A DNA stretch of 64,000 nucleotides from Fibrobacter sp. UWH4 (GTDB lineage: Bacteria > Fibrobacterota > Fibrobacteria > Fibrobacterales > Fibrobacteraceae). Location: contig NZ_FRAY01000004.1 in assembly GCF_900142475.1 (NCBI RefSeq), forward strand, positions 62,001 through 126,000. Reading direction: 5' to 3'. The position numbers were made by a program, and so were the translations under genes. The notes beneath the pieces were generated by a model. It was not told where the DNA came from. It saw only the letters and a program-made list of their open reading frames with translations, and did no database searches. Below are positions 1 through 64,000 of this stretch, one piece after another (positions within the stretch are counted from its first letter, which is position 1; every line of letters begins with the position of its first letter).

Positions 1-159
1 TCGCAGATTGAAGTCAATGAAAACGGCTACCGAGCCTGGAAAGGCGGTGTGCACATCCAGGATGCACTTCCTGAACTTACGGCATCTGACCGCGAAAAGC
101 TGGTGAGCGGAATCTGCGAAAAATGCTGGGACAACTTCATGCCGGAGAATGACGAATGA
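1..159 (+). CDS. Hypothetical protein, 5' truncated by window edge
   Basis: An open frame runs in from the left edge and stops at TGA 157-159, giving 52 visible residues (SQIEVNENGYRAWKGG..., ending MPENDE). The stop overlaps the next start codon as ATGA, which is typical of translational coupling. The visible part has two cysteines in I-C-E-K-C-W, a possible half metal site. I do not recognise the family. It is the first visible gene of the small-gene operon of the integrative element. Confidence 0.55.
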   Translation, partial: SQIEVNENGYRAWKGGVHIQDALPELTASDREKLVSGICEKCWDNFMPENDE

Positions 160-416
160 AACGTCAAAAATGGCAGTTCATGCGTTGCAAGATGTTCGGA
201 CATTTTTGCGTCTGGGTTCCGTGCCGTCTAGCAACGAAAAGGAAAAAAGGCAAGGATGCCGACTACATTTCCCTGGATTTTAAGCAGAGCAGGAGCTACC
301 GCAGATTTTTGCGTAGAAGGTACGAACGCGGATTCTTCACTTTTGCAAATCCGCTTTTTCGTTACTATGAAGTAGGCTGGGCAGAGATGCCCAAAGCGCC
401 GAGGAAAAAGAAATGA
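156..416 (+). CDS. Small basic hypothetical protein
   Basis: An 86-residue, strongly basic protein starting MKRQKWQFMRCKM, with three cysteines near the N-terminus and a C-terminal tail rich in Lys and Arg (PKAPRKKK). Its start overlaps the previous stop (ATGA) and its stop overlaps the next start (ATGA), so it sits inside a tightly coupled operon. The charge would suit nucleic-acid binding, but no domain is recognised. Confidence 0.55.
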   Translation: MKRQKWQFMRCKMFGHFCVWVPCRLATKRKKGKDADYISLDFKQSRSYRRFLRRRYERGFFTFANPLFRYYEVGWAEMPKAPRKKK

Positions 417-559
417 GTGAATCCAAGTACCCACGTACCGCAGAAAACGCCACCGAACGCACTTCTGCGCAAAAGAACAACGACCCGAATAAAAAGCTGC
501 TCGTATGCGTCGATGGGCGTGTTTTCGGCATAAACGACATTTTCAAGAAAGGACGCTGA
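413..559 (+). CDS. Very small hypothetical protein (48 aa)
   Basis: The ATG at 413 overlaps the preceding TGA (ATGA), and the frame reads MSESKYPRTAENATERT... to GINDIFKKGR before TGA at 557-559. The N-terminal half is polar and the C-terminal half (LLVCVDGRVFGIND) looks like a short beta hairpin. It is placed by its coupled position in the operon and by the absence of a better frame here. Function unknown. Confidence 0.45.
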   Translation: MSESKYPRTAENATERTSAQKNNDPNKKLLVCVDGRVFGINDIFKKGR

Positions 560-561
560 GC

Positions 562-705
562 ATGGTCTACATCATATCCAGTTGCCGTAATTGCGGATAC
601 AGGAGCGCGGAGAACGAGAGCGAACTTGTTAAGCGTCCAAGGCACGTTTCAAGATGCCCGAACTGCGGAATCATATCCCTGGTGACATTCCGAAGAAGAA
701 TCTAG
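562..705 (+). CDS. Small zinc-ribbon protein (47 aa)
   Basis: Starting at ATG 562, behind the purine-rich AAAGGACGCTGAGC, the protein reads MVYIISSCRNCGYRS...VSRCPNCGIISLVTF. The C-x-x-C pairs at about residues 8-11 and 32-35 form a classic two-knuckle zinc ribbon. A longer frame opens at 505, but it overlaps the previous gene and lacks a ribosome binding site, so 562 is preferred. Tiny zinc ribbons are common in phages and conjugative elements, often binding nucleic acid or a partner protein. The specific role is unknown. Confidence 0.6.
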   Translation: MVYIISSCRNCGYRSAENESELVKRPRHVSRCPNCGIISLVTFRRRI

Positions 706-853
706 GCCTTCGAATACACTTCGGGAATGCTATTTCCCACGAATAAGCTGCGAATAAGAAAAATAACACGTCTTTTTTTATCCACAATATAAATAAATCT
801 GATTTAATTAGTTATATTTATAATAAAGGAACAAATCACAAGGAGATGAAACG
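706..853 (+). promoter_or_regulatory. AT-rich gap with a possible promoter
   Basis: This 148 bp spacer breaks the otherwise gapless operon. It turns AT-rich from about 760 and contains TATAAT at 819-824, about 30 bp before the next start, followed by AAGGAG at 840-845 as ribosome binding site. A clear -35 box is not seen. A promoter for the genes from 854 onward is therefore plausible but not demonstrated. Confidence 0.3.
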
Positions 854-1102
854 ATGAAGTGGTTCAAGGTTCAACTGAAAGACAGGAACATCTACAGTAC
901 ATGGATTTCTGCGGACGGCGAGACGCTTCCAGAAGGCCCACGTGCACAAATAACCGAACTCACGTGGAAAACTGAAAACCGGTTCCATGCCGATGTCTGG
1001 GAACGCATTGATTCCGAATTCAAGTACTGCAACATCTTCGACGGCATGAGCATGGCCCTTGACTGGGTGGCAGAAGTGTTCAAGAAAATCGAGGGAAAGT
1101 AG
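854..1102 (+). CDS. Hypothetical protein of the integrative element
   Basis: An 82-residue protein (MKWFKVQLKDRNIYSTWIS...) preceded by a strong AAGGAGATGAAACG ribosome binding site. It is mildly acidic and rich in aromatic residues, with beta-rich spacing followed by a likely C-terminal amphipathic helix (MALDWVAEVFKKIEGK). No family is recognised. The next gene starts one base after its TAG, so the two are probably co-translated. Confidence 0.6.
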   Translation: MKWFKVQLKDRNIYSTWISADGETLPEGPRAQITELTWKTENRFHADVWERIDSEFKYCNIFDGMSMALDWVAEVFKKIEGK

Positions 1103-1103
1103 T

Positions 1104-1286
1104 ATGTGGGCTATCAAGTACCGGATCAAGGGGCAGACGGCCATGTACGAGCGCAGGTATCCGCACAAGAAGCGTTGCGATGCCGAGTGGATGCTCCAAC
1201 ACGATTTCTACGGGTACAGGCTCCCGGTAACACCTGAGCACGGAACACTCAAAATCGAAGCCGTTACGGCAATGGAGGATTCGTAA
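1104..1286 (+). CDS. Small hypothetical protein (60 aa)
   Basis: ATG 1104 starts one base after the previous stop and lies close behind GAGGGAAAG, a usable ribosome binding site inside the upstream gene. The product MWAIKYRIKGQTAMYERRY... is basic at the N-terminus and contains a K-K-R-C-D-A-E-W segment. A longer frame from 1059 would overlap the upstream gene and is less likely. The family is unknown. Confidence 0.5.
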   Translation: MWAIKYRIKGQTAMYERRYPHKKRCDAEWMLQHDFYGYRLPVTPEHGTLKIEAVTAMEDS

Positions 1287-1287
1287 G

Positions 1288-1443
1288 ATGGACTTCAACG
1301 AATACACACCGAAATGCGGATGGCTTGCCTACAACAGGAGAAGGCGCTTCGCTAAAAAGGTAAAGACGGCGGCACTCGGCATCACGTTTGCCGCGCTTTA
1401 TTTTATGGCCGCAGGGTTCTGCGGATACATTGAGCTTCACTAA
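1288..1443 (+). CDS. Small single-pass membrane protein (51 aa)
   Basis: ATG 1288 follows TAA 1284-1286 by one base, with AATGGAGG upstream as ribosome binding site. The product has a basic stretch (NRRRRFAKKVK) followed by about 20 hydrophobic residues (TAALGITFAALYFMAAGFCG), so one membrane helix with the N-terminus inside is expected. Such short basic-plus-helix proteins are common in conjugative elements. No specific function can be assigned. Confidence 0.5.
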   Translation: MDFNEYTPKCGWLAYNRRRRFAKKVKTAALGITFAALYFMAAGFCGYIELH

Positions 1444-1467
1444 CACACTAACCGAAAGAGGTAAAAC

Positions 1468-1776
1468 ATGATTGACGAAAAAGAAAACAGCGAAAACTTC
1501 GACGTGCTGGCTGTCACCCAGGTGCAGGTGTACCCCTTCAATGAAGGCCCGAACCTCGGACACATCAAGGGCATGGCCCAGGTAATTCTCAACGACCAGC
1601 TCATTATCAGGGGTCTGCGCATCATGGACGGCGTAAACGGACTGTTCGTCGGCTACCCCGTGGACCCGTTCTTCAAGGGCGAGGATTTACGAACCTTGGC
1701 CCAGCCGGTCACCAGGGCACTCCGCGAGCACATCGAGAACTGCGTACTCGAAAAATACCAGGCCTGCATTGCCTAA
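1468..1776 (+). CDS. spoVG: SpoVG-like RNA/DNA-binding protein
   Basis: A 102-residue protein whose central part fits the SpoVG family. The order is L-A-V-T-x-V-x-V-Y-P, then G-H-I-K-G-M-A-Q-V-I-L-N-D-Q-L-I-I-R-G-L-R, then I-M-D-G-V-N-G-L-F-V-G-Y-P, and a C-terminal helix (I-E-N-C-V-L-E-K-Y). These correspond to the family's beta-sheet core and D-G-x-x-G-L-F-V signature. SpoVG proteins are site-specific nucleic-acid binding regulators, and homologues are frequent on plasmids and conjugative elements of the FCB group. The ribosome binding site GAAAGAGGTAAAAC is clear. The role here, perhaps controlling element genes, is inferred. Confidence 0.72.
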   Translation: MIDEKENSENFDVLAVTQVQVYPFNEGPNLGHIKGMAQVILNDQLIIRGLRIMDGVNGLFVGYPVDPFFKGEDLRTLAQPVTRALREHIENCVLEKYQACIA

Positions 1777-1788
1777 AGGAGAAACAAC

Positions 1789-2034
1789 ATGCTCTATTTC
1801 GAACTGGCTATCAACAAGGAAATGTACACCGAAAAAGAGTTCTCTGAAAGGACCTCGATTGAGGTTCGTGGTCAGAACCTTCCCGACGTACTGGAAAAAG
1901 CGAAGAAGCTGTTTGATCCGAACACGGTAAATGACAGCGAGGATTACGTTGTTTTGTTTCTGCGTACTGTTGAGACTCACGACATCCTCAACCATTTCGA
2001 ATGGCCAGAGATAAGACATCTTTTTGCGGCTTAG
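1789..2034 (+). CDS. Hypothetical protein (81 aa)
   Basis: An 81-residue acidic protein (MLYFELAINKEMYTEKEFSERTSIEVRGQ...) with a good ribosome binding site (AAAGGAGAAACAAC), starting 12 bases after the spoVG-like stop. The predicted beta-alpha-beta spacing and the LPDVLEKAKKLF helix suggest a compact single domain. No family is recognised. It probably belongs to the same transcript as the SpoVG-like gene. Confidence 0.55.
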   Translation: MLYFELAINKEMYTEKEFSERTSIEVRGQNLPDVLEKAKKLFDPNTVNDSEDYVVLFLRTVETHDILNHFEWPEIRHLFAA

Positions 2035-2075
2035 AACTTCTCGACAGCCTGAATAGGACAGGTGCAAACAACCAA

Positions 2076-2116
2076 GGCTAGAAAGTGCTCGCAGGGATTC
2101 ACGCCCCTGCCTAGCC
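2076..2116 (+). promoter_or_regulatory. Strong hairpin in the leader of the DUF4314-like gene
   Basis: GGCTAG (2076-2081) pairs with CTAGCC (2111-2116), and directly inside GCAGGG (2091-2096) pairs with CCCTGC (2105-2110), leaving a one-sided 9-nt bulge. There is no T tract, so it is not an intrinsic terminator. It sits about 33 bp upstream of the next start codon in an otherwise gene-free 114 bp gap, which suits a structured 5' UTR or an RNA-protection or processing element. Its function is inferred. Confidence 0.4.
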
Positions 2117-2148
2117 CTACACAACATCGAATCGAAAGGAGACGAAAA

Positions 2149-2730
2149 ATGGAAAAAGGCCAATGGCTAAGAATCACCCACATGGACGGAGAACCGCAAT
2201 ACAGCGGAAAAATCGGCAAGGTTGAACACGTGGACGATGCAGGACATATTCACGGCACCTGGGGAGGGTGCGCAATTATCCCGAAGACGGATTCCTACGA
2301 GCTGCTCACCGACGAACAGGCTGAAGCTATTATCGCCGAGGAAAAACGCAAGGCAGACGAGTATGTTCCGCCATACGTCGAAAACGCCCGGAAGGTGGAA
2401 GTACCCTTCGTTGCGGTGAGGGCGTTGTCCAGGCTTGAACGCCTGAACGGAGTGCAGGCGAAACAGTACGAGTGCAAGGTTGTGCTTGACCTCAACGGGT
2501 GCTACGAAATGAACAAGAATATCGAGGCGGACGGATATAGGGGAAGAAAGTGGCTTGTATGCGGAGTACCGGACAATATGTGCGCACGAATCTATGACCG
2601 GATCAGGCGCAACATCGGACAGGATTGCTGTCCTAAGTGCCTAGTCACACCGTGCGACTTGCGGAAGAGCGAAGACGATTATCTTCCGGCGATTGACCAG
2701 GCGTGCGAACTCGCCATGAAGGTGGTGTAA
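2149..2730 (+). CDS. DUF4314-like domain protein
   Basis: The start at ATG 2149 follows a strong GAAAGGAGACGAAAA site. The frame is open further upstream but lacks such a site. Of 193 residues, the first 50 or so (GQWLRITHMDGEPQYSGKIG...DDAGHIHGTWGG) resemble the SH3-like DUF4314 domain, with R-M-x-D, G-x-x-G-x-V and G-x-I-x-x-x-W-x-x-G spacing. The remainder contains a Cys-rich stretch (C-C-P-K-C-L-V-T-P-C at about 165) that could hold a metal ion. DUF4314 proteins are typical of mobile elements and their function is unknown. The next start overlaps its stop. Confidence 0.5.
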   Translation: MEKGQWLRITHMDGEPQYSGKIGKVEHVDDAGHIHGTWGGCAIIPKTDSYELLTDEQAEAIIAEEKRKADEYVPPYVENARKVEVPFVAVRALSRLERLNGVQAKQYECKVVLDLNGCYEMNKNIEADGYRGRKWLVCGVPDNMCARIYDRIRRNIGQDCCPKCLVTPCDLRKSEDDYLPAIDQACELAMKVV

Positions 2731-3134
2731 TGATGAAGACTACCGAAAACGGAAACATCGACATCCAAAAAGTCAAGGCGTTCCTTGACTGGATGCAGGA
2801 AGAACGCGACACGCTCCAAAGACAATTCTTGACTATGCAAGGTCTGAATGCTTATCTTCGAGAACTGATTGACAAGGACCGACGCAAACTGATTGAAGAG
2901 AACCTTTACCTGAGAAGGCTGGCCTGCCACGCCATGTGGAAGTACGCCTGTTCCGTTGAACTCTTCTACAGAAACATGTCGCTGGACGGCAAACGAGAAA
3001 CCCTCGAATGCGGAGTGAAACGGAACGGAAAGACTAAGATGTTGAACGTCCGTTGCAAGAGCCACATGGAACGAGGAATCAGAATGAAGACAAGATTCAA
3101 GGAATCGTGGATAGAACTTAAAAACCGCCGATAA
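2730..3134 (+). CDS. Coiled-coil hypothetical protein
   Basis: The start ATG 2730 overlaps the upstream TAA by one base and has AAGGTGG behind it. Product is 134 residues, mainly helical, with heptad-like spacing (VKAFLDWMQEERDTLQRQFLT..., LIEENLYLRRLA), then a basic C-terminal part rich in Lys and Arg. It is the last gene before a strong terminator. It could be a small DNA- or protein-binding factor of the element. No family assigned. Confidence 0.5.
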   Translation: MMKTTENGNIDIQKVKAFLDWMQEERDTLQRQFLTMQGLNAYLRELIDKDRRKLIEENLYLRRLACHAMWKYACSVELFYRNMSLDGKRETLECGVKRNGKTKMLNVRCKSHMERGIRMKTRFKESWIELKNRR

Positions 3135-3162
3135 CATTTTCCCTCTTTCATTTATCGGCGTT

Positions 3163-3195
3163 CCCCCGGTGCTCTACCACAGCACCGGGGGTTTT
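3163..3195 (+). terminator. Intrinsic terminator of the small-gene operon
   Basis: A perfect 11-bp stem (CCCCCGGTGCT pairing with AGCACCGGGGG), a 7-nt loop and then TTTT. It lies between the rightward operon and the convergent recombinase gene. The T tract is only on the plus-strand transcript. Confidence 0.85.
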
Positions 3196-3196
3196 C

Positions 3197-4231
3197 CTAT
3201 TTCAGCGCATTTGCAGCCTCGGTCAAGTCATCCTGGAGAAGGTGCGAGTACGTGTCTAGCGTTATCTGAACCTTTTCGTGCCTCATTAGCTGCTGGACCG
3301 CCTTTATATTCACTCCTGCACGAATCAAGTTTGAAGCGAAGCTATGGCGAAAACGGTGGTTCGTGCTTTCACCGCTGCTGGCTATCCCGCTGCTGGATAC
3401 GGCATCCCGGATCACTGCGTTCGAACGGCTATACTTGAACTGGGGTTCATCGAACATTCCTTCATGCAGCTCACCGTACCGTTCGATTTCCTTCCGTAAC
3501 CGTTCGGAAACTGGCAGAAACGCTTCCTTGTTCCCTTTCCCCACTACATGAAGTTTGCCGTCCTCGGTAAGCGAACATGGGCCAAAAGAGCACGCCTCGG
3601 CCTGCCTTAGTCCTGCAAAAGCCATGAGCGACCAGAAAAGCCTAAAACGCGGTGTAGGGGCAGCGTCAAGAATCCGTTCGATCTGCTCCACCGTCCAGAA
3701 GTCCTTTCTGCGCTTTTCAATCTTCGAAGCCTTGACTGCCAGGAACGGCGACCATCCGTCAAGCTCGTAAGTGTCGGAACACCACTTGCAGAACTGCTTC
3801 GACACCCTCAGTATTTCACGTGCCGTCTTCGAGGAGTACTCGCTGTTTATCGACAGGGCGAACCTTGAAGCCTTTTCGCGAGTAAGCTCCCTCAATGTCA
3901 GAACGCCATGTGACTCGCCCCACGCGGTCAGGTTCTTCATCTTTGTTGCGTAGGCCTTGAAAGTGAGCGAAACGGTCCCGTGCGACGACGAAACGAAATC
4001 AAGGAAGTGATTCACGGCATCGGACAGCTTGACATCCTTCTTTTCTTCCTGCATGGATTCTGGAAGGAACTTGAGGGCATTCTGACGGTTTAGCCACTCC
4101 TGGGCGTCGGCCTTCCTGGTCACTCCCAGCGACACGTACCTGATGATTCCGTTGCATGAAATACGTCCGTACCAGGTTGTATTCCCGCGACTTTTATACC
4201 TTTGGAGAATAGAGTATCGTTTCATGGTCAT
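3197..4231 (-). CDS. int: Tyrosine recombinase / integrase
   Basis: A 344-residue phage-type integrase that cuts and rejoins DNA at attachment sites. It has an N-terminal arm-binding segment, a SAM-like core-binding domain (about 75-160) and a catalytic domain (about 170-340). All catalytic residues are visible: Arg in F-A-G-L-R-Q-A-E, Lys in V-G-K-G-N-K, the H-R-F-R-H box, His in M-R-H-E and the nucleophile Tyr in T-L-D-T-Y-S-H-L. It points away from tRNA-Lys(CUU), about 200 bp off, the common arrangement for an integrase beside its attL/attR. The start may be either of two ATG codons two codons apart, neither with a strong Shine-Dalgarno. Confidence 0.92.
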   Translation of the reverse strand: MTMKRYSILQRYKSRGNTTWYGRISCNGIIRYVSLGVTRKADAQEWLNRQNALKFLPESMQEEKKDVKLSDAVNHFLDFVSSSHGTVSLTFKAYATKMKNLTAWGESHGVLTLRELTREKASRFALSINSEYSSKTAREILRVSKQFCKWCSDTYELDGWSPFLAVKASKIEKRRKDFWTVEQIERILDAAPTPRFRLFWSLMAFAGLRQAEACSFGPCSLTEDGKLHVVGKGNKEAFLPVSERLRKEIERYGELHEGMFDEPQFKYSRSNAVIRDAVSSSGIASSGESTNHRFRHSFASNLIRAGVNIKAVQQLMRHEKVQITLDTYSHLLQDDLTEAANALK

Positions 4232-4388
4232 TGATTGAGTTCATCGGCACACAAAAGGCACACAAAAAGCACATTTTACCAAACATCGGAACAAGAACAC
4301 AAAACAAAATCTACAAAAGTTAAGCAATGTTAAAACACGGTAGAGAGCCAAATTTCTCACGAAAAAACGCCCAAATTTTATCAAAAAC

Positions 4389-4423
4389 AAAAAAAAATGC
4401 CGAAATCTTTCGAATTCCGGCAT
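4389..4423 (-). terminator. Terminator downstream of tRNA-Lys
   Basis: On the minus strand ATGCCG pairs with CGGCAT around an AT-rich loop that can also partly pair, followed by nine T residues. It starts 6 nt after the tRNA 3' end and would end the tRNA transcript. If the tRNA 3' end is the attachment core, this terminator may be element-supplied. Confidence 0.7.
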
Positions 4424-4428
4424 TTCCG

Positions 4429-4501
<73 letters not shown>

Positions 4502-4605
4502 ATTGTCGCTTGGACGCGCACAATTATAGAATTATCACAAGCGGTTGTCAAGGGATTTTCTTAAAAATTTTAAGTTTTTTTATAGCTCCCTTGTCCAAGC
4601 CTCTT

Positions 4606-5892
4606 CTAAAGTCCCTTGAACACCTTGCGGGCCGCTTCGACGGTACGGTCAATGTCATTTTCCGTATGGGCGGCACTCACAAAAATGGCTTCGAACTGGC
4701 TCGGCGCGAGGTAGATACCTTCATTGAGCATTCCGAGGAAGTACCTACGGAACAGTTCCAAGTCCGACTTTTGCACATCGGCAAAGCATTCCACGGGCCC
4801 TTCAGTAAAGAAGATGCAGCCCATAGAACCCACCTGATTGGCAGCAAGCGGAATTCCTGCCGCCTTGGCCGCATCCAGAAGGCCCGCAATCAGGCGCTTC
4901 GTCATCGCTTCGGCATGCGCGTACAGCTCCGGATGCACCGAAAGTTCACGCATCGTGGCAAGCCCCGCCGCCATCGCGACCGGATTGCCCGACAGCGTAC
5001 CCGCCTGGTAGATTCCACCGAGAGGGGCAATCTGCTGCATCACATCGAGGCGACCGCCATAGGCGCCTACCGGCATTCCACCGCCGATAATTTTTCCGAA
5101 AGTCGTCAAGTCAGGCTTGATTCCATAGAACCCCTGCGCGCAATGGACATCCACGCGAAATCCCGTCATGACTTCATCGACGATCAGGAGTGCGCCATGC
5201 TTCTTGGTTTCTTCGGAAAGCGTCTTCAGGAACTCGGGCTTTGCGGGCACGACACCCATGTTCCCCGCAACAGGTTCCACGATGACGCCAGCGATTTCGT
5301 CGCCTATCTTATCGAAAAGTTCCTTCACGCCCGCCACATCGTTGTACTGGAGCGTGAGCGTGTACTTGGCAAGGTCCGCAGGCACGCCCTTGCTGCTCGG
5401 CTTGCCCGTCGTGAGCATGCCCGAACCCGCCTTGATGAGCAGGCTGTCGCTATGGCCGTGGTAGCATCCTTCAAATTTCACAATCTTGTCGCGGCCTGTA
5501 AATCCGCGAGCCGCACGAATAGCGCTCATGGTCGCCTCGGTACCGCTGTTCACCATGCGGATCATCTCGACGCTCGGAACAAGGCTCATCACAAGCTTCG
5601 CAAGTTCCGATTCCAAGCCGCACGGAGCGCCGAAGCTGAGCCCGTTCTGCGCCGTCTCGGAGACTGCCTTGATTACAGAATCATGCGCATGCCCCAAAAG
5701 CATCGGGCCCCAGCTACCCACGTAGTCGATATAGTCGTTGCCATCTACATCGTAGATATGACTTCCCTTCGCACGGGCGATAAACGGAGGCGTCGCCCCC
5801 ACATTACCGTACGCACGTACAGGGCTATTCACGCCACCGGGCATCAGGCCCTTAGCTTCTGCAAAAAGTTTTTCGCTTAAAGAATGGTTCAT
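4606..5892 (-). CDS. hemL: Glutamate-1-semialdehyde 2,1-aminomutase
   Basis: A 428-residue PLP enzyme that converts glutamate-1-semialdehyde to 5-aminolevulinate in the C5 route to haem and sirohaem. The family signature [15 protein letters not shown] places the PLP lysine at about residue 267. The glycine-rich start (G-G-V-N-S-P-V-R-A), S-G-T-E-A-T, the C-Y-H-G-H-S-D segment and V-D-E-V-M-T-G-F-R are all present. No Shine-Dalgarno is seen. A CTATTTTTGG box ends 4 nt before the ATG, so the mRNA may be leaderless. hemB and the sirohaem gene lie just upstream on the same strand, each with its own spacer. Confidence 0.96.
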
Positions 5893-5896
5893 GCCA

Positions 5897-5906
5897 CCAA
5901 AAATAG
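5897..5906 (-). promoter_or_regulatory. TAnnTTTG-type -7 box directly before hemL
   Basis: Minus strand CTATTTTTGG ends 4 nt before the hemL ATG. It matches the TAnnTTTG -7 consensus of Bacteroidetes promoters, and the same box recurs in front of mfd, the sirohaem gene and the YhhN-like gene. The start site would fall on or beside the start codon. It overlaps the T tract of the upstream gene's terminator. Confidence 0.45.
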
Positions 5907-5928
5907 AAAATCCGACCCGAAGGCCGGA
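5904..5928 (-). terminator. Terminator of the small lipoprotein gene
   Basis: Minus strand TCCGGCC-TTCG-GGTCGGA, a 7-bp stem with one G-T pair and a TTCG tetraloop, followed by TTTTCTATTTTT. The T-rich tail doubles as the putative hemL -7 box. Confidence 0.75.
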
Positions 5929-5959
5929 CTCTCTTCAAAATTACTCGATGTTATTTAGC

Positions 5960-6352
5960 TTATTGGAGGCTATGGCCGCCCAGATCCGCACAGGAGAAAT
6001 GAGCAGAGGCATCGTCATAGAAGTATTCTACCTGACCTTCCGGAGTGTTGCAAGCATTAGTGCCCTGAGCGCAGCCTGCACCAATCGTGAACTGTCTGTT
6101 ATCCAATTCGCTCATCGGAGCGCACTTGGTCTTGAAAGCATCCACACCAGCATCATCAGCAGCGATAGCATAGCAGGAATGGTTAGAAATTCCGCCAGCA
6201 GTCCTAATAACATCGCAAGAAACAACGACCTTTACATCGAGCTGGGTCTTGGAGCTACCACCATTAGAGGATGCGTTAGAAGAGGAATCATCGCCGCAAG
6301 CGGTGAAAAGGGCTGCCATGCCGAGAGCGGCAATCATCATGAACTTTTTCAT
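5960..6352 (-). CDS. Small lipoprotein of Fibrobacter type
   Basis: Start chosen at the ATG behind GGAGAACAAA (6352) rather than the in-frame ATG four codons upstream, which lies inside that site. The 130-residue product has a lipoprotein signal peptide (MKKFMMIAALGMAALFTAC, lipobox F-T-A-C) followed by the G-D-D-S-S-S-N linker common in this genus. The mature part has several cysteines (VSCDV, SCYAI, KCAPM, GCAQG, ACNTP, SCADL) that could form disulfides. It should be anchored to a periplasmic-facing membrane leaflet or the outer membrane. No functional domain recognised. It lies between hemB and hemL but has its own terminator. Confidence 0.75.
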   Translation of the reverse strand: MKKFMMIAALGMAALFTACGDDSSSNASSNGGSSKTQLDVKVVVSCDVIRTAGGISNHSCYAIAADDAGVDAFKTKCAPMSELDNRQFTIGAGCAQGTNACNTPEGQVEYFYDDASAHFSCADLGGHSLQ

Positions 6353-6485
6353 TTTGTTCTCCATTGAGTTTAACTTTTATCTTTAAAAGCACTGCAAATA
6401 TACTTTATTTTTACAGATAAAGCGGTAAAAATTAATTTACCAACACGATTAAGAACAAATGTATACCCCATGCGGAGAAGACACT

Positions 6486-7457
6486 CTATTTCAGCAGGCC
6501 CCGTTCCAGCGCTTCCTTGGCGTGATAGGTAATGATAATATCGGCACCGGCGCGCTTGAAGGCCAGCAGATTTTCGCGGATGATGGCATTTTCGTCAATC
6601 CAGCCCATTTTCGCAGCCGCCTTGACCATCGAATACTCACCACTGACGTTGTACACGGCTACAGGAACATTGCTCATGTCAGCCGTCTGACACAGGACAT
6701 CGAGGAACGCAAGGCCCGGCTTCACCATCACGATATCGGCTCCTTCTTCAAGATCCAGTTCCACCTCATGCAAGGCTTCTCGACCATTACGCACATCCAT
6801 CTGGTAGCTCTTACGGTTACCAAAGTGCGGAGCGGAATCCGCCGCGTCGCGGAAAGGTCCGTAGTAGGCGCTCGCAAACTTCGCACTGTAGGCCATAATC
6901 GGCGTGTCCTTGAAACCTTTCTCATCTAGTTTCGAGCGTATCGCCGCCACACGGCCATCCATCATATCCGAAGGAGCCACCATATCGGCACCGGCGTCCG
7001 CATGCGAAAGAGCGGTCTTCGCCAAAAGTTCAAGCGTCGGATCGTTATCCACATCGCCATTTTCCTTGACGATACCGCAATGGCCATGACTCATGTATTC
7101 GCAAAGGCACACATCGGTAATCACATACAGTTCCGGGAACTTCGCCTTGATGGAACGCACCGCACGCTGCACAATTCCGTCGTCATCGTAAGCGGACGAA
7201 GCGATTTCATCCTTAAAGCTCGGAATTCCGAACAAAAGAATCGACTTGATGCCAAGCGCGACGCAGCTTTCAAGTTCCTTCAAGATTTCATCGATCGAGA
7301 AACGGAACTGCCCCGGCATCGACGGGATTTCTTCCTTGACGCCCTCCCCCTCTACCACGAACATCGGGTAGACGAGAGCATCGGGATTCACGGCAGTTTC
7401 AGCCACCATATTGCGGATCGTTTCATTCTTACGCAAGCGGCGAGGACGGATAACCAT
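6486..7457 (-). CDS. hemB: Porphobilinogen synthase
   Basis: A 323-residue delta-aminolevulinate dehydratase, which condenses two 5-aminolevulinate molecules to porphobilinogen. The catalytic Schiff-base lysines are visible at about residues 193 (M-A-Y-S-A-K-F-A-S) and 246 (I-V-M-V-K-P-G). The cysteine cluster D-V-C-L-C-E-Y...H-G-H-C-G at 117-127 marks the zinc-dependent class. Start at 7457 follows TAAGGAGAAAGACT. The longer frame starting at 7532 runs through the upstream terminator and is rejected. It works one step after hemL, so this region supplies the first common tetrapyrrole steps. Confidence 0.96.
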
Positions 7458-7488
7458 AGTCTTTCTCCTTATTTTGTCTTCAATATAA

Positions 7489-7514
7489 CAAAAAATCCAG
7501 CCCGAAGGCCGGAT
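7489..7514 (-). terminator. Terminator after the duplicated-domain lipoprotein
   Basis: Minus strand ATCCGGCC-TTCG-GGCTGGAT, an 8-bp stem with a G-T pair and TTCG loop, followed by TTTTTG. It is nearly the same as the terminator before hemL, so the two belong to one recurrent terminator form. Confidence 0.78.
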
Positions 7515-7535
7515 TCTCATAAAATTCTGCATTAA

Positions 7536-8606
7536 CTAATCTGCAATTTTACTCTTTTCGACATCCACTTCTTCGGATGCCGCAGGAACGCTGGAGGACA
7601 TCAGAGTGTAGGTCATTCCACGATCGCCATCGGGATTGATCGAGAATATGCCATCTACGATTTCAAGAGGCATTTTCATCCCTTCAAATTCAACTTCAAA
7701 GGAACCATTTTCGAAGCCCTCGCTTGCACCACTCCAAGTACCTGTCATTGCGATTTTCTTTTCGAATGTAGTACGGTCCGGTCTTTCCTTCAGTTGACAT
7801 TCGGTCGCTAGGAAGGTTCCGTCCTTAAACAGGTAAACCGCATCGACATAATACTTCGTCCTGTCATTTTCGACATCCGTACCTAAATCAGTGGCATACC
7901 AGGCTGCGACATCTTCTGCCTTGTACCCTGTCGGGAAGAAAGGCTCAACATCATCGATCGAATAGCTGACATTTTCAGAGGACGTAGAACCGGAACTCGA
8001 AGAATTCGGATCAGTCGTCTTGGTATCAATCGTCTTTTCGCTAGGTTCACTCGGTGTCGGTACCTTGGAGCTCATCAAAGTAAAGGTCAATTCGGTATCA
8101 CCCATAGGACTGAGCGTGAACTTTCCATTCTTGATTTCAATCGGAAGTTTCATGTCTTCCGTACGGCCATCTTCACTCTTGAACACGAACGAAATTTCGA
8201 ATGAGCCATTCTCGAAATCATTCTTGGCGCCAGTCCAGGTTCCCGTGGTCGCAATACCGGTGGAAAGTTTTGTTACATCCGACTTAATTTTCAGCTTGCT
8301 TTCGGTCGCAAGGAAGGATCCATCCTTAAACAGATAGACCGCATCAAGAAGCAACTTGGTCTGATCCTTTTCCAAGATGGTATCCACATTGCTTGTATAC
8401 CAAGCTACGACATCTTCCGCCTTATAGCCCGTCGGGAAGAAAGCGGCAAGGGATTCCGTAACTTCGGTATCGGAGCTTGCACTGCTCTTACCCGGATCAA
8501 CAGAACCGGAATCTGCCGGATTTGAAGGATTGCTCGATGAATCGTCACCACAGGCGACCAACATTCCCATAGCCAGGGCAAGACCGAAAACGAGTGTTTT
8601 TTTCAT
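7536..8606 (-). CDS. Lipoprotein with two tandem repeat domains
   Basis: Start at 8606 follows AAAGGAGCCTCCT. The 356-residue product begins with a lipoprotein signal (MKKTLVFGLALAMGMLVAC) and the G-D-D-S-S-S-N linker. Two homologous domains of about 115 residues follow, each opening F-F-P-T-G-Y-K-A-E-D-V and containing D-A-V-Y-L-F-K-D-G and F-L-A-T-E. Each also has a T-G-T-W-x-G-A motif and ends M-T/L-Y/T-F/L-M-S-S. They are separated by a Ser/Thr-rich linker. The repeat looks like a small beta-rich lipocalin-like fold, which is inference. No enzymatic motif. Likely surface or periplasmic. Confidence 0.78.
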   Translation of the reverse strand: MKKTLVFGLALAMGMLVACGDDSSSNPSNPADSGSVDPGKSSASSDTEVTESLAAFFPTGYKAEDVVAWYTSNVDTILEKDQTKLLLDAVYLFKDGSFLATESKLKIKSDVTKLSTGIATTGTWTGAKNDFENGSFEISFVFKSEDGRTEDMKLPIEIKNGKFTLSPMGDTELTFTLMSSKVPTPSEPSEKTIDTKTTDPNSSSSGSTSSENVSYSIDDVEPFFPTGYKAEDVAAWYATDLGTDVENDRTKYYVDAVYLFKDGTFLATECQLKERPDRTTFEKKIAMTGTWSGASEGFENGSFEVEFEGMKMPLEIVDGIFSINPDGDRGMTYTLMSSSVPAASEEVDVEKSKIAD

Positions 8607-8703
8607 AGGAGGCTCCTTTGTTACAATTTTCTTCCGAAAAATATACTTTTCTAAAGAAAAAAGCACACGGGCCTTTATTCCAACTTGGAATACGTGACTC
8701 TAA

Positions 8704-9726
8704 TCACGATTCGTAGAATTCTTTTTCGACCTGTTCGAGGCCTTCGGCCCACTCGGCCTGAATTTTCTGCTTGAGCTTCTTGGCGAGCGACGGGGCACGC
8801 CCCTGGGTAGAAACCGTCACCGCAATATTTTCGCCGAAATCCATACGGGCAGGCACGATAAAGTCACCGTCAAGGTAGTCACACGCGTTATTCACCAGAA
8901 TGCGACGGGCGTGGGCATCGTTAGACACCTGGGCATTGACCGTGGGCTGGTCGGTGCAGATAAACACCATAAAGACGCTGCGAAGGTCGAGCGGTTCGTA
9001 TGCACGTTTAATCAACGTTACGGACGTCAAAGAGTCTTTCTGAGCGGAGCCTGTCATTCTGGAATCAGGCGTAGTCAAAGAATCTAAAGACTTAAATTCA
9101 GGGTCGAACTGCGGGGCGACCACCGTAATACGGGCTCCCGTGGGCAAAAGCGTTTTCACCTTGCGGAGCGCGATACGGCCACCGCCGACCACAAGCACAT
9201 TCCTGCCTTCAAGATTCAGCTCGATGGAGAAGAAATTTGAGGCATGAGCTCGCAGCATTCTAGCATCATCCCAAGCGAAGCCTGTCATTCTGGAGCCGAA
9301 GTCGATAGAATCAGGCGTAGCCGAAGAATCTAAAGAACATCTAGATTCTTCACTACGTTCAGTACGACACATTCCAACCTGTGCATTTCGGACGCCGTCC
9401 ACCACCATGCTTGCAAATTCTTTCCAGTCGCCAAGACAGGGCAACAGGGTTATCGGAATTTCCGGGAATTCCGCCTGCAAGCGGGCCACTACCTTGGGCA
9501 CGTCATTCTTGGTATGCTGACCGTTCAAAAGCAGGTAAGGCAACAGCGTCACGGACTCCACGTCTTCGCGCAGGAGTGCACGAAGGTCGTTTTCGAGGTC
9601 CAGAAGGCTCGTACTGGCCACGCGGGTACCCGGCATATCGTGATGCAGCCGGTCAAGAATCTCTTCAAACCCCTTATATGCCCCCGGCAAAATGCAGTGG
9701 TGCGCAATGATCAAAATCGCTTTCAT
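8704..9726 (-). CDS. Sirohydrochlorin chelatase / precorrin-2 dehydrogenase fusion
   Basis: A two-domain sirohaem enzyme of about 340 residues. Residues 1-135 form a CbiX/SirB-like chelatase (ILIIAHHCILPG, VTLLPYLLLNGQHTKNDV, PCLGDW). From about 180 a CysG-N/Met8-like NAD domain follows (NLEGRNVLVVGGGRIALRK, then T-D-Q-P-T-V-N and C-D-Y-L-D-G-D-F-I-V-P-A). Together these oxidise precorrin-2 and insert iron to make sirohaem. Two odd segments interrupt it: about 45 residues between the domains and about 15 inside the NAD domain. Both are translations of dispersed repeats. ATG 9726 is preferred, preceded by CTATTTTTGG and possibly leaderless. Confidence 0.85.
   Translation of the reverse strand: MKAILIIAHHCILPGAYKGFEEILDRLHHDMPGTRVASTSLLDLENDLRALLREDVESVTLLPYLLLNGQHTKNDVPKVVARLQAEFPEIPITLLPCLGDWKEFASMVVDGVRNAQVGMCRTERSEESRCSLDSSATPDSIDFGSRMTGFAWDDARMLRAHASNFFSIELNLEGRNVLVVGGGRIALRKVKTLLPTGARITVVAPQFDPEFKSLDSLTTPDSRMTGSAQKDSLTSVTLIKRAYEPLDLRSVFMVFICTDQPTVNAQVSNDAHARRILVNNACDYLDGDFIVPARMDFGENIAVTVSTQGRAPSLAKKLKQKIQAEWAEGLEQVEKEFYES
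9036..9091. repeat. Dispersed repeat inside the sirohaem gene, copy 1
   Basis: The segment with CCTGTCATTCTGGAATCAGG and AGAATCTAAAGA is shared with 9275-9370 in the same gene and is read in frame as D-S-R-M-T-G-S-A-Q-K-D-S. It resembles the intergenic CTGTCATCCTGGAGCC copy at 19187-19248. Confidence 0.6.
9275..9370. repeat. Dispersed repeat inside the sirohaem gene, copy 2
   Basis: The longer copy carries the same CCTGTCATTCTGGA and AGAATCTAAAGA blocks and a hairpin (AGAATCTA 9325-9332 with TAGATTCT 9342-9349). It encodes the linker C-R-T-E-R-S-E-E-S...R-M-T-G-F-A between the two enzyme domains, a place where extra residues are tolerated. Confidence 0.65.
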
Positions 9727-9731
9727 CGCCC

Positions 9732-9741
9732 CCAAAAATAG
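9732..9741 (-). promoter_or_regulatory. TAnnTTTG-type box before the sirohaem gene
   Basis: Minus strand CTATTTTTGG ends 5 nt before ATG 9726 (spacer GGGCG). It is identical to the boxes before hemL and mfd and likely marks a leaderless or near-leaderless start. Confidence 0.42.
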
Positions 9742-9900
9742 AATTTATTGCCCCGGAAGCCCTCGACACCCTTCAAAAAACGCATTTTAGACAACTTTTT
9801 CTAAAAAAAATGAATTTTTTTCAAAAAAAATCTCCTTTTTTAGAAAAAATTTTATATCATAGCGATAAAGATTACGAAACGCCTTTACCAAGGAGAAAAT

Positions 9901-10107
9901 ATGGCAGGAAAAAAGAGCAAGAACAACCTTGACGACGATCCGATTATTCCGAACGAAGACCTCGAATTGGAAGAATCCTCCATCTTCGAAGAAGAGGAAG
10001 ACGATTCCGAAGACAAGGGTATCGACGAAATTCTCGGCGGCGCTACGCTGGGCCGTGCTGCGGGCGACCTCGACGGCTGGGGCAGCTCTGAATATGAAGA
10101 CAACTAA
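9901..10107 (+). CDS. Small highly acidic protein
   Basis: A 68-residue protein with ribosome binding site CAAGGAGAAAAT. After a short basic start (MAGKKSKN) it is dominated by Asp and Glu (DLELEESSIFEEEEDDSEDKG) and ends with a Gly-rich tail (ILGGATLGRAAGDLDGWGSS). It is probably unstructured or a small protein-binding partner. It directly abuts pgpA, whose GTG start follows its stop without a gap. That suggests co-translation, but not a shared function. Confidence 0.65.
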   Translation: MAGKKSKNNLDDDPIIPNEDLELEESSIFEEEEDDSEDKGIDEILGGATLGRAAGDLDGWGSSEYEDN

Positions 10108-10638
10108 GTGAACCGCGAGGAACTTAAAGAGAAGTACGGCAAAAAGCGCGTGCCCCACCAGTGGCGGGGCACCGATTTGTTGTCTACTCTCGTCACAACG
10201 TTCTTCGGTTCGGGCATGTCGCCCAAAGCTCCAGGCACCATGGGAAGCCTCGCGGCAACCGTTGTTGCCTACCCAATGGCACTACTCGCAGTCCATTCCG
10301 GATTTTGGCCACTGTTTTTTATAGCCGCCATCGTCATTTTCTTCGCCGCGATTCCGTTCGTGAAAAAGGCGATGAAAGATACAGGTACCGAAGACCCCGG
10401 CTGGATCGTAATAGACGAAGTCTGCGGAATCTTCATGACATTCGCCTTCGTCGAACCCGGCAGGATTATCAGCGCGCCGTGGATTTTAATCATCGGCTTT
10501 GCGCTATTCCGCTTTTTCGACATTCTCAAACCGCTCGGAATCCACCGGTTCGAAAAATTTCCCGGTGCGTGGGGCGTGATGGCCGACGACCTTCTGGGCG
10601 GCTTTTATGCAGGAGTTCTGCTAGGACTCCCGCTTTAG
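10108..10638 (+). CDS. pgpA: Phosphatidylglycerophosphatase A
   Basis: A 176-residue membrane phosphatase that dephosphorylates phosphatidylglycerol phosphate to phosphatidylglycerol. The PgpA pattern is clear: the G-S-G-M-S-P-K-A-P-G-T-M-G-S-L loop near residue 35, several hydrophobic helices, and D-P-G-W-I-V-I-D-E-V-C-G in the middle, where the acidic pair belongs to the active site. The C-terminal G-A-W-G-V-M-A-D-D-L-L-G-G is also typical. The start is GTG 10108, immediately after the upstream TAA, with no separate ribosome binding site, so translation is probably coupled. Confidence 0.92.
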   Translation: MNREELKEKYGKKRVPHQWRGTDLLSTLVTTFFGSGMSPKAPGTMGSLAATVVAYPMALLAVHSGFWPLFFIAAIVIFFAAIPFVKKAMKDTGTEDPGWIVIDEVCGIFMTFAFVEPGRIISAPWILIIGFALFRFFDILKPLGIHRFEKFPGAWGVMADDLLGGFYAGVLLGLPL

Positions 10639-10643
10639 ATCAT

Positions 10644-11096
10644 TTAGACAATTTCATCTAGCGTCACGACCGGGACATCCGTCAGGTCGTGGAACTTACC
10701 CTGATCGGTCAAGAAGCAGTCTGCACCGCAGACGAACGCCGTCGCAAGGCGAAGGGACTCTTCCGTTGAAAGGGCATTGCCGTTCTTTGCGGACTGGTTC
10801 AGGATTTCGGCAGCCTTGACCGCAATTTCGCTATTGATATCGCAGGGCTTGACGTTCCGTGAATATTCAAAAAATTCCCGGTACTGCCTCGCAAGGACAC
10901 CCTCGCCCGCAGCATACGCCTTACGCGAAAGTTCAAACAAAGTAATTTGCGAAACGAGAATCGTCGCATTCTTTTCGTAGGCGCTATCCAGCACCGCCGA
11001 AATCACGGGATAGTAATCCGGATGCATCTGCAGCAGACGCACCAGGACCCCTGAGTCCAGGAACATCATCCGGGACTGTTCAAGCACCTTATTCAT
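10644..11096 (-). CDS. PIN-domain protein
   Basis: A 150-residue PIN-fold protein, the fold of VapC-like endoribonucleases. The acidic residues expected at the metal site are present: Asp in F-L-D-S-G near residue 14, Glu in L-F-E-L-S-R near 55, Glu in S-T-E-E-S-L-R-L-A-T-A, and Asp in C-F-L-T-D-Q near 130. No antitoxin-like small gene lies beside it. Its start instead overlaps the end of the secreted-protein gene by 8 bp. It may be a solitary PIN protein or a toxin without a canonical partner. Confidence 0.72.
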   Translation of the reverse strand: MNKVLEQSRMMFLDSGVLVRLLQMHPDYYPVISAVLDSAYEKNATILVSQITLFELSRKAYAAGEGVLARQYREFFEYSRNVKPCDINSEIAVKAAEILNQSAKNGNALSTEESLRLATAFVCGADCFLTDQGKFHDLTDVPVVTLDEIV

Positions 11097-12171
11097 AGAT
11101 TTCCATATAGGCGGTATCTTCGCGCATGCCGGCTCGCACCATCTTGAAACGCTGCGCCTGCGGATAGAAATACCAGATCATCCACTCGCCCGCCATATCG
11201 GTACGCTTGGTCTTGATGGCCAAGGGCTTTTCGCCATTATAGAAGTCGCGCTTGTGCGGAATCACGTGTTCGAACGGCCTGTAAATATGGGAATCTTCAC
11301 CCGCGGCGCGTTCGATGAATCCGTTGCCGTCCTTACTCCAGGTGATAGTCACGGTGCCGTTGTCATCCTTCACCTTTTCGCAGCTGTCGAAGCCGCTGCC
11401 GCACCACAGGTACTTCTTGTACTTGAAGCTCTGTTCGGGCATATTGAAGGTCTCGACGACACGGCGGTTCCCTTTATAGGTGTTATATTCGCCTTCGAGC
11501 TTGTAGTTGCCGACGTTGTATTCGGAGCAGCCCCTCTGCGCCACGCGCACCTTGCGGTCGGCGATGGCGATATCGACGGTACAACCGTCTTCGGTATAAG
11601 TCAGGCGGGCATGGCCGTTAGATTCACGCAGTTCCACGTTGCTCGCTTCGAGCTCGGCACGGCCGCCAAACGGACCATTCTGGATGGTGAACGAGAAATA
11701 GCGCGGGTTGGTCGGAGACTTTTTCAGGATAACGCTTCCGGTTGAGGAGGCGTACTCGCCACTCAAGTCCAAGGAGGCCTGCTTGAAACGGGCCAGATCG
11801 GCACGCTTGACCCAGACTTCGCCCAACTTGCACTGGATCGGCACGAAACGCGGCGGTTCCGAAGGCTGAACCTTTTCCCAGGTCACCACACGCTTGCGCT
11901 GCATCTTGGTCTTTGGATTACCTTTCTTGTCCTTCTTGACACGGCCCTTCTTGTCCTTGACAACGACCTTTTCCTTGACGACGGTCACCTTCTTGACGGA
12001 ATCCATCGGAATCGGGAGTTCCTTGATATAGTCGGTAAACAGAAGCGAGCCTACGGGGGTGTTTTCGTCAATCTGCCCCCTGTTTTTCTTATAAACGCTC
12101 AGCGATTCCTGGGCGAAAGAGAACGATGCGAAAAGAGCCAAACAAATAACGGAAATAAGAATCTTTTTCAA
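11089..12171 (-). CDS. Secreted hypothetical protein
   Basis: A 360-residue protein with a clear Sec signal peptide (MKKILISVICLALFASFSFA, cleavage before QES). The mature start is followed by a Lys-rich, Val-rich stretch (VTVVKEKVVVKDKKGRVKKDKKGN) that looks like a linker. A beta-rich domain follows with F-G-G-R-A-E-L-E-A-S-N and several short repeats of polar strands. Cysteines occur in scattered pairs. No enzyme motif is recognised. The protein is probably periplasmic or surface associated. Its stop overlaps the start of the PIN gene, so the two are likely one transcript. Confidence 0.6.
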   Translation of the reverse strand: MKKILISVICLALFASFSFAQESLSVYKKNRGQIDENTPVGSLLFTDYIKELPIPMDSVKKVTVVKEKVVVKDKKGRVKKDKKGNPKTKMQRKRVVTWEKVQPSEPPRFVPIQCKLGEVWVKRADLARFKQASLDLSGEYASSTGSVILKKSPTNPRYFSFTIQNGPFGGRAELEASNVELRESNGHARLTYTEDGCTVDIAIADRKVRVAQRGCSEYNVGNYKLEGEYNTYKGNRRVVETFNMPEQSFKYKKYLWCGSGFDSCEKVKDDNGTVTITWSKDGNGFIERAAGEDSHIYRPFEHVIPHKRDFYNGEKPLAIKTKRTDMAGEWMIWYFYPQAQRFKMVRAGMREDTAYMEIYE

Positions 12172-12289
12172 AATAAACCTCTTGTGGCAGTAAAATTAAC
12201 TTTTTAATCTAAAATTATCACAAGAAACAACAAGTGAAAGATAATTTTACTAAAATTATTCCCGTGGAATACATAAAGGAGTTCCTTAT

Positions 12290-13729
12290 ATGAAGAAAAT
12301 GTTTATCGCCTCCTGCATCATGGCCGCAGCAGTCTTTGCCGCCCCTGAAGCAGCCGCCCCCGCAGCAGCTCCGGCAAAAGAAGCCCCGGCTGCAGAAGCT
12401 CCCGCCGCAGCCCCGGCCGCAGCACCCGCTGCTGAAGCCGCTGCAGCCCCAGCAGAAGCACCCGCTCCGGCAGCAGAAGCAGCTGCTCCCGCTGAAGCCC
12501 CGGCCAAAGAAGAAGCCAAGGCAGAACCCGTAGCTGAACAGCCGGCCGAACAGGCCGCAGCACCGGCAGCCGAAGCCGCCCCCGCAGAAGTTGCCAAGGA
12601 AGAACCCAAGGCAGAAGCCAAGACCGAAGCAAAGGTCGAAGAAAAGGCTGAAGAAAAGGCCCCTGCTGAAGTGGCCGCCGCTGAACCCGAAAAGAAGCCC
12701 GCCAAGAAGAAAAAGCGCAAAAAGAAAAAAATGATCCAGAACGCCGTGATGACGGTGAACCAGATCAACTTCGACATCAACGCCGACTTTGAATTGGAAG
12801 CCGGCAAGGTTCTCTGGACCAGCGAAGACGATGAAATGAGCGACAACCTCGAAACCTGGAACGGTGAAGCCAACTTTGCCGTGCTCGCCGAAGCCGAAGA
12901 CTTCAAGGGCAAGATTGCAGTCGCCTTCTACCCCGGCGACCTGAGACCCGCCGACGGCAACACCGACAAGGACGTGAAGAAGGAACAGCTCCGCGAAGGC
13001 ACCCGCCAGTACAGCGATGACTATTTCTCGCTGGACGAAGCATGGGCCATGCAGGAAACCGACCTGTTCACTTTCAAGGTCGGTCGTTGGGACAACACCG
13101 ACAAGAGCGGTGACTACTTCGGTGGCTACATTGACGGTTACCTGAACGGATTCCTTTCCACTCAGGCTCCTGAAAACCAGTTGCAATTCGGTTTCATTCC
13201 GACCGACAACATGTCCGCCTACATTTCCTTGATCAGCAAGTCTGAAAACCTGAACAAGGGTGACATCCGCGCCGCATTCAACTTCCATGACCTCGCCGGT
13301 ATCTCCGCACTGAAGGTCCAGCTCGCCTACCGTAGCAACCTGTTCGACGCCGTTTACGACAGCAAGGCCGACATCAAGCACAACGCTTCCTTGAAGGCAA
13401 ACCTCCCGCTCGGCACGAACGCAGTGAACCTCTTCGCCGAAGCCGCCCTGATGGACATGGCCGACGACCTGGTGATTCCGTTGACCGGTGGTCTCGCCTT
13501 CTACACTCCGGTGGTTGACCGCATCATCATCGAAGCTGAATATGTCGGCGACCGTCACGAACACAAGGACTTCGTGAACTTCGAAGCCAAGCATGTGAAG
13601 GACGTCCTGGGAGCTATCTACCTCGAAAAGGCTTTCACCGACCGCTTCAGCCTGTCTGCCGGTTTCCACAGCTACGGCAGCACCAAGGACTACATGATCT
13701 CGGGTAACCTGGTCGGCCGCATTAACTAA
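12290..13729 (+). CDS. Porin-like outer membrane protein with Ala/Pro/Glu linker
   Basis: A 479-residue protein. A signal peptide (MKKMFIASCIMAAAVFA) is followed by about 125 residues made almost only of Ala, Pro, Glu and Lys and ending in a Lys block (KKPAKKKKRKKKK). About 330 residues of alternating polar and hydrophobic strands follow, with many aromatic residues, ending in F-S-L-S-A-G-F-H...G-R-I-N as porins do. The C-terminal part is most likely a beta barrel. The linker could span the periplasm or bind peptidoglycan, which is inference. It stands alone, with ribosome binding site AAAGGAG and a strong terminator. Confidence 0.72.
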   Translation: MKKMFIASCIMAAAVFAAPEAAAPAAAPAKEAPAAEAPAAAPAAAPAAEAAAAPAEAPAPAAEAAAPAEAPAKEEAKAEPVAEQPAEQAAAPAAEAAPAEVAKEEPKAEAKTEAKVEEKAEEKAPAEVAAAEPEKKPAKKKKRKKKKMIQNAVMTVNQINFDINADFELEAGKVLWTSEDDEMSDNLETWNGEANFAVLAEAEDFKGKIAVAFYPGDLRPADGNTDKDVKKEQLREGTRQYSDDYFSLDEAWAMQETDLFTFKVGRWDNTDKSGDYFGGYIDGYLNGFLSTQAPENQLQFGFIPTDNMSAYISLISKSENLNKGDIRAAFNFHDLAGISALKVQLAYRSNLFDAVYDSKADIKHNASLKANLPLGTNAVNLFAEAALMDMADDLVIPLTGGLAFYTPVVDRIIIEAEYVGDRHEHKDFVNFEAKHVKDVLGAIYLEKAFTDRFSLSAGFHSYGSTKDYMISGNLVGRIN

Positions 13730-13764
13730 AAAGACCGAGCTGGCTATACTCTATAAAACAAAAA

Positions 13765-13790
13765 GACTCGCGGAAAGCGAGTCTTTTTTT
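13765..13790 (+). terminator. Terminator after the porin-like gene
   Basis: GACTCGC-GGAAA-GCGAGTC, a perfect 7-bp stem followed by seven T residues. An A tract precedes it, so it may also serve the convergent gene at 13824. Confidence 0.88.
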
Positions 13791-13823
13791 GCAAATTCCG
13801 AACTCTGAATTCCAAATTCTGAA

Positions 13824-14021
13824 CTAGATTCCTTTACGTTCCAGGTCGAGCAGAAGTGACTGCAGGGAGTCTTCGACGCTGGTGCGGAAATCGGCCGAAC
13901 CGAGGCTGCAGGACGCAACGACATCGGCCCCCTTGGTAATGCGGATAACGGCAAAACCACCTTCGGTCGTAAAAGAAACACCAAGACCCTTATTCAAGGC
14001 TTTTTCCAAAAGATCGCGCAT
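13824..14021 (-). CDS. Small hypothetical protein (65 aa)
   Basis: Start at 14021 follows AAAAAAGGAGTTTTT. A further upstream in-frame ATG would remove that site from use. The product MRDLLEKALNKGLGVSFTTEGGFAVIRITKGADVV... has an N-terminal helix and then short strands, with C-S-L-G-S-A-D-F-R-T-S-V-E-D-S-L near the end. It is compact and probably cytoplasmic. No family is recognised. Confidence 0.6.
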   Translation of the reverse strand: MRDLLEKALNKGLGVSFTTEGGFAVIRITKGADVVASCSLGSADFRTSVEDSLQSLLLDLERKGI

Positions 14022-14144
14022 AAAAACTCCTTTTTTAACGCAAAAATACACTATGTCCTTAAATTAGGCTTTTTTTATCAAAAAAACAAGAAGTTTTTTG
14101 CATTTATCTATATAAAAGCACTTTTTCCAGTATATATTAAGGGT

Positions 14145-14900
14145 ATGAACGACTTTCACCTTCATTTGGCTAGAATTTCGAACCCGGAACAACTCGCAAG
14201 GACTCTCCTGAAGCGAGGTCTTCACTTCAATGCGGTCGCCTGCGAGCCACGGGAATGGGAAATTCTACAGAAGATGGACGAAAGGCTTTTCGAAGGTTCC
14301 ACCCGCAGCTACGGGATTCACCCGATGGTTGTCGGCAACGTTACCGAAGCGGACTGGGAGCGTCTGGAATCGCTCCTAGGAAACTACCCTGAAGCGGGGG
14401 TCGGCGAATGCGGACTCGACAAGCGCTACGAAGGGTATGCCGATGACAACGGAAAACCGGGGCTTCAGGAATTGGCTTTCCGGCGCCAGGTGGAACTTGC
14501 ACGCGATTACAACCGCGACTTGCAAATTCACTGTGTCGGCGACTACGGGCGCATCATCAAGATTCTGAACGAATGCGGCTACCCCGGTAAAAAGTCGAAC
14601 ATCAAGACGCGGAAACGCGCCCCGAAGATTCATGCGATTTTCCACCGGTTCGGCGGAGACATTTCAGTTGTCCGCTCCGCACAGGGGCTGAATCCGATTT
14701 TCTCGCTGCACCAGGATTCCTTCCACAAGAAAGCGACTCTCGATGCCATTCCGCAGATTCCGGAAGAACAGATTCGTTTCGAGACGGACGCCGACGAAAC
14801 CTTTATCGCGACCAACCTGCTCAAGAACGAATCCGTCGAAAAAATCGCAGACGTTCTGATGGAGCATCTCGAAGAAACGAGCCGTTTACTCAAGAAATAA
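14145..14900 (+). CDS. TatD-family metal-dependent hydrolase
   Basis: A 251-residue TIM-barrel hydrolase of the TatD DNase family. Metal ligands expected for the family are visible: H-L-H in F-H-L-H-L at residues 4-6, Glu in G-V-G-E-C-G-L-D near 89, His in L-Q-I-H-C-V near 128, a further His in I-F-H-R-F-G, and Asp in F-E-T-D-A-D near 207. Compared with classical TatD (about 260 residues) the N-terminal D-x-H-x-H reads D-F-H-L-H. The substrate is unknown and may be DNA ends or small metabolites. It converges on mfd with one base between stop codons. Confidence 0.8.
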   Translation: MNDFHLHLARISNPEQLARTLLKRGLHFNAVACEPREWEILQKMDERLFEGSTRSYGIHPMVVGNVTEADWERLESLLGNYPEAGVGECGLDKRYEGYADDNGKPGLQELAFRRQVELARDYNRDLQIHCVGDYGRIIKILNECGYPGKKSNIKTRKRAPKIHAIFHRFGGDISVVRSAQGLNPIFSLHQDSFHKKATLDAIPQIPEEQIRFETDADETFIATNLLKNESVEKIADVLMEHLEETSRLLKK

Positions 14901-14901
14901 A

Positions 14902-17900
14902 CTAACGGTCAGAGGATGACGCGGCAGAAGAATTCAAGTTTTTCACCACCGTCGAATCAGCCTTGATCACCGCAAAGGCGCGGAATTCCTTGAGCGCCTT
15001 TTCGGCGAGTTCCACGGCATTTCCCTTACCGAGTTCAATCACGACTTGCAGCGGCGAGCCGCCCATGATGCGCATGGGGAACTGCGTATTCGCATACATC
15101 TCGCTGATGATTCGCGGATCGGGCGGCGGAAATTCCACGAAGGTGGCCGCAAGCATTCCCTTGCGCTGTACCAGGCCCTGAATGCGGAGCCGCCCCGCCA
15201 AGAGCCCGATTTCGGTCACCAGCAGCAACATCTTGGCGGCTTCGGGCACAGGCCCGAAACGATCCGCGAGTTCCTGCGCAAGCCCTGCAATTTCGTCGGT
15301 ATGCGTTACGCGTGAAATCCGCTGGTACATCGAAATTCGAGTGAGACCATCTTGAATGTAGTCTTCGGGGAGGTAAGCGTCTACGCCGAGTTCCACACGG
15401 GGTTGAATCGGCTTTTCGGACGGACCGCCGCGCAGCTGTTCCACCGCCTCGCGCACTAGGCGCACATAAGTTTCAAAGCCCACTTCGGCAATAAAGCCGT
15501 GCTGTTCCTGGCCGAGCAAGTTGCCTGCCCCGCGGATTTCCAAGTCACGCATGGCCAGCTGATAACCGCTACCCAAATCGGTAAACTGTTCAAGCGCCTT
15601 CAGGCGGCGCATCGATTCCGCCGAGATTTCGTTCTTCGCGGGAATCACCAAAAGCGCCTTTGCAAGCACACTGCTGCGGCCCACGCGCCCACGCATCTGG
15701 TAAAGCTGGCTAATGCCAAAGTGATGCGCGTTCATGATGATAATGGTATTCGCATTCGGAACATCCAAGCCCGATTCAATAATGCTCGTGCTGACGAGGA
15801 TATCGAACTTACGCGAAATAAAGGCTTCCATCGCATTTTCGAGGTCGCGGTCGTTCATCTGCCCGTGGGCAATACCGATGTGCGCTTCAGGCACGAGCTG
15901 TTCAATATCGTCCGCCAGTTCATAAATGCTTTGAACGCGATCGTTCACAATGAACACCTGGCCGCCACGGGCCAGTTCGTCTTCAATGGCCTGCTTAATC
16001 ACCATGTCGTCGCGCTTCATGAGCTTGGTTTCAACCGGCAGGCGGTTCATGGGCGGCGTATTAATCAGCGAAATATCGCGCACGCCCGTCATGCTCAAGT
16101 GGAGCGAACGCGGAATCGGTGTGGCACTCATGCTGAGCGTATCGACCGCGAGGCGCATTTCACGCAGTTTTTCCTTCTGCTTCACGCCAAACTTTTGTTC
16201 TTCATCGATGATTAAAAGGCCCAGATCCTTGAACTGGTTCTTTTCGGAAAGCAGGCTGTGCGTACCGACCAAAATGTCAACCTTGCCTTCGCTCACCTGC
16301 TTGAAAATTTCCTTCTTTTCCTTGGCGCTCTTGTAGCGGTTCACTAGCGCAATGTTCACGCCGAAACCGGCAAATCGGTCCATGAAGTTTTCGTAATGCT
16401 GGGCCGCCAAAATGGTCGTCGGCACCAGGAGCACCACCTGCTTCTTGCTCACCACGCACTTGAACGCCGCACGCATGGCGACTTCGGTCTTACCAAAGCC
16501 CACATCGCCACAAATCAGGCGGTCCATCGGGCGGCGCGATTCCATATCGCGCTTGATATCTTCGGTAGCCTTCACCTGGTCGGGTGTCGGGTCGTATTCA
16601 AAGGCGTCTTCAAATTCTTTCTGCAGCTTGCCATCGGGCGGGAAATCGAAGCCTTCCACCAGTTCGCGCTTGGCATAAAGTTCCACCAGTTCGCGCGCAA
16701 TCTGAATGACCTTTTTCTTGACGCGCTCCTTGAGGTTTTCCCAGGCCTTGCCGCCCAATTTATCCAACTTGGGAGGGGTTTCTTGCGTGTCGAGGCGTTC
16801 AATCTTCTGCAAGTCCGCTACAGGGAACTTGAGTTTGTCTCCGCCGGCGTATTCCAGCAAGGCACAGTCAACCATGCCGCCGTTCACGTTCACACGCACA
16901 AGCCCCAAGTACTTGCCCACGCCGTGATCTTCGTGCGAAACGAAATCGCCGCGGTTCAGCGATTCTATCATCAGGGCGCTTGAAACGGAGCCCGCTATTT
17001 TGCGTTTACGGGTCTTGTTCGAATGACGGTTGAAAATGCGGGTTTCGGTCAGGAAGGCGATTCCGTCATCTTCGAGCCAGAAGCCTTCGGACATGTTGCC
17101 GACAATGTAGTCTTCGACCGGCAAGCCCTCGAGCATCTGCTTGATGCGCCCAAGCGCACCCGCCGTCGGAGCCACCACGTAAACGGTTCCGCCGCGGGCG
17201 GTAAATTCCTCGATTTCCTTGGCCACGGAATCGGTTCCGTTCGACGAGAAATCCTGCGGTTTGCAATTCAGCTCATGACTGTTGCCGTCGTTGAGCTGCA
17301 CGCGGGAAACATCCATCGAGGTACGGCCCACAAACTGGCGCAAAAGTTCGCCCATCTTGAACCAGGTATGCGCCGGGTCCACCGCTTCGGTATCGACCTC
17401 GCGAACTTCCCTGAAGGTGTTCTCGCAGTTCACATAATACCTAGCCGCATTCTCAGACAAAAGCGAAAGTTCTTCAAACACCAACGAAGCCTTCGGCAAA
17501 TAGTCAAGCAAGCTGGAATTCAGCGTCTGGTAACGCCCGCGGTGCCACCAGAGCCCCGAAAGGTCGCCGTTGTAGCAGGCGGCCTCATGTTCCTTGACGG
17601 TAAACTCGCCCATCGGGAAAAGCTTCACCGACTTCATGGTCTCTACGGAACGCTGCGAGAAAATGTCGAAGCTACGGATTGATTCAATCTCGTCGCCAAA
17701 GAATTCGATACGGATCGGATGCGGGTACAGAAGGCAGTTTACGTCGACAATGCATCCGCGAATGGAGAACTCGCCCACCCCCGAAACCACAGGCTGTTCC
17801 ACGAATCCGTGATCCAGGAACCAGGGGCGAAGCGACGAAGGCTCGGCAACACCGCCCACCTTGAGTTCAAGGCAATCCTTCATCACCGTATGCGGTGCCG

Positions 17901-18288
17901 GAAGCCGCATCAGGAACGAATCCAGCGGACAAACCGTTACAAAAGGATTCGCGCCCTCTACATCGCGGAAAAACTTGAGGCGTTCTTCGACAACGCCTTC
18001 GAACGGCACCTTCTTTTCGTAAGGTTTCAAGCCAATCGACGGGAAAAACCGGACAAAATCTTCGCCCAGCAACCCTTCCAGATTTTCGACCCAGTTCTCG
18101 GCGCTCTTGTAATCCTTGGCCACCACCAGAATCGGGTTCGGCTTTTTAAGGAACCGTGAGGCCACCATCATGGCTGCTGCCGGGACCGTCGCCCCGTTTA
18201 CATGAATTGCGCCCCCTTCAGCCTTGCTGAAGAGGTTGAGCGTTTCGCTACGGGCAAACGTAATAAATTCTGAAAGGGATTCTATCAC
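14902..18288 (-). CDS. mfd: Transcription-repair coupling factor
   Basis: An 1128-residue DNA translocase that removes RNA polymerase stalled at lesions and recruits UvrA. Domain order is normal: a UvrB-like N-terminal module, an RNA-polymerase interaction module (D-F-V-S-H-E-D-H-G-V-G-K-Y), and a RecG-like helicase with Walker A (G-D-V-G-F-G-K-T), D-E-E-Q, S-A-T-P-I-P-R-S and Q-M-R-G-R-V-G-R-S. The C-terminal TRCF domain follows. The start is GTG at 18288, with no Shine-Dalgarno but a CTATTTTTGG box ending 4 nt upstream, so it may be leaderless. A short Ser-rich tail ends the protein. Confidence 0.97.
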   Translation of the reverse strand: MIESLSEFITFARSETLNLFSKAEGGAIHVNGATVPAAAMMVASRFLKKPNPILVVAKDYKSAENWVENLEGLLGEDFVRFFPSIGLKPYEKKVPFEGVVEERLKFFRDVEGANPFVTVCPLDSFLMRLPAPHTVMKDCLELKVGGVAEPSSLRPWFLDHGFVEQPVVSGVGEFSIRGCIVDVNCLLYPHPIRIEFFGDEIESIRSFDIFSQRSVETMKSVKLFPMGEFTVKEHEAACYNGDLSGLWWHRGRYQTLNSSLLDYLPKASLVFEELSLLSENAARYYVNCENTFREVREVDTEAVDPAHTWFKMGELLRQFVGRTSMDVSRVQLNDGNSHELNCKPQDFSSNGTDSVAKEIEEFTARGGTVYVVAPTAGALGRIKQMLEGLPVEDYIVGNMSEGFWLEDDGIAFLTETRIFNRHSNKTRKRKIAGSVSSALMIESLNRGDFVSHEDHGVGKYLGLVRVNVNGGMVDCALLEYAGGDKLKFPVADLQKIERLDTQETPPKLDKLGGKAWENLKERVKKKVIQIARELVELYAKRELVEGFDFPPDGKLQKEFEDAFEYDPTPDQVKATEDIKRDMESRRPMDRLICGDVGFGKTEVAMRAAFKCVVSKKQVVLLVPTTILAAQHYENFMDRFAGFGVNIALVNRYKSAKEKKEIFKQVSEGKVDILVGTHSLLSEKNQFKDLGLLIIDEEQKFGVKQKEKLREMRLAVDTLSMSATPIPRSLHLSMTGVRDISLINTPPMNRLPVETKLMKRDDMVIKQAIEDELARGGQVFIVNDRVQSIYELADDIEQLVPEAHIGIAHGQMNDRDLENAMEAFISRKFDILVSTSIIESGLDVPNANTIIIMNAHHFGISQLYQMRGRVGRSSVLAKALLVIPAKNEISAESMRRLKALEQFTDLGSGYQLAMRDLEIRGAGNLLGQEQHGFIAEVGFETYVRLVREAVEQLRGGPSEKPIQPRVELGVDAYLPEDYIQDGLTRISMYQRISRVTHTDEIAGLAQELADRFGPVPEAAKMLLLVTEIGLLAGRLRIQGLVQRKGMLAATFVEFPPPDPRIISEMYANTQFPMRIMGGSPLQVVIELGKGNAVELAEKALKEFRAFAVIKADSTVVKNLNSSAASSSDR

Positions 18289-18292
18289 GCAC

Positions 18293-18302
18293 CCAAAAAT
18301 AG
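18293..18302 (-). promoter_or_regulatory. TAnnTTTG-type box before mfd
   Basis: Minus strand CTATTTTTGG ends 4 nt before the GTG start of mfd (spacer GTGC). It is identical to the boxes before hemL and the sirohaem gene. Confidence 0.42.
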
Positions 18303-18308
18303 AAAAAA

Positions 18309-19067
18309 CTATTCTTTGGCGGCTCCGCGAATCAACATCAACTGAGCAGGAACATAAGCGAGCCAGATCATATTATTCGCAATGCACGAAATCAGCTGAA
18401 GTACACTATGGTCTTCACCAGAAAGCATCGACAAACCGACAAGAACATCCCCTATAAAGAAAGCTACTACACCCCAGCGGATAAAGAGAGCGTTCTTCTT
18501 TGGGAAATAGGCCTTACGGGGAGCCAGAATACCGACAACCATCGAGGTGATGACAAAACCGCCATAGACAAGCACTTCGGCAACAATAGCGCCGATGATT
18601 CCTGCGACAGCGAGTCCGGCAAAAAGAGCCGCGAGGGCAACGATAATCCAGAACACCTTCGGGAAACTCTTGTCTTGTTCGTCTTGACGGGTATGCCTGT
18701 AAATGAGAATCGTCTGGAACACCATGAAAAAGCCTATGCCGAGTACCGTACTCAAAGACCCGTTATCGGGGAAAATGATATTGAACACACTGAATCCGAA
18801 ATCAGCCAGTAGCGAGAAGCAATAGGCCAGGCGCAGAAAACGTCCATCGCGAGCACAAAAGGCCCTATTCGCCATAAGATAGGCAAGAACAGTCAGGCAC
18901 GACGACATGACAAACTTCGTAATATACTGCATCTGCCCTGCCGCAGAAATGCACCGCCCCACTGCGCCGCATGTATAGAAATCGTACCAATCCTTACCGA
19001 TTGTGATGCAAAGGAATGCCAAAAGTATGGCGAAAAAGATTTTTTCCAAATTTGTTCGTATAAGCAT
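18309..19067 (-). CDS. Multi-pass membrane protein, possibly YhhN/lysoplasmalogenase-like
   Basis: A 252-residue protein with about eight hydrophobic segments. The C-terminal half (F-F-I-G-D-V-L-V-G-L-S-M-L...N-M-I-W-L-A-Y-V-P-A-Q-L-M-L-I) resembles the YhhN/TMEM86 family, in which a G-D-x-L motif and a terminal Y-x-x-A-Q-x-L helix are typical. Those proteins include lysoplasmalogenases that cleave vinyl-ether lipids. The match is by eye and partial, so the function is tentative. CTATTGTTGG ends 4 nt before the ATG, which again suggests a leaderless start. It lies 20 bp upstream of mfd on the same strand. Confidence 0.45.
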   Translation of the reverse strand: MLIRTNLEKIFFAILLAFLCITIGKDWYDFYTCGAVGRCISAAGQMQYITKFVMSSCLTVLAYLMANRAFCARDGRFLRLAYCFSLLADFGFSVFNIIFPDNGSLSTVLGIGFFMVFQTILIYRHTRQDEQDKSFPKVFWIIVALAALFAGLAVAGIIGAIVAEVLVYGGFVITSMVVGILAPRKAYFPKKNALFIRWGVVAFFIGDVLVGLSMLSGEDHSVLQLISCIANNMIWLAYVPAQLMLIRGAAKE

Positions 19068-19186
19068 GAGCCAACAATAGCAAAATAAAGGGGGCCTAAA
19101 ACAGGTTTTGTCACAAAAATGTCAAAAAAAATGTTTATCTTTGTATCGTCTAAAATTTTTAGTATAAAACAAATTTCTACTAGACT

Positions 19187-19248
19187 GGAGATGCCCTGTC
19201 ATCCTGGAGCCTCAACGAGGCGATAGGACCGTCGGGCATGACAGGCTG
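19187..19248. repeat. Dispersed palindromic repeat upstream of parE
   Basis: GGAGATGCCCTGTCATCCTG opens a block that ends CGGGCATGACAGG. The ends are related to the GGAGATGCCC...GGGCATGACA elements at 26054-26083 and 41389-41418, and the CTGTCATCCTGGAGCC core resembles the in-gene copies at 9036 and 9275. The parE start lies 25 bp downstream, so the element forms part of its leader or promoter region. Confidence 0.6.
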
Positions 19249-19272
19249 GAAAAAAGAGAGTTTCTAATTACT

Positions 19273-21117
19273 ATGGCAGCAGCAAAGTATACCGAAGACA
19301 GCATTAGAACACTGGAATGGAACGAACATATCCGTGAACGTCCGGGTATGTACATCGGCAAGCTCGGCGACGGCAACAGCCCAGACGACGGCATTTACGT
19401 GCTGGTGAAAGAAATTATCGACAACTCCATCGACGAATTCGTGATGGGTGCCGGCAAGCAGATTATTATTGACATCGAAGACCACAGCGCCCGCGTACGT
19501 GACTACGGCCGCGGCATTCCGCTGGGCAAGGTCATCGACTGCGTATCGAAGATTAACACCGGCGGTAAGTACGACTCCGAAGCCTTCCAGAAATCCGTGG
19601 GCTTGAATGGTGTGGGTACCAAGGCGGTGAACGCGCTTTCGACCAAGTTTATCGTGAAAAGTTTCCGCGACGGCCGCGTCAAGGAAGCCGAATTCAGCAA
19701 GGGCAAGCTTGTCCGCGAAGAACGCGAGAAGAACACCACCGAAAAGAACGGTACCGAAATCTATTTCGAACCGGACGCTAGCATTTTCAAGAATTTCCGA
19801 TTCTTGCCTGGCTACATGGAAGAAAAGGTCTGGAACTACGCCTACCTGAACAACGGGCTTTCGCTCGTGATGAACGGCAAGACCTACAACAGCCCGAACG
19901 GGCTCCTGGACCTGTTGCAGAACCACGTGGACGATTCTATCCGTTACCCGGTGGCTCACTTTAAGGCAAACGATATCGAAGTTGCCTTTACCCACGGCAA
20001 CCAGTACGGCGAGCACTACTACAGCTTTGTGAACGGCCAGCATACCACCCAGGGCGGCACGCACCAGCAGGCCTTCCGCGAAGGCATTGTGAAAGGCGCC
20101 CGCGACCACTTCAAGAAGGACCTGGACCCGGCCGACGTGCGCAACTGCATTATCGGCGCCATCTCCGTGCGAATCCAGGAACCGGTTTTCGAATCGCAGA
20201 CCAAGACCAAACTCGGCTCGACAACGGTCGCTCCAGGCGGCGCCCAGCTGCGTACCTGGATTGTAGACTACGTGGCCTCGCAGCTCGACAACTACTTGCA
20301 CAAGAACCCCGAAACCGAAAAGGCACTTTTAAACCGCATTACGCAGAACGAACGCGAACGCAAGGAAATCGCGGGCATCAAGAAGCTTGCGAACGACCGC
20401 GCGAAAAAGGCGAACCTGCACAACCGCAAGCTCCGCGACTGCAAGATTCACCTGACCGACACGAAGAACGCCTTGAACCGCGAAACCATGATCTTCATTA
20501 CCGAAGGTGACTCTGCATCGGGTTCCATTACCAAGGCCCGAAACGTGCAGACGCAGGCCGTGTTCAGCTTGCGCGGTAAGCCGCTCAACAGCTTCGGCAT
20601 GACCAAGAAGGTGGTATACGAAAACGAGGAATTCAACCTGCTGCAGCACGCACTCGATATCGAAAACGGTCTTGAAAACCTCCGCTACGACAAGGTGATT
20701 ATCGCGACCGATGCCGATGTGGACGGTATGCACATTCGCCTTTTGCTGATGACCTTCTTCTTGCAGTTCTTCCCCGAGCTGGTGGAACAGAAGCACCTGT
20801 TCATTCTGCAGACGCCGCTTTTCCGCGTGCGTAATAAGCAGGTGACCAAGTACTGCTACGACGAAGTGGAACGCGACAAGGCCGCCAAGGAAATCGGCAA
20901 GACCGGTCTCGAAATCACTCGATTCAAAGGTCTCGGTGAAATTTCTCCGGAAGAATTCGGCCAGTTCATCGGTGAAGACATGCGCCTCGAAACGGTGGTG
21001 CTTCCGCCCGATGCCTCGTTCGGCAAGATGCTCGCCTACTACATGGGCAACAACACGCCGCAGCGTCAGGACCACATCGTGCAGAACCTCCGCGCCGAAG
21101 CCGTGGAAGAACTGTAA
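19273..21117 (+). CDS. parE: DNA topoisomerase IV subunit B
   Basis: A 614-residue type IIA topoisomerase ATPase subunit. The N-terminal GHKL site is visible ([33 protein letters not shown]). The central transducer contains the Q-T-K-T-K-L-G-S segment, and the Toprim domain has [11 protein letters not shown] and [10 protein letters not shown], ending with R-F-K-G-L-G-E-I. The length and the Y-T-E-D-S-I-R-T-L-x-W-x-E-H-I-R start match ParE of Bacteroidetes more than GyrB. With ParC (not in the window) it decatenates chromosomes. No parC follows, and a terminator ends the gene. Confidence 0.93.
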
Positions 21118-21141
21118 AATCACCGATTTTTACGAACTTGA

Positions 21142-21164
21142 AGCCCGCTCAAGGCGGGCTTTTT
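21142..21164 (+). terminator. Terminator of parE
   Basis: AGCCCGC pairs with GCGGGCT across TCAAG, followed by TTTT, 25 bp after the parE stop. The T tract is short, but AGATTTTTTAT follows. Confidence 0.85.
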
Positions 21165-21239
21165 AGATTTTTTATCTCAATTTTTATATATTTTCACTAC
21201 AAATTAAGACACTTTTTGGGAATTGAAAAGGAGAACAGG

Positions 21240-21887
21240 ATGAAAAAAGCGTTTTTGGGCGCATCCATGGCATCTATGGCGATTCTTGCGGCTTGCGGCG
21301 ACAGCGATAGTGGAACCTCCACTGCGGCATCGGAACCGCTGCCCGAAGGCATTGTGAAGACCGTGAGCGAACTCGGAGTATGCAACAAGGCCGGTGAAAC
21401 CCAGCAGGTTCTCGCCACGGGAAGCTACTACCGCTGCGAAAACGGCGAATGGGTCGAAATCGGCTGGGAAAAAGATAAGCAGGTTTCCTCTAGCAGTGTT
21501 CGCCGCGACGAGACCGCCAGTTCCAGTTCGAAGGCCGTTTTCAACGAAGACGACGCCATTGTCACTCCCAAGAGTTCCTCGTCCATCGACGAAGAAAGTT
21601 CATCCTCCGAATTCGACGAAGATTCCAGTTCCAGCGAAGATTCGGCAGACTCATCAACTGACAGTTCCTCCTCCGAGGCAGACGAGGAATCCAGCTCCAG
21701 CGAAGAAGAAAGTTCTTCCTCCGAGGCAGACGAGGAATCCAGTTCCAGCGAAGAAGAAAGTTCTTCCTCCGAGGCAGACGAAAATTCCAGCTCCAGCGCC
21801 GCGGAAAGTTCTTCCTCCGAGAATGACGAGGAATCCAGTTCCAGCACCGCTGAAAGTTCCTCTTCCGAAGAAAACGACGAACTTTAA
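21240..21887 (+). CDS. Ser/Glu-repeat lipoprotein
   Basis: Start at 21240 follows AAAAGGAGAACAGG. The 215-residue product has a lipoprotein signal (MKKAFLGASMASMAILAAC). A short domain with a Y-Y-R-C-E-N-G-E-W motif follows, of the type repeated in the large TIGR02145 protein at 35947. The last 120 residues are only Ser, Glu, Asp and Ala, in 16-residue units based on S-S-S-S-E-A-D-E-E. This tail is acidic and disordered. It might be a glycosylated or ion-binding stalk. The DNA repeats (48 bp) would be prone to slippage, so length could vary between strains. Confidence 0.72.
   Translation: MKKAFLGASMASMAILAACGDSDSGTSTAASEPLPEGIVKTVSELGVCNKAGETQQVLATGSYYRCENGEWVEIGWEKDKQVSSSSVRRDETASSSSKAVFNEDDAIVTPKSSSSIDEESSSSEFDEDSSSSEDSADSSTDSSSSEADEESSSSEEESSSSEADEESSSSEEESSSSEADENSSSSAAESSSSENDEESSSSTAESSSSEENDEL
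21664..21855 (+). repeat. 48-bp tandem repeat, four copies
   Basis: Four consecutive 48-bp units, each starting GTTC(C/T)TCCTCCGA and each encoding 16 residues, run in frame through the lipoprotein gene, followed by a partial fifth unit. Units 1 and 2 are almost identical, while 3 and 4 have diverged (A-D-E-N and E-N-D-E variants). Confidence 0.85.
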
Positions 21888-21932
21888 ATTCCTGTTCCAA
21901 CAAAGTCCGGACAGGCACATTCCATAAATAGA

Positions 21933-21967
21933 TCCGCCAGCATCTGTTTGATTGCCGGCGGACTTTT
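21933..21967 (+). terminator. Terminator of the Ser/Glu-repeat lipoprotein
   Basis: TCCGCC-A-GCA pairs with TGC-C-GGCGGA with a single internal mismatch, followed by CTTTTT, on the plus strand. Confidence 0.75.
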
Positions 21968-21973
21968 TATACA

Positions 21974-22000
21974 GAAAACCCGCCGAAGAAAATCGGCGGG
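21974..22000 (-). terminator. Terminator of the Ig-like lipoprotein
   Basis: Minus strand CCCGCCGA-TTTTCT-TCGGCGGG, a perfect 8-bp stem followed by TTTTCTGTAT, serving the convergent gene at 22034. Confidence 0.8.
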
Positions 22001-22033
22001 CCAAGGAGTTAAAAGGTTCCCTTTCTGAGGAAC

Positions 22034-23320
22034 TTATTCAATGGTATACTTCACAGATCTTGCACCGGCGATATCGGCTTCTACGCCATCGTCATTCACC
22101 GGAAGAACGATGTAGTAAACATCCGTAACACTCGAGGAGAAGTCATCCAGGTCGATCCTGTAGGTCGTGTCCGCCGTGCTGGTATAGAAGGCGAAATCGT
22201 TGACCAGGTTCGTCTTGAGGTAGATGTTGTAGCGATAGACGTCGCCCTTAGCCTCGTTCCAGGAAAGGTGAATGTAATAGGTGTAATCCGGATCTTCCGT
22301 AATCTTGAGGCCATCGACATTACCCGGTCTTGCACTGCTACTCGTAAAACCGCCACCAACCGTAAAGGAGGCGCTCACCGTCGAAGATGAGCCATCTACG
22401 GAATAAACCGTACCGCGGACACTGTAGGTTGCACCCTTGGTCCACTTTTCGGTATACGGAGAAACGGACACAGTACGCTTGTCGCTGCTCAGGGCGACAG
22501 TCACCAGGACATCGTTACCGCCCTTCGTGACAGTCCACTTGGAAACATTGACCGAGTCGGCTTCCAGTTCGGCGGCAAAGGTGAAGGTCACGTCGGAAAC
22601 CGTATCGATTTCGGAAGTGTTGTCAGCCACCTTGACGATCTGGGCTGCAGTCTTCACGAGATTGATCGCCCCCACGTTGATCAGGTCGCCAGACCTATAG
22701 GAGGCGCCACCGATAGGATGCACTGCATCGCCCACATACTTCTTGGAGTCGATGAGTTCCTGGCCCACGGAAATGGCGATTTCTACACCTTCGGGAAGGT
22801 TGTCGAAGGTGTATTCACCCTTGTCGTTGGTCTGGGTAGAAAGTTCGCTCGGAACGAACTCCGGGGGCAGGTTGGCGTAAACGGTAACCTTCGAAGCGGC
22901 ATTCAGCTTGCCCTTGTCGTCGTTATACAGGACGATACCCTTGGCCAGCACGCCGGACTTGTACATCGGGACCGTCTGGACGACATCGCCCACGCGCGGA
23001 ACATCGCCCTGGCCCTGTTCGGCAAGAGTCACCTGCGTATGAACGGTGGCGTAACCATCCTTGGATACCTGGAAGCTGTGGTCGCCCAAGGCACGCTTTT
23101 TCCACACGGAACGGCCCAGGGAGTCGCCCACAACCGCCTTGTCGTCGGTCACGGAATAGACTGTCGCACCGGAAAGAGCAGCTCCGGAATGGTTGTCCAC
23201 CACCATGATGGTAATGTTGCCTTCGGCCTTTGCATCGTCGTTGGTGTTGGTGACGGTGCTATCGCAAGCTGCAAGCAAGGCAGCCGCTGTAACTAAAGAA
23301 AATGCATATTTCAAACGCAT
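22034..23320 (-). CDS. Surface lipoprotein with CarboxypepD_reg-like and Ig-like domains
   Basis: A 428-residue lipoprotein (signal MRLKYAFSLVTAAALLAAC) with a strong GAGGAGGACAA site. The mature part starts with a carboxypeptidase-regulatory-like beta sandwich (N-I-T-I-M-V-V-D-N-H-S-G-A-A-L-S-G-A-T-V). A second prealbumin-like unit follows (T-N-D-K-G-E-Y-T-F-D-N-L-P-E-G). Next comes a Big_5/SbsA-like Ig domain (D-T-V-S-D-V-T-F-T-F-A) and a C-terminal fibronectin-III-like part (Y-Y-I-H-L-S-W-N-E-A-K-G-D-V-Y-R-Y-N-I-Y). All are extracellular structural folds, so an adhesive or scaffolding role at the cell surface is likely. Confidence 0.75.
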   Translation of the reverse strand: MRLKYAFSLVTAAALLAACDSTVTNTNDDAKAEGNITIMVVDNHSGAALSGATVYSVTDDKAVVGDSLGRSVWKKRALGDHSFQVSKDGYATVHTQVTLAEQGQGDVPRVGDVVQTVPMYKSGVLAKGIVLYNDDKGKLNAASKVTVYANLPPEFVPSELSTQTNDKGEYTFDNLPEGVEIAISVGQELIDSKKYVGDAVHPIGGASYRSGDLINVGAINLVKTAAQIVKVADNTSEIDTVSDVTFTFAAELEADSVNVSKWTVTKGGNDVLVTVALSSDKRTVSVSPYTEKWTKGATYSVRGTVYSVDGSSSTVSASFTVGGGFTSSSARPGNVDGLKITEDPDYTYYIHLSWNEAKGDVYRYNIYLKTNLVNDFAFYTSTADTTYRIDLDDFSSSVTDVYYIVLPVNDDGVEADIAGARSVKYTIE

Positions 23321-23555
23321 TTGTCCTCCTCATAAAAATACAAACAAAATATAACAAAAAAAAGCACAAAATCAAAGAAGCGATTCGGACTTTTTGTTTA
23401 TTTCGTCTATACGAACTTGAGGAGAGTCAGGAGAACGGCGCTGAAAGCCAGAATGTACTTGACTGCGAAGTCAAAGAAAAAGAGTTCATTTTTTTCTTGT
23501 ACAGCTATGTTCTTGATTTTCATGCCTTAAATGTATGTTTTGTCAACCCTTAATT
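23321..23555. other. Intergenic region without a supported gene
   Basis: This spacer holds the AT-rich promoter region of the lipoprotein at 22034 (about 23325-23370). A short minus-strand open stretch (about 23412-23520) translates to a hydrophobic F-A-V-K-Y-I-L-A-F-S-A-V-L-L-T-L-L segment but has no ATG, GTG or TTG in a usable place, so I do not call it a gene. Confidence 0.4.
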
Positions 23556-23587
23556 AAAGAGACGGAAATCACACTGAGATTTCCGTC
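23556..23587 (-). terminator. Terminator of the SulP gene
   Basis: Minus strand GACGGAAATC pairs perfectly (10 bp) with GATTTCCGTC over a 7-nt loop, followed by TCTTTAATT, about 85 bp after the transporter stop. Confidence 0.7.
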
Positions 23588-23610
23588 ACATTAAGAATGT
23601 TCGGCAAGTT

Positions 23611-23658
23611 CTGCACTGGATCCCGTCCCCCCCCCTTCAAGGGTCCAGGATGACAGGC
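23611..23658. repeat. Dispersed repeat downstream of the SulP gene
   Basis: A block with a run of nine C residues, then AAGGGTCCAGGATGACAGG. The GGATGACAGG end is shared in reverse orientation with the CCTGTCATCCTGG elements at 19187 and in the sirohaem gene. Confidence 0.5.
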
Positions 23659-23672
23659 TGCGGTGCGCGGGA

Positions 23673-25574
23673 TTACTTTTCTTCGATTTTGACGACGGGT
23701 TCGTCCATCATCTTTTCGGCGATGACTTCCGGAGTTTCTTCGGCCACAGCGGCATTCGATTCTTCGGGCATCCACGGCTTGTCGAGGTTCTTTTCCCAGG
23801 ACACCGTCGGAGCCTGCTGCACTTCGTGCGAGGTATCGACAATCGGAAGGCCGAGGAGTTCGCGGGCACGGTTAAGGGCGGCATCGATATTGCCGAGGGC
23901 GTTTTCTTCGCCAAGCTGCTTGAGGACGCCTGCACGGGTAAGCGCCACCACCGGCTGAGCATGCACGCCCGAAAGCAAGAGCTGCGTCCCTTCGCGGTTG
24001 CAACGGTTCAGCAAGTCTTCGATCATCTGGATACCGGCGGCATCGATGCTAGACACGCTACGCATACGCAGGATAAGAATCTTCGGCTTGTCCGAGATGC
24101 GGGCCATGGTATCCTTGAACTTGTCCACCGCACCAAAGAAAAGGGAACCGGCGAGTTCGTACACCACCACACCCTTTGGCACCTGGCGGCTGAGATCGTT
24201 GTGGGCGGCTTCTTCGTCGTCTTCCTTGAGGGCTTCCGTCACCGTTTCCATTTCGGAAACGTCGCTCATGCGCTTAATAAAGAGCACCGCAGCAAGGAGA
24301 ACGCCGACTTCAATCGCGACAGTCAGGTCGATAATCACCGTGAGGAAGAAGGCCACAAGCATCACGATGACGTCGCTCTTCGGAGCCTTGAACATCTTGA
24401 TGAAGCTGCGGTAGCCGCACATGTTGAAAGCGACCTGGAAAAGCACGGCGGCAAGGGCTGCCATCGGAATCATTTCGGCGTACTTGCCGAGCACGAGCAT
24501 AATAAGGAGAAGCACCACCGCATGCACCAGGCCCGAAATCGGGCTCACGGCACCGTTGCGGATGTTGGTCGCCGTACGGGCGATGGCACCCGTGGCCGGG
24601 ATACCGCCAAAAATCGGCGAAAGGATATTCGCGACACCCTGGCCAAAAAGTTCGGTATTGGAACGGTGCTTGGTCGAGGTCATACCGTCAGCCACCACTG
24701 CCGAAAGAAGCGATTCAATTGCACCGAGAATAGCAATCGTCAAAGCAGGCTGGAACACCTTCTGCATCATTTCGAGGCTGATGTTCGGCAGGTGCGGCAT
24801 CGGGAAACCGCTCGGGATGTGGTTTTTCATGCCGATGGTCACCACGCCGTGGCCCGTAATCGGATCGTCCCAGCCGAGAACCTTCACCATGACCGTCGCC
24901 ACGATAATCGCTATCAGGGAACCGGGGACTTTCGTGGTGATCTTCGGCCACAAGATGCAGACGGCGAGCGCCACGAGGCCCACAATCACCGCATAAATGT
25001 TGATGGTATCGAGCGAAGAAGCGTAAAGCTTGATCTTACCCACGGCATCGGCCGGGTCCTTCGCCAAAAAGCGGAGCCCGAAGAAGTTCGGCACCTGGCC
25101 AAGCGCAATGATAATCGCGATACCGGCGGTAAAGCCCACGGTCACCGGGAACGGAATGAACTTGATGATGGCCCCGAATTTAGCGAGACCGAAAATAATC
25201 AGGAGGATACCGGCCAGGAGCGTCGCCGAAGCGAGGCCGTCGTAACCGTACTGGCTCACGATACCGTAAACGATCACGATGAAAGCACCGGTGGGACCGC
25301 CAATCTGGAAACGGGAACCGCCCAGGAAAGAAATCGCAAAGCCCGCGATGATGGCCGTGTAGAGGCCCCGTTCCGGACCCACGCCCGAAGCGATAGCGAA
25401 CGCAATCGCAAGCGGAAGTGCGAGAATGCCCACGATGAGGCCCGACATCAGGTCGCTGATGAAGCTTTTCTTGCTATAGCCCCTGCGTACCGTGCGGAAA
25501 AGTTCAGGGGTGATGGTCGTCTTGACGCCAGCGAGGAAACTCTGGAGGGATTCTTTGGCGTGTATATTGGGCAT
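23673..25574 (-). CDS. SulP-family anion transporter with STAS domain
   Basis: A 633-residue member of the SLC26/SulP family: about ten to twelve membrane helices from residue 40 to 430, then a C-terminal STAS domain (about 460-570; I-L-R-M-R-S-V-S-S-I-D-A-A-G-I-Q-M). The signature region G-L-Y-T-A-I-I-A-G-F...G-G-S-R-F-Q-I-G-G-P-T-G-A-F is intact. Such carriers move sulfate, bicarbonate or dicarboxylates, and the substrate cannot be told from sequence. ATG 25574 follows GGAGTGCCC. A GTG two codons upstream is too close to that site. A c-type cytochrome gene lies 94 bp upstream on the same strand. Confidence 0.9.
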   Translation of the reverse strand: MPNIHAKESLQSFLAGVKTTITPELFRTVRRGYSKKSFISDLMSGLIVGILALPLAIAFAIASGVGPERGLYTAIIAGFAISFLGGSRFQIGGPTGAFIVIVYGIVSQYGYDGLASATLLAGILLIIFGLAKFGAIIKFIPFPVTVGFTAGIAIIIALGQVPNFFGLRFLAKDPADAVGKIKLYASSLDTINIYAVIVGLVALAVCILWPKITTKVPGSLIAIIVATVMVKVLGWDDPITGHGVVTIGMKNHIPSGFPMPHLPNISLEMMQKVFQPALTIAILGAIESLLSAVVADGMTSTKHRSNTELFGQGVANILSPIFGGIPATGAIARTATNIRNGAVSPISGLVHAVVLLLIMLVLGKYAEMIPMAALAAVLFQVAFNMCGYRSFIKMFKAPKSDVIVMLVAFFLTVIIDLTVAIEVGVLLAAVLFIKRMSDVSEMETVTEALKEDDEEAAHNDLSRQVPKGVVVYELAGSLFFGAVDKFKDTMARISDKPKILILRMRSVSSIDAAGIQMIEDLLNRCNREGTQLLLSGVHAQPVVALTRAGVLKQLGEENALGNIDAALNRARELLGLPIVDTSHEVQQAPTVSWEKNLDKPWMPEESNAAVAEETPEVIAEKMMDEPVVKIEEK

Positions 25575-25668
25575 GGGCACTCCGTTCTTAGGACGGCGCC
25601 AAATTTAAAAAAATTTACACCCTTTGTTAAGGGTGAAAATGAAAAGAATTGGGAGGCTTCGGCCGCTT

Positions 25669-26034
25669 TTACTTGGGTCTCCCCGGGTCGTCGGGGTTCT
25701 TGAGGATGTACAGGAGCCAGGCCGTCATCATTTTTGCCTGATCCTCGGTAAGCGGAGTGATTTCCATGGCAGGCCACTCGTCGGGGTGCTGCGGAGTCGG
25801 GTGCATCAGGTAACGCACCATGCCTTCCGGATTTCCGGCATAATGCTCCACATTGTCGCGCATCGGAGGGGCGGCAAACTTGCGCGCCCAGCGATGACAC
25901 CCCTTACATTCATTATTATAATAGTCCTGCGCCTCTTTTTTGAGTTCGGGAGTAACCGGCGGAAGCACGAACGCATCCACCGCAAAAAGCGCACACACCG
26001 AAACAAAGACTATGACAGCAACACGCAGTTTCAA
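25669..26034 (-). CDS. Monohaem c-type cytochrome
   Basis: A 121-residue exported cytochrome: a signal peptide (MKLRVAVIVFVSVCALFAVDA), the haem-binding C-K-G-C-H near residue 45, and a downstream Met (W-P-A-M-E-I-T-P-L-T) as likely sixth ligand. One haem only, and the size fits small periplasmic cytochromes of class I. It would carry electrons in the periplasm. Partners are not evident here. It is upstream of the SulP gene but separated by 94 bp, so co-transcription is uncertain. Confidence 0.85.
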   Translation of the reverse strand: MKLRVAVIVFVSVCALFAVDAFVLPPVTPELKKEAQDYYNNECKGCHRWARKFAAPPMRDNVEHYAGNPEGMVRYLMHPTPQHPDEWPAMEITPLTEDQAKMMTAWLLYILKNPDDPGRPK

Positions 26035-26053
26035 AACGCCATCCTTTATAAAA

Positions 26054-26083
26054 TGTCATGCCCTGCCCAGACAGGGCATCTCC
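26054..26083. repeat. Dispersed palindromic repeat
   Basis: TGTCATGCCCTGCCCAGACA, then GGGCATCTCC. The inner GCCCTG and CAGGGC pair. It is the reverse-orientation form of the GGAGATGCCC...GGGCATGACA elements at 19187 and 41389. Confidence 0.6.
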
Positions 26084-26134
26084 TTTCTTTTCACGAAATA
26101 ATATAATTTTTTATCTTTACGTTAGGAGACACAA

Positions 26135-26950
26135 ATGAAAAAAATCTTATTTTGCTTAATGCTTTTGGCGGGTTTTGCAGCATCAAACACCTGTACAGAT
26201 TTAGTCGTCAACAATAACGAATCGTTCTTTACATTTGCGAATGTTCACCGCGATTCTTCCTATTTCTTTGTAGACAGCATGGCCGGGTCTTACAAATACT
26301 TTTGGAGCGATGGAAAACTAGATAGTATGCGTACCGACCGCATGATAGAGGGGCTGTCTTCTTCTGTCGAGTACATCTATTGGGATGTAGACGAAACCGC
26401 CTTGACAGGAAAAAATTACGAAGCCATCATCTCGCAGAGTAAATCCGGCGACACCGTTATATACACTCAAAAGAATTTCTATGTGGGTGAACTGGAAGAT
26501 TCTATCACGTACAAAAAAATCGACGGTCACATTTACTCGTTGAGCTTTGCCCCCGGAGGTCCGGATTGGGATGAACTCTGGGATTTCAGCGACTTTTACC
26601 TTTCCAACGACACCGTATTCTATAAAAAGACCTATGACTACTATACGGATAATCCCAGGTACTACACACAGTTTATTGTAGGAGACCCCGAAAACGATTT
26701 GAGATGCTTTGAATACGAGATGAACGAAAACGAGGCTACGGTTCGCGATACAATAGAACTCAGCTACACCGACAAAGGATTCATGTTTAAATACTATCGA
26801 AGCACGGAGGATTACTACAACTTTCGCGAATACTTCTTTGTGTATGATGAAGAGGAAACTACGGCAATACGCAAACATCGTCCGGCGGTAAAGATTTCGC
26901 CGAAGGCTAGGTACTTCGATTTGTTGGGTAGGTATAAATTCAGTAAGTAA
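26135..26950 (+). CDS. Secreted hypothetical protein
   Basis: A 271-residue protein with a signal peptide (MKKILFCLMLLAGFAASNT) and TAGGAGACACAA as ribosome binding site. It is rich in Tyr, Asp and Phe and reads as a beta-rich extracellular domain. The C-terminus (V-K-I-S-P-K-A-R-Y-F-D-L-L-G-R-Y-K-F) resembles the F-D-L-x-G-R end of many Fibrobacter secreted proteins, perhaps a sorting tail similar in role to type IX signals. That similarity is from memory. No enzymatic motif. Confidence 0.6.
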   Translation: MKKILFCLMLLAGFAASNTCTDLVVNNNESFFTFANVHRDSSYFFVDSMAGSYKYFWSDGKLDSMRTDRMIEGLSSSVEYIYWDVDETALTGKNYEAIISQSKSGDTVIYTQKNFYVGELEDSITYKKIDGHIYSLSFAPGGPDWDELWDFSDFYLSNDTVFYKKTYDYYTDNPRYYTQFIVGDPENDLRCFEYEMNENEATVRDTIELSYTDKGFMFKYYRSTEDYYNFREYFFVYDEEETTAIRKHRPAVKISPKARYFDLLGRYKFSK

Positions 26951-26952
26951 AA

Positions 26953-26988
26953 TGGATTGCTTCGTCACTATCGTTCCTCGCAATGACG
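26953..26988. repeat. Dispersed repeat before mntP
   Basis: GGATTGCTTCGTCACTATCG and CGCAATGACGT, with a partial echo (CGCAATGACGTTCT) at 27010-27023. The same GATTGCTTCG...CGCAATGACGT unit occurs at 63721-63750. Confidence 0.6.
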
Positions 26989-27024
26989 TTTTAAGCAACA
27001 AATATTCTACGCAATGACGTTCTT

Positions 27025-27591
27025 ATGGGCATTATTGAAATCATCATTATCGCGATTGTAGAGGCAATGGACTGCTTCGCCGTCGCAATCGCCACGGGAC
27101 TTTCTAAAAAAGGAATCAAATACAGCCGCGCCATGCTCCAGGCGGTTAGCTTCGGAGTATTCCAGGGCGGCATGACACTGCTCGGGTATTTCCTCGGGAG
27201 TTTCGCCGAGCGCTGGTTCAATTCCGTGGGCACTCCCATCGCCTGCACCATCCTCTGCATTCTGGGCGGGCGCATGATTTGGGGCGCCGTCCGCGGTGAT
27301 GCGGGCGAAGAAGAAGGCGAACAGATTGCCGCGAAAAACTTGACGATTGCAAACATTTTGCTGCTTTCAGTTGCGACAAGTATTGACGCATTCGCTGTCG
27401 GAATTTCGTTTGCATTTCTGAACGCGAACATGGTGCTTGCCACCAGCGCCATTGCACTTGCAAGCTTTATCATGGGCATTATCGGCTACGAAATCGGCCG
27501 TCACGCCGCCAAGCGTTTCAAGACAAAGATTCCTGAAATCATCGCAGGAATTATCCTCATCGGCATCGGCGTAAAGATGCTCATTGCCTAA
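27025..27591 (+). CDS. mntP: Manganese efflux pump MntP
   Basis: A 188-residue six-helix membrane protein of the MntP family, which exports Mn(II). The two inverted-repeat halves each carry the conserved Asp motif: A-M-D-C-F-A-V-A-I-A-T-G at about residue 15 and S-I-D-A-F-A-V-G-I-S-F at about 118. The charged cytoplasmic loop (G-D-A-G-E-E-E-G-E-Q) is typical. No yybP-ykoY-like riboswitch is visible in the 74 bp before the start, which instead holds a dispersed repeat. The ribosome binding site is poor. Confidence 0.9.
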   Translation: MGIIEIIIIAIVEAMDCFAVAIATGLSKKGIKYSRAMLQAVSFGVFQGGMTLLGYFLGSFAERWFNSVGTPIACTILCILGGRMIWGAVRGDAGEEEGEQIAAKNLTIANILLLSVATSIDAFAVGISFAFLNANMVLATSAIALASFIMGIIGYEIGRHAAKRFKTKIPEIIAGIILIGIGVKMLIA

Positions 27592-27610
27592 AAAACGGCA
27601 CCGGCTTAAT

Positions 27611-27669
27611 TTTCACAAAATGTAATTTCAGTAATTTTATTACACATTGTGTAATTCAATTTGTGTAAA
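27611..27669 (+). promoter_or_regulatory. Palindromic operator cluster upstream of glnN
   Basis: ATTACACA-T-TGTGTAAT (27639-27655) is a near-perfect inverted repeat with 8-bp arms. Related half sites flank it: TTCACAAAATGTAAT (27612-27626) and AATTTGTGTAAA (27658-27669). The cluster lies 60-120 bp upstream of the sigma-54 promoter, the distance expected for binding of an activator of the NtrC type. Confidence 0.6.
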
Positions 27670-27729
27670 CGAAGGCGTTTTGCATTGTCGAACGCGCGAT
27701 TTTAACATTTTTTGAGCGTTTTACATCTT

Positions 27730-27745
27730 TGGCACGATTTTTGCA
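27730..27745 (+). promoter_or_regulatory. Sigma-54 promoter of glnN
   Basis: TGGCACGATTTTTGCA matches the -24/-12 consensus TGGCAC-N5-TTGC exactly, with GG at 27731-27732 and GC at 27743-27744, the required 10-nt spacing. The transcript would start near 27756, leaving a leader of about 27 nt with TAGGAGATTGCC before the ATG. Confidence 0.85.
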
Positions 27746-27782
27746 TTCATGGCACCGAAAACAAAATTCATAGGAGATTGCC

Positions 27783-29903
27783 ATGAGCAACGAATACAGA
27801 TTAAAAGCTATCAAGGAAATCGCCAGCGAAAACGCCGGCGCTAACCTCCCCGCAGCACCCGCAAACATCGACTTCTACGGCGAAGATGTCTTCAACGCCG
27901 AGGCCATGCGCGCATATCTTCCCAAGGACATTTGCAAAAAGCTCTTCGCCACCATCGATGGCGGCGCACCGCTTGACCCGAGCATCGCAGGCGAAGTCGC
28001 CCACGCCATGAAGAAATGGGCTATTGACCGCGGCGCCACCCACTTTACTCACTGGTTCCAGCCCCTTACCGGTTCTACCGCCGAAAAGCATGACTCCTTC
28101 CTTGAACCCGAAGACGGCAAGGCCATTCTCGCCTTCAGCGGCAAGAACCTGATCGTCGGCGAACCGGACGCATCGTCCTTCCCCAGCGGCGGCCTCCGTT
28201 CTACTTTCGAAGCCCGTGGCTATACCGCCTGGGATCCGACCTCTCCGGCCTTCATCAAGCGTCACGGCAACGGTGCCACCCTCTGCATCCCGACCGCTTT
28301 CTGTAGCTATACCGGCGAAGCCTTGGACAAGAAGACTCCGCTCCTCCGTTCCATTCAGGCTCTCCAGAAGTCCGCCGACCGCCTCATGGGTCTCTTCGGC
28401 GTGGCCCAGCAGAAGGTGACCGTCACGCTCGGTGCCGAACAGGAATATTTCTTGATTGACAAGCGTTTCTACCTGCAGCGCCCCGACCTGTACCAGGCCG
28501 GCCGCACCTTGTTCGGTGCCGCTCCGGCTAAGCACCAGCAGATGGAAGACCACTACTTCGGTAGCATTCCGGCACGCATCATCAACTTCATGAACGATGT
28601 GGAAAAGGAACTCTGGAAACTCGGCATTCCGGCCAAGACCCGCCACAACGAAGTCGCTCCGGCCCAGTTCGAACTTGCCCCGATGTTCGAGGAAGTGAAC
28701 CTCGCTTGCGACCACAACATGCAGATTATGGAAGTGCTCCGCCAGGTTGCCGACCGCCACGGCCTCGTTTGCCTGCTGCACGAAAAGCCGTTCGCCGGCA
28801 TCAACGGTTCCGGTAAGCACAACAACTGGTCCGTAAACTACGGCAAGACAAACCTCTTGAACCCGGGCAAGGACCCGCACCAGAACGCCATCTTCCTCAC
28901 CACGCTCTGCGCTGTCATCTACGCTGTCGACACCCACGCCGACTTGCTCCGCATGGCAGTCGCTAGCGCCGGCAACGACCACCGTCTCGGTGCCAACGAA
29001 GCTCCTCCGGCAATCATCTCCATGTACCTCGGCGACCAGCTCGCCGACGTCATCGACCAGCTCGAAAAGGGCGATCCGAAGTCCAGCAAGCAGGCCGGCG
29101 CCCTCAAGCTCGGTTCCGACACGCTGCCGCCGCTCCCCCGCGACGCGACCGACCGTAACCGTACATCGCCCTTCGCCTTCACCGGCAACAAGTTTGAATT
29201 CCGCGCTCCGGGTTCCAGCCAGAGCTGCTCCGAACCGAACGTCATCTTGAACACGATCGTCGCCGAAGCCTTCGACATCATCGCCGACAAGCTCGCCAAT
29301 GTTCCTGCCGACAAGTTCCACGAAGAACTGCAGAACCTGCTGCAGAAAATCGTGAAGGAACACAAGCGCGTCATTTTCAACGGCAACGGCTATACCGACG
29401 AATGGGTGGAAGAAGCGGCCAAGCGCGGCCTCCCGAATGTGCGCACCACCATGGAAGCTCTCCAGGCACTCAATAAAAAAGAAAATGTGGCCCTGTTCGA
29501 AAAGTACGGCGTGTTCAACAAGCGCGAACTCGATTCCCGCTACGAAGTCAACATGGAAGATTACCACAAGAAGATTCACATTGAAGGCAAGATTGCTTTC
29601 GATATCGCAAAGAACGTGGTGCTTCCGCAGGTGCTCTGCGCCTACAGCAACGCCCTCAAGACCAACGAAATGGCCAAGACCCAGGGTTTCTACGCTGTGG
29701 ACGGTTACGCCCGCGAACTCGGCGAAAAGCTCAAGGAACTCGAAGCCGCTGTGGCCCAGATGGAAGCCGCTCTCGGCGACAAGCACGAAGCGATTCTTGA
29801 TGCCATGGCTAATCTCCGCATTATCGTCGACAAGATCGAAAGCATCGTGCCCGACGAAAAGTGGCCGTTGCCGAAATATCGTGAGATGTTGTTTATTTAC
29901 TAA
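27783..29903 (+). CDS. glnN: Glutamine synthetase type III
   Basis: A 706-residue GSIII, which makes glutamine from glutamate, ammonia and ATP. Length and motifs are of the GSIII class found in the FCB group rather than GSI. The signature [19 protein letters not shown] (about 120-138), the acidic site E-Q-E-Y-F-L-I-D, the [13 protein letters not shown] block, and [10 protein letters not shown] are all intact. Codon use is strongly biased, as in highly expressed genes. It has its own sigma-54 promoter and ends with a strong terminator, so it is a single-gene unit under nitrogen control. Confidence 0.97.
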
Positions 29904-29911
29904 ACAACATC

Positions 29912-29936
29912 GGCTGCGCGTCAAAGGTGCGCAGCC
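29912..29936 (+). terminator. Hairpin directly after glnN
   Basis: GGCTGCGC pairs with GCGCAGCC over a 9-nt loop, 8 bp after the glnN stop. No T tract follows, so it may act as a 3' stabiliser upstream of the true terminator. Confidence 0.5.
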
Positions 29937-30006
29937 AAATGCCAGTTCATCTACTAAGCAACATTGACCGTCCCAACCAAATTCATATACAGAACCTCAA
30001 AATGCA

Positions 30007-30033
30007 ATCCGCCGGTGAAAGCCGGCGGATTTT
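30007..30033 (+). terminator. Terminator of glnN
   Basis: ATCCGCCGG-TGAAAG-CCGGCGGAT, a perfect 9-bp stem, then TTTG. It lies between the convergent glnN and the TIGR02145 gene. Confidence 0.75.
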
Positions 30034-30105
30034 GCGTTACTCGCATCAAATACAAATAAATTCTGTAGTGAGAATATTTTGTCGCAAATTATGTAGCGAA
30101 AAAAA

Positions 30106-31317
30106 CTATTCCATCACGCAGCGGACAAAGTGGAAATCTTCGCGGCAAAGCATCGCTTCGCAATAGTCGGTACCGCCAAAACGATAGAACCGCAACTGTT
30201 TCACTTCGACATTTCCGTCTTCGTCAGGCCACAAGGGAATTTCCTTTGAATCCGAAGTCCAGTACGACGAAAAGGCAAACTTTTCGCTGCTTTCTTCGGA
30301 ACATTCGCTATCATAGTAATGTCGCGTCAATGTGGAAAAATTCAACCCGTAGACATCGGTCGGATAGAAAAATTCCTCGACATCCGTTGCATAGCCCTGC
30401 TCGCGCCCCGGAGTCTCTTCTTCACGAATGGAATAAAGAGGCCTACGGAATGACGCCGCAAAGAAATCATCAAGAGTGGACGTTTCAGGAAACGCCGTTT
30501 TCAGGTCTACGAATTCGGATTCCGTCGGAAGGCGCCAACCTTCGGGGCAAATTCCTTCAATATCGGATTCAGGATATTCGAGTCCCGCATCGGCAGGCAA
30601 ACGCAAATTAGGCGCATCAGCATCCGTAAAAGGACGACTGTCTGGTGTCTTGTAGCGCAAATCCTGGGCCATCCACACGCGTTCCCCAATCTTGACCGTC
30701 TTGTAGCTTTGGCCATCCCGAGGATCAGTCAGCTGCGACGTCTTGAGCTTACGAGGCAACCTAGGGAACCCCCAAAACTTAACGAGCGCAATGCACACAT
30801 CGTTCCAGGCCTTACCCGGATAAATGTCTTCAATTTCGATAATAATCTTGAATACATTTTGCAAGGGCTTTTCGAAAACGATGATGTCGGGATGCGGATT
30901 CTTGAAACCACCCCACTTCGGCTTGGAGAGCGTGAGCGACCGCACCAAATTATCCGACGAGTTCTGGTAAATCTTTATATTCTTCGCAAGACTGAAATTC
31001 GTATAGAACGAGGAATCGCGCATGTACCCGTTGAACAAAGTTATCACGTCAAGACGCTGCGCCTCAACAATGAATTCCAATGTAATGGGCTTGTCCTTGT
31101 ACTTAGCGCCCCAAACCTGATAGAACGGATGCACGTTCTTTTTCATGACCATATTTTCGGGACGGAAATTCCTCTGTCCCAAGTCAGGCAAAGTGGCCGA
31201 AGCCTTGACGCCATTAATAGGAATAGACGTAATCGCATAAGACAGCGAAAATCCGACCAAAAGGGCAAAAACAGCCACCTTTGTCGAAATTTTCAAATTA
31301 TTCAAAAAATGTACCAT
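30106..31317 (-). CDS. TIGR02145-domain secreted protein
   Basis: A 403-residue exported protein with an N-terminal hydrophobic segment (V-A-V-F-A-L-L-V-G-F-S-L-S-Y-A). Residues 25-190 form an unrecognised beta-rich domain. From about 200 comes the Fibrobacter major paralogous domain: D-P-R-D-G-Q-S-Y-K-T-V-K-I-G-E-R-V-W-M-A-Q-D-L, I-C-P-E-G-W-R-L-P-T-E-S-E-F, Y-W-T-S and the terminal R-C-V. This domain is abundant in the genus and its function is unknown. Most likely a cell-surface protein. Confidence 0.8.
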   Translation of the reverse strand: MVHFLNNLKISTKVAVFALLVGFSLSYAITSIPINGVKASATLPDLGQRNFRPENMVMKKNVHPFYQVWGAKYKDKPITLEFIVEAQRLDVITLFNGYMRDSSFYTNFSLAKNIKIYQNSSDNLVRSLTLSKPKWGGFKNPHPDIIVFEKPLQNVFKIIIEIEDIYPGKAWNDVCIALVKFWGFPRLPRKLKTSQLTDPRDGQSYKTVKIGERVWMAQDLRYKTPDSRPFTDADAPNLRLPADAGLEYPESDIEGICPEGWRLPTESEFVDLKTAFPETSTLDDFFAASFRRPLYSIREEETPGREQGYATDVEEFFYPTDVYGLNFSTLTRHYYDSECSEESSEKFAFSSYWTSDSKEIPLWPDEDGNVEVKQLRFYRFGGTDYCEAMLCREDFHFVRCVME

Positions 31318-31378
31318 GCGGAATCTCGTCTGGAGGTCGGGGCGAAAATATAAAATATTTTCAGACTCAAAGGCGAAA

Positions 31379-33724
31379 TCACTCGAACACTTTCTTCTTG
31401 CGTTGGTCGCGGCCTATGACAACGAGCGCGACGACCACACCGGCGAGAAGCACGAGTGAAGTCACGATTAATGCGACGGAATGCCCACAGGTCACCTGGA
31501 AGAACAGTACCGAAAGACTCCAGCCGATAACCGTCTGAAGCACCATCATGAGCGTTCCGTAGAAGCGACCGAGTTCGCGGAAGGCGGTTCCCATGGCGGC
31601 GAGGCATGGCACATAGAGCAAGATGAACAGCAGGTAAGCCAGCACCTGGAAGCGACCGAGGTTGAAATGTGCCTGCATCGTCTTGTACGCACCTTCGTTT
31701 CCGGCATTTTCGGATTCAGCAATCGCATCCTTGACGCCCAGCGGGTTCGCAATCGAGGTAAAGACTTCTACCAGGTTCGCCGGGACACTCACGAGAGCTT
31801 CTTTCACCGTCGACTTGAGGCTAAACGACGACTCGGGTCCCTGAGCCTGCCGAAGGGCCACACTCTCGTCTGGAGCTGCGCCGGCCTCCCCCGCTTTTTC
31901 GGCAGTGTTAGCGTCGCCCGAGCCCTCGATGGCATACAGCGAGTTGAGCGTTCCGACAATCGCCTCTTTCGCGAAGAGCCCCGTAAAGAGCGCGACAGAT
32001 GCAGGCCAGTTGTCGCGTTCGACACCGAAGGGTTCAAACACCGGCGTAATCACCGTACCCACGGCACTCAGCACCGACTTTTCGTTGTTGTCGTTGCCGA
32101 AACTACCGTCCGTGCCGACGGAGCCCATAAAGCCGAGCACCGTCACCATAATGAGCACGACCTTGCCCGCGCGGAAAACGAATTCCTTGAGGCGGAGCCA
32201 TGCGTGGCGGAAAAGGTTGCGCACCTTGGGCAAATGGTAAGGCGGCAGTTCCATGATAAACGTCGATTCCTTGCCCATGAAAACCGTATAGCGCAAGAGC
32301 AGGCCGTAAATCAACGCAATCACAATGCCCGTCAGGTAAATCCCGAACACGAGCGTCCCCGCGCTTTCACCGAAGAACGCCGCACCGAACAGCGCATACA
32401 CCGGGAGGCGCGCGCCACAGCTCATGAACGGCACTAGGAACAAAGTAAGGAACCTTTCACGCTTGTTTTCGAGCGTACGCGTGCCCATGAGCGCCGGCAC
32501 CGAGCAGCCAAAGCCCACAATCATCGGCACAAAAGCCTTGCCCGGGAGCCCGAGGAACCGCATAAAGCGATCCGCCACGAAAGCCGCACGCGACATGTAG
32601 CCGGAATCTTCAAGGAACGAAAGGCAAAGGAACATGAAGAAGATAACCGGAATGAACGTCGATACCGTCTGGATGCCCGTACCGACGCCATTCGCCAAAA
32701 GCGCCACGACAACGCCCGGAGCGCCAACCTTCGTCAACAGTTCCGTCATGCCGTCCACGAAAATTCCACCGAACAAAATGTCGAAGAAATCGATGAACGC
32801 GCTGCCGACCTTCACCGCAAACCAGAACACCAGATACATGGCAATAAGGAAAAGCGGAATTCCCAGAATGCGGTTCAAGAAGAGCTTGTCGAGCTTGTCA
32901 GTTCGCGTGCGCTTGGTAGTGTTGTCGCGGATGACCGCCTTCGCGATGTCGCGGGCGTAGGAGTAGCGGGAATCGGCCAGCGCAAATTCCACCTCTTCGC
33001 CCAAGTCCTCCTCAATCTTGTCATGCGGGATTTCGACACCGAGTTCATCGGCAAGTTCCAGCACGCGCCCGCTATGTTCCAGGTACTGCACCGCCGTCCA
33101 GCGCGGGCTTGCGCCGAGTTTTTCAGCTACGGGCTTGAGTGGCTCCGCAATTTCTTCAATCAGCTTTTCAAGAACTTCGGAATGCTTGACCGCCTTAGGG
33201 AGCGGAAGTTCGCGGCTGTTATGCAGCAGCTTGTGCAAGTCATTCACGAATCCTTCGCAGCTCTTGGGCGAAACCGCCGTGAGGCCAATCGCCGTCACGC
33301 CGAGGATTTCTTCGAGCTTGTGCAGGTCCACATGGATGCCGCGACTCGCCGCAATATCCATCATGTTCACCGCCAAGACCATCGGCACGCCCTTTTCCAT
33401 CAGCTGGCTCGTGAGGAACAGGTTGCGTTCCAGGTTTGTGGCATCCAGAATGTTCACGACCAGGTCCGCCTCGCCCTTGAGCAAGTAATCAAGAGCGGCG
33501 CGTTCGTCTTCGGAGTTCGCGAACAGCGCGTAGATGCCCGGCAAGTCCACCACGCGAATCGTGTGGTTGTCGAGCTTGAACTGGCCTTCTTTCTTTTCAA
33601 CAGTCACGCCCGGCCAGTTGCCCACAATCTGGTTCGAGCCGGTAAGCGAGTTAAAGAGCGCAGTCTTTCCGCAGTTCGGGTTGCCCGCAATCGCAATCGT
33701 GAAAACCTCTTTCTCGATAGGCAT
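31379..33724 (-). CDS. feoB: Ferrous iron transporter FeoB
   Basis: A 781-residue Fe(II) transporter. The N-terminal G domain (1-165) has G1 (G-N-P-N-C-G-K-T), G3 (D-L-P-G) and an N-x-x-D motif (V-N-M-M-D) and controls the pore. The membrane part follows from about residue 280, with the Gate sequence G-C-S-V-P-A-L-M-G-T-R. Near residue 630 a segment reading L-R-Q-A-Q-G-P-E-S is the translation of a dispersed repeat inserted in a loop. The ATG overlaps the feoA stop by one base. Expected regulation is by the DtxR-like protein encoded at the operon start. Confidence 0.96.
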   Translation of the reverse strand: MPIEKEVFTIAIAGNPNCGKTALFNSLTGSNQIVGNWPGVTVEKKEGQFKLDNHTIRVVDLPGIYALFANSEDERAALDYLLKGEADLVVNILDATNLERNLFLTSQLMEKGVPMVLAVNMMDIAASRGIHVDLHKLEEILGVTAIGLTAVSPKSCEGFVNDLHKLLHNSRELPLPKAVKHSEVLEKLIEEIAEPLKPVAEKLGASPRWTAVQYLEHSGRVLELADELGVEIPHDKIEEDLGEEVEFALADSRYSYARDIAKAVIRDNTTKRTRTDKLDKLFLNRILGIPLFLIAMYLVFWFAVKVGSAFIDFFDILFGGIFVDGMTELLTKVGAPGVVVALLANGVGTGIQTVSTFIPVIFFMFLCLSFLEDSGYMSRAAFVADRFMRFLGLPGKAFVPMIVGFGCSVPALMGTRTLENKRERFLTLFLVPFMSCGARLPVYALFGAAFFGESAGTLVFGIYLTGIVIALIYGLLLRYTVFMGKESTFIMELPPYHLPKVRNLFRHAWLRLKEFVFRAGKVVLIMVTVLGFMGSVGTDGSFGNDNNEKSVLSAVGTVITPVFEPFGVERDNWPASVALFTGLFAKEAIVGTLNSLYAIEGSGDANTAEKAGEAGAAPDESVALRQAQGPESSFSLKSTVKEALVSVPANLVEVFTSIANPLGVKDAIAESENAGNEGAYKTMQAHFNLGRFQVLAYLLFILLYVPCLAAMGTAFRELGRFYGTLMMVLQTVIGWSLSVLFFQVTCGHSVALIVTSLVLLAGVVVALVVIGRDQRKKKVFE
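31837..31862. repeat. Dispersed repeat inside feoB
   Basis: GGTCCCTGAGCCTGCCGAAG followed by GGCC. It is read in the minus frame as L-R-Q-A-Q-G-P. The same 25-bp unit, in the opposite orientation, lies in the genes at 42677 and 62224. Confidence 0.7.
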
Positions 33725-33963
33725 CAGATTCTCCTCAACTTGAGCACATCGGCTTCTTGTTTACGGAGCGAAAGCCTGTACGAAAGCACGCTGACCTCGA
33801 CCGGGTCACCGAGCGGGGCCACCTGCAAAACCTGCAACACCACGCCACGCACAAGCCCCATCGACAAAAGTTTGGACTTGTAATGCGAATCACCCGTGTT
33901 GTATCCAATAATTTCGGCCTTGTCGCCTTTTTTAAGTTCCGAAAACTTCGGTTCGTTATTCAT
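33724..33963 (-). CDS. feoA: FeoA
   Basis: A 79-residue SH3-like partner of FeoB, normally acting on the cytoplasmic side of the Fe(II) channel. The pattern L-K-K-G-D-K-A-E-I-I-G-Y...K-L-L-S-M-G-L-V-R-G-V-V-L and P-L-G-D-P-V-E-V is standard for the family. It lies between the regulator and feoB, and overlaps feoB by one base. The 12-bp gap to the upstream regulator indicates a three-gene operon. Confidence 0.92.
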   Translation of the reverse strand: MNNEPKFSELKKGDKAEIIGYNTGDSHYKSKLLSMGLVRGVVLQVLQVAPLGDPVEVSVLSYRLSLRKQEADVLKLRRI

Positions 33964-33974
33964 ACACCAACGAT

Positions 33975-34400
33975 TTACTTTTTCTTAGATTTAGCGGCGT
34001 TCGACTTTTTCGCCGTCACACCCGTATTGGGGGAGTTCACGAACTCCTCGATTTTCTCGAGAGTTTCCGCCGAAAGAATGTGCTCCATGTTGCAGGCATC
34101 CTTGTCGGCAATTGCCTCGGACACGCCTAGCTTGATAAGAAAACCCTTCAGCAGAATGTGACGGTTCAGAATCTGGGACGCCACCAGCGCACCTTCCGAA
34201 GTGAGTTCAACACCGCTGTAAGGTTCCTGCGTCACAAGGCCGAGCTTCTTGAGTTCGATTACCGCCTTGGCAACCGACGGCATCTTCACCTTGAGCGCCG
34301 CCGCAATGTCGCGGACACGGGCAATCCCGTTCGCAAGGCGCAGCATGTGCACCATTTCCAAGTAGTCTTCAAGGCTCTGGCTTAACTTTACTTGTTCCAT
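33975..34400 (-). CDS. DtxR-family metal-dependent regulator
   Basis: A 141-residue regulator with an N-terminal winged helix (L-S-Q-S-L-E-D-Y-L-E-M-V, then V-R-D-I-A-A-A-L-K-V-K-M-P-S-V-A-K-A-V). A dimerisation domain follows with the expected metal ligands (N-M-E-H-I-L-S). The DtxR/MntR pattern is intact, and a Lys-rich tail closes the protein, with no SH3 domain. ATG 34400 is chosen with GGAG 9 nt upstream. Its position as first gene of a feo operon, behind two TTAG-N6-CTAA dyads, implies iron-responsive autoregulation. Confidence 0.88.
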   Translation of the reverse strand: MEQVKLSQSLEDYLEMVHMLRLANGIARVRDIAAALKVKMPSVAKAVIELKKLGLVTQEPYSGVELTSEGALVASQILNRHILLKGFLIKLGVSEAIADKDACNMEHILSAETLEKIEEFVNSPNTGVTAKKSNAAKSKKK

Positions 34401-34437
34401 AGGACGGCTCCGATTAGACAAAAACACACCTTATTTA

Positions 34438-34485
34438 TTAGTCCACGCTAAATTTAGAAAGCATAGGCTAATTAGTAAAGGCTAA
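34438..34485 (-). promoter_or_regulatory. Candidate iron boxes of the feo operon
   Basis: Two dyads of the form TTAG-N6-CTAA (34438-34451 and 34472-34485), 34 bp apart, stand 38 bp upstream of the DtxR-like gene, and a third spaced form TTAG-N10-CTAA overlaps them. The half-site sequence TTAG/CTAA matches the outer part of known DtxR/IdeR boxes. The region also precedes the divergent small gene, so both may be controlled. Confidence 0.55.
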
Positions 34486-34587
34486 ACTACGGAAAATGGG
34501 GGTAAAAAGGGGGCTCTAATGAGCTCAAAACGTTCACTAGGGAACAAAAGCTTTTTCAATGCAATTTTCACGAAAAATAAGTATATT

Positions 34588-34767
34588 ATGGTTAACCAGC
34601 CCAGGTTCAACAAGACCGTTGACGAAATCGTCGACCCCGTTGATGTTTGGCTCTACGTACTCAAGCACGCCAACGGAAAGCTGACCGATGAAGAAATCTC
34701 TGATATGTCGGAAATTCCGCTTGAAGAAATTAAGAAACGCAGGGCACTTCGTGAACGAGGGCTTTAA
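34588..34767 (+). CDS. Small hypothetical protein, possibly a truncated gene
   Basis: A 59-residue acidic helical protein (MVNQPRFNKTVDEIVDPVDVWLYVLKHANGK...). An alternative ATG at 34519 adds 23 residues. The start at 34588 is preceded by TATATT with no Shine-Dalgarno. A different reading frame continues in coding style for about 50 codons after its end, so the gene may be a frameshifted 5' remnant. The V-D-V-W-L-Y-V-L-K-H segment vaguely resembles the C-terminal part of Rpn-type PD-(D/E)XK proteins, but this is not secure. Confidence 0.45.
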   Translation: MVNQPRFNKTVDEIVDPVDVWLYVLKHANGKLTDEEISDMSEIPLEEIKKRRALRERGL

Positions 34768-34917
34768 GCTCGGACACAAAAAACGCCATTAGCGGCTACA
34801 TTTCCAATTTCAATTCAGACTGCTATTACCAGAATCCAAGCTACCTTGAAGAATACTTCAAGGCAGGAAAGTTGTTATTTCAGAATATCGAAGCGTGCGC
34901 ATTCTAAGCGTTTTGGA
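34757..34917 (+). pseudogene. Possible frameshifted continuation of the gene at 34588
   Basis: In another frame the DNA after the 34767 stop reads A-L-S-S-D-T-K-N-A-I-S-G-Y-I-S-N-F-N-S-D-C and on to an E-E-Y-F-K-A-G-K-L-L-F-Q stretch, ending in TAA at 34915. It has no start of its own, but it has coding-like composition. Joined to the upstream gene by a single-base shift near 34757 it would give a protein of about 110 residues. Confidence 0.35.
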
Positions 34918-34958
34918 GATTTTTTAGCTATTTTGTTAGGAAAGAGTTTTCACAAACA

Positions 34959-35801
34959 TTATTTCAATCGACAAACAATTTCATCAACCAACGCGTTAAC
35001 AGGCCATTTCCCAGAACGATCCATTCCAATCACTTTTTTAAATTTTGGATTAATAAATTTACATTCAGAATCAAGATATAGACGTTGGTGATTTTTTCTT
35101 ATTTTTTCACCATCTTCTGTCAGATCATGATAAGCCCGGCCTCCCAAACATACAATCAATTTAGGTTTTACCAAATCAATTAAAGTTACTGTTTTATCAA
35201 TAAAAAATTTGCGTATATTCCATCGTTGCTTCTTTCTTGATAAATTATCAGAATTCGGGAACAAAGTATTTCCAATAAATTTATTTAAAAGCGATAAAAG
35301 ATTATTGAAATTGTCTGTCGCTATGGGATAAAGATTTATAAAAGAAATTTTCTTGCCAAAAGTTTCTGCCCATCGAGGCATCTTAGATTCATTTATACAT
35401 TCACTTTCATTTGGATATAACTTTTCGGCACAGCCCCGTACAATATCAACAATTTGTTTGGAAAAAGAATTATTCGAATGTTCTGAAAATTCAAACCAAT
35501 GCGTAGGTTCTCGTTTATTTTCGAAACGGTTCTTGTTATAACGAGCATTGTTGTCTTCAAAAAATACAGGCGGTCTTTCACCCACATCGGGAAAATGAAA
35601 CACATTTTGATTCCAATTTTTTCCATAATTCGGATTTATACCAACGAACAAAATGTCTGGCTGATAAATAAGTTTTGATTGCAACCAAATCCATCCTTTA
35701 TAACATTCATATTTATCCTGATTCTCGGTAAGTTCATCAATCAAAAGTCTATATTCTTTCTCAAGAAGATAAAATTCTTTACAACATTCAAATTCATTCA
35801 T
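34959..35801 (-). CDS. AT-rich hypothetical protein, possible UDG-like fold
   Basis: A 280-residue protein encoded by DNA much richer in A and T than its neighbours, which suggests recent transfer. The motifs P-D-I-L-F-V-G-I-N-P-N-Y-G (about 45-60) and K-L-I-V-C-L-G-G-R-A-Y (about 215) resemble the nucleotide-binding strands of the uracil-DNA-glycosylase superfamily. A clear catalytic motif is not identified, so this is a guess. ATG 35801 is used. A TTG ten codons upstream is the alternative. No partner gene is evident. Confidence 0.4.
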   Translation of the reverse strand: MNEFECCKEFYLLEKEYRLLIDELTENQDKYECYKGWIWLQSKLIYQPDILFVGINPNYGKNWNQNVFHFPDVGERPPVFFEDNNARYNKNRFENKREPTHWFEFSEHSNNSFSKQIVDIVRGCAEKLYPNESECINESKMPRWAETFGKKISFINLYPIATDNFNNLLSLLNKFIGNTLFPNSDNLSRKKQRWNIRKFFIDKTVTLIDLVKPKLIVCLGGRAYHDLTEDGEKIRKNHQRLYLDSECKFINPKFKKVIGMDRSGKWPVNALVDEIVCRLK

Positions 35802-35946
35802 ATCAAGATTTTTCTTTTTTAACAATTTCAAAAAAATAGCACGCAGGTTTAAGTCATTTTCTATACACTTGGGTTATTAATTCACATACAAAATTCAATC
35901 TCTTTTGAAAAGGGCCGCACCACTCGTGGCTAGACCCGGCGCAGGC

Positions 35947-38900
35947 CTAGTCCTTAACGCAACGGATAGAGTATCCATCGTCACTGCTCTTTCCGCCAAA
36001 TGTGCGATATATACTTCCGTCAATACCATTTCCAATTTCCACTACATACATCATATTTTCGTTATACTCGTTAGGTGTTATAAAAATTGTATGAAGATCA
36101 TCTCTACGATTAACAAATCTACCAGACATTCTTTCGCCAGCAGGAAGAGCGGAAAAACCATAGGTATTTGTGCCATTGCAGTCAGTATCATAGTATGAGC
36201 ATTTCCAACCATACTGCGACTTAAGTTGTATGCCGGCATAAGATGTTCCACATTCAGCCGTCTTTCCTAAAACGAACTCGGAACCAACTGTAGCAAATAA
36301 GGTTTCCCATTCGGTATTATTTGGCAAATGCCAACCTTCGGGACATATTCCTCGTACTTGATTAGTGCGCCAACATGTCGTTTTATAGCCACATCCTTTT
36401 CCATGTGTACTAAAAAATCCCACGCTATCCATAGCGACAGACCATGAGTACAAACGACCATATTTTGAGCAACTGTCTATATCGTTGTTATAGCACCAGG
36501 AACGGTCTTTCATTTCTATGTATGTGGTGCTATCAGAATAATTTAAGTTCTCAGCCATCCATGTTTGTGAGCCAATAACGGTTGTTTTGTATGTCTTTCC
36601 ATCTCGGTTATCCGTTAAAGAACCATATCCAACAAATTCTTTAGTAGCATTCCACAAACTATTGCTGCATGAATATACAGAATCATATGACAAAGACAAA
36701 TGTATTCTTATTTCATCCCCTTCTATATAGCTGACACACCCTTTGTTAAGGGATACTTCTAAATCATTAACATCTCTGAATACTCCAGAATCGCAAACAT
36801 ATTTGTATGAAGAATAAATCTCACCGTTCACAATTGATCCATCTGTCAAGCAAGTTTTTCCATAGGTATTAAGTTCCAATTTTGTCGCTATAGTCCAAAT
36901 CATTGACTTGCATATATAATAGTTGGTCCCAGATTTCCCTACTTCACCCTCGCGACCTATCGTGCAGCCACCCAGATTTTTTTCCACACTCGTCGCAGCC
37001 TGCCATTTGCCATTCTTGTAGATGTAATAATTATATGTATACACACTCCCTACTTTAACTTCGCCCTCCGTTCCTGCATTCCAACCATATGTATCACACT
37101 CCAATGTTGTCGCATCAGTCCAAACTTTCGACTTACAAATGTAATAACGATAGGAAGAACCGTACGACGAAGTACTCAACACCATTTTTTCAATAGAACC
37201 CTCTCTACTGACCACGCAGGCTCCCAAACTATCTTCAATTTCATTGGCAGAGGCTCGCCACGCTCCATTTTCATACACATAATGCTTATCTGCATTTACC
37301 TTTCCCGCTCTAACTTCACCTTCTGTACCAGCTTTCCAACCATAGGTATCGTATTCCAAAGCCGTTGCGACTGTCCAAGTTTTTGACTTGCAGATGTAAT
37401 AGACATTATTCAATTTACTAACAATTCCCTCGTTCGTTGTAGAGCAATATCCGAGTCCAAATTCTTCAGCCGATATCTGAACCCATTTTTTTGATTCACA
37501 AAGATAATACTTACCATTGAGAGAATTCTTTTCATTCTCCCTACCAGTCACACAAGCGCCTAAGCTATCTTCAATTTCATTGGCAGAGGCTCGCCATACT
37601 CCATTTTCATACACATAAAATTTACCAGCATTCACACTCCCTGATTTCACTTCGCCTTCCGTACCAGATTTCCAGCCGTAAGTATCATACTCTAGCACAG
37701 TCGCCGTTTCCCAAGCACTATTCTTGCAGATGTAATATATTCCGTCATATTTGCTTACCACTCCTGCGTTATTTTTCGCGCAAAGGCCGATGGAGGTTTC
37801 CCTTTTAGAGACTTCCCAATTGGAGCCATTGAAAACATATATGGTATCTGTCACGTTTCCTTTCTTGAATTCGCCAGATTTTCCTGCAGACCATCCGAAG
37901 GGATCCTTCTGATAGGTGGTTGCGTCGTTCCAATGACTACCATCACAGATAAAATACTTGTTGTAGTTCTTGCTCAACTTGTTGCTATTCGGAGCAACAA
38001 CATTCAGGCGCTTATCTGAACATCCGCCCAATCCATACACATTATTCCAGAAGGTTTCCAATGGGTTCTCAAACTTCGGAACATCCAGAATGTTCCAAGC
38101 CTTGACATTTGCACGAATTCCTGAAATATCAATTTTCGTTGCAAAATCAGCCATCGCAGTTTTTGTTTCAGCATCATCCCAAACGCCGTCCGATTCGAAA
38201 TCTACGATAAACGAGTCTATCGCAGCCGTGATTTCAGCATCAGTTCTTTCGCCAAGGAAAAGCAGACTCAACACCATCAGACTCGCGTTGGCATAATTCA
38301 TATTATCGTCCTGACTATCCTCAAAGACGCTCAGATTCTCGCTGTACTTGACTGTGGTCGGCAATTCAAAGGCGGTCATAATTTCCTGGTCAGCCTGTTT
38401 CTTTGCCGCATACACGCTATAACCCTTGCGCACCAAATATAGAGCGCGACTATATTCCAGATGGGTCAACAGATTTACATTGACCTTATTTCTAGGCTCG
38501 TTTTTCTCATCCGACAACGCAGTCTTTAAATCGGTCAAAGCAAACAAACTGATGGAGTCCCTGGAATATTCACCAGTTATTTCATTCCGGTACTGGCCAT
38601 GAACCTCAACACACGCATAAGGCGAAAGCAGGCTCACATTAGGAATCACAAAATCACCCTTATTACTGCTAACTTCATCCTCATACACCATCCCGGTGTA
38701 TTTCAGACTATCTTCGGTCAGTTCGCGCAAGTAAACGGGAGAACCGAACATAAAGGGGCCCTTCTGCGCCACACCAAGAATCGAACGATTCTTCACGACC
38801 AGACTATCTCCAGAGTAAGCTTCTTTGTTAAGGGACGAAGAGCTTGCAACCGATTCAGAATTTTCCGATGTCGCAGATGACGAAACCGACATGGCAGAAG

Positions 38901-39213
38901 ATGAACCAGGCATGACATCGGGAGGATTGTTGCCATCCGAAATTTCACTCAGGTCAATCCAAGTATTGTTTTGACAAAGATAGTCCGTCAGCTTTTCGGC
39001 AACATAGACCGTATCGCCCTCGCGCTCAATAGTACAACGGCCCATTTCCGCAAGGGTTCCCACCTCACGACCATCATCGTTAACAGTCGCCTTTGATGAG
39101 TTGCTAGAATCGCCACCGCAAGCGAACAGATGGGAGCAACAAGAAATCGTCACGCCAACCTTTAGCAAGTTCATAACAACATACTTATTTTTCATACTTT
39201 TGAGCCAAGCCAT
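35947..39213 (-). CDS. Large TIGR02145 lipoprotein with repeated modules
   Basis: A lipoprotein of 1088 residues. The start is ATG 39213, behind GGAGGCTATC, and a lipobox (L-F-A-C) closes the signal. After a Ser-rich linker comes a domain of about 250 residues. Then about ten modules of roughly 40 residues follow, each built around Y-x-C/Y-x-x-x-x-W (for example Y-I-C-K-S-K-T-W) with recurring Y-G-W-K-A-G-T-E-G-E-V. The C-terminal 200 residues are the TIGR02145 domain. It starts 11 bp after the stop of the gene at 39225, so both form one operon under the structured leader at 41162-40909. A cell-surface role is likely. The ligand is unknown. Confidence 0.85.
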   Translation of the reverse strand: MAWLKSMKNKYVVMNLLKVGVTISCCSHLFACGGDSSNSSKATVNDDGREVGTLAEMGRCTIEREGDTVYVAEKLTDYLCQNNTWIDLSEISDGNNPPDVMPGSSSAMSVSSSATSENSESVASSSSLNKEAYSGDSLVVKNRSILGVAQKGPFMFGSPVYLRELTEDSLKYTGMVYEDEVSSNKGDFVIPNVSLLSPYACVEVHGQYRNEITGEYSRDSISLFALTDLKTALSDEKNEPRNKVNVNLLTHLEYSRALYLVRKGYSVYAAKKQADQEIMTAFELPTTVKYSENLSVFEDSQDDNMNYANASLMVLSLLFLGERTDAEITAAIDSFIVDFESDGVWDDAETKTAMADFATKIDISGIRANVKAWNILDVPKFENPLETFWNNVYGLGGCSDKRLNVVAPNSNKLSKNYNKYFICDGSHWNDATTYQKDPFGWSAGKSGEFKKGNVTDTIYVFNGSNWEVSKRETSIGLCAKNNAGVVSKYDGIYYICKNSAWETATVLEYDTYGWKSGTEGEVKSGSVNAGKFYVYENGVWRASANEIEDSLGACVTGRENEKNSLNGKYYLCESKKWVQISAEEFGLGYCSTTNEGIVSKLNNVYYICKSKTWTVATALEYDTYGWKAGTEGEVRAGKVNADKHYVYENGAWRASANEIEDSLGACVVSREGSIEKMVLSTSSYGSSYRYYICKSKVWTDATTLECDTYGWNAGTEGEVKVGSVYTYNYYIYKNGKWQAATSVEKNLGGCTIGREGEVGKSGTNYYICKSMIWTIATKLELNTYGKTCLTDGSIVNGEIYSSYKYVCDSGVFRDVNDLEVSLNKGCVSYIEGDEIRIHLSLSYDSVYSCSNSLWNATKEFVGYGSLTDNRDGKTYKTTVIGSQTWMAENLNYSDSTTYIEMKDRSWCYNNDIDSCSKYGRLYSWSVAMDSVGFFSTHGKGCGYKTTCWRTNQVRGICPEGWHLPNNTEWETLFATVGSEFVLGKTAECGTSYAGIQLKSQYGWKCSYYDTDCNGTNTYGFSALPAGERMSGRFVNRRDDLHTIFITPNEYNENMMYVVEIGNGIDGSIYRTFGGKSSDDGYSIRCVKD

Positions 39214-39224
39214 GATAGCCTCCA

Positions 39225-40844
39225 TCAATCAACATCCTTGAGACAACGAACAGAGAAACCACTACCTTTAAATTCATCTATTAGGCCCGGAAAGTCTTTG
39301 TAATAACTCAAACATATGTAGTTCGCGTAAGAAGAGCCATTCTCTGAAGACGTCCAGAAATAAGCATTGTAGCCTATGCTTGAGTAATCCCCAAAATCCC
39401 TGCCACCGACAGGGAGCGCCGAAAAACCGAAGGCATCGGAACCTTTTCCATCATCCTCCCAGCCTGTTGTAGATTTAAGGACTTTTGCCGCAATGTGTTG
39501 CCCACCAACAGCCTCAAACAAATCCATCCACTCACCAGGCGTAGGCAGATGCCATTTCTTAGGACAAGCAGTCATTGCGGCATTCCAAGAGTAAAACCGA
39601 CCATAAGAAGCACAATTGGAAACTTCATCATTGTAGCACCAACTACTATCTGTTTCGTAGTTCAGGTTCTCCGCCATCCAGGTCTGCGAGCCAATAGTAA
39701 CGGTCTTATAGTTCTGGCCATCGCGACCATCGGTCATATACCCCTGAGTCACTTCCGAAATCACACTAGGTGATAAAACTTTAGCAGGGCCCTTAATACA
39801 ACGAACAGAATTGCCATTGGTCGAGTTAACTTCAGTCAGACCAGTGAAGTTAACATGAGACCCGCTTTCCCCATTAAGTCCAGTCCACCACCACTCCGAC
39901 CATCCCACACCATACGCTTCGTAAACAGTACACTCGTCGTAAGAACCATCGCAAATTTTTGAGGCACTCCAGAAGAACGTTATATGACTACTACCATAAT
40001 AGTTTTCATAGGCACCCTGGCGAATTCCTGCGGGAAGAGCAGTAAACGCGTAGGTATCTGTGCCATCCGCGTCAATCATCCAGCCTGATACAGATTTTAA
40101 GGTTTTATCTGCAGATTCAGATCCACCTACAGTTTTGATTAACGAATCCCATTCGTCATACGTGGGTAAATGCCAATTTTCAGGACAAACTTCCATAGCT
40201 GCATTCCAAGAATAGAGGCGACCATATGCCGCACAATTAACGGGATCGTCATCGTAGCACCAGCTACTGTCTACCGAATAGTTCAGATTTTCCGCCATCC
40301 AGGTCTGCGAACCGATAGTCACCGTCCTGTATGTCTGACCATCGCAAGAGTCTAACAAGATATTGTCAGTATTATCAGAAGAGGAAGACTCTCCAATATG
40401 TGAATCACTTGATTTCTCTATTTCATCTTTTATGCTGGAAGAACTCAATGCGACCGATGAGGACGATTCTTTATCGCTAGAAGAAGAGTTTGTCTTGTCC
40501 ACACTACTACTGGATTCACCGCTATCACTCTGAACGGAGGAGGAAGACTCTTCTTTGTTAATTTCTTGAACGTGTGAATCTAGGGAATCTGCGTTTATCC
40601 ATTTACCCTTTGTGCAGACAAAGTCGGACTTTTCGTCCTTGACAAAGACAGAATCACCCTCAAGATCATCGGAACAAGCCCCCAAGTCATCAACGGACGA
40701 TACAAATTCAACTTTTTCAGGAGAGCCACTACTGCCGCTATCGCCACCACAAGCGAATAGAAGTGCGCAACTAGAAATTGCCACACTAGCCTTTAGCAAG
40801 TTTTCAATGATGTTTTTTGCATCCGTTTTCTTGTTCCAAGCCAT
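39225..40844 (-). CDS. Lipoprotein with two TIGR02145 domains
   Basis: A 539-residue lipoprotein. ATG 40844 follows GATGGAGGCGGTC. The frame is open far upstream, but that part is the structured leader. Signal with L-L-F-A-C, a module with F-V-C-T-K-G-K-W, then a Ser-rich low-complexity linker. Two TIGR02145 domains follow at about 215-385 and 400-539, each with D-G-Q-x-Y-x-T-V-T-I-G-S-Q-T-W-M-A-E-N-L-N-Y and a W-H-L-P-T segment. It is the first gene of a two-gene operon with the related protein downstream, which has the same N-terminal architecture. Likely surface exposed. Confidence 0.85.
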   Translation of the reverse strand: MAWNKKTDAKNIIENLLKASVAISSCALLFACGGDSGSSGSPEKVEFVSSVDDLGACSDDLEGDSVFVKDEKSDFVCTKGKWINADSLDSHVQEINKEESSSSVQSDSGESSSSVDKTNSSSSDKESSSSVALSSSSIKDEIEKSSDSHIGESSSSDNTDNILLDSCDGQTYRTVTIGSQTWMAENLNYSVDSSWCYDDDPVNCAAYGRLYSWNAAMEVCPENWHLPTYDEWDSLIKTVGGSESADKTLKSVSGWMIDADGTDTYAFTALPAGIRQGAYENYYGSSHITFFWSASKICDGSYDECTVYEAYGVGWSEWWWTGLNGESGSHVNFTGLTEVNSTNGNSVRCIKGPAKVLSPSVISEVTQGYMTDGRDGQNYKTVTIGSQTWMAENLNYETDSSWCYNDEVSNCASYGRFYSWNAAMTACPKKWHLPTPGEWMDLFEAVGGQHIAAKVLKSTTGWEDDGKGSDAFGFSALPVGGRDFGDYSSIGYNAYFWTSSENGSSYANYICLSYYKDFPGLIDEFKGSGFSVRCLKDVD

Positions 40845-40908
40845 GACCGCCTCCATCATTAAGCACCTATGGAGTTCGCCCCAATCGCAAAGAATCCTGC
40901 CATATTTT

Positions 40909-41162
40909 GTATGAATACAAAAAAGGCGCGAGTCGTTGCATTTACCAAAGTGAGGCTGTGCAATGCCTAAGAACGATAAACGCAAACGACCCACGCCCCA
41001 TAAGGGCTGTTGCCCCTTGGCCATACGACCAAAGACCGACATAAAAATCGGTACGACAAACTGAAGTATACCGCAAAACGGCATACCTGCGTGAGCGTTC
41101 GCCCTGTCCTCGTTCTTTTGAAACTTGCACATTTCACTTTGAGAACAAGAGCAAAACTCTTT
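40909..41162 (-). ncRNA. Structured leader RNA, copy A, with terminator/antiterminator switch
   Basis: Minus-strand 5' leader of the lipoprotein operon. From 5' to 3': a small AGAG-loop-CTCT hairpin, then a hairpin with outer GTTCT/AGAAC and inner TGAAA/TTTCA pairs. P1 (41104-41086, GCGAACGCTCACGC) and local hairpins come next, then P2 (40999-40981, GCGTGGGTCGTTTGC) and P3 (40938-40925, CAACGACTCGCGCC) followed by TTTTTTG. P2 can pair with P1 over 14 bp with one bulged base, or with P3 over 13 bp to form an intrinsic terminator. The two pairings exclude each other. Related RNAs occur at 58085 and 57800. Their trigger is unknown. Confidence 0.7.
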
Positions 41163-41535
41163 TACCCCTAAAAAATAATTTAAAAATAGGCAAATAGAAC
41201 AAAAAATTTACAAGAAAACACATTATTTGACGAAATAACGCATTTTTTCAATAATCAACTAAAGCGCTCATCCAATTTGGAGTAAAATTGCATGTAATTC
41301 CTTGATTATTCAAAGCCAGGCGTTGCGGGCTGGCGTCTGAAGCCCGCATAGAAGGGGTAGCGGAAGACCCGGCTAGGGCGGGTTTAATAGGAGATGCCCG
41401 ACCAAGTCGGGCATGACACCAGGGAGGGGTCGGGGCTGTAGCGAGGGGAAGACATGCCCCTCTTATTTAAAACTTTTGTATATTACCTCCTAACAGGCAC
41501 TGGCAGCGGAATTCCGTCTGCAAGCCTTGACTGAC
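41163..41535. other. Long intergenic region with short hairpins and a dispersed repeat
   Basis: No gene is supported here. The first 130 bp are AT-rich and probably hold the promoter of leader A. Around 41335-41350 GCGGGCT pairs with AGCCCGC. The segment GGGTAGCGGAAGACCCGGCT at about 41356 may be part of a wider repeat, and 41389-41418 is a clear dispersed element. The end (about 41490-41535) contains ATTACCTCC and the arms leading into the large hairpin before rhuM. Confidence 0.35.
41389..41418. repeat. Dispersed palindromic repeat
   Basis: AGGAGATGCCCGACCAAGTC followed by GGGCATGACA. Its inner arms GCCCGAC and GTCGGGC pair. The outer sequence is shared with 26054-26083 (reverse) and 19187-19248. 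Confidence 0.65.
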
Positions 41536-41539
41536 GAAT

Positions 41540-41607
41540 AAGTCGGCTTTTTGGTATATCCCCAATAATTGTTGGGGTTTAGTATATCCAAAGGCCGACT
41601 TTTTTTG
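41540..41607 (+). terminator. Large hairpin with T tract upstream of rhuM
   Basis: AAGTCGGC (41540-41547) pairs with GCCGACTT (41594-41601). Inside it GG-TATA pairs with TATA-T-CC, and CCCCAA with TTGGGG. Seven T residues follow. It has the form of an intrinsic terminator placed 38 bp before rhuM, so it could attenuate rhuM or end a small transcript from 41400-41530. Confidence 0.6.
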
Positions 41608-41641
41608 TTTATAGGAGCAAAATTTGTTTATAGGAGCAAAA
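41604..41641 (+). repeat. 19-bp tandem duplication containing the rhuM ribosome binding site
   Basis: TTTGTTTATAGGAGCAAAA occurs twice in direct succession (41604-41622 and 41623-41641). Each copy has an AGGAG box, but only the second is at the right distance from the ATG at 41645. Confidence 0.9.
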
Positions 41642-41644
41642 AAA

Positions 41645-42598
41645 ATGAAAGAAACCGAAGAAAAAGGTGAAATCGTCCTTTACCAGCCGGAAGGTGAAGT
41701 CCGCTTGGAGGTGCGTGTTGAAAACGAGACGGTCTGGCTCACGCAGGCACAGATGGCACGATTATTCGAGAGAGACCGTTCCGTTATTGCAAAGCACATC
41801 AAAAACGCGTTCAATGAAGGCGAATTAGATTCCAAAGTGGTATGTGCAAATTTTGCACATACCACTCCGCATGGCGCAATCAAAGGGAAAACACAATCTT
41901 CGGAAGTCGTCCTATATAATTTAGATGTCATCATTTCCGTCGGCTATCGAGTCAAGTCCATTGCAGGAACACGTTTTCGCCAGTGGGCAAATAAAATCCT
42001 GAAAGACTACATGCTCAAAGGTTATGCCGTAAATCAACGAATGGTTGCGACTGGAATGCAGATCGCCAATCAGTTTCAGGAACAACGGCAATTAATTGAA
42101 AACCAGGGAACGAAACTCGAAAATGTGGACAATCGTCTTTCGACCGTTGAAAAACATATTGATTTCTTTGTCAAAGCCGTCCAAACACCCACAGGAGGCA
42201 TCCTTGCGACAGGAACTCGGTTTGACGGACTTGTTCTGATTGCTGATTTGGTGAAATCCGCGAAGCGGTCCGTGGTGTTTATCGATCCATATGCAAATCT
42301 CGATGTTTTAAAATTTGCCGCGATGCGGGCAAAAGATGTTAAGGCTGTCATTTATTCCGCTCATATCACACCCGAATTTAAAGCAGCCAAGGACATGCAC
42401 AATAAGCAATATCCTGGTTTGGAATTAAAAACGATGCGCACTATTCACGACCGATTTTTGCTTGTGGATGATACAGTTTATCACTTTGGGGCCTCGTTCA
42501 AGGATATGGGTAATGAAATGACGGCTTTTAGCGTTTTGAATTTCGTGACGCCGGAAGAAGTCATCTCCAAAATCCAGGCAAGTATGAAGGGAAAATAA
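41645..42598 (+). CDS. rhuM: RhuM-family protein with C-terminal PLD-like domain
   Basis: A 317-residue protein. The N-terminal RhuM domain (about 1-140) includes V-W-L-T-Q-A-Q-M-A-R-L-F-E-R-D-R-S-V-I and N-L-D-V-I-I-S-V-G-Y-R-V-K-S. RhuM proteins are known from pathogenicity and phage-related islands, and their biochemical role is unclear. Residues from about 180 form a phospholipase-D-like half (F-D-G-L-V-L-I-A-D-L-V...I-H-D-R-F-L-L-V-D-D) in which H-x-R-x4-D replaces H-x-K-x4-D. The same C-terminal domain is in the ORF6N protein at 58307. A 31-bp palindrome lies inside the coding sequence. It stands alone, with its own hairpin-containing leader. Confidence 0.82.
   Translation: MKETEEKGEIVLYQPEGEVRLEVRVENETVWLTQAQMARLFERDRSVIAKHIKNAFNEGELDSKVVCANFAHTTPHGAIKGKTQSSEVVLYNLDVIISVGYRVKSIAGTRFRQWANKILKDYMLKGYAVNQRMVATGMQIANQFQEQRQLIENQGTKLENVDNRLSTVEKHIDFFVKAVQTPTGGILATGTRFDGLVLIADLVKSAKRSVVFIDPYANLDVLKFAAMRAKDVKAVIYSAHITPEFKAAKDMHNKQYPGLELKTMRTIHDRFLLVDDTVYHFGASFKDMGNEMTAFSVLNFVTPEEVISKIQASMKGK
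41836..41866 (+). repeat. 31-bp perfect palindrome inside rhuM
   Basis: Arms AGTGGTATGTGCAAA and TTTGCACATACCACT (15 bp each) flank a single central T. The segment is read as K-V-V-C-A-N-F-A-H-T-T. It could form a strong hairpin in the mRNA or bind a dimeric protein. Confidence 0.92.
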
Positions 42599-42616
42599 TC
42601 TCGATGCTATCCTTCT

Positions 42617-42649
42617 AAAAAAAAGCCACCCGCGGTTAAGCAGGGTGGC
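42617..42649 (-). terminator. Terminator of the TonB receptor operon
   Basis: Minus strand GCCACCC pairs with GGGTGGC over an 11-nt loop, followed by eight T residues. On the plus strand the tail is only CTTATT, so it mainly serves the minus-strand gene at 42677, with weaker use for rhuM. Confidence 0.8.
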
Positions 42650-42676
42650 CTTATTGTATGGTGATTGGACTAGATC

Positions 42677-43933
42677 TTAGTCAACCATCGGAACGATGTA
42701 GTAGGCGGTTCCGGTGGTCACGTCCATCTCCTTGGCGACCTTGCCGCTTGCGATGTCGTAACGGTAGATAGCGCCGCCCTTCTTGTCGGCATGTCCCAGG
42801 AGCACGCTCTTGCCGTCGGCATCCAGGTGAATGGACGGGGCAAACCACGGGATGGTCGGAGAAAGATCCACTTTTTCGACAGTCTTCTTGTAAACATCGA
42901 CAACCACAAACTGCCATTCGTAATTGTTGAAGTTGCTCGGGTCGGCAAAGCTGCCGAAGAATCCCATAAACTTGCCGTCACCCATGTAGGTGCCGCCCAC
43001 CATCAGGTTGTTTTCGTTCGTTTTCTTGCCATCGTATTCGGCATCGTGCATGCGGAAAATCCAATCCTTATCGAATTCGGTTTCACCCTTCTTGATACGG
43101 ATCCAGCCTTCCTTGTAGCCTTCAACGTAGCAGTAAGAGGCGTTGGAATAGAAATAGATATCACCCTTTTCATCGACAAAGGACATGGTGTTGTTCATGT
43201 CGTCCATGCCGCCAACGGCTGCAACCTTATCGCTAAAAATGGCTTTTTCGACCTTGTCTGTTTTCACGTCGATAATCACCACGGAGGCGCGCGGGCCCGC
43301 GATGAATTTGTTGAAGTCGACAAACTGGCTCAAGGTCAGGAACATCTTGCCGTCACGGATTACGGCGGAGCCCGGAACTGACGTCAAAGCGCCGCTTTCT
43401 TCATCAATGTACTCGGAAAGATCGATGGTAGCCGTGGTCTTGAGCGTTGTCGGGTCAAGGGCGGTAATGGCGTCGCCCATGGACTGTTCCACGTACATCT
43501 TGTTTTCGTCAACGAACTTCATCATGATGGCGCGGGCCCCCTGGAACTTGGCCGTAGCAGAGGCCTTGGCAGGCATATTGCCGTCTTTGTCCAGTTCATA
43601 ACGCGATAGAGTGCTGTTCATGGCATCATCGGTGGCGAGCACGTAAACGGAACCGTTGAAGTAAGCGACGCCGCCTGCGTTCGGAGCTTCGATAAAGTCT
43701 TCGACAACCTTGGCTTGATTATCGGAAAGAGAAGCTGTTCCGACAAATTGAGAGGCTTCCATCATGAAGGAGAGCAGGTACTTGTCCCCCGAAGAAGAGC
43801 CGTTGTCATTAGCGGAACTGGAGCTAGAGTCATCGCCGCAGGCGGCAAGCATCAATGCGGAAGACATTGTCGCAGCAACGAGGCCCTTCGACAGGCTCAG
43901 GGACCTTGTATTATTTTTTTTGAAGAGGTTCAT
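42677..43933 (-). CDS. DUF4374-like lipoprotein of a TonB receptor operon
   Basis: A 418-residue lipoprotein (lipobox L-A-A-C, then G-D-D-S-S-S-S). The mature part reads as a seven-bladed beta-propeller-like protein of the DUF4374 type: V-G-G-M-D-D-M-N-N-T-M-S-F-V-D, Y-D-G-K-K-T-N-E-N-N-L-M-V-G-G, D-L-S-P-T-I-P-W-F-A-P-S. Such proteins accompany TonB-dependent receptors for iron complexes in the FCB group. Its start lies 15 bp after the receptor stop, so they form one operon. The signal peptide contains S-L-S-L-S-K-G, the translation of a dispersed repeat, which lengthens the N-region. Confidence 0.75.
   Translation of the reverse strand: MNLFKKNNTRSLSLSKGLVAATMSSALMLAACGDDSSSSSANDNGSSSGDKYLLSFMMEASQFVGTASLSDNQAKVVEDFIEAPNAGGVAYFNGSVYVLATDDAMNSTLSRYELDKDGNMPAKASATAKFQGARAIMMKFVDENKMYVEQSMGDAITALDPTTLKTTATIDLSEYIDEESGALTSVPGSAVIRDGKMFLTLSQFVDFNKFIAGPRASVVIIDVKTDKVEKAIFSDKVAAVGGMDDMNNTMSFVDEKGDIYFYSNASYCYVEGYKEGWIRIKKGETEFDKDWIFRMHDAEYDGKKTNENNLMVGGTYMGDGKFMGFFGSFADPSNFNNYEWQFVVVDVYKKTVEKVDLSPTIPWFAPSIHLDADGKSVLLGHADKKGGAIYRYDIASGKVAKEMDVTTGTAYYIVPMVD
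43882..43907. repeat. Dispersed repeat inside a signal peptide
   Basis: GGCCCTTCGACAGGCTCAGG, then GACC. The unit is the same as in feoB and in the ECF ATPase gene, but here it is read as R-S-L-S-L-S-K-G in the signal peptide of the DUF4374-like lipoprotein. Confidence 0.7.
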
Positions 43934-43948
43934 TTGTTTTCCTTTTGT

Positions 43949-46228
43949 TTATAGTGTAAACTTGACTTTGGTCGCAAAGGCACGGCCGGGCTTGGATTCG
44001 CCGTACTTGTCATACACCCGGACATCCATGAAGTTGCGCACCTCGAAATTCCAGGAGAGCATGTTAGCGAAAATGGAGTATTCCACGCCTAAATCTTGAG
44101 TGAACGAGCTGGGAATGGTGCGGTCTTGCCTTTTGGAGACCTTCCAGGAGTAATAATATTCGTCAGTGTAATTGGCAAGCCAGTAAAGTTTGAAGAAATC
44201 ATCCCGGTAAAGCAAATCGCCCACATGGAATTCCGCACCAAAATTCATGTAGAGCGTAGGAATATTCGGTACGGTCAGTCCCTTGGCAATTCCGTAGGCC
44301 AAATCCGCTTCGCGGCTTTCAGCTTCTTGCCTGGTGAGGTTGTAAGAAAATGAAATGTATTCGTTCACATCAACTGCGGCATCAATTTCAAAGCCGGTCG
44401 TCTTGGTGCCAACACTGTTGTAGTACGGGCGCGGAACCGACGCGTAGTTGTTCCAATAAATGCGGTCTTCCATGAGCATGTAGAACCAGTTGAATTCCAG
44501 ATGCAGCTTCAAGAGCAGCGGAATCTGCCGCATATCCAGTTCGGCACCTGCGGTAAAGTTGTCGGACTTTTCGGGTTTTAAGTTCGGGGAACACTGCACA
44601 TACATTCCGTCGCCAAAGATTTCTTCGCGGGTCGGGAATCGCAGGCTATGCTGGTAGCCTCCCTTGACGGCAAACTGTTCAACTACAGACAAATTGTCAA
44701 TCAATTTGACGCGGAGATTTTCGCTGTAACCGAAATCCCTATTTTCGGCATAGTCGTCTGTCAACTGCTGTATACGCTTTTCGCCGTCGTCGTCAGCCTT
44801 GATGGAGTAGTAATATCCCTTGACGCCCGCCACATTCTGGATTCGTTCGTTCCAGAAGTTATTTTCGAGAGAAAGCCCCGTTACAACGGAATGGCTGTGC
44901 CCGGGGAATCCGGCACTGTTAAGCGCCTGACCTTTAGCGACGCGCTTGTCTTCCGGATCTTGCGATTCGTAACGGTAAAGGCCGCTCCAGGTGAGAATGT
45001 GGTTTTGCGTGAACGCGTAGTCAAAATTCCAGGGCGCGACAATCGTCTGGTTTTCGCGTTCGATATGCGACGCCCCACCCATAGAAATTTCGCCAAAAGC
45101 GGTATTCGCTTCGCGAACATTCTCTTTGTCCCAGCCGTAGTAATAAGTATGGCTCGTATCTATGACTGCCTCTTTACCGAAGGCGTAGCTGAACGAGAGC
45201 GCAGCCGAAAGCCCCTTCACAAACAAATTCGCTTTTTCAAGGGAAAGGTTCACGCCATACGATTGCGCATTGGCGTTTGCCTCTTCGATGCGGTGGGAAT
45301 TCGACTGGATTTCTTTATCCATCGCGTTGTAAATCACGCCCAAAGTCGCCTTGTCAAAGAAATATTTTTCGAACGAGACATACGGCAATACATTGTAACT
45401 GTAATAACGGTCGTGATCACGCGTTACGGTCGTATCCATGTAAGGAGTAGTGAATTCGTAATCATTATCGGAATAGTTGTAATAGGCCGAAAGTCCGGTG
45501 GCGATAGCGCGGTTCTTGGCAGAATCGGTTACCCACACATATTTTGCGTCGAGGGAGGCCTTGTGCGTATTGAAACTTCCGAAGCTGTAAGAGCCCGTAA
45601 TGGAACTCTTGGGCAAGTCATGCGTCACGATGTTGATGACACCGCCCATGCCGTCGGTCGCAAAGCGTTCGGGCACATAGCTCTTGTAGATTTCGATGCG
45701 GTCAATCTTATCGATGGGAATATCGTTGACGGAGAAATTCCCGTTGCCGTTATCGACTGGGACTCCATCGACAAGCACCTTCACGTTCTTGCCTTCCATG
45801 CCGCGGATGTTGATTTTGCTTTCGCTGCCCATGCCGCCCGACTGGCGGATTTTCACGCCCGAAGAGCGGTTCGTGGCGTCCGCGATGGTGGCACTGGAGC
45901 CTTGCAGTTCCGTGGCATCCATCACCTTGACCGATTCGGCCTTGGTTTTCTTATCGACCGGGGCAGCCTCATTGATTCCTTCGCCCTCGATTCCCATTTC
46001 GTCGAGGACCGTTACGCCGGACGAGCCCGATTTCGCTGCGGACTGTTCTGCCAGAGCGCTTTCGTTTGTGGAGGTTTCCTCGCCAAAAACATCGTCAAAA
46101 TTCGTAATTTCTTCGGTAGATTCGGTGTTTTCACCGTTCGTCGATTCCTGCGCACGCGCGGCCACAGAGGCAATCGCGACCATTACCAACACGAGAGTTG
46201 TCAATTTGTATGCAAAAATGTGTTTCAT
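43949..46228 (-). CDS. TonB-dependent outer membrane receptor
   Basis: A 759-residue receptor that takes up a large ligand across the outer membrane with TonB energy. The signal peptide (MKHIFAYKLTTLVLVMVAIASVAARA) is followed by an acidic extension of about 90 residues. The plug (V-M-D-A-T-E-L-Q-G-S-S-A-T-I-A-D-A, N-I-R-G-M-E-G-K-N-V-K-V-L-V-D-G-V-P) and a 22-strand-type barrel follow. A canonical C-terminal strand ends in V-K-F-T-L. The start ATG 46228 has no Shine-Dalgarno but a CCAAATTGA-type box upstream. It is divergent from the ABC genes across a 12-bp inverted repeat. The ligand is probably a siderophore, haem or other metal complex. Confidence 0.9.
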   Translation of the reverse strand: MKHIFAYKLTTLVLVMVAIASVAARAQESTNGENTESTEEITNFDDVFGEETSTNESALAEQSAAKSGSSGVTVLDEMGIEGEGINEAAPVDKKTKAESVKVMDATELQGSSATIADATNRSSGVKIRQSGGMGSESKINIRGMEGKNVKVLVDGVPVDNGNGNFSVNDIPIDKIDRIEIYKSYVPERFATDGMGGVINIVTHDLPKSSITGSYSFGSFNTHKASLDAKYVWVTDSAKNRAIATGLSAYYNYSDNDYEFTTPYMDTTVTRDHDRYYSYNVLPYVSFEKYFFDKATLGVIYNAMDKEIQSNSHRIEEANANAQSYGVNLSLEKANLFVKGLSAALSFSYAFGKEAVIDTSHTYYYGWDKENVREANTAFGEISMGGASHIERENQTIVAPWNFDYAFTQNHILTWSGLYRYESQDPEDKRVAKGQALNSAGFPGHSHSVVTGLSLENNFWNERIQNVAGVKGYYYSIKADDDGEKRIQQLTDDYAENRDFGYSENLRVKLIDNLSVVEQFAVKGGYQHSLRFPTREEIFGDGMYVQCSPNLKPEKSDNFTAGAELDMRQIPLLLKLHLEFNWFYMLMEDRIYWNNYASVPRPYYNSVGTKTTGFEIDAAVDVNEYISFSYNLTRQEAESREADLAYGIAKGLTVPNIPTLYMNFGAEFHVGDLLYRDDFFKLYWLANYTDEYYYSWKVSKRQDRTIPSSFTQDLGVEYSIFANMLSWNFEVRNFMDVRVYDKYGESKPGRAFATKVKFTL

Positions 46229-46260
46229 CGCGCCCAAATTGAGAAATAAGCGCAAGAAAA

Positions 46261-46302
46261 TTCTACTCCAAAAGGTTTGGTGAAAATCCGTTTGGAGTAG
46301 AA
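46261..46302. promoter_or_regulatory. Inverted repeat between receptor and ABC genes
   Basis: TTCTACTCCAAA (46261-46272) and TTTGGAGTAGAA (46291-46302) are perfect 12-bp inverted arms 18 bp apart, placed between divergent genes. The 10-mer TTGGAGTAGA also appears near the starts at 59462 and 62163. A shared repressor site, perhaps metal-responsive, is plausible. Confidence 0.55.
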
Positions 46303-46354
46303 CAGAAAACGGTTTTTTCCAAAATTTGATTCAGCCCTTTTGGGAGGAAACGCT

Positions 46355-48121
<1,767 letters not shown>

Positions 48122-49870
48122 ATGTTCGATACTCTCATCAAGTTCTTTAATTTCTGCAATGCAGAAAACCGCCACAAGTTCTACGGCTCAATCATCGTGG
48201 GAATTTTCAATTCCTTCTTCATGGCGCTCCGCATCGGAGCTATGGCTGTCATGTTGCAGGGCGTCATTCGCCATGTGCAGGGAATCGCGCCGTTTACCAT
48301 GGACACCGTCTGGCTTTCGCTTGGAATCATGGTGGCAAGCCTTATCGGCGCAACCGTCACCAAGCGCATCATGAGCATGTGGCAAACCGAAGGTGGCTAC
48401 CGCACTTGCGCCTCCAAGCGCATCGAAATCGCCGAACACCTACGCTACCTGCCCATGGGCTACTTCAACAAAAACAGCCTCGGCTACATTACCTCCGTCA
48501 CCACCAACACTATGGAACAGCTTGGCGATGTGGCAACACGCGTTGTCATGATGGTTACGCAGGGCATTCTCGACACCATTCTCATCATCGTGATGATTGC
48601 CTTTTTCGATTGGCGAATTGCGATTGTCGCGACCATCGGCTTTGCGCTCTTCCAATTCATCAACACGCTCATGCGCATGAACGTTCGCGCTATTTCGCAC
48701 GAAAAAGTGGAATGCGACAGCAAGGTCGTTGAAAAAGTTCTCGAATACATCCAGGGAATTGCCGAAGTCAAGGCCTACAACATGACCGGCAAGCGCTCCA
48801 AGGAACTGAACGAAGTCATCGACAAGTGCACTGCAGCAAACATCAGCATGGAACTCAAGTGCGTCCCGCTTTCGAACTTGCAGACCTTTATTGCAAAGCT
48901 CACTGGCGTTGCCATCATGATGTTCTCGATTCATTTCTACTTGAACGGCAGCATGGAACTTGCCAACTGCGCCGTTATGCTGGTGTGCTCCTTCATGCTC
49001 TTTGCGGCCCTGGAACTGGGCGGTAGCTACGCGGCCCTCCTCCGCACCGTAGATATCGCCGTGAACCGCGCAAACGATATCTTGAACAAGCCCACCATGG
49101 ACATCGATGGCGAAGACATTGCCCCCGTGAATCACGACATCAAGGCCGACAGCATCGATTTCGCCTATGATAAGCGCAAAATCATTGACAACGTGACGCT
49201 TTCCATTCCCGAAAAGACGACCACGGCCATCGTGGGCCCGAGCGGTTCTGGCAAGACGACGCTTTGCCATTTGCTCTCTCGCTTCTGGGACGTAAACGCA
49301 GGCTCGGTGACTCTGGGCGGCCGCCGCGTGCAAGATTACAGCATGGACAGCCTGATGAAGAATTTCAGTTTCGTGTTCCAGAACGTGTATCTGTTCCGCG
49401 ATACGATTGAAAACAACATCAAGTTCGGAAATCCAAGCGCCACGCACGAGCAAGTCGTGGAAGCCGCCAAGAAAGCCTGCTGCCACGACTTTATTGAAAA
49501 ACTCCCCGACGGCTACAACACGGTCATTGGCGAGGGCGGCACAAGCCTCAGCGGCGGTGAACGCCAGCGCATCTCGATTGCACGCGCTATCATGAAGGAT
49601 TCACCGGTCATCATTCTGGACGAAGCGACCGCGAACGTGGACCCGGAAAATGAACGCGACTTGATGAACGCTATCCAGGAACTGACCCGCGAAAAGACGG
49701 TCATCATGATCGCGCACCGCTTAAAAACCGTGCGTCACGCCGACCAGATTATCGTCTTGGATAAAGGCCGCATCGTGGAACAGGGCAAGCACGAAGAACT
49801 CGTGAAGAACGGCGGAATCTACGCCCGATTCATTGATTCCCGCCGCGATGCTGTTAGCTGGAAACTGTAA
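48122..49870 (+). CDS. ABC transporter, fused permease-ATPase, second subunit
   Basis: A 582-residue partner of the previous gene, with the same plan: membrane domain to about residue 310, Walker A (G-P-S-G-S-G-K-T-T), L-S-G-G-E-R-Q-R signature and D-E-A-T-A-N-V-D. It begins on the base after the upstream stop and its last base is the first base of the MATE gene, which argues for one transcript. Substrate unknown. The operon context suggests metal-chelate traffic. Confidence 0.88.
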   Translation: MFDTLIKFFNFCNAENRHKFYGSIIVGIFNSFFMALRIGAMAVMLQGVIRHVQGIAPFTMDTVWLSLGIMVASLIGATVTKRIMSMWQTEGGYRTCASKRIEIAEHLRYLPMGYFNKNSLGYITSVTTNTMEQLGDVATRVVMMVTQGILDTILIIVMIAFFDWRIAIVATIGFALFQFINTLMRMNVRAISHEKVECDSKVVEKVLEYIQGIAEVKAYNMTGKRSKELNEVIDKCTAANISMELKCVPLSNLQTFIAKLTGVAIMMFSIHFYLNGSMELANCAVMLVCSFMLFAALELGGSYAALLRTVDIAVNRANDILNKPTMDIDGEDIAPVNHDIKADSIDFAYDKRKIIDNVTLSIPEKTTTAIVGPSGSGKTTLCHLLSRFWDVNAGSVTLGGRRVQDYSMDSLMKNFSFVFQNVYLFRDTIENNIKFGNPSATHEQVVEAAKKACCHDFIEKLPDGYNTVIGEGGTSLSGGERQRISIARAIMKDSPVIILDEATANVDPENERDLMNAIQELTREKTVIMIAHRLKTVRHADQIIVLDKGRIVEQGKHEELVKNGGIYARFIDSRRDAVSWKL

Positions 49871-51202
49871 TGCAGATCCAACTTTCGGACCACTTCACCT
49901 ACGGGAGGCTGCTTCGCTTCGTCTTTCCGTCTATCTTGACAATGTTTTTTGCCACCATCTACAGCATTGTCGATGCCGCGTTTGTCTCGAACTTTGTCGG
50001 AAAGACTTCTTTTGCCGCCGTAAACCTCGTCATGCCGGTCCTTATGCTCATTGCTGCTCCCGGCGTGATGATGGGGGCCGGCGGGCAGCGCGCTCGTCGC
50101 AAAATTCCTCGGCGAGGGCGATAACGGAAAGGCGAACAAGGCGTTTTCAACAATCGTGTATGCGACAATCGCTTACGGAATTACCGCAAGTATCACGGCA
50201 TCCTATTTTATGGAAGGATTAGCCGCATTTCTGGGGGCCGACGGCGAGTTCCTTTCGCAGGCGACTCGTTACGGGCGCATTGCTGCCCTTGGCGGAATCG
50301 CCTTCGTGTTGCAACATCTCTTTTACTGTTTCATGATTGTAGCAGAAAAGCCTAAGCTGGGTTTTGCGCTTACGGTTATAGCAGGCATCACAAACGTTGT
50401 TCTGGACCTGTTGTTCATTGTCGTTTTAGAGTGGGGCATTTCCGGAGCGGCCTTGGCGACCGTTATCGGTCAGTCCGTCGGAGGATTCACCCCGTTCGTA
50501 TTTTTCCTATTGCGAAACAAGACTCCTCTCCGAATCGTGAAACCCGTTTTCGATGGCCGCGCGTTGTCGAAAGCCATGTCGAACGGTGTCTCCGAGCTGG
50601 TCACAAACATCGCCATGTCCATCGTAAGCATGCTCTACAATTTCCAGCTCATCAGAATTGCCGGAGATACGGGCGTTGCCGCATACGGGGCAATCATGTA
50701 TGTAAGCTACATTTTTTCGACATTCTTTACGGGATATTCGTTTGGGCGCGCTCCCATCATAAGCTACCATTACGGAGCCCGCAATACAAGCGAACTCAAA
50801 AATCTATTCCGTATGGATTGCGTGATCGTCGCGGTTGCGGGTGTCGTGCTCACCGCCTCGTCAGAAGCGTTGGCTTTACCTTTGGCAAAAATTTTCGGCG
50901 GCTACGATCCAAACTTGTTCGAAATGATTCGCCACGGCATCGTCATCTATTCATTCGCCTACTTGCTGATGGGTGCGAACTATGCAGGTTCCTCTTTCTT
51001 TACGGCCCTGAACAACGGCCTGGTTTCGGCTATCATTTCGTTCTTGCGAACATTCGTGTTCGAAATCATCGCCGTGCTTGCGCTCCCCATTTTCTTCGGG
51101 CTTGACGGCATCTGGAGTTCGTGCGCTGTCGCTGAAATCGCCTCGTTTGCGGTTACTGCAATCTGCGTCGTGGCCTTCCGTAAAAAATATGGCTACTGTT
51201 GA
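49870..51202 (+). pseudogene. MATE-family efflux protein with a frameshift
   Basis: The first 70 codons read as a MATE transporter (F-V-F-P-S-I-L-T-M-F-F-A-T-I-Y-S-I-V-D-A-A-F-V-S-N-F-V-G). The frame then turns into Arg-rich sequence and stops at 50122-50124. The rest continues in another frame to 51202 as normal MATE helices. At 50083-50085 a GGG run has one G too many. With GG the sequence reads G-A-G-G-S-A-L-V-A-K-F-L-G-E-G, as the family requires. It is therefore a one-base insertion in about 444 codons: a real recent mutation, phase-variable tract or sequencing error. Confidence 0.8.
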
Positions 51203-51235
51203 TTTAATATTCATGCAAAATTCTACATTTAAATC

Positions 51236-52267
51236 ATGGACAAGAATGTCATTGCGATTGGTTATGCGATAGCGGCGGCCGCATTTTATGCACTGAATGT
51301 TCCCTGCTCCAAAATGCTACTGTCCCACATTTCGCCCGTTTTCATGGCAGGGCTGCTCTATATTGGCGCAGGGCTCGGCATCGGCATCCTCTACCTGTTC
51401 CATGTCAGGCACGAGTCCCAATCGGAACGGCTCTGCAAAAAAGATTTCCCCTACACGCTGGGCATGGTCCTGCTCGACATCGCAGCGCCCATATTGCTCA
51501 TGTTCGGCGTCAAGTACGGAACCTCGAGCAACGCCTCTCTGCTCGGGAACTTCGAAATCGTCGCGACAACGCTGATTGCGCTGTTCATCTTTAGAGAAAA
51601 GGTGTCCACGCGTTTGTGGATTGCCATTTTATTTATAACGATATCCAGTTTCATTCTCTCGTTTGAAAATGTTGACGGATTTAATTTTTCCGTCGGTTCC
51701 ATCTTCGTTCTCGGAGCGACCATCTGCTGGGGGCTAGAAAACAACTGCACCCGCAAAATATCGGACAAAAGCACATACCAGATTGTAACCATAAAAGGCC
51801 TCTGTTCCGGAATCGGTTCCATCGTCGTTTCGCTTACCACAGACGAAATGAACTTCGCCGCAAAATACATCCCGCTCGCCCTGCTGCTCGGCTTTGTGGC
51901 TTACGGCCTGAGCATTTTCACCTACATCCGCGCGCAACATTACCTGGGAGCCGCAAAGACCAGCGCCTTTTACGCCTTCGCGCCCTTTATCGGCGTCCTG
52001 TTTTCTGTCGTACTCCTGAACGAAAAAATCACGCTGCAATACATCGTGGCACTCTTGGTCATGATCGCCGGTACCATTTTTGTGGTTTACGATACGCTTG
52101 TCCGCTCACATTCACACATGCATCAGCATATTTTCACGCACACGCATGGTGGCATAACCCATACACACGTTGTTACGCATTCCCATTTGCACAACCATGT
52201 CTTTTCCGATGCAAAGCACGGTCACAGCCACGACATCAAGGACCTAGAGAAAATCTCAACACACTGA
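51236..52267 (+). CDS. EamA-type permease with His-rich tail
   Basis: A 343-residue drug/metabolite-superfamily carrier with ten helices in two EamA repeats (A-A-A-F-Y-A-L-N-V-P-C-S-K, and S-A-F-Y-A-F-A-P-F-I-G-V-L-F-S-V-V-L-L-N-E). The last 55 residues contain about 18 His in H-x-H patterns (H-S-H-M-H-Q-H, H-T-H-G-G-I-T-H-T-H), a likely cytoplasmic metal-binding tail. Such tails occur in FCB-group EamA proteins and in metal exporters. It lies next to the metal-uptake cluster. A weak start region with TACATTTAAATC before ATG lacks a Shine-Dalgarno. Confidence 0.85.
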   Translation: MDKNVIAIGYAIAAAAFYALNVPCSKMLLSHISPVFMAGLLYIGAGLGIGILYLFHVRHESQSERLCKKDFPYTLGMVLLDIAAPILLMFGVKYGTSSNASLLGNFEIVATTLIALFIFREKVSTRLWIAILFITISSFILSFENVDGFNFSVGSIFVLGATICWGLENNCTRKISDKSTYQIVTIKGLCSGIGSIVVSLTTDEMNFAAKYIPLALLLGFVAYGLSIFTYIRAQHYLGAAKTSAFYAFAPFIGVLFSVVLLNEKITLQYIVALLVMIAGTIFVVYDTLVRSHSHMHQHIFTHTHGGITHTHVVTHSHLHNHVFSDAKHGHSHDIKDLEKISTH

Positions 52268-52275
52268 TGAGGAAT

Positions 52276-52779
52276 TTAATCGCCGATTACCCCTGCGAGT
52301 TCTTCTTTTTTGCCCTGTATGCGATTGCGTTCACCAACGCAGTTCAAGGCAAGCGTTTTATTCATGTAGTTTGCGCGTTCTAGTTCTATTGCGTTGCGCA
52401 GAATGCTTGTAAGAAAATCGTTAGGACTTGAGCCAGCCTCGGTCGCCAACTTTCGTACTGTTTCTTGCAAGTCGTAAGGAACCTGGACGGTCATGCTCTT
52501 CATCGGAGTTATGTACAGTTCGCCACCGACGGCCTCCGACATCTTCAACAACTGCTTGTACGAAGGGTTCGTTTTCAAGGATGCAATACGCGAGATAGCG
52601 CTTTGTGTCGTGCCCATCTTGTCGGCGACATCTTGCTGCGTGAGCCCCAAGGAATCTTTCAGGAAATCAAAATCCGTCAGGAAGGCCGACAGCGCCTCGT
52701 ATGTCTTGGAGTACAAATCTAGACCTTCGTCTTCGTTTTCGAGCGAAGACATAAAATCGATGACTTGATTCTTTTTCAT
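52276..52779 (-). CDS. higA: Antitoxin, HigA-like with an HTH and C-terminal ribbon segment
   Basis: A 167-residue protein. Residues 20-90 hold an XRE-type helix-turn-helix (L-G-L-T-Q-Q-D-V-A-D-K-M-G-T-T-Q-S-A-I-S-R-I). The rest resembles a HicB/Arc-type segment (V-Q-V-P-Y-D-L-Q-E-T-V-R-K-L-A-T-E-A-G-S-S-P-N-D-F), which makes it a two-DNA-binding-domain antitoxin. The start 52779 overlaps the toxin stop (ATGA), and the GGGAG site lies inside the toxin gene, so the toxin precedes the antitoxin as in higBA. It should bind the operator at 53201-53230. Confidence 0.78.
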   Translation of the reverse strand: MKKNQVIDFMSSLENEDEGLDLYSKTYEALSAFLTDFDFLKDSLGLTQQDVADKMGTTQSAISRIASLKTNPSYKQLLKMSEAVGGELYITPMKSMTVQVPYDLQETVRKLATEAGSSPNDFLTSILRNAIELERANYMNKTLALNCVGERNRIQGKKEELAGVIGD

Positions 52780-53198
52780 TGCATAACTCCCTGTTTGACA
52801 AGTTCTCTGTATCGCTTCAGTTTTGTAAATGCTGTCCCGAGTTTCATCGGTTCCTTTTTGTGCTTCAATTCCGCGCATAACAAAATGAGCGTGCTGATTT
52901 CGTTTATTGCCATGCAGAAATATATTCTAAAAACTCCGCCTTTCGCCTGCTTTGGAATCCGCATCTCGTACAAGCCGTCATATTCCTTCGGAAACTTGTA
53001 AATTTGTTCATTCAGCAAAAAAGGCGACAAATCCATAACAGCAGAAAGGACCTTCAGAAAACTCTTGACTCGTAGATACAAATCTGGACGATGCCTTGAC
53101 AGATCCTTTATTTCTTTGCCGACATCTCCTGTTTCGTCTTTGGGGTCTGCTTTTTCTGCCTCAAAAAATTGCACATTCGGAAAGAACTTGAACTTCAT
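52776..53198 (-). CDS. higB: Toxin of the RelE/HigB-like (Gp49) family
   Basis: A 140-residue basic protein with the RelE/Gp49 pattern: V-Q-F-F-E-A-E near the N-terminus, helices, Y-K-F-P-K-E-Y-D-G-L-Y-E-M-R-I-P (core strand with Arg), F-R-I-Y-F-C and a C-terminal K-R-Y. Toxins of this type cleave mRNA at the ribosome. It is longer than typical HigB by about 25 residues, through an extra acidic insert (A-D-P-K-D-E-T-G-D-V-G) near the N-terminus. The adjacent antitoxin overlaps by 4 nt, and a perfect inverted repeat stands 2 bp before its start. Confidence 0.8.
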   Translation of the reverse strand: MKFKFFPNVQFFEAEKADPKDETGDVGKEIKDLSRHRPDLYLRVKSFLKVLSAVMDLSPFLLNEQIYKFPKEYDGLYEMRIPKQAKGGVFRIYFCMAINEISTLILLCAELKHKKEPMKLGTAFTKLKRYRELVKQGVMQ

Positions 53199-53200
53199 AT

Positions 53201-53230
53201 ACTAAATATAGCATATTTGCTATATTTAGT
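53201..53230 (-). promoter_or_regulatory. Operator of the toxin-antitoxin operon
   Basis: ACTAAATATAGCA and TGCTATATTTAGT form perfect 13-bp arms with a 4-bp centre, 3 bp upstream of the toxin ATG. The placement fits autorepression by the HTH antitoxin. It also contains AT-rich -10-like sequence. Confidence 0.85.
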
Positions 53231-53254
53231 CAATATTTTTTTGAAAAAAATTTT

Positions 53255-54691
53255 CTAATAAGGAATTAGTTCTGCAAGTTCGCTTTGCGCAGAAGGATTA
53301 TTTGCGTAGTTTCGCATGACAGATTTCATGTCGAGGAGGATGCAGGCAATTTTGTGGTAAGGTTTTGAACGATCTTTCCAGTCGCCATAGATATAGCCGA
53401 CGCGTTTCATTGCATAAACGTCATTGCGAGGGAGCTCCGCGACCGCGGCAATCTCATCCCATTTCCCAGCATCCGCGCAATATGGCATAATGAATGCGTT
53501 GTAGATAGGTTTTGGCGAGGAGTCATCCTGAGCGGAGTGTAACGAAGTCGAAGGATCTCCATTCTCTTCTAAAATTTCTTTCCAGTGCGTTTCCACATAT
53601 TCCGCATAAGCCATCTGCTTACACACGGATTCGGCCCCCGGCAAATGTGAATTGAATCCGGTCAAGCCGTATTTGTAGTACTTGGAATCAAGGATATACA
53701 CACCCTCCCCCACAACCATTATCGTATCTGGTCGGAGTGTGGAACGTTTCGGGTCGTTCAGAACTATTTCCTCTTCGGATTCATCAAGTTTTTCATCGCG
53801 GCATCCGTCATTCCACCGTAAATGCGGATTGAATTTATCCTTGGCAACTCCCTGCGGCAACTTCCCGAAAATTTTATCCACCATCGCTTCCCAAACGGGG
53901 GCGAAGGTGTTTACGCCAAACAACGGCTCGTTTTCACTACCATCTTCGCCACGATTTTCCTTGTTTTCCAAATAACGGACCATCTTTAGCATGGCATGGA
54001 AAAGTTCCAAATGTTTGTCATTGAATGTTGCCGCAATTTTATCCTGAATTACTTCTGCAAACAATTCGTAATCAAACAAAAGTTCCGGTTCTTCGACTTC
54101 ATTTTCTGAAATGCCGTAAAGCGGACCAATCAGCCGAGCAGATTCCTTGACGCAAAACTTGTGGACGAGCGTAATCAGGTTGTCTTCACGGTAACTCGTC
54201 TTGCGCGTAATCAAGTTCAGATATACAACCTGATCGTGACCTTCTTCGTCTTTGACGACCTGCGGCTTAATTCTTTTAATTGTTCGCGGCCAGCTGATTT
54301 TGCCGGAAAAACCCTTCTTGTAAATCGTTTCGGATTCCACAAAGTAGCCGAAATCGAGATAGTACTGCAATACCGAAAGATACGCGTAGAACGGGAATTC
54401 CAGTTGGGATTTTCTCAAGTCTTCTTCGGAGAAATAGCTTTGCAAGGACTTGCCATTCAATACGGCAATAAGCTGGTAGAAATCTTGCTTGCAAATATCT
54501 TCAGACGGCTTTGATGCACGATACCCCATCGGGAAATAGATTTTGGGGCGGTCATTCTCAATCCTTATCCCGACAAACGATTTGTCCTTCTTTTCGTCAC
54601 TTGAACACCAAGCGTCATACACGCAGAAATCCGCAAAAGACGTGAAAGCCTTTTGTGCGGGTTCTGCGATATGTTGTGCAAACGCGTTCAT
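53255..54691 (-). CDS. LlaJI-type restriction endonuclease subunit
   Basis: A 478-residue protein of the LlaJI/McrC-like class, the nuclease partner of an McrB-type ATPase. The PD-(D/E)XK core is visible late in the protein (L-R-P-D-T-I-M-V-V, then I-L-D-S-K-Y-Y-K-Y-G, with the D...D-x-K arrangement). The N-terminal two thirds are helical and probably contact the ATPase. Near residue 390 the residues D-P-S-T-S-L-H-S-A-Q-D-D come from a dispersed repeat inserted in frame, just after the nuclease core. It is the last gene of the methyltransferase-ATPase-nuclease operon and starts one base after the ATPase stop. Confidence 0.82.
   Translation of the reverse strand: MNAFAQHIAEPAQKAFTSFADFCVYDAWCSSDEKKDKSFVGIRIENDRPKIYFPMGYRASKPSEDICKQDFYQLIAVLNGKSLQSYFSEEDLRKSQLEFPFYAYLSVLQYYLDFGYFVESETIYKKGFSGKISWPRTIKRIKPQVVKDEEGHDQVVYLNLITRKTSYREDNLITLVHKFCVKESARLIGPLYGISENEVEEPELLFDYELFAEVIQDKIAATFNDKHLELFHAMLKMVRYLENKENRGEDGSENEPLFGVNTFAPVWEAMVDKIFGKLPQGVAKDKFNPHLRWNDGCRDEKLDESEEEIVLNDPKRSTLRPDTIMVVGEGVYILDSKYYKYGLTGFNSHLPGAESVCKQMAYAEYVETHWKEILEENGDPSTSLHSAQDDSSPKPIYNAFIMPYCADAGKWDEIAAVAELPRNDVYAMKRVGYIYGDWKDRSKPYHKIACILLDMKSVMRNYANNPSAQSELAELIPY
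53521..53560. repeat. Dispersed repeat inside the restriction endonuclease gene
   Basis: GTCATCCTGAGCGGAGTGTA followed by ACGAAGTCGAAGGATCTCC. In the coding (minus) frame it gives G-D-P-S-T-S-L-H-S-A-Q-D-D. The same C-A-T-C-C-T-G-A/G-A-G-C core is seen in the other elements. Confidence 0.65.
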
Positions 54692-56446
54692 TTAAGAATT
54701 TGCCTGCTTTTGCAACTTTGCCTTATCTACGTCATTCATCTTGAAAATCTTTTCAAAGGACTCAAATCCGACGGACGTTTCAAAAGCGTCTATCAAATCC
54801 GAAAGGGCGTTGACTTTGTCGTCCTTGACGAAAATCTCGCCAGACTTATTGCGCTTGAAAACATCGTCCCATAGGTACTTGAGAACCTTTTCCGCAAAGT
54901 CTTCTTTCTTGATTTTGTCCACGTCGCCGATTTTTTCGCCTGTGATGAACCAACCGCCCAGACACTTATCATCAGCCTTCAAAACAGCCATCTGTGGCAA
55001 GAGAATCTTTTCGTTTATCCATTTACGGAAATCACCCCAGTAAACGCCTGTATCGTCAATTTCGGTCTTGTACTGGGCGGATTTTTCGTCCAAAACATTC
55101 CGAATCATCTTCGATTTGAACCGGCGTTGGAACGCATTATCCATCATGAACACGTTTTGGTCATTTGTGTTCATCGTCGCGTAGATAGAAAGATTCGGCG
55201 GCAAGCGCACAGCCGTATTGTTGATGAACTTTATTTTGTCGCCGTACGGGATGGAATCGTCGTATTCAATCTTTTCCGGATTATCCGTACTTTTCTGGCG
55301 AACATACGCGTTCACATCAATGTTTGTGACGCCATAGGAACTCCAACCCGTATTGTAAATGTTACCGGAAAGTTCTTCAGGGCCGTCTTCCGGGCGAATA
55401 CGGTCTAGCAACTGGAACATCTCCCCAAAAATGGCGGCCGCATTGCCACGATTGATTTCCTCTATGATTAAGAAGAATGGCTCTGCGGGATTACGATATG
55501 CCCTGCGCACGATTTCCGCAAACGGACCTGGTTTAAAGCGATATTCGACACCGCCGTTGTCCGGCTTCACGTAAGGATAAATCTGCCCCACGAAATCCGC
55601 ATTGCAGTATTCCGGGTGGAATACGCAACGAACCTTGTGATATTCCTTGTCCGCGACACCGTACTTATCCAATTCGACGTTGATGACCTTATTTACTTCA
55701 TAGCTCTTGCCACACCCGGGAACACCGTAGTAGATGATTTGGGTGGGGGTGAAAGAAACATTGTTTTCCTTTTCTTGATTATCCTTTTCTGATGAGATAA
55801 TAGGCGTCTCATTTTGATTTTTTTCGCGTTCTTTTAATTCCCAATCAGCCCAATCAGTCCATTCCGTTTGAGGTAAGCTCAAATTAGAATAAGTATAACT
55901 ATTATCATCAACGCTCACACAATATAAATGAAGTGTATCAAAATGCTCGATGAAAAAGCCATAACACATCAAACGTTCTTGATAATGTCTTTGAATTTCT
56001 TCAAAGGATTCTTGGTTTTTTATTGTATCATAAGTTGTATGAGGAGAATATTTGATTGATCGTCTCCTGTAATGAGATTTGTTAACATCTTGTATTTTCG
56101 TTAACAATAGAATGATTGGAGTATTCCGAAAAATTTTGGCATTGTTTTGAAAATGAACAATAACATTATCAAATTTTGATGCTAATTGTATTTCCTGATA
56201 TTCGGGATTTAAATACGATTCGCTTGCAGTGACGAATAATTTCTTCTTGCCTAAAATGCAAGATGTTTTAGCCAAAGGGACTGAATTAAAGTACATTCCC
56301 TTTAACATATTCTCATAACCTTCCGCTTTGAAATAATACGGAGGCATATCATCTCTAGGCTCTCGTGATTGACCAAGAGCTGTTTCCCATGAAGGACATT
56401 CTCCATTTTGTGGAGTAAAAATCAAAGATCCTTGGTCAAGTCTCAT
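54692..56446 (-). CDS. McrB-like AAA+ ATPase/GTPase of the restriction system
   Basis: A 584-residue motor subunit. A variable N-terminal half (about 1-230), presumably DNA recognition, precedes an AAA+ domain with Walker A (Y-G-V-P-G-C-G-K-S), Walker B (F-F-L-I-I-E-E-I-N-R-G-N) and the McrB-type signature A-T-M-N-T-N-D-Q-N-V-F-M-M-D-N-A. Such subunits use GTP to drive cleavage by the nuclease partner. The start at 56446 follows GGAGGCAACT and overlaps the methyltransferase stop (ATGA). A start at 56497 would give a longer overlap without a site. Together with its neighbours it forms a LlaJI-like restriction-modification system. Confidence 0.88.
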   Translation of the reverse strand: MRLDQGSLIFTPQNGECPSWETALGQSREPRDDMPPYYFKAEGYENMLKGMYFNSVPLAKTSCILGKKKLFVTASESYLNPEYQEIQLASKFDNVIVHFQNNAKIFRNTPIILLLTKIQDVNKSHYRRRSIKYSPHTTYDTIKNQESFEEIQRHYQERLMCYGFFIEHFDTLHLYCVSVDDNSYTYSNLSLPQTEWTDWADWELKEREKNQNETPIISSEKDNQEKENNVSFTPTQIIYYGVPGCGKSYEVNKVINVELDKYGVADKEYHKVRCVFHPEYCNADFVGQIYPYVKPDNGGVEYRFKPGPFAEIVRRAYRNPAEPFFLIIEEINRGNAAAIFGEMFQLLDRIRPEDGPEELSGNIYNTGWSSYGVTNIDVNAYVRQKSTDNPEKIEYDDSIPYGDKIKFINNTAVRLPPNLSIYATMNTNDQNVFMMDNAFQRRFKSKMIRNVLDEKSAQYKTEIDDTGVYWGDFRKWINEKILLPQMAVLKADDKCLGGWFITGEKIGDVDKIKKEDFAEKVLKYLWDDVFKRNKSGEIFVKDDKVNALSDLIDAFETSVGFESFEKIFKMNDVDKAKLQKQANS

Positions 56447-57501
56447 AGTTGCCTCCATATATGAGCTAAAAGAATTCCAACTATATTCACGTCCCAACCA
56501 TTTCCTGCTCGTTTAGACAACTGGGAATACGATTGTCCGTCGAAGTTGATTTCGCAAATCTTTTTATCGCGAGAAATGTCAAATCCCATAAGGCGAAATT
56601 GTTCGTGAACAGACATCTTTCGAACAATTTCCTTGCCTTTGTCTTTGCCAGACTTCTTGGGAGGTTCAATAACACGAAGACTATTATGTTCCGGCTGGGT
56701 GATTGTTATGCTGTAGCCATCTTTTTTGATTTTCTTGTTATACACATCAAAACACAACGGCGTTTTTACGACAAAAGAATCAATGTGATGTTTCACCTTC
56801 AAATGAGCAATTTGATCATCCGACAGATAAAGAAATTTTTCAGGGGAAATGTCTAAGAAATCTGCCATTTTCAAATCGCTATGGATTTCTGGAGGCTTTA
56901 TTTCAAAGTTTTCTGGTAATCCTCCTAACCGAGCAAACATCCAAAGGCGTTCTCGATTCTGCGGCACACCGTAATCTTTTGAATTCAAAACAACCTTTGC
57001 CAATGTGTTTTCTTCCGTCGTGCCATATCCCATTTCAATCAAGTCTTTTACAAGTTGATCGTGGATGGGCTTAAACTTTCCAGAAGTAAAGCCTTTAACA
57101 TTTTCCAAAAGGATATACTTCGGCTTTTTTACTCGACATATTCGAATGATATGTCCAAGCATTGCCCCTCGACCATAGGGATCTTCGGTTCCCAATTGCA
57201 TTCCTGCGGAAGAGAATGGCTGACAGGGAAATCCTCCGGTGAAGAAATCAAAATCAGGTAATTCATCAGGGTTTATTTTTGTAATGTCGCCCCAGTTCTT
57301 TATAGGATTTCCCTTCTCATCTCGATGGTTTGCGTCAAAGAGTTTTGAAGCGTATTTATCGAACTCTGAATAACCAACAACAGTGTAATCAAAATTCGTC
57401 AAAGCTTTTTTTGCTCTTTTCAATCCAAAGGATGCTCCGCCATAACCAGCAAAGCCTTCAAAAACCCTGATTACATTCTTCTTCTGTCGAGTCTGGGCCA
57501 T
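56443..57501 (-). CDS. DNA (cytosine-5) methyltransferase
   Basis: A 352-residue m5C methyltransferase with all key motifs: I (F-E-G-F-A-G-Y-G-G-A-S), IV with the catalytic Cys (G-G-F-P-C-Q-P-F-S), VI (E-N-V-K-G), VIII (Q-N-R-E-R-L-W), IX-like (M-S-V-H-E-Q-F-R-L-M-G-F) and X (G-N-G-W-D-V-N-I-V). The target-recognition domain lies between VIII and IX (about 185-310). It protects host DNA from the ATPase-nuclease pair encoded next. Only one methyltransferase is present, while LlaJI itself uses two. The start has GGAGCGAT and is preceded by two structured leaders and a 16-bp palindrome. Confidence 0.95.
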   Translation of the reverse strand: MAQTRQKKNVIRVFEGFAGYGGASFGLKRAKKALTNFDYTVVGYSEFDKYASKLFDANHRDEKGNPIKNWGDITKINPDELPDFDFFTGGFPCQPFSSAGMQLGTEDPYGRGAMLGHIIRICRVKKPKYILLENVKGFTSGKFKPIHDQLVKDLIEMGYGTTEENTLAKVVLNSKDYGVPQNRERLWMFARLGGLPENFEIKPPEIHSDLKMADFLDISPEKFLYLSDDQIAHLKVKHHIDSFVVKTPLCFDVYNKKIKKDGYSITITQPEHNSLRVIEPPKKSGKDKGKEIVRKMSVHEQFRLMGFDISRDKKICEINFDGQSYSQLSKRAGNGWDVNIVGILLAHIWRQL

Positions 57502-57517
57502 ATCGCTCCGTGTTGAA

Positions 57518-57533
57518 AGTGAACGAGTTCACT
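57518..57533 (-). promoter_or_regulatory. Palindrome just upstream of the methyltransferase
   Basis: AGTGAAC-GA-GTTCACT, perfect 7-bp arms, 17-32 bp before the start codon and partly beside the ribosome binding site. Autoregulation by the methyltransferase or by an unseen controller protein is possible. Confidence 0.55.
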
Positions 57534-57574
57534 CTCGCGGGAGCGGTTCTGGCCGATTCGCTTGGCCGGGGTGC

Positions 57575-57800
57575 GGGCAAAAAGAAACGGCGGGGAGCCG
57601 ACTCACTCCTCGCCTAAAAGCGCGACATTTTCAAAAGAATACAATACACCCGCAAAAACCCGGGCGTATACGGTACGCCCAGGGTACACTACGCCCATGC
57701 AATACACGGGCTGTGGCGAGTCATTGTCTTATTCTTATAGCCTTGAAAGTGTCTAGTTTTCAGATGAAGAACAAGAGCGATACTCAACGAGCGTTCACCC
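57575..57800 (-). ncRNA. Structured leader RNA, copy B', directly before the methyltransferase
   Basis: Minus strand. The 5' part matches leader B closely (GCTCTTGTTCT, then the hairpin with loop CTAGACACTTTC), with the outer stem ATTCTT-type pairs (57732-57738 with 57764-57771). After it, P1 TGACTCGCC (57723-57715) can pair through CTCGCC with GGCGAG of P2 (57614-57598). Alternatively P2 closes a terminator, GGCGAGGAG with CTCCCCGCC and one mismatch, followed by GTTTCTTTTT. Between them GGGCGTA-CCGTA-TACGCCC and a second hairpin form. The switch parts differ in sequence from copies A and B, yet the plan is the same. Confidence 0.6.
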
Positions 57801-57837
57801 TCGTCCTTGCAAACTATTCCAAGCATTTTCTGGATAC

Positions 57838-58085
57838 AAAAAAGGCGTGGAGTTGAATGCACTTACCATCTGAAGGCCTAGACTGCCTGGCTATAATAAG
57901 CACAAACAACTCACGCCCCATAATGGCCGCTTGCCTACAGGCAGATTTATCAAATATGCATGTACCAAAACGATGCGGCAGGCCTAAGCCGGTCGCAGAC
58001 GTGAGCGTTCGCCTTATTCTCCATAGCCTTGAAAGTGTCTAGTTTTCAGATGGAGAACAAGAGCAAAAACTCTATTTGCCTTAAA
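57838..58085 (-). ncRNA. Structured leader RNA, copy B, with terminator/antiterminator switch
   Basis: Minus strand. The 5' hairpin has perfect outer arms TTCTCCAT and ATGGAGAA (58017-58024, 58050-58057) and inner TGAAA/TTTCA. P1 (58013-57999, GCGAACGCTCACG) pairs with P2 (57919-57901, CGTGAGTTGTTTGTG) over 13 bp with one bulged base. Alternatively P2 pairs with P3 (57855-57844, CAACTCCACGCC) and is followed by six T residues. A TTGACA (minus strand of 58102-58107) lies upstream as possible -35. The arms differ from copy A but pair as well, including GAGTTG/CAACTC against GTCGTT/AACGAC. Confidence 0.72.
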
Positions 58086-58219
58086 ATATAGATTATTCCG
58101 CTGTCAAAAGGTGACGCCACGCCCGGAAGGCGAGAAAAAAGCGTAAAAACGCAGATTTCAACCGCCTGCGGGGGTCGATTTCCTTCAAAATTGACAAAAT
58201 TTCCGCAAAAATCGCCGAT

Positions 58220-58253
58220 TGTCATAATATGACATCCGAGGAATGTATATTTG
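58220..58253 (+). promoter_or_regulatory. Promoter-operator of the ORF6N gene
   Basis: The palindrome TGTCAT-AAT-ATGACA (58220-58234) stands 11 bp before TATATTTG (58246-58253), a match to the TAnnTTTG -7 box of FCB-group promoters. The module is repeated with few changes at 59372-59405. The transcript leader of about 45 nt contains GGAG 8 nt before the ATG. Confidence 0.6.
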
Positions 58254-58306
58254 TATCGAGAACACTTTACCCTGCCTTTTTTGCTTGTAGGCGGAAGGAG
58301 TAGAAG

Positions 58307-59305
58307 ATGGCTAGAAAGACCGAAAAAACGGATGATATCGCACCTAACCCGCTCATGGAGTCGGGCATCGGAAAGATGATTCAAGTCATTCGAGGCAAGC
58401 AGGTGTTGCTTGACCGCGATTTGGCGGTGCTTTACGGGGTTGAAACGAAGCGTATAAATGAGCAGGTAAAGCGCAATATTGAGCGTTTTCCTATAGATTT
58501 CTGCTTTCAACTGGATGCCACGGAGCATAAATTTTTGAGATCGCAAATTGCGACCACAAAAACCGAAACCAGAGGAGGCCGACAATATTTTCCATATGCT
58601 TTTACCGAACAAGGCGTTGCGATGCTGTCTTCGGTTCTAAAAAGCGAGACAGCAATCAAAGTCAACATCGCCATCATGCGGGCATTCGTGCAACTACGTC
58701 ACCTTATGATGGGTAACGGCGGTCTTATCAACCGTCTTTCAAATGTAGAAGCAAAGGATTTGGAACAGGACTGCCGCTTGACCGGTCATGACGAGCATCT
58801 GCTTGACCATGACCGTAAATTTGACGAACTTTTCGAGGCAATGGACCGTGGCGAGCTCAAATCCAAGGGTTTATTTTACAATAACCAGGAGTTCGATGCC
58901 TATGTATTTGTCTGCGACCTGATTCGTCAGGCAAAGAAAAGAATCGTACTTGTCGACAGGTACGTGACCGAGAAGACTCTGGCCATGATGCTCAAGCGGG
59001 AAAAGGGCGTTTCTGTGACAATCTACACCTATGACAAAAGCAAAGTCCTTGAAATGGACCTAGCCACTTACAACGAGCAATATCCCGACAGCCCGATGCA
59101 AGTCTTGCCAAGTTACGGAATGCACGACCGATTCTTGTTCATAGACGATACGGCCTACCACTTCGGGGCTTCGCTCAAGGATTTGGGCAAGAATACGTTC
59201 TTTTTTACGCAGGAAGATTTCACGTTGGACGAAGTGCTGAAGAAATCGCAGAAAATTCAGGCAGAAAAAGAAAGTCAGGCATTACAAGATGACAACGCGG
59301 ATTAG
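58307..59305 (+). CDS. ORF6N-domain protein with C-terminal PLD-like domain
   Basis: A 332-residue protein. Residues 20-115 form an ORF6N/KilA-N-related DNA-binding domain (V-I-R-G-K-Q-V-L-L-D-R-D-L-A-V-L-Y-G-V-E-T-K-R-I-N-E-Q-V, F-P-Y-A-F-T-E-Q-G-V-A-M-L-S-S-V-L). From about 190 a phospholipase-D-like half follows (F-D-A-Y-V-F-V-C-D-L-I-R-Q-A-K-K-R-I-V-L-V-D, M-H-D-R-F-L-F-I-D-D) with H-x-R-x4-D. The same C-terminal domain is fused to RhuM at 41645. Such proteins occur on phages and islands. A nuclease or DNA-end sensing role is plausible but unproven. An imperfect 31-bp palindrome lies in the DNA-binding domain. Confidence 0.82.
   Translation: MARKTEKTDDIAPNPLMESGIGKMIQVIRGKQVLLDRDLAVLYGVETKRINEQVKRNIERFPIDFCFQLDATEHKFLRSQIATTKTETRGGRQYFPYAFTEQGVAMLSSVLKSETAIKVNIAIMRAFVQLRHLMMGNGGLINRLSNVEAKDLEQDCRLTGHDEHLLDHDRKFDELFEAMDRGELKSKGLFYNNQEFDAYVFVCDLIRQAKKRIVLVDRYVTEKTLAMMLKREKGVSVTIYTYDKSKVLEMDLATYNEQYPDSPMQVLPSYGMHDRFLFIDDTAYHFGASLKDLGKNTFFFTQEDFTLDEVLKKSQKIQAEKESQALQDDNAD
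58532..58562 (+). repeat. Imperfect 31-bp palindrome inside the ORF6N gene
   Basis: Centred on A at 58547, the inner arms TCGCAA/TTGCGA and outer TTTTTG/CAAAAA pair, with two mismatches in 15 positions. It is read as F-L-R-S-Q-I-A-T-T-K. It resembles the perfect palindromes in rhuM and the DUF1016 gene. Confidence 0.6.
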
Positions 59306-59371
59306 AGTTCTGCGGGGTTGATCTTTGTCAAAATTACCTAAATTGTCAAAATTTTCGCAAAAACCGCCGTT

Positions 59372-59405
59372 TGTCATAATATGACACACGAGGAATGTAT
59401 ATTTG
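59372..59405 (+). promoter_or_regulatory. Promoter-operator of the DUF1016 gene
   Basis: The second copy of the module TGTCAT-AAT-ATGACA (59372-59386) with TATATTTG (59398-59405). The surrounding 130 bp, from about 59325 to the start codon, are related to those before the ORF6N gene. That includes GAGAACACTTTACCCCGCCT and GCTTGTAGGCG. Confidence 0.6.
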
Positions 59406-59760
59406 CAGGCGAGAACACTTTACCCCGCCTTTTTTTGCTTGTAGGCGAATTGGAGTAGAAGATGAATAAGCGTGTACCGCCTATCGGTAAGGCCGACGGA
59501 ACAACTTTTGAAATCCTTGCGGAACGGGTAAAAGACGTCCATAATGCGACAAGTTCCGTAGCCAAGGGTGCCGTAAACCAGCTTCTGACTATACGAAATT
59601 GGGCTATCGGCTGCTATATAGTCGAATACGAGCAAGAGGGGTGCGACCGCGCCAAGTACGGGCTCGTTTATTGCAAAATTTGGCTGACGAACAGTCCATC
59701 AAGGGGCTTGACCGTCAGTTGTTGAACGCATGCAGGATGTTTTACGTGAAATATCCACAG

Positions 59761-59785
59761 ATTTGTGCGACAGTGTCGCACAAAT
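59761..59785 (+). repeat. 25-bp perfect palindrome inside the DUF1016 gene, copy 1
   Basis: Arms ATTTGTGCGACA and TGTCGCACAAAT around a central G, read as Q-I-C-A-T-V-S-H-K-L. Confidence 0.92.
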
Positions 59786-59846
59786 TGCAGGGAATAGACT
59801 ATTTTCCCGAAAATTTGGTTGTTATTAAGAAAAAAATCAGGGAAGC

Positions 59847-59873
59847 AATTTGCGAGACAGTGTCTCGCAAATT
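59847..59873 (+). repeat. 27-bp perfect palindrome inside the DUF1016 gene, copy 2
   Basis: Arms AATTTGCGAGACA and TGTCTCGCAAATT around a central G, read as A-I-C-E-T-V-S-R-K-F. The core GACA-G-TGTC is shared with copy 1, while the flanks have changed in pairs. Confidence 0.92.
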
Positions 59874-60373
59874 CGAAACGCCGCCGGAATTGCTTGTCAC
59901 TCGGCTTTCATTCTCGCATATTAAAGAAATAATGACCATTGACGACCCTATGGAGAGGTTCTTCTATGAACTTGAATGTATCAAAGGCACATGGGGCGTG
60001 CGAGAACTTCATCGGCAAATCGACACGAAACTCTATTTCAGGAGCGGAATCAGCAAAAAGCCGGAACTGTTGCTGCAAAGGGTGGAAAAAGGCGACGTTA
60101 ATGCAGCCTTGTCGGTCAAGGACGCGTATACTCTCGACTTTTTAGACCTGGATGCCAAGGATGCATTCTCCGAAACCGAATTGGAACAGGCTATCATGAA
60201 CCATTTGCAGGAGTTCCTGTTGGAAATGGGCAAAGGGTTGGACGGGGATAATCCCCCGATCGGGATTTTGCTCTGTACCGAAAAGGGACCGAAAATGGTC
60301 CAATATGTGTTAAACGGTATGGACGAAAGAGTTCCAAGCCCCTAGTTAAAGGAGCCCGTGTTACTTGATGCAC

Positions 60374-60961
60374 TCAAGCGCACTCTACATAGATCAAATC
60401 AATCCGGCCTTTGATAACGCGGGCCATCTTGATGAACCAACCATTAGATTCCAAGAAGGCCTTGTATTCTTTTTCGGTCCATTCGTGTGCGAAGCGGACG
60501 CCGACAAAGCTCAGGAATTTTTGCCACAGATTCTTCTTGCCATCTTCGCGGAAAAAGAAGTTCGGCGCAATCAGCAGGCCGCCATCCTTTAAGATACGGC
60601 GGATTTCTTCAAGCGCCTTTTCCGGATTCGGAATAATATGGAGCGCATTCGCTATCACGACGACGTCGAAGGAATTGTCCGCAAAGCATAACGAAGTTGC
60701 GTCTGCAACTTCGAAACTCAGGTTGTCAGGATTCTTCGCCTTGAGTGCGGTTTCAATCATCTTCGGCGCAAAATCAGTTGCCACCACGGACTTTGCGGCA
60801 GGCGCAATATGCCGTGCAATCATCCCGGGGCCCGTCGCCAGTTCAAGAACATCTTTGCCCTTGGCGACTTCGGCAATCCGCGCATACAGAAAATCATAGA
60901 TATTCTTCTGCGAACGCATCGAGAATTCATAAACCGGTGCAAAAATGTTCCATACATTCAT
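60374..60961 (-). CDS. Class I SAM-dependent methyltransferase
   Basis: A 195-residue methyltransferase of the UbiE/Methyltransf_11 type. Motif I (V-L-E-L-A-T-G-P-G-M), the acidic loop (V-A-T-D-F-A-P-K-M-I), D-A-T-S-L near 90, and the F-D-V-V-V-I-A-N-A-L-H segment are present. It is short, with no extra domain, and acts on a small molecule or lipid. The neighbouring hydrolase begins only 11 bp upstream on the same strand, so they may share a transcript. Confidence 0.88.
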   Translation of the reverse strand: MNVWNIFAPVYEFSMRSQKNIYDFLYARIAEVAKGKDVLELATGPGMIARHIAPAAKSVVATDFAPKMIETALKAKNPDNLSFEVADATSLCFADNSFDVVVIANALHIIPNPEKALEEIRRILKDGGLLIAPNFFFREDGKKNLWQKFLSFVGVRFAHEWTEKEYKAFLESNGWFIKMARVIKGRIDLIYVECA

Positions 60962-60972
60962 ATCAGGCCTTA

Positions 60973-62163
60973 CTAGGGAACAATATAGTTATAAGCGACT
61001 ACCGCATTTTTACGGGCCACCGCATCGTCGAGGAATTCGAACATAGTGCGGTAAGCGTAATCGCGAACATCCTTACGAGAAAGGAACAGGTCGTGCATAC
61101 CGTCTTCAACGGTCACCGTTGTGACATCGGGACCCAACTTGGGAGCCCATTTTTCCAGAAGGTTCACATCCAGCATGCAGTCGCAACGCATGTAGTCTTC
61201 GTCCCACTTGACATTATCGACCGTGCAGCCGCTACGCATCATGAGCACAGGAGCCTGAATTTGCATTCCCGCGTGAATCCACTTAATGCCTCTCGTGGTG
61301 GCGCGAAGGTAGCCGAAGTATTGCTGCGGCCATTCATCACTCTTTAATTCCGTATTGAATTCCCATTCTCCCCTTTCTGTTTTCAAAAGAGACATGTTGT
61401 ACTTGGGAGATTCCTGCTTAGGCGCAGCTGCATCGGGCATCAAGAGCGCGACATCCGAAAGCACGGGGAACGCCACAGTACGAACGAACCAGCTGTTTTT
61501 ATAATCAAGGAAGGGGCTGTTCAAGACGAGCGCCGCAAAATCCTCACTATTGCGTTCGTTCAGGTAATTCGGCGTAATCAAGCCACCCTGCGAATGGCCT
61601 ATAATGACATACGGCAAGCTGCTAGAAATGGAGTTCCCCGCAATTTTCTTGCTGAGCGCTACGGCAGCATCCAATTCGGCGTAGTATTCCTTGACGCTCC
61701 GCATGTCGGAACGCGGCTCCCCTGCGCGGTACGAACGGCCATTGTAATGCAGGTCTATCGCAAAGAACGCGAACCCGGCAGAATCAGACTTTTCGGCCAA
61801 TTCTTCTTGGAAAAAGTAATCGTTGTATCCGTGTACGTACAAGATAATTCCACGTGGGCTTGAAGCTGGCGCCACTGCTCGCGGCGAACTCCCGAAGGGG
61901 TATTCAATTAACGTCGAATGGAAAACCTTGTCGTAGGGTTTCACCTCAATCGGGTAAACCGTATAAGGCGCACCAAGTTCCGGATCAACCGACTTTTGCG
62001 GCAGGGAATTATCAACAAGGGTCTGCAAAGCCGATGTCGTAATGGGTTTACTGTAGGCCTCATCACGTTTCTTTTCTTTGCAGGCAGCAAGGCAAGCATT
62101 AGCGGATGTGGCAGAAAGAAGTGCGACCATGGTCGCGGCAATGAGTGTTTTTGTCCTATTCAT
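60973..62163 (-). CDS. Alpha/beta hydrolase, lysophospholipase-like lipoprotein
   Basis: A 396-residue hydrolase from ATG 62163. A signal with a possible lipobox (C-L-A-A-C-K near residue 26) precedes a serine-aminopeptidase-like (S33) domain. The oxyanion loop V-H-G-Y-N-D, nucleophile G-H-S-Q-G-G, a later D and H (V-E-D-G-M-H-D) form the catalytic set. It may hydrolyse monoacylglycerols or lysolipids at the cell envelope. The start has no Shine-Dalgarno, but CGTATTGGC is directly upstream, similar to the other leaderless-type starts. TTGGAGTAGA, as in the receptor operator, lies about 30 bp upstream. Confidence 0.85.
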   Translation of the reverse strand: MNRTKTLIAATMVALLSATSANACLAACKEKKRDEAYSKPITTSALQTLVDNSLPQKSVDPELGAPYTVYPIEVKPYDKVFHSTLIEYPFGSSPRAVAPASSPRGIILYVHGYNDYFFQEELAEKSDSAGFAFFAIDLHYNGRSYRAGEPRSDMRSVKEYYAELDAAVALSKKIAGNSISSSLPYVIIGHSQGGLITPNYLNERNSEDFAALVLNSPFLDYKNSWFVRTVAFPVLSDVALLMPDAAAPKQESPKYNMSLLKTERGEWEFNTELKSDEWPQQYFGYLRATTRGIKWIHAGMQIQAPVLMMRSGCTVDNVKWDEDYMRCDCMLDVNLLEKWAPKLGPDVTTVTVEDGMHDLFLSRKDVRDYAYRTMFEFLDDAVARKNAVVAYNYIVP

Positions 62164-62223
62164 GCCAATACGATAAAAAATCGTACAAGTTAACTCTACT
62201 CCAATTAGGCCAAACAAAATCCG

Positions 62224-63696
62224 CTATGCATTCAGCATAGCATCAATCAACTTTTCCTGATTGCCTTGCAGCAGATACTGTTCCGCGATTTTTCCGTGCT
62301 CCATGCGTATAACATTGTCGCAACAGTTTAGAATGAATTCGGGGTCGTGAGTAATCACGAGTAGCGTTTTTCCAGTGGCTGCCAAATTCTGGAGAGTCGC
62401 CGATACGGCCAGCATTTGTTTGTAATCCAGGCCGCTGGTAGGTTCGTCGAACACGACAATTTCGCGACCGCTAGAAACGCCACTGCCTATAGCCACGCGT
62501 TGCTTTTGACCGCCCGAAAGCGCCATCGGGTGGCAGCTAGCATAATCTTTCAGGTTAAGCCTTTCAAGGATTTCTTGGGCGGCGTTTTCATCTTGCGGAT
62601 TCATGCCCAGCAAGATTTCGTCAAGGACGCTTTCCGTAAACAGCTGGTGGTTCACATCCTGCATAATCAGGTATGCGCCGTATTTACGCGCCCTGCGCTT
62701 TTGTTGCCAAGTTCCGCGGAGTCCACACAGCACCTGGGCCAGCGTCGATTTTCCGGCACCATTATGGCCGATGATGGCTGTGATTTGATTGCGCGGGAGT
62801 GAAAGCACCGGAATGTCTAGAACCGGGAATTTGCGGTTGTAGGCGAAATGGAGGTTGTTGAAGAGCAATGACTCTTTAAGAGATTGCTTCGCAGGCTCCT
62901 TCGAACTTTCCGGCCCTTCGGCAAGCTCAGGGACCTTATTTTTAAGTTGTTCCAAATTCATGCAGCGCAGTCCGAGGCTTGCCGCATATTCCGGGCCTTT
63001 CGCTTCGAGTTCGGCGGGAGTCCATTCGTGCGCAATGCAGCCGTCTTTTACATAGCAAATCCGGTCTGCAATGTCTCGCAGGTAATGGATGCGGTGCTCC
63101 ACGATAACAACGGTCTTGCCGCGAGATTTCCAGAACTTGATGATTCCGGCGAGGTCTGCGACGGTTTTCAAGTCAAGATTAGCCGAGGGCTCGTCGAGAA
63201 CGAAAATTTCCGGATCGGTCGCAGAGACCGAGGCGCAGGCGATTTTTTGCTTTTCTCCGCCAGAAAGGTGGAAGATATTTCGGCCCGCCAAATGTTCTAT
63301 GTGGAATTCCTTCACGACGCGATCCACGCGTTCCCGGATTTCTTCCGGATTCATTCCCAAGTTTTCACAGCCGAAGGCAATTTCACTGTCGGTATCGATG
63401 TTGAAAAACTGCGAACGCGGATTCTGGAAAACGGAACCCACATGTCTTGAAATTTCGGCAAGCGTCATGTCGGCGGTATTCTTGTCGCCGAGCAATACAT
63501 CGCCTGCCATCGTTCCCGATTGATAAAGCGGAATAAGCCCGTTGATCAGCTTAGAAATAGTCGTCTTTCCGCAACCCGACTCCCCCACAAGTACAACGCA
63601 TTCGCCAGACTTGATTTCAAAATTCAATTTCTTGATGACGGCGTTGTCCAAGGAATCGGTGTAAGAAAACGAGACGTTTTTGAGGGTAATGTTCAT
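62224..63696 (-). CDS. ecfA: ECF transporter ATPase, two fused ATP-binding domains
   Basis: A 490-residue protein with two ABC ATPase halves, as in EcfA1A2 fusions. Half one has Walker A G-E-S-G-C-G-K-T-T, L-S-G-G-E-K-Q-K and D-E-P-S-A-N-L-D. Half two has G-H-N-G-A-G-K-S-T, L-S-G-G-Q-K-Q-R and D-E-P-T-S-G-L-D. It powers import of a vitamin or metal ion with EcfT (the next gene upstream) and an S component outside the window. ATG 63696 is used. A 20-codon upstream extension is the translation of a dispersed repeat. The linker between the halves contains P-E-L-A-E-G-P-E-S-S, another repeat. Confidence 0.9.
   Translation of the reverse strand: MNITLKNVSFSYTDSLDNAVIKKLNFEIKSGECVVLVGESGCGKTTISKLINGLIPLYQSGTMAGDVLLGDKNTADMTLAEISRHVGSVFQNPRSQFFNIDTDSEIAFGCENLGMNPEEIRERVDRVVKEFHIEHLAGRNIFHLSGGEKQKIACASVSATDPEIFVLDEPSANLDLKTVADLAGIIKFWKSRGKTVVIVEHRIHYLRDIADRICYVKDGCIAHEWTPAELEAKGPEYAASLGLRCMNLEQLKNKVPELAEGPESSKEPAKQSLKESLLFNNLHFAYNRKFPVLDIPVLSLPRNQITAIIGHNGAGKSTLAQVLCGLRGTWQQKRRARKYGAYLIMQDVNHQLFTESVLDEILLGMNPQDENAAQEILERLNLKDYASCHPMALSGGQKQRVAIGSGVSSGREIVVFDEPTSGLDYKQMLAVSATLQNLAATGKTLLVITHDPEFILNCCDNVIRMEHGKIAEQYLLQGNQEKLIDAMLNA
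62911..62936. repeat. Dispersed repeat in the ATPase linker
   Basis: CGGCCCTTCGGCAAGCTCAG and GGACC, read as V-P-E-L-A-E-G-P between the two ATPase halves, a third frame for the same unit found in feoB and the DUF4374-like gene. Confidence 0.7.
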
Positions 63697-63720
63697 AAAT
63701 TGGGATAGACAATTAAGATA

Positions 63721-63750
63721 GATTGCTTCGCTACGCTCGCAATGACGTAA
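63721..63750. repeat. Dispersed repeat before the ECF ATPase
   Basis: GATTGCTTCGCTACGCTCGC followed by AATGACGT, the same unit as at 26953-26988. On the minus strand it would be read as H-C-E-R-S-E-A-I if the longer frame of the ATPase were used. Confidence 0.65.
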
Positions 63751-63755
63751 CAGCA

Positions 63756-64000
63756 CTAATTACGAAGTAAAAATATTACAATTACCGCAATACAATAAAC
63801 AAACACGACAACATCTTGAACGTGGAACCCGATTTTGACCATGCAACTACGTCTCGTTTCAGGCGAAAGGCCTCGCGTCGTCGCCGCCACCGAAAGTTCG
63901 TCACCGATTTTCGTGAGCGACACCAGCAGCGGAATGAGCCTGTATTCGAGGAACAGGAAAGGATTTTTCAAGGTCCGCAGACTGAACAGGCGTATGCCGC
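63756..64000 (-). CDS. ecfT: EcfT-like transmembrane subunit, C-terminal end
   Basis: The frame is open to the right edge, and only the last 81 residues are visible. They include K-I-G-D-E-L-S-V-A-A-T-T-R-G-L, close to the coupling-helix A-R-G motif of EcfT, and a final hydrophobic helix (V-V-V-F-V-Y-C-I-A-V-I-V-I-F-L-L). EcfT couples the ATPase to the substrate-binding S component. The stop lies about 60 bp before the start of the ATPase gene on the same strand, as in ECF operons. Confidence 0.72.
   Translation of the reverse strand, partial: GIRLFSLRTLKNPFLFLEYRLIPLLVSLTKIGDELSVAATTRGLSPETRRSCMVKIGFHVQDVVVFVYCIAVIVIFLLRN

Follow-up and report, generated by a model that had tools for sequence, protein, structure and literature searches.

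We propose that the element at positions 40919-41159 (minus strand) of the analyzed window, a 64,000-nucleotide stretch of contig NZ_FRAY01000004.1 of Fibrobacter sp. UWH4, is probably a cis-acting leader RNA of a new family of transcription attenuators common to Fibrobacterota and Bacteroidota. The folded leader has two Fib_succ_major lipoprotein genes downstream of it. The parts of this main copy and the associated genes are as follows.

40908-41170, minus strand: leader RNA, main copy (subtype A), by covariance-model match (cmsearch, model R1, 219 bits)
41149-41159, minus strand: H1, small 5' hairpin GAG-UUUU-GCUC, by sequence and conserved pairs with double changes
41104-41148, minus strand: H2 domain, by pair counts and own versus cross duplex energies
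41148-41141 and 41111-41104, minus strand: H2 5' arm UUGUUCUC and H2 3' arm GAGGACAG, closing the loop that holds hairpin H2a
41135-41120, minus strand: hairpin H2a, GAAA...UUUC, inside the H2 loop
41134-41140, minus strand: 5' strand of long-range helix 1, AAAGUGA; partner UCACUUU at 40953-40947
41125-41131, minus strand: 5' strand of long-range helix 2, UGUGCAA, in the H2a loop; partner UUGCACA at 40963-40957
41112-41117, minus strand: 5' strand of long-range helix 3, AAGAAC; partner GUUCUU at 40974-40969
41104-41086 (41090-41103 as listed feature), minus strand: P1, antiterminator strand GGGCGAACGCTCACGCAGG, pairing with P2
41000-41089, minus strand: subtype A insert in the P1-P2 interval, absent in subtype C, where a short loop joins P1 and P2
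40981-40999, minus strand: P2, GGGGCGTGGGTCGTTTGCG, strand common to both pairings
40938-40983, minus strand: inner stem (40983-40975 with 40946-40938) and apical region
40968-40953, minus strand: apical hairpin AGGC-AUUGCACA-GCCU, with the helix-2 partner in its loop
40938-40925 (40925-40937 as listed feature), minus strand: P3, terminator strand CAACGACTCGCGCC, pairing with P2
40919-40924, minus strand: T-run immediately 3' of P3, by sequence
39225-40844, minus strand: lipoprotein, operon gene 1, with two Fib_succ_major (PF09603/TIGR02145-like) matches (Pfam, 9.2e-53)
35947-39228, minus strand: Fib_succ_major protein, operon gene 2 (Pfam, 5e-28)

Read from 5' to 3', the RNA begins with H1, the 5' arm of H2, the helix-1 strand, H2a with strand 2 as its loop, strand 3, the 3' arm of H2, and P1. 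It continues through the loop or insert to P2, the 5' strand of the inner stem, partner 3, the AGGC...GCCU hairpin with partner 2 as its loop, and partner 1, and it ends with the 3' strand of the inner stem, P3, and the T-run. The original prediction had P2 pairing either with P1, over 14 bp with one bulged base, or with P3, over 13 bp followed by TTTTTTG; the coordinates given for the three strands were exact, and both pairings were recovered in the main copy, with energies of -23.8 and -22.7 kcal/mol, respectively. The terminator/antiterminator layout that it recognized, two mutually exclusive pairings of P2 of which the second carries a T-run, holds in 158 copies from Fibrobacter or near contigs and in 65 distant ones. 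The spacing from the switch to the lipoprotein start codon, put at about 65 nt, is instead 74 nt when counted between the T-run's end and the likely ATG at 40844, upstream of which lies a GGAGG at 40854-40850. To this layout we add the inner stem, which prolongs the P2:P3 stem, and three long-range helices that link the 5' hairpin loop with the P2-P3 loop.

Selection on structure, earlier argued from paired changes, is borne out by strong covariation, both in double-change counts set against shuffled and slid versions and in comparisons of own with cross helices. Among 51 short-loop copies, H2 and P2:P3 are paired in 92.8% of cells and 16 of the 38 pairs show double changes (0/500 shuffles). 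The proportion rises to 37 of 38 pairs in 82 sequences from two phyla, where double-change cells number 473, compared with 120 after shuffling and 38-73 after sliding, the copies being related rather than independent. Own-versus-cross duplex energies also speak for H2 and the inner stem being genuine helices, and the T-run follows P3 in 147 of 148 copies. The evidence for P1:P2 is of a different kind. This helix is paired in 95.1% of cells in the 51 short-loop copies, compared with 27-54% when slid, and every one of the 82 two-phylum sequences has a P1 complementary to its P2 (-17.0 versus -9.2 for shuffled P1); the changes in P1:P2 are mostly one-sided (G-U/A-U type), with double changes in just 3 of 16 pairs. 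In two divergent copies, P1, P2, and P3 are altered together: against the consensus CUCACG / GGCGUGGG / CCACGCC for the three strands, L063 has CUCGCACC / GGUGCGGG / CGCACC and L046 has CUCGCACC / GGUGUGGG / CCACACU. The sequence with two partners, P2, is conserved, and the strands with one partner vary freely. On these comparative grounds, H1, H2, P2:P3 with its inner stem, the three long-range helices, and the T-run are well established as parts of the predicted structure; as the alternative partner of P2, P1 is supported by its complementarity and by triple changes in some copies, the individual pairs showing few double changes. The element has three features of intrinsic-terminator attenuator leaders, namely, a GC-rich stem (the 13 bp of P2:P3 plus the inner stem) directly followed by a U-run, a conserved and mutually exclusive antiterminator helix, and a leader position on the same strand as the gene.

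Two other readings of the sequence were tried and set aside. The CUUAU/AUAAG sequences that are shared prompted a four-strand exchange, in which the H2 arms would pair with the inner-stem strands; the pairing of the H2 5' arm with the inner 3' strand is unsupported (own, -0.1; cross, -0.1) and that of the H2 3' arm with the inner 5' strand finds weak support (own, -3.6; cross, -3.2). A coding sequence was likewise rejected: although the main copy can be read through in the lipoprotein frame, a stop-free sense frame is present in just 45 of 158 copies, and the changes are compensatory.

The long-range helices were spotted by eye and then tested by comparing the pairing of each copy's own two regions with that to the regions of other copies. 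In 153 distinct rows of the Fibrobacter set, which includes a few half-copies and antisense matches, helices 1, 2, and 3 reach at least 6 bp in 82, 86, and 80% of own comparisons and in 10, 27, and 13% of cross comparisons, with 116, 48, and 120 different pair types, respectively. The corresponding values for 65 distant copies, found with a model holding none of the long-range pairs, are 98, 100, and 75% (own) versus 7, 45, and 18% (cross). The strands are hypervariable across the two phyla. Within the UWH4 genome alone, the 14 copies carry 14 different helix-1 and 14 different helix-3 sequences, and the helix-1 and helix-3 types reassort among copies. We propose that docking strands so specific to each copy would keep paralogous leaders from base-pairing with one another; compensated drift would leave a similar picture. 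Two copies (L200 6479-6663 and L160 3607-3792) have mismatched helix-1 strands with the other helices matched, and these appear to be chimeras arising by recombination of paralogous leaders.

Further copies in related genomes, the existence of which had been put forward as a check, are plentiful. BLAST with the element finds 9 places in the UWH4 genome, and a covariance model (R1) built from 13 copies of this genome finds 14 full copies there besides half-copies. R1 also has matches in all 36 other genomes of the genus in a first sample, with 3-21 in each genome; in a second sample, nearly all of the genus has matches, the exception being one incomplete genome. The contig records found by pattern name the genus Fibrobacter. 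Three subtypes can be told apart by the P1-P2 interval. Subtype A, to which the main copy belongs, has an insert of about 90-95 nt. Subtype B has another insert and, downstream, a second half-copy of the 5' domain with a second terminator-like hairpin. In subtype C, a short loop turns P1:P2 into a plain hairpin with as many as 16 bp, and an extra hairpin lies upstream. At five loci (L048, L148, L159, L160, and L239), two copies of subtype C or related forms lie 1.4-2.1 kb apart in the same orientation, several of these pairs with a DUF4417-like or other small gene in between and a restriction-modification gene after the second copy. A DUF3800-XI RNA (Rfam RF02975; L049 4288-4334, plus strand), which lies beside a DUF3800-like gene and is divergent to a leader copy, belongs to a separate family.

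The second copy in the window, copy B, is of subtype B. As foreseen, both pairings are present in it with different bases. Its surroundings are as follows.

57827-58083, minus strand: leader RNA, copy B (cmsearch, 234.7 bits)
57572-57796, minus strand: second half-copy downstream of copy B (cmsearch, 42.8 bits; sequence)
56443-57501, minus strand: C-5 cytosine DNA methyltransferase, first gene after copy B (Pfam PF00145, 1.2e-52; PADLOC MTase_II)
54692-56497, minus strand: AAA protein, type II restriction subunit, LlaJI-type partner (Pfam AAA_5; PADLOC REase_II, 8.8e-56)
53255-54691, minus strand: LlaJI-type restriction endonuclease (Pfam PF09563, 3.6e-27)

The H2 domain recurs in the half-copy, its long-range-helix loops the same as before, and a P1-like strand and a further GC-rich hairpin with a T-run follow it. 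Full copy and half-copy of subtype B are predicted to form a tandem, coevolving switch before methyltransferase genes. About 20 other subtype B loci have a half-copy 5' domain in the same place, with loops matching those of the upstream full copy.

A second covariance model (R2), made from 51 short-loop copies, reaches other families of Fibrobacterota and, via a copy in a Tannerellaceae MAG (L205), Bacteroidota. Matches were found in 82 of 295 genomes of that Bacteroidota order at an E-value of ≤1e-3 and in 29 of 395 genomes sampled across Bacteroidota at ≤1e-5, E-values from models built in the analysis being rough; none of 398 Pseudomonadota genomes has a match at ≤1e-3. Three Pseudomonas genomes that match the P2 pattern do so by chance, with no model match, and copies resembling those of Fibrobacter in Treponema, Bacilli, Lachnospiraceae, and a horse-gut Bacteroidales MAG are probably on misbinned contigs. 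Near-sequence searches of phages and plasmids (BLAST) and of viral contigs (exact-pattern scan) yielded no copies. None of the 4,227 families of Rfam 15 matches the RNA at its gathering threshold in the window, at 11 further loci of the UWH4 genome, or at the Bacteroidota loci L333 and L356; permissive thresholds likewise gave nothing on the window RNA, and at E-values of up to 1, two sets of distant loci (19 and 18) gave only subthreshold chance models. The view that this is no known riboswitch class agrees with these searches. At four loci in several distant Fibrobacterota genomes (L297, L298, L309, and L311), tRNA genes lie about 350-650 nt upstream of the leader, and these are possibly genomic-island sites.

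Genomic context clearly marks the position as that of a predicted leader and indicates the kinds of genes that follow. The first downstream ORF is on the same strand in 54 of the 56 informative distant copies, with upstream neighbors at 33:26; in Fibrobacter, this holds for 138 of 147, and the remaining ORFs are small ones within the 240-390-nt gap of subtype B or its kin. For subtypes A and C, the gap between leader and gene is typically 40-75 nt. It widens to 200-700 nt in several copies from Bacteroidota, where a second promoter could fit. A TAnnTTTG-like -7 box lies about 24 nt before H1 in many of the Bacteroidota copies, often with a TTTG further upstream. Counting first genes (simple ORF calls) once per sequence cluster, the 32 clusters of subtype C are mainly N6/N4 methylases and type I, IIG/IIL, and III restriction-modification proteins, and the 26 of subtype B and its kin include 16 C5 methylases, 4 EcoRI-type methylases, 2 N6_N4 methylases, and 2 Tsp45I-type endonucleases. 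Among the 48 clusters of subtype A, 15 are Fib_succ_major proteins and the rest zinc-ribbon/TM2 proteins, an OLD/Gabija-like ATPase, a helicase, and unknown proteins. In the UWH4 genome itself, a copy is directly upstream of both C5 methylase loci and of two of the five N6_Mtase loci. The element had been described as the leader of a TIGR02145 lipoprotein operon; this stands for the position of the main copy but not as a specificity of the family, the two other subtypes mostly preceding restriction-modification genes. Of 55 first genes from Bacteroidota and other families, 16 encode TonB receptors; lipoproteins, secreted proteins, and three methyltransferases are also found. At some loci (L333, L334, L337, and L356-L360), a second conserved hairpin (GGCCCUCUA...UAGAGGACC) is seen between the leader RNA and a SusC-type gene, just before the TonB-receptor start codon.

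The element could instead be a stand-alone sRNA, with any effect exerted in trans, that has its own promoter and terminator and is co-inherited with the gene. It does have a promoter-like region and a terminator, and Bacteroides is known to have multicopy sRNA families controlling SusC genes (FopS, PMC11697453). FopS and GibS, which are linked to SusC-type genes (PMC11697453), parallel the leader RNA in being multicopy, in belonging to Bacteroidota, and in this gene link. However, FopS RNAs are reported to be mostly intergenic or antisense and to act in trans by a shared seed (PMC11697453), whereas the leader RNA is in cis, is about 170-260 nt long, and has long-range pairing strands unique to each copy; identity with FopS was rejected on these grounds. 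Further, in both phyla the leader RNA keeps its orientation toward the downstream gene and stays close to it, another promoter would hardly fit into the 40-75 nt that follow the T-run in subtypes A and C, and P1 would be without a role. We give the sRNA reading a small but real likelihood.

In the attenuator mechanism that we propose, the leader would be made from its own promoter region as the first part of the message, and the three short strands of the H2 domain would pair with three strands of the P2-P3 loop. With P2 engaged by P1, P3 would be free and RNA polymerase would read on into the gene; with P2 engaged by P3, the long GC-rich stem and the U-run would constitute an intrinsic terminator. 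We infer that the two pairings alternate in the cell and that P1:P2 corresponds to read-through, with docking of the 5' domain on the P2-P3 loop as the likely tipping step. Locally, the competition for P2 is between -21.2 kcal/mol for P1:P2 and -22.9 kcal/mol for the competing part of P2:P3 (51 copies). Prefix folding without pseudoknots, at the stage where P3 is not yet made, predicts a nested rod of the three long-range helices and P1:P2, and the full-length main copy is predicted to flip to the fold with H2 and P2:P3. In most short-loop copies, a terminator fold calculated with pseudoknots disallowed is predicted to be less stable than the nested P1:P2 rod, by about 15-17 kcal/mol. A terminator fold that keeps the long-range helices as kissing loops would probably bring the two folds to similar stability.

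The predicted advantage of the rod is what gives a place to a constitutive structured leader, either a static, always-on read-through rod or a static terminator, without switching. We give this little credence: the local energies are near equal, and H2, the inner stem, and P2:P3, none of which a rod would need, covary independently alongside P1:P2 and the long-range helices.

A compact multihelix architecture joined to a P1/P2/P3 switch like an expression platform might also suggest a metabolite- or ion-sensing riboswitch, with the docked 5' domain and apical loop as the aptamer and the ligand deciding between P1:P2 and P2:P3. This appears improbable, since conserved unpaired nucleotides for ligand binding are not found, the positions conserved at 85% or more in the 82 sequences from two phyla being nearly all in helices, P1, or the T-run; the long-range strands are hypervariable; no Rfam family matches; and restriction-modification, lipoprotein, and TonB-receptor genes have no metabolite in common.

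That the structure is instead selected as DNA, as a mobile or recombinational element such as a cassette boundary or an attC-like folded site, is highly improbable: copies do adjoin defense genes, copy pairs flank single genes (L048, L148, L159, and L160), modules reassort, and some copies look chimeric (L200 and the second copy of L160), but the near-invariant T-run, the strict orientation of copies relative to the genes behind them, promoter-like boxes, the many RNA-typical G-U pairs, and the absence of copies from phage and plasmid collections and viral contigs in the near-sequence search all speak against it.

Returning to the attenuator, the docked nested fold with P1:P2 is favored in predicted energy over the undocked terminator fold, which would make read-through the default. 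The lack of both conserved unpaired bases and a shared metabolic theme points to a protein, an RNA polymerase-associated factor, or a physical cue rather than a metabolite. A tentative proposal, somewhat less likely than not, is that read-through is the default and that a factor, likeliest a protein or an RNA polymerase-associated one rather than a small molecule, favors termination. More speculatively, and with considerable doubt, these leaders could be an ancient RNA-only decision element of Bacteroidota and Fibrobacterota in which copy-specific docking strands prevent cross-pairing of paralogous leaders; these would set the read-through of restriction-modification and surface-receptor operons and so coordinate genes concerned with phage and DNA entry, the trigger being either a dedicated protein or some general cue, polymerase speed for example.

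Several known systems offer parallels. As in terminator/antiterminator attenuators and riboswitch platforms, one strand in a gene leader is common to the antiterminator helix and to the terminator helix with its U-run; unlike these, the leader RNA has no recognizable ligand pocket, has three extra hypervariable long-range helices, and goes with a regulon of restriction-modification and surface proteins. T-box leaders are likewise long 5' leaders in which a 5' domain gates the terminator/antiterminator choice, and tandem arrangements of them occur; however, there is no match to the T-box in Rfam, and the downstream genes bear no relation to aminoacyl-tRNA. The processive antitermination RNAs, HK022 put and the eps-associated RNA EAR, are similar in being structured promoter-proximal RNAs before long operons of accessory function. 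They differ in structure, and the leader RNA has a terminator strand of its own (P3) and no match in Rfam, in which EAR is present. ColE1-type kissing-loop antisense RNAs likewise have complementary hairpin loops that diversify between relatives, but both partners in the leader RNA are within one transcript.

Restriction-modification systems are dangerous if their expression is mistimed, and most of the controls known for them are proteins; a conserved RNA leader in front of type I, IIG/IIL, III, and m5C systems would add a new layer of regulation. TonB receptors and lipoproteins are typical phage receptors and nutrient uptake proteins. The presence of the same RNA before them would make a link between defense and surface remodeling testable in the dominant Bacteroidota of gut and environment. 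This is a large family with extreme covariation, and it is missing from Rfam; our search of the open literature turned up no previous account of leaders of this kind in front of restriction-modification or TonB-receptor genes, although large candidate lists (e.g., PMC8040213) could contain fragments.

Two further features of the window may be recorded. Both copies have divergent upstream genes on the plus strand (41624-42598 and 58307-59305), whose products have phage-type RhuM/ORF6N domains and similar-looking C-terminal halves. Behind the lipoprotein operon, a 290-amino-acid protein (34959-35831, minus strand) without a Pfam match reads like a uracil-DNA-glycosylase fold, and the protein after the leader in L305 resembles it.
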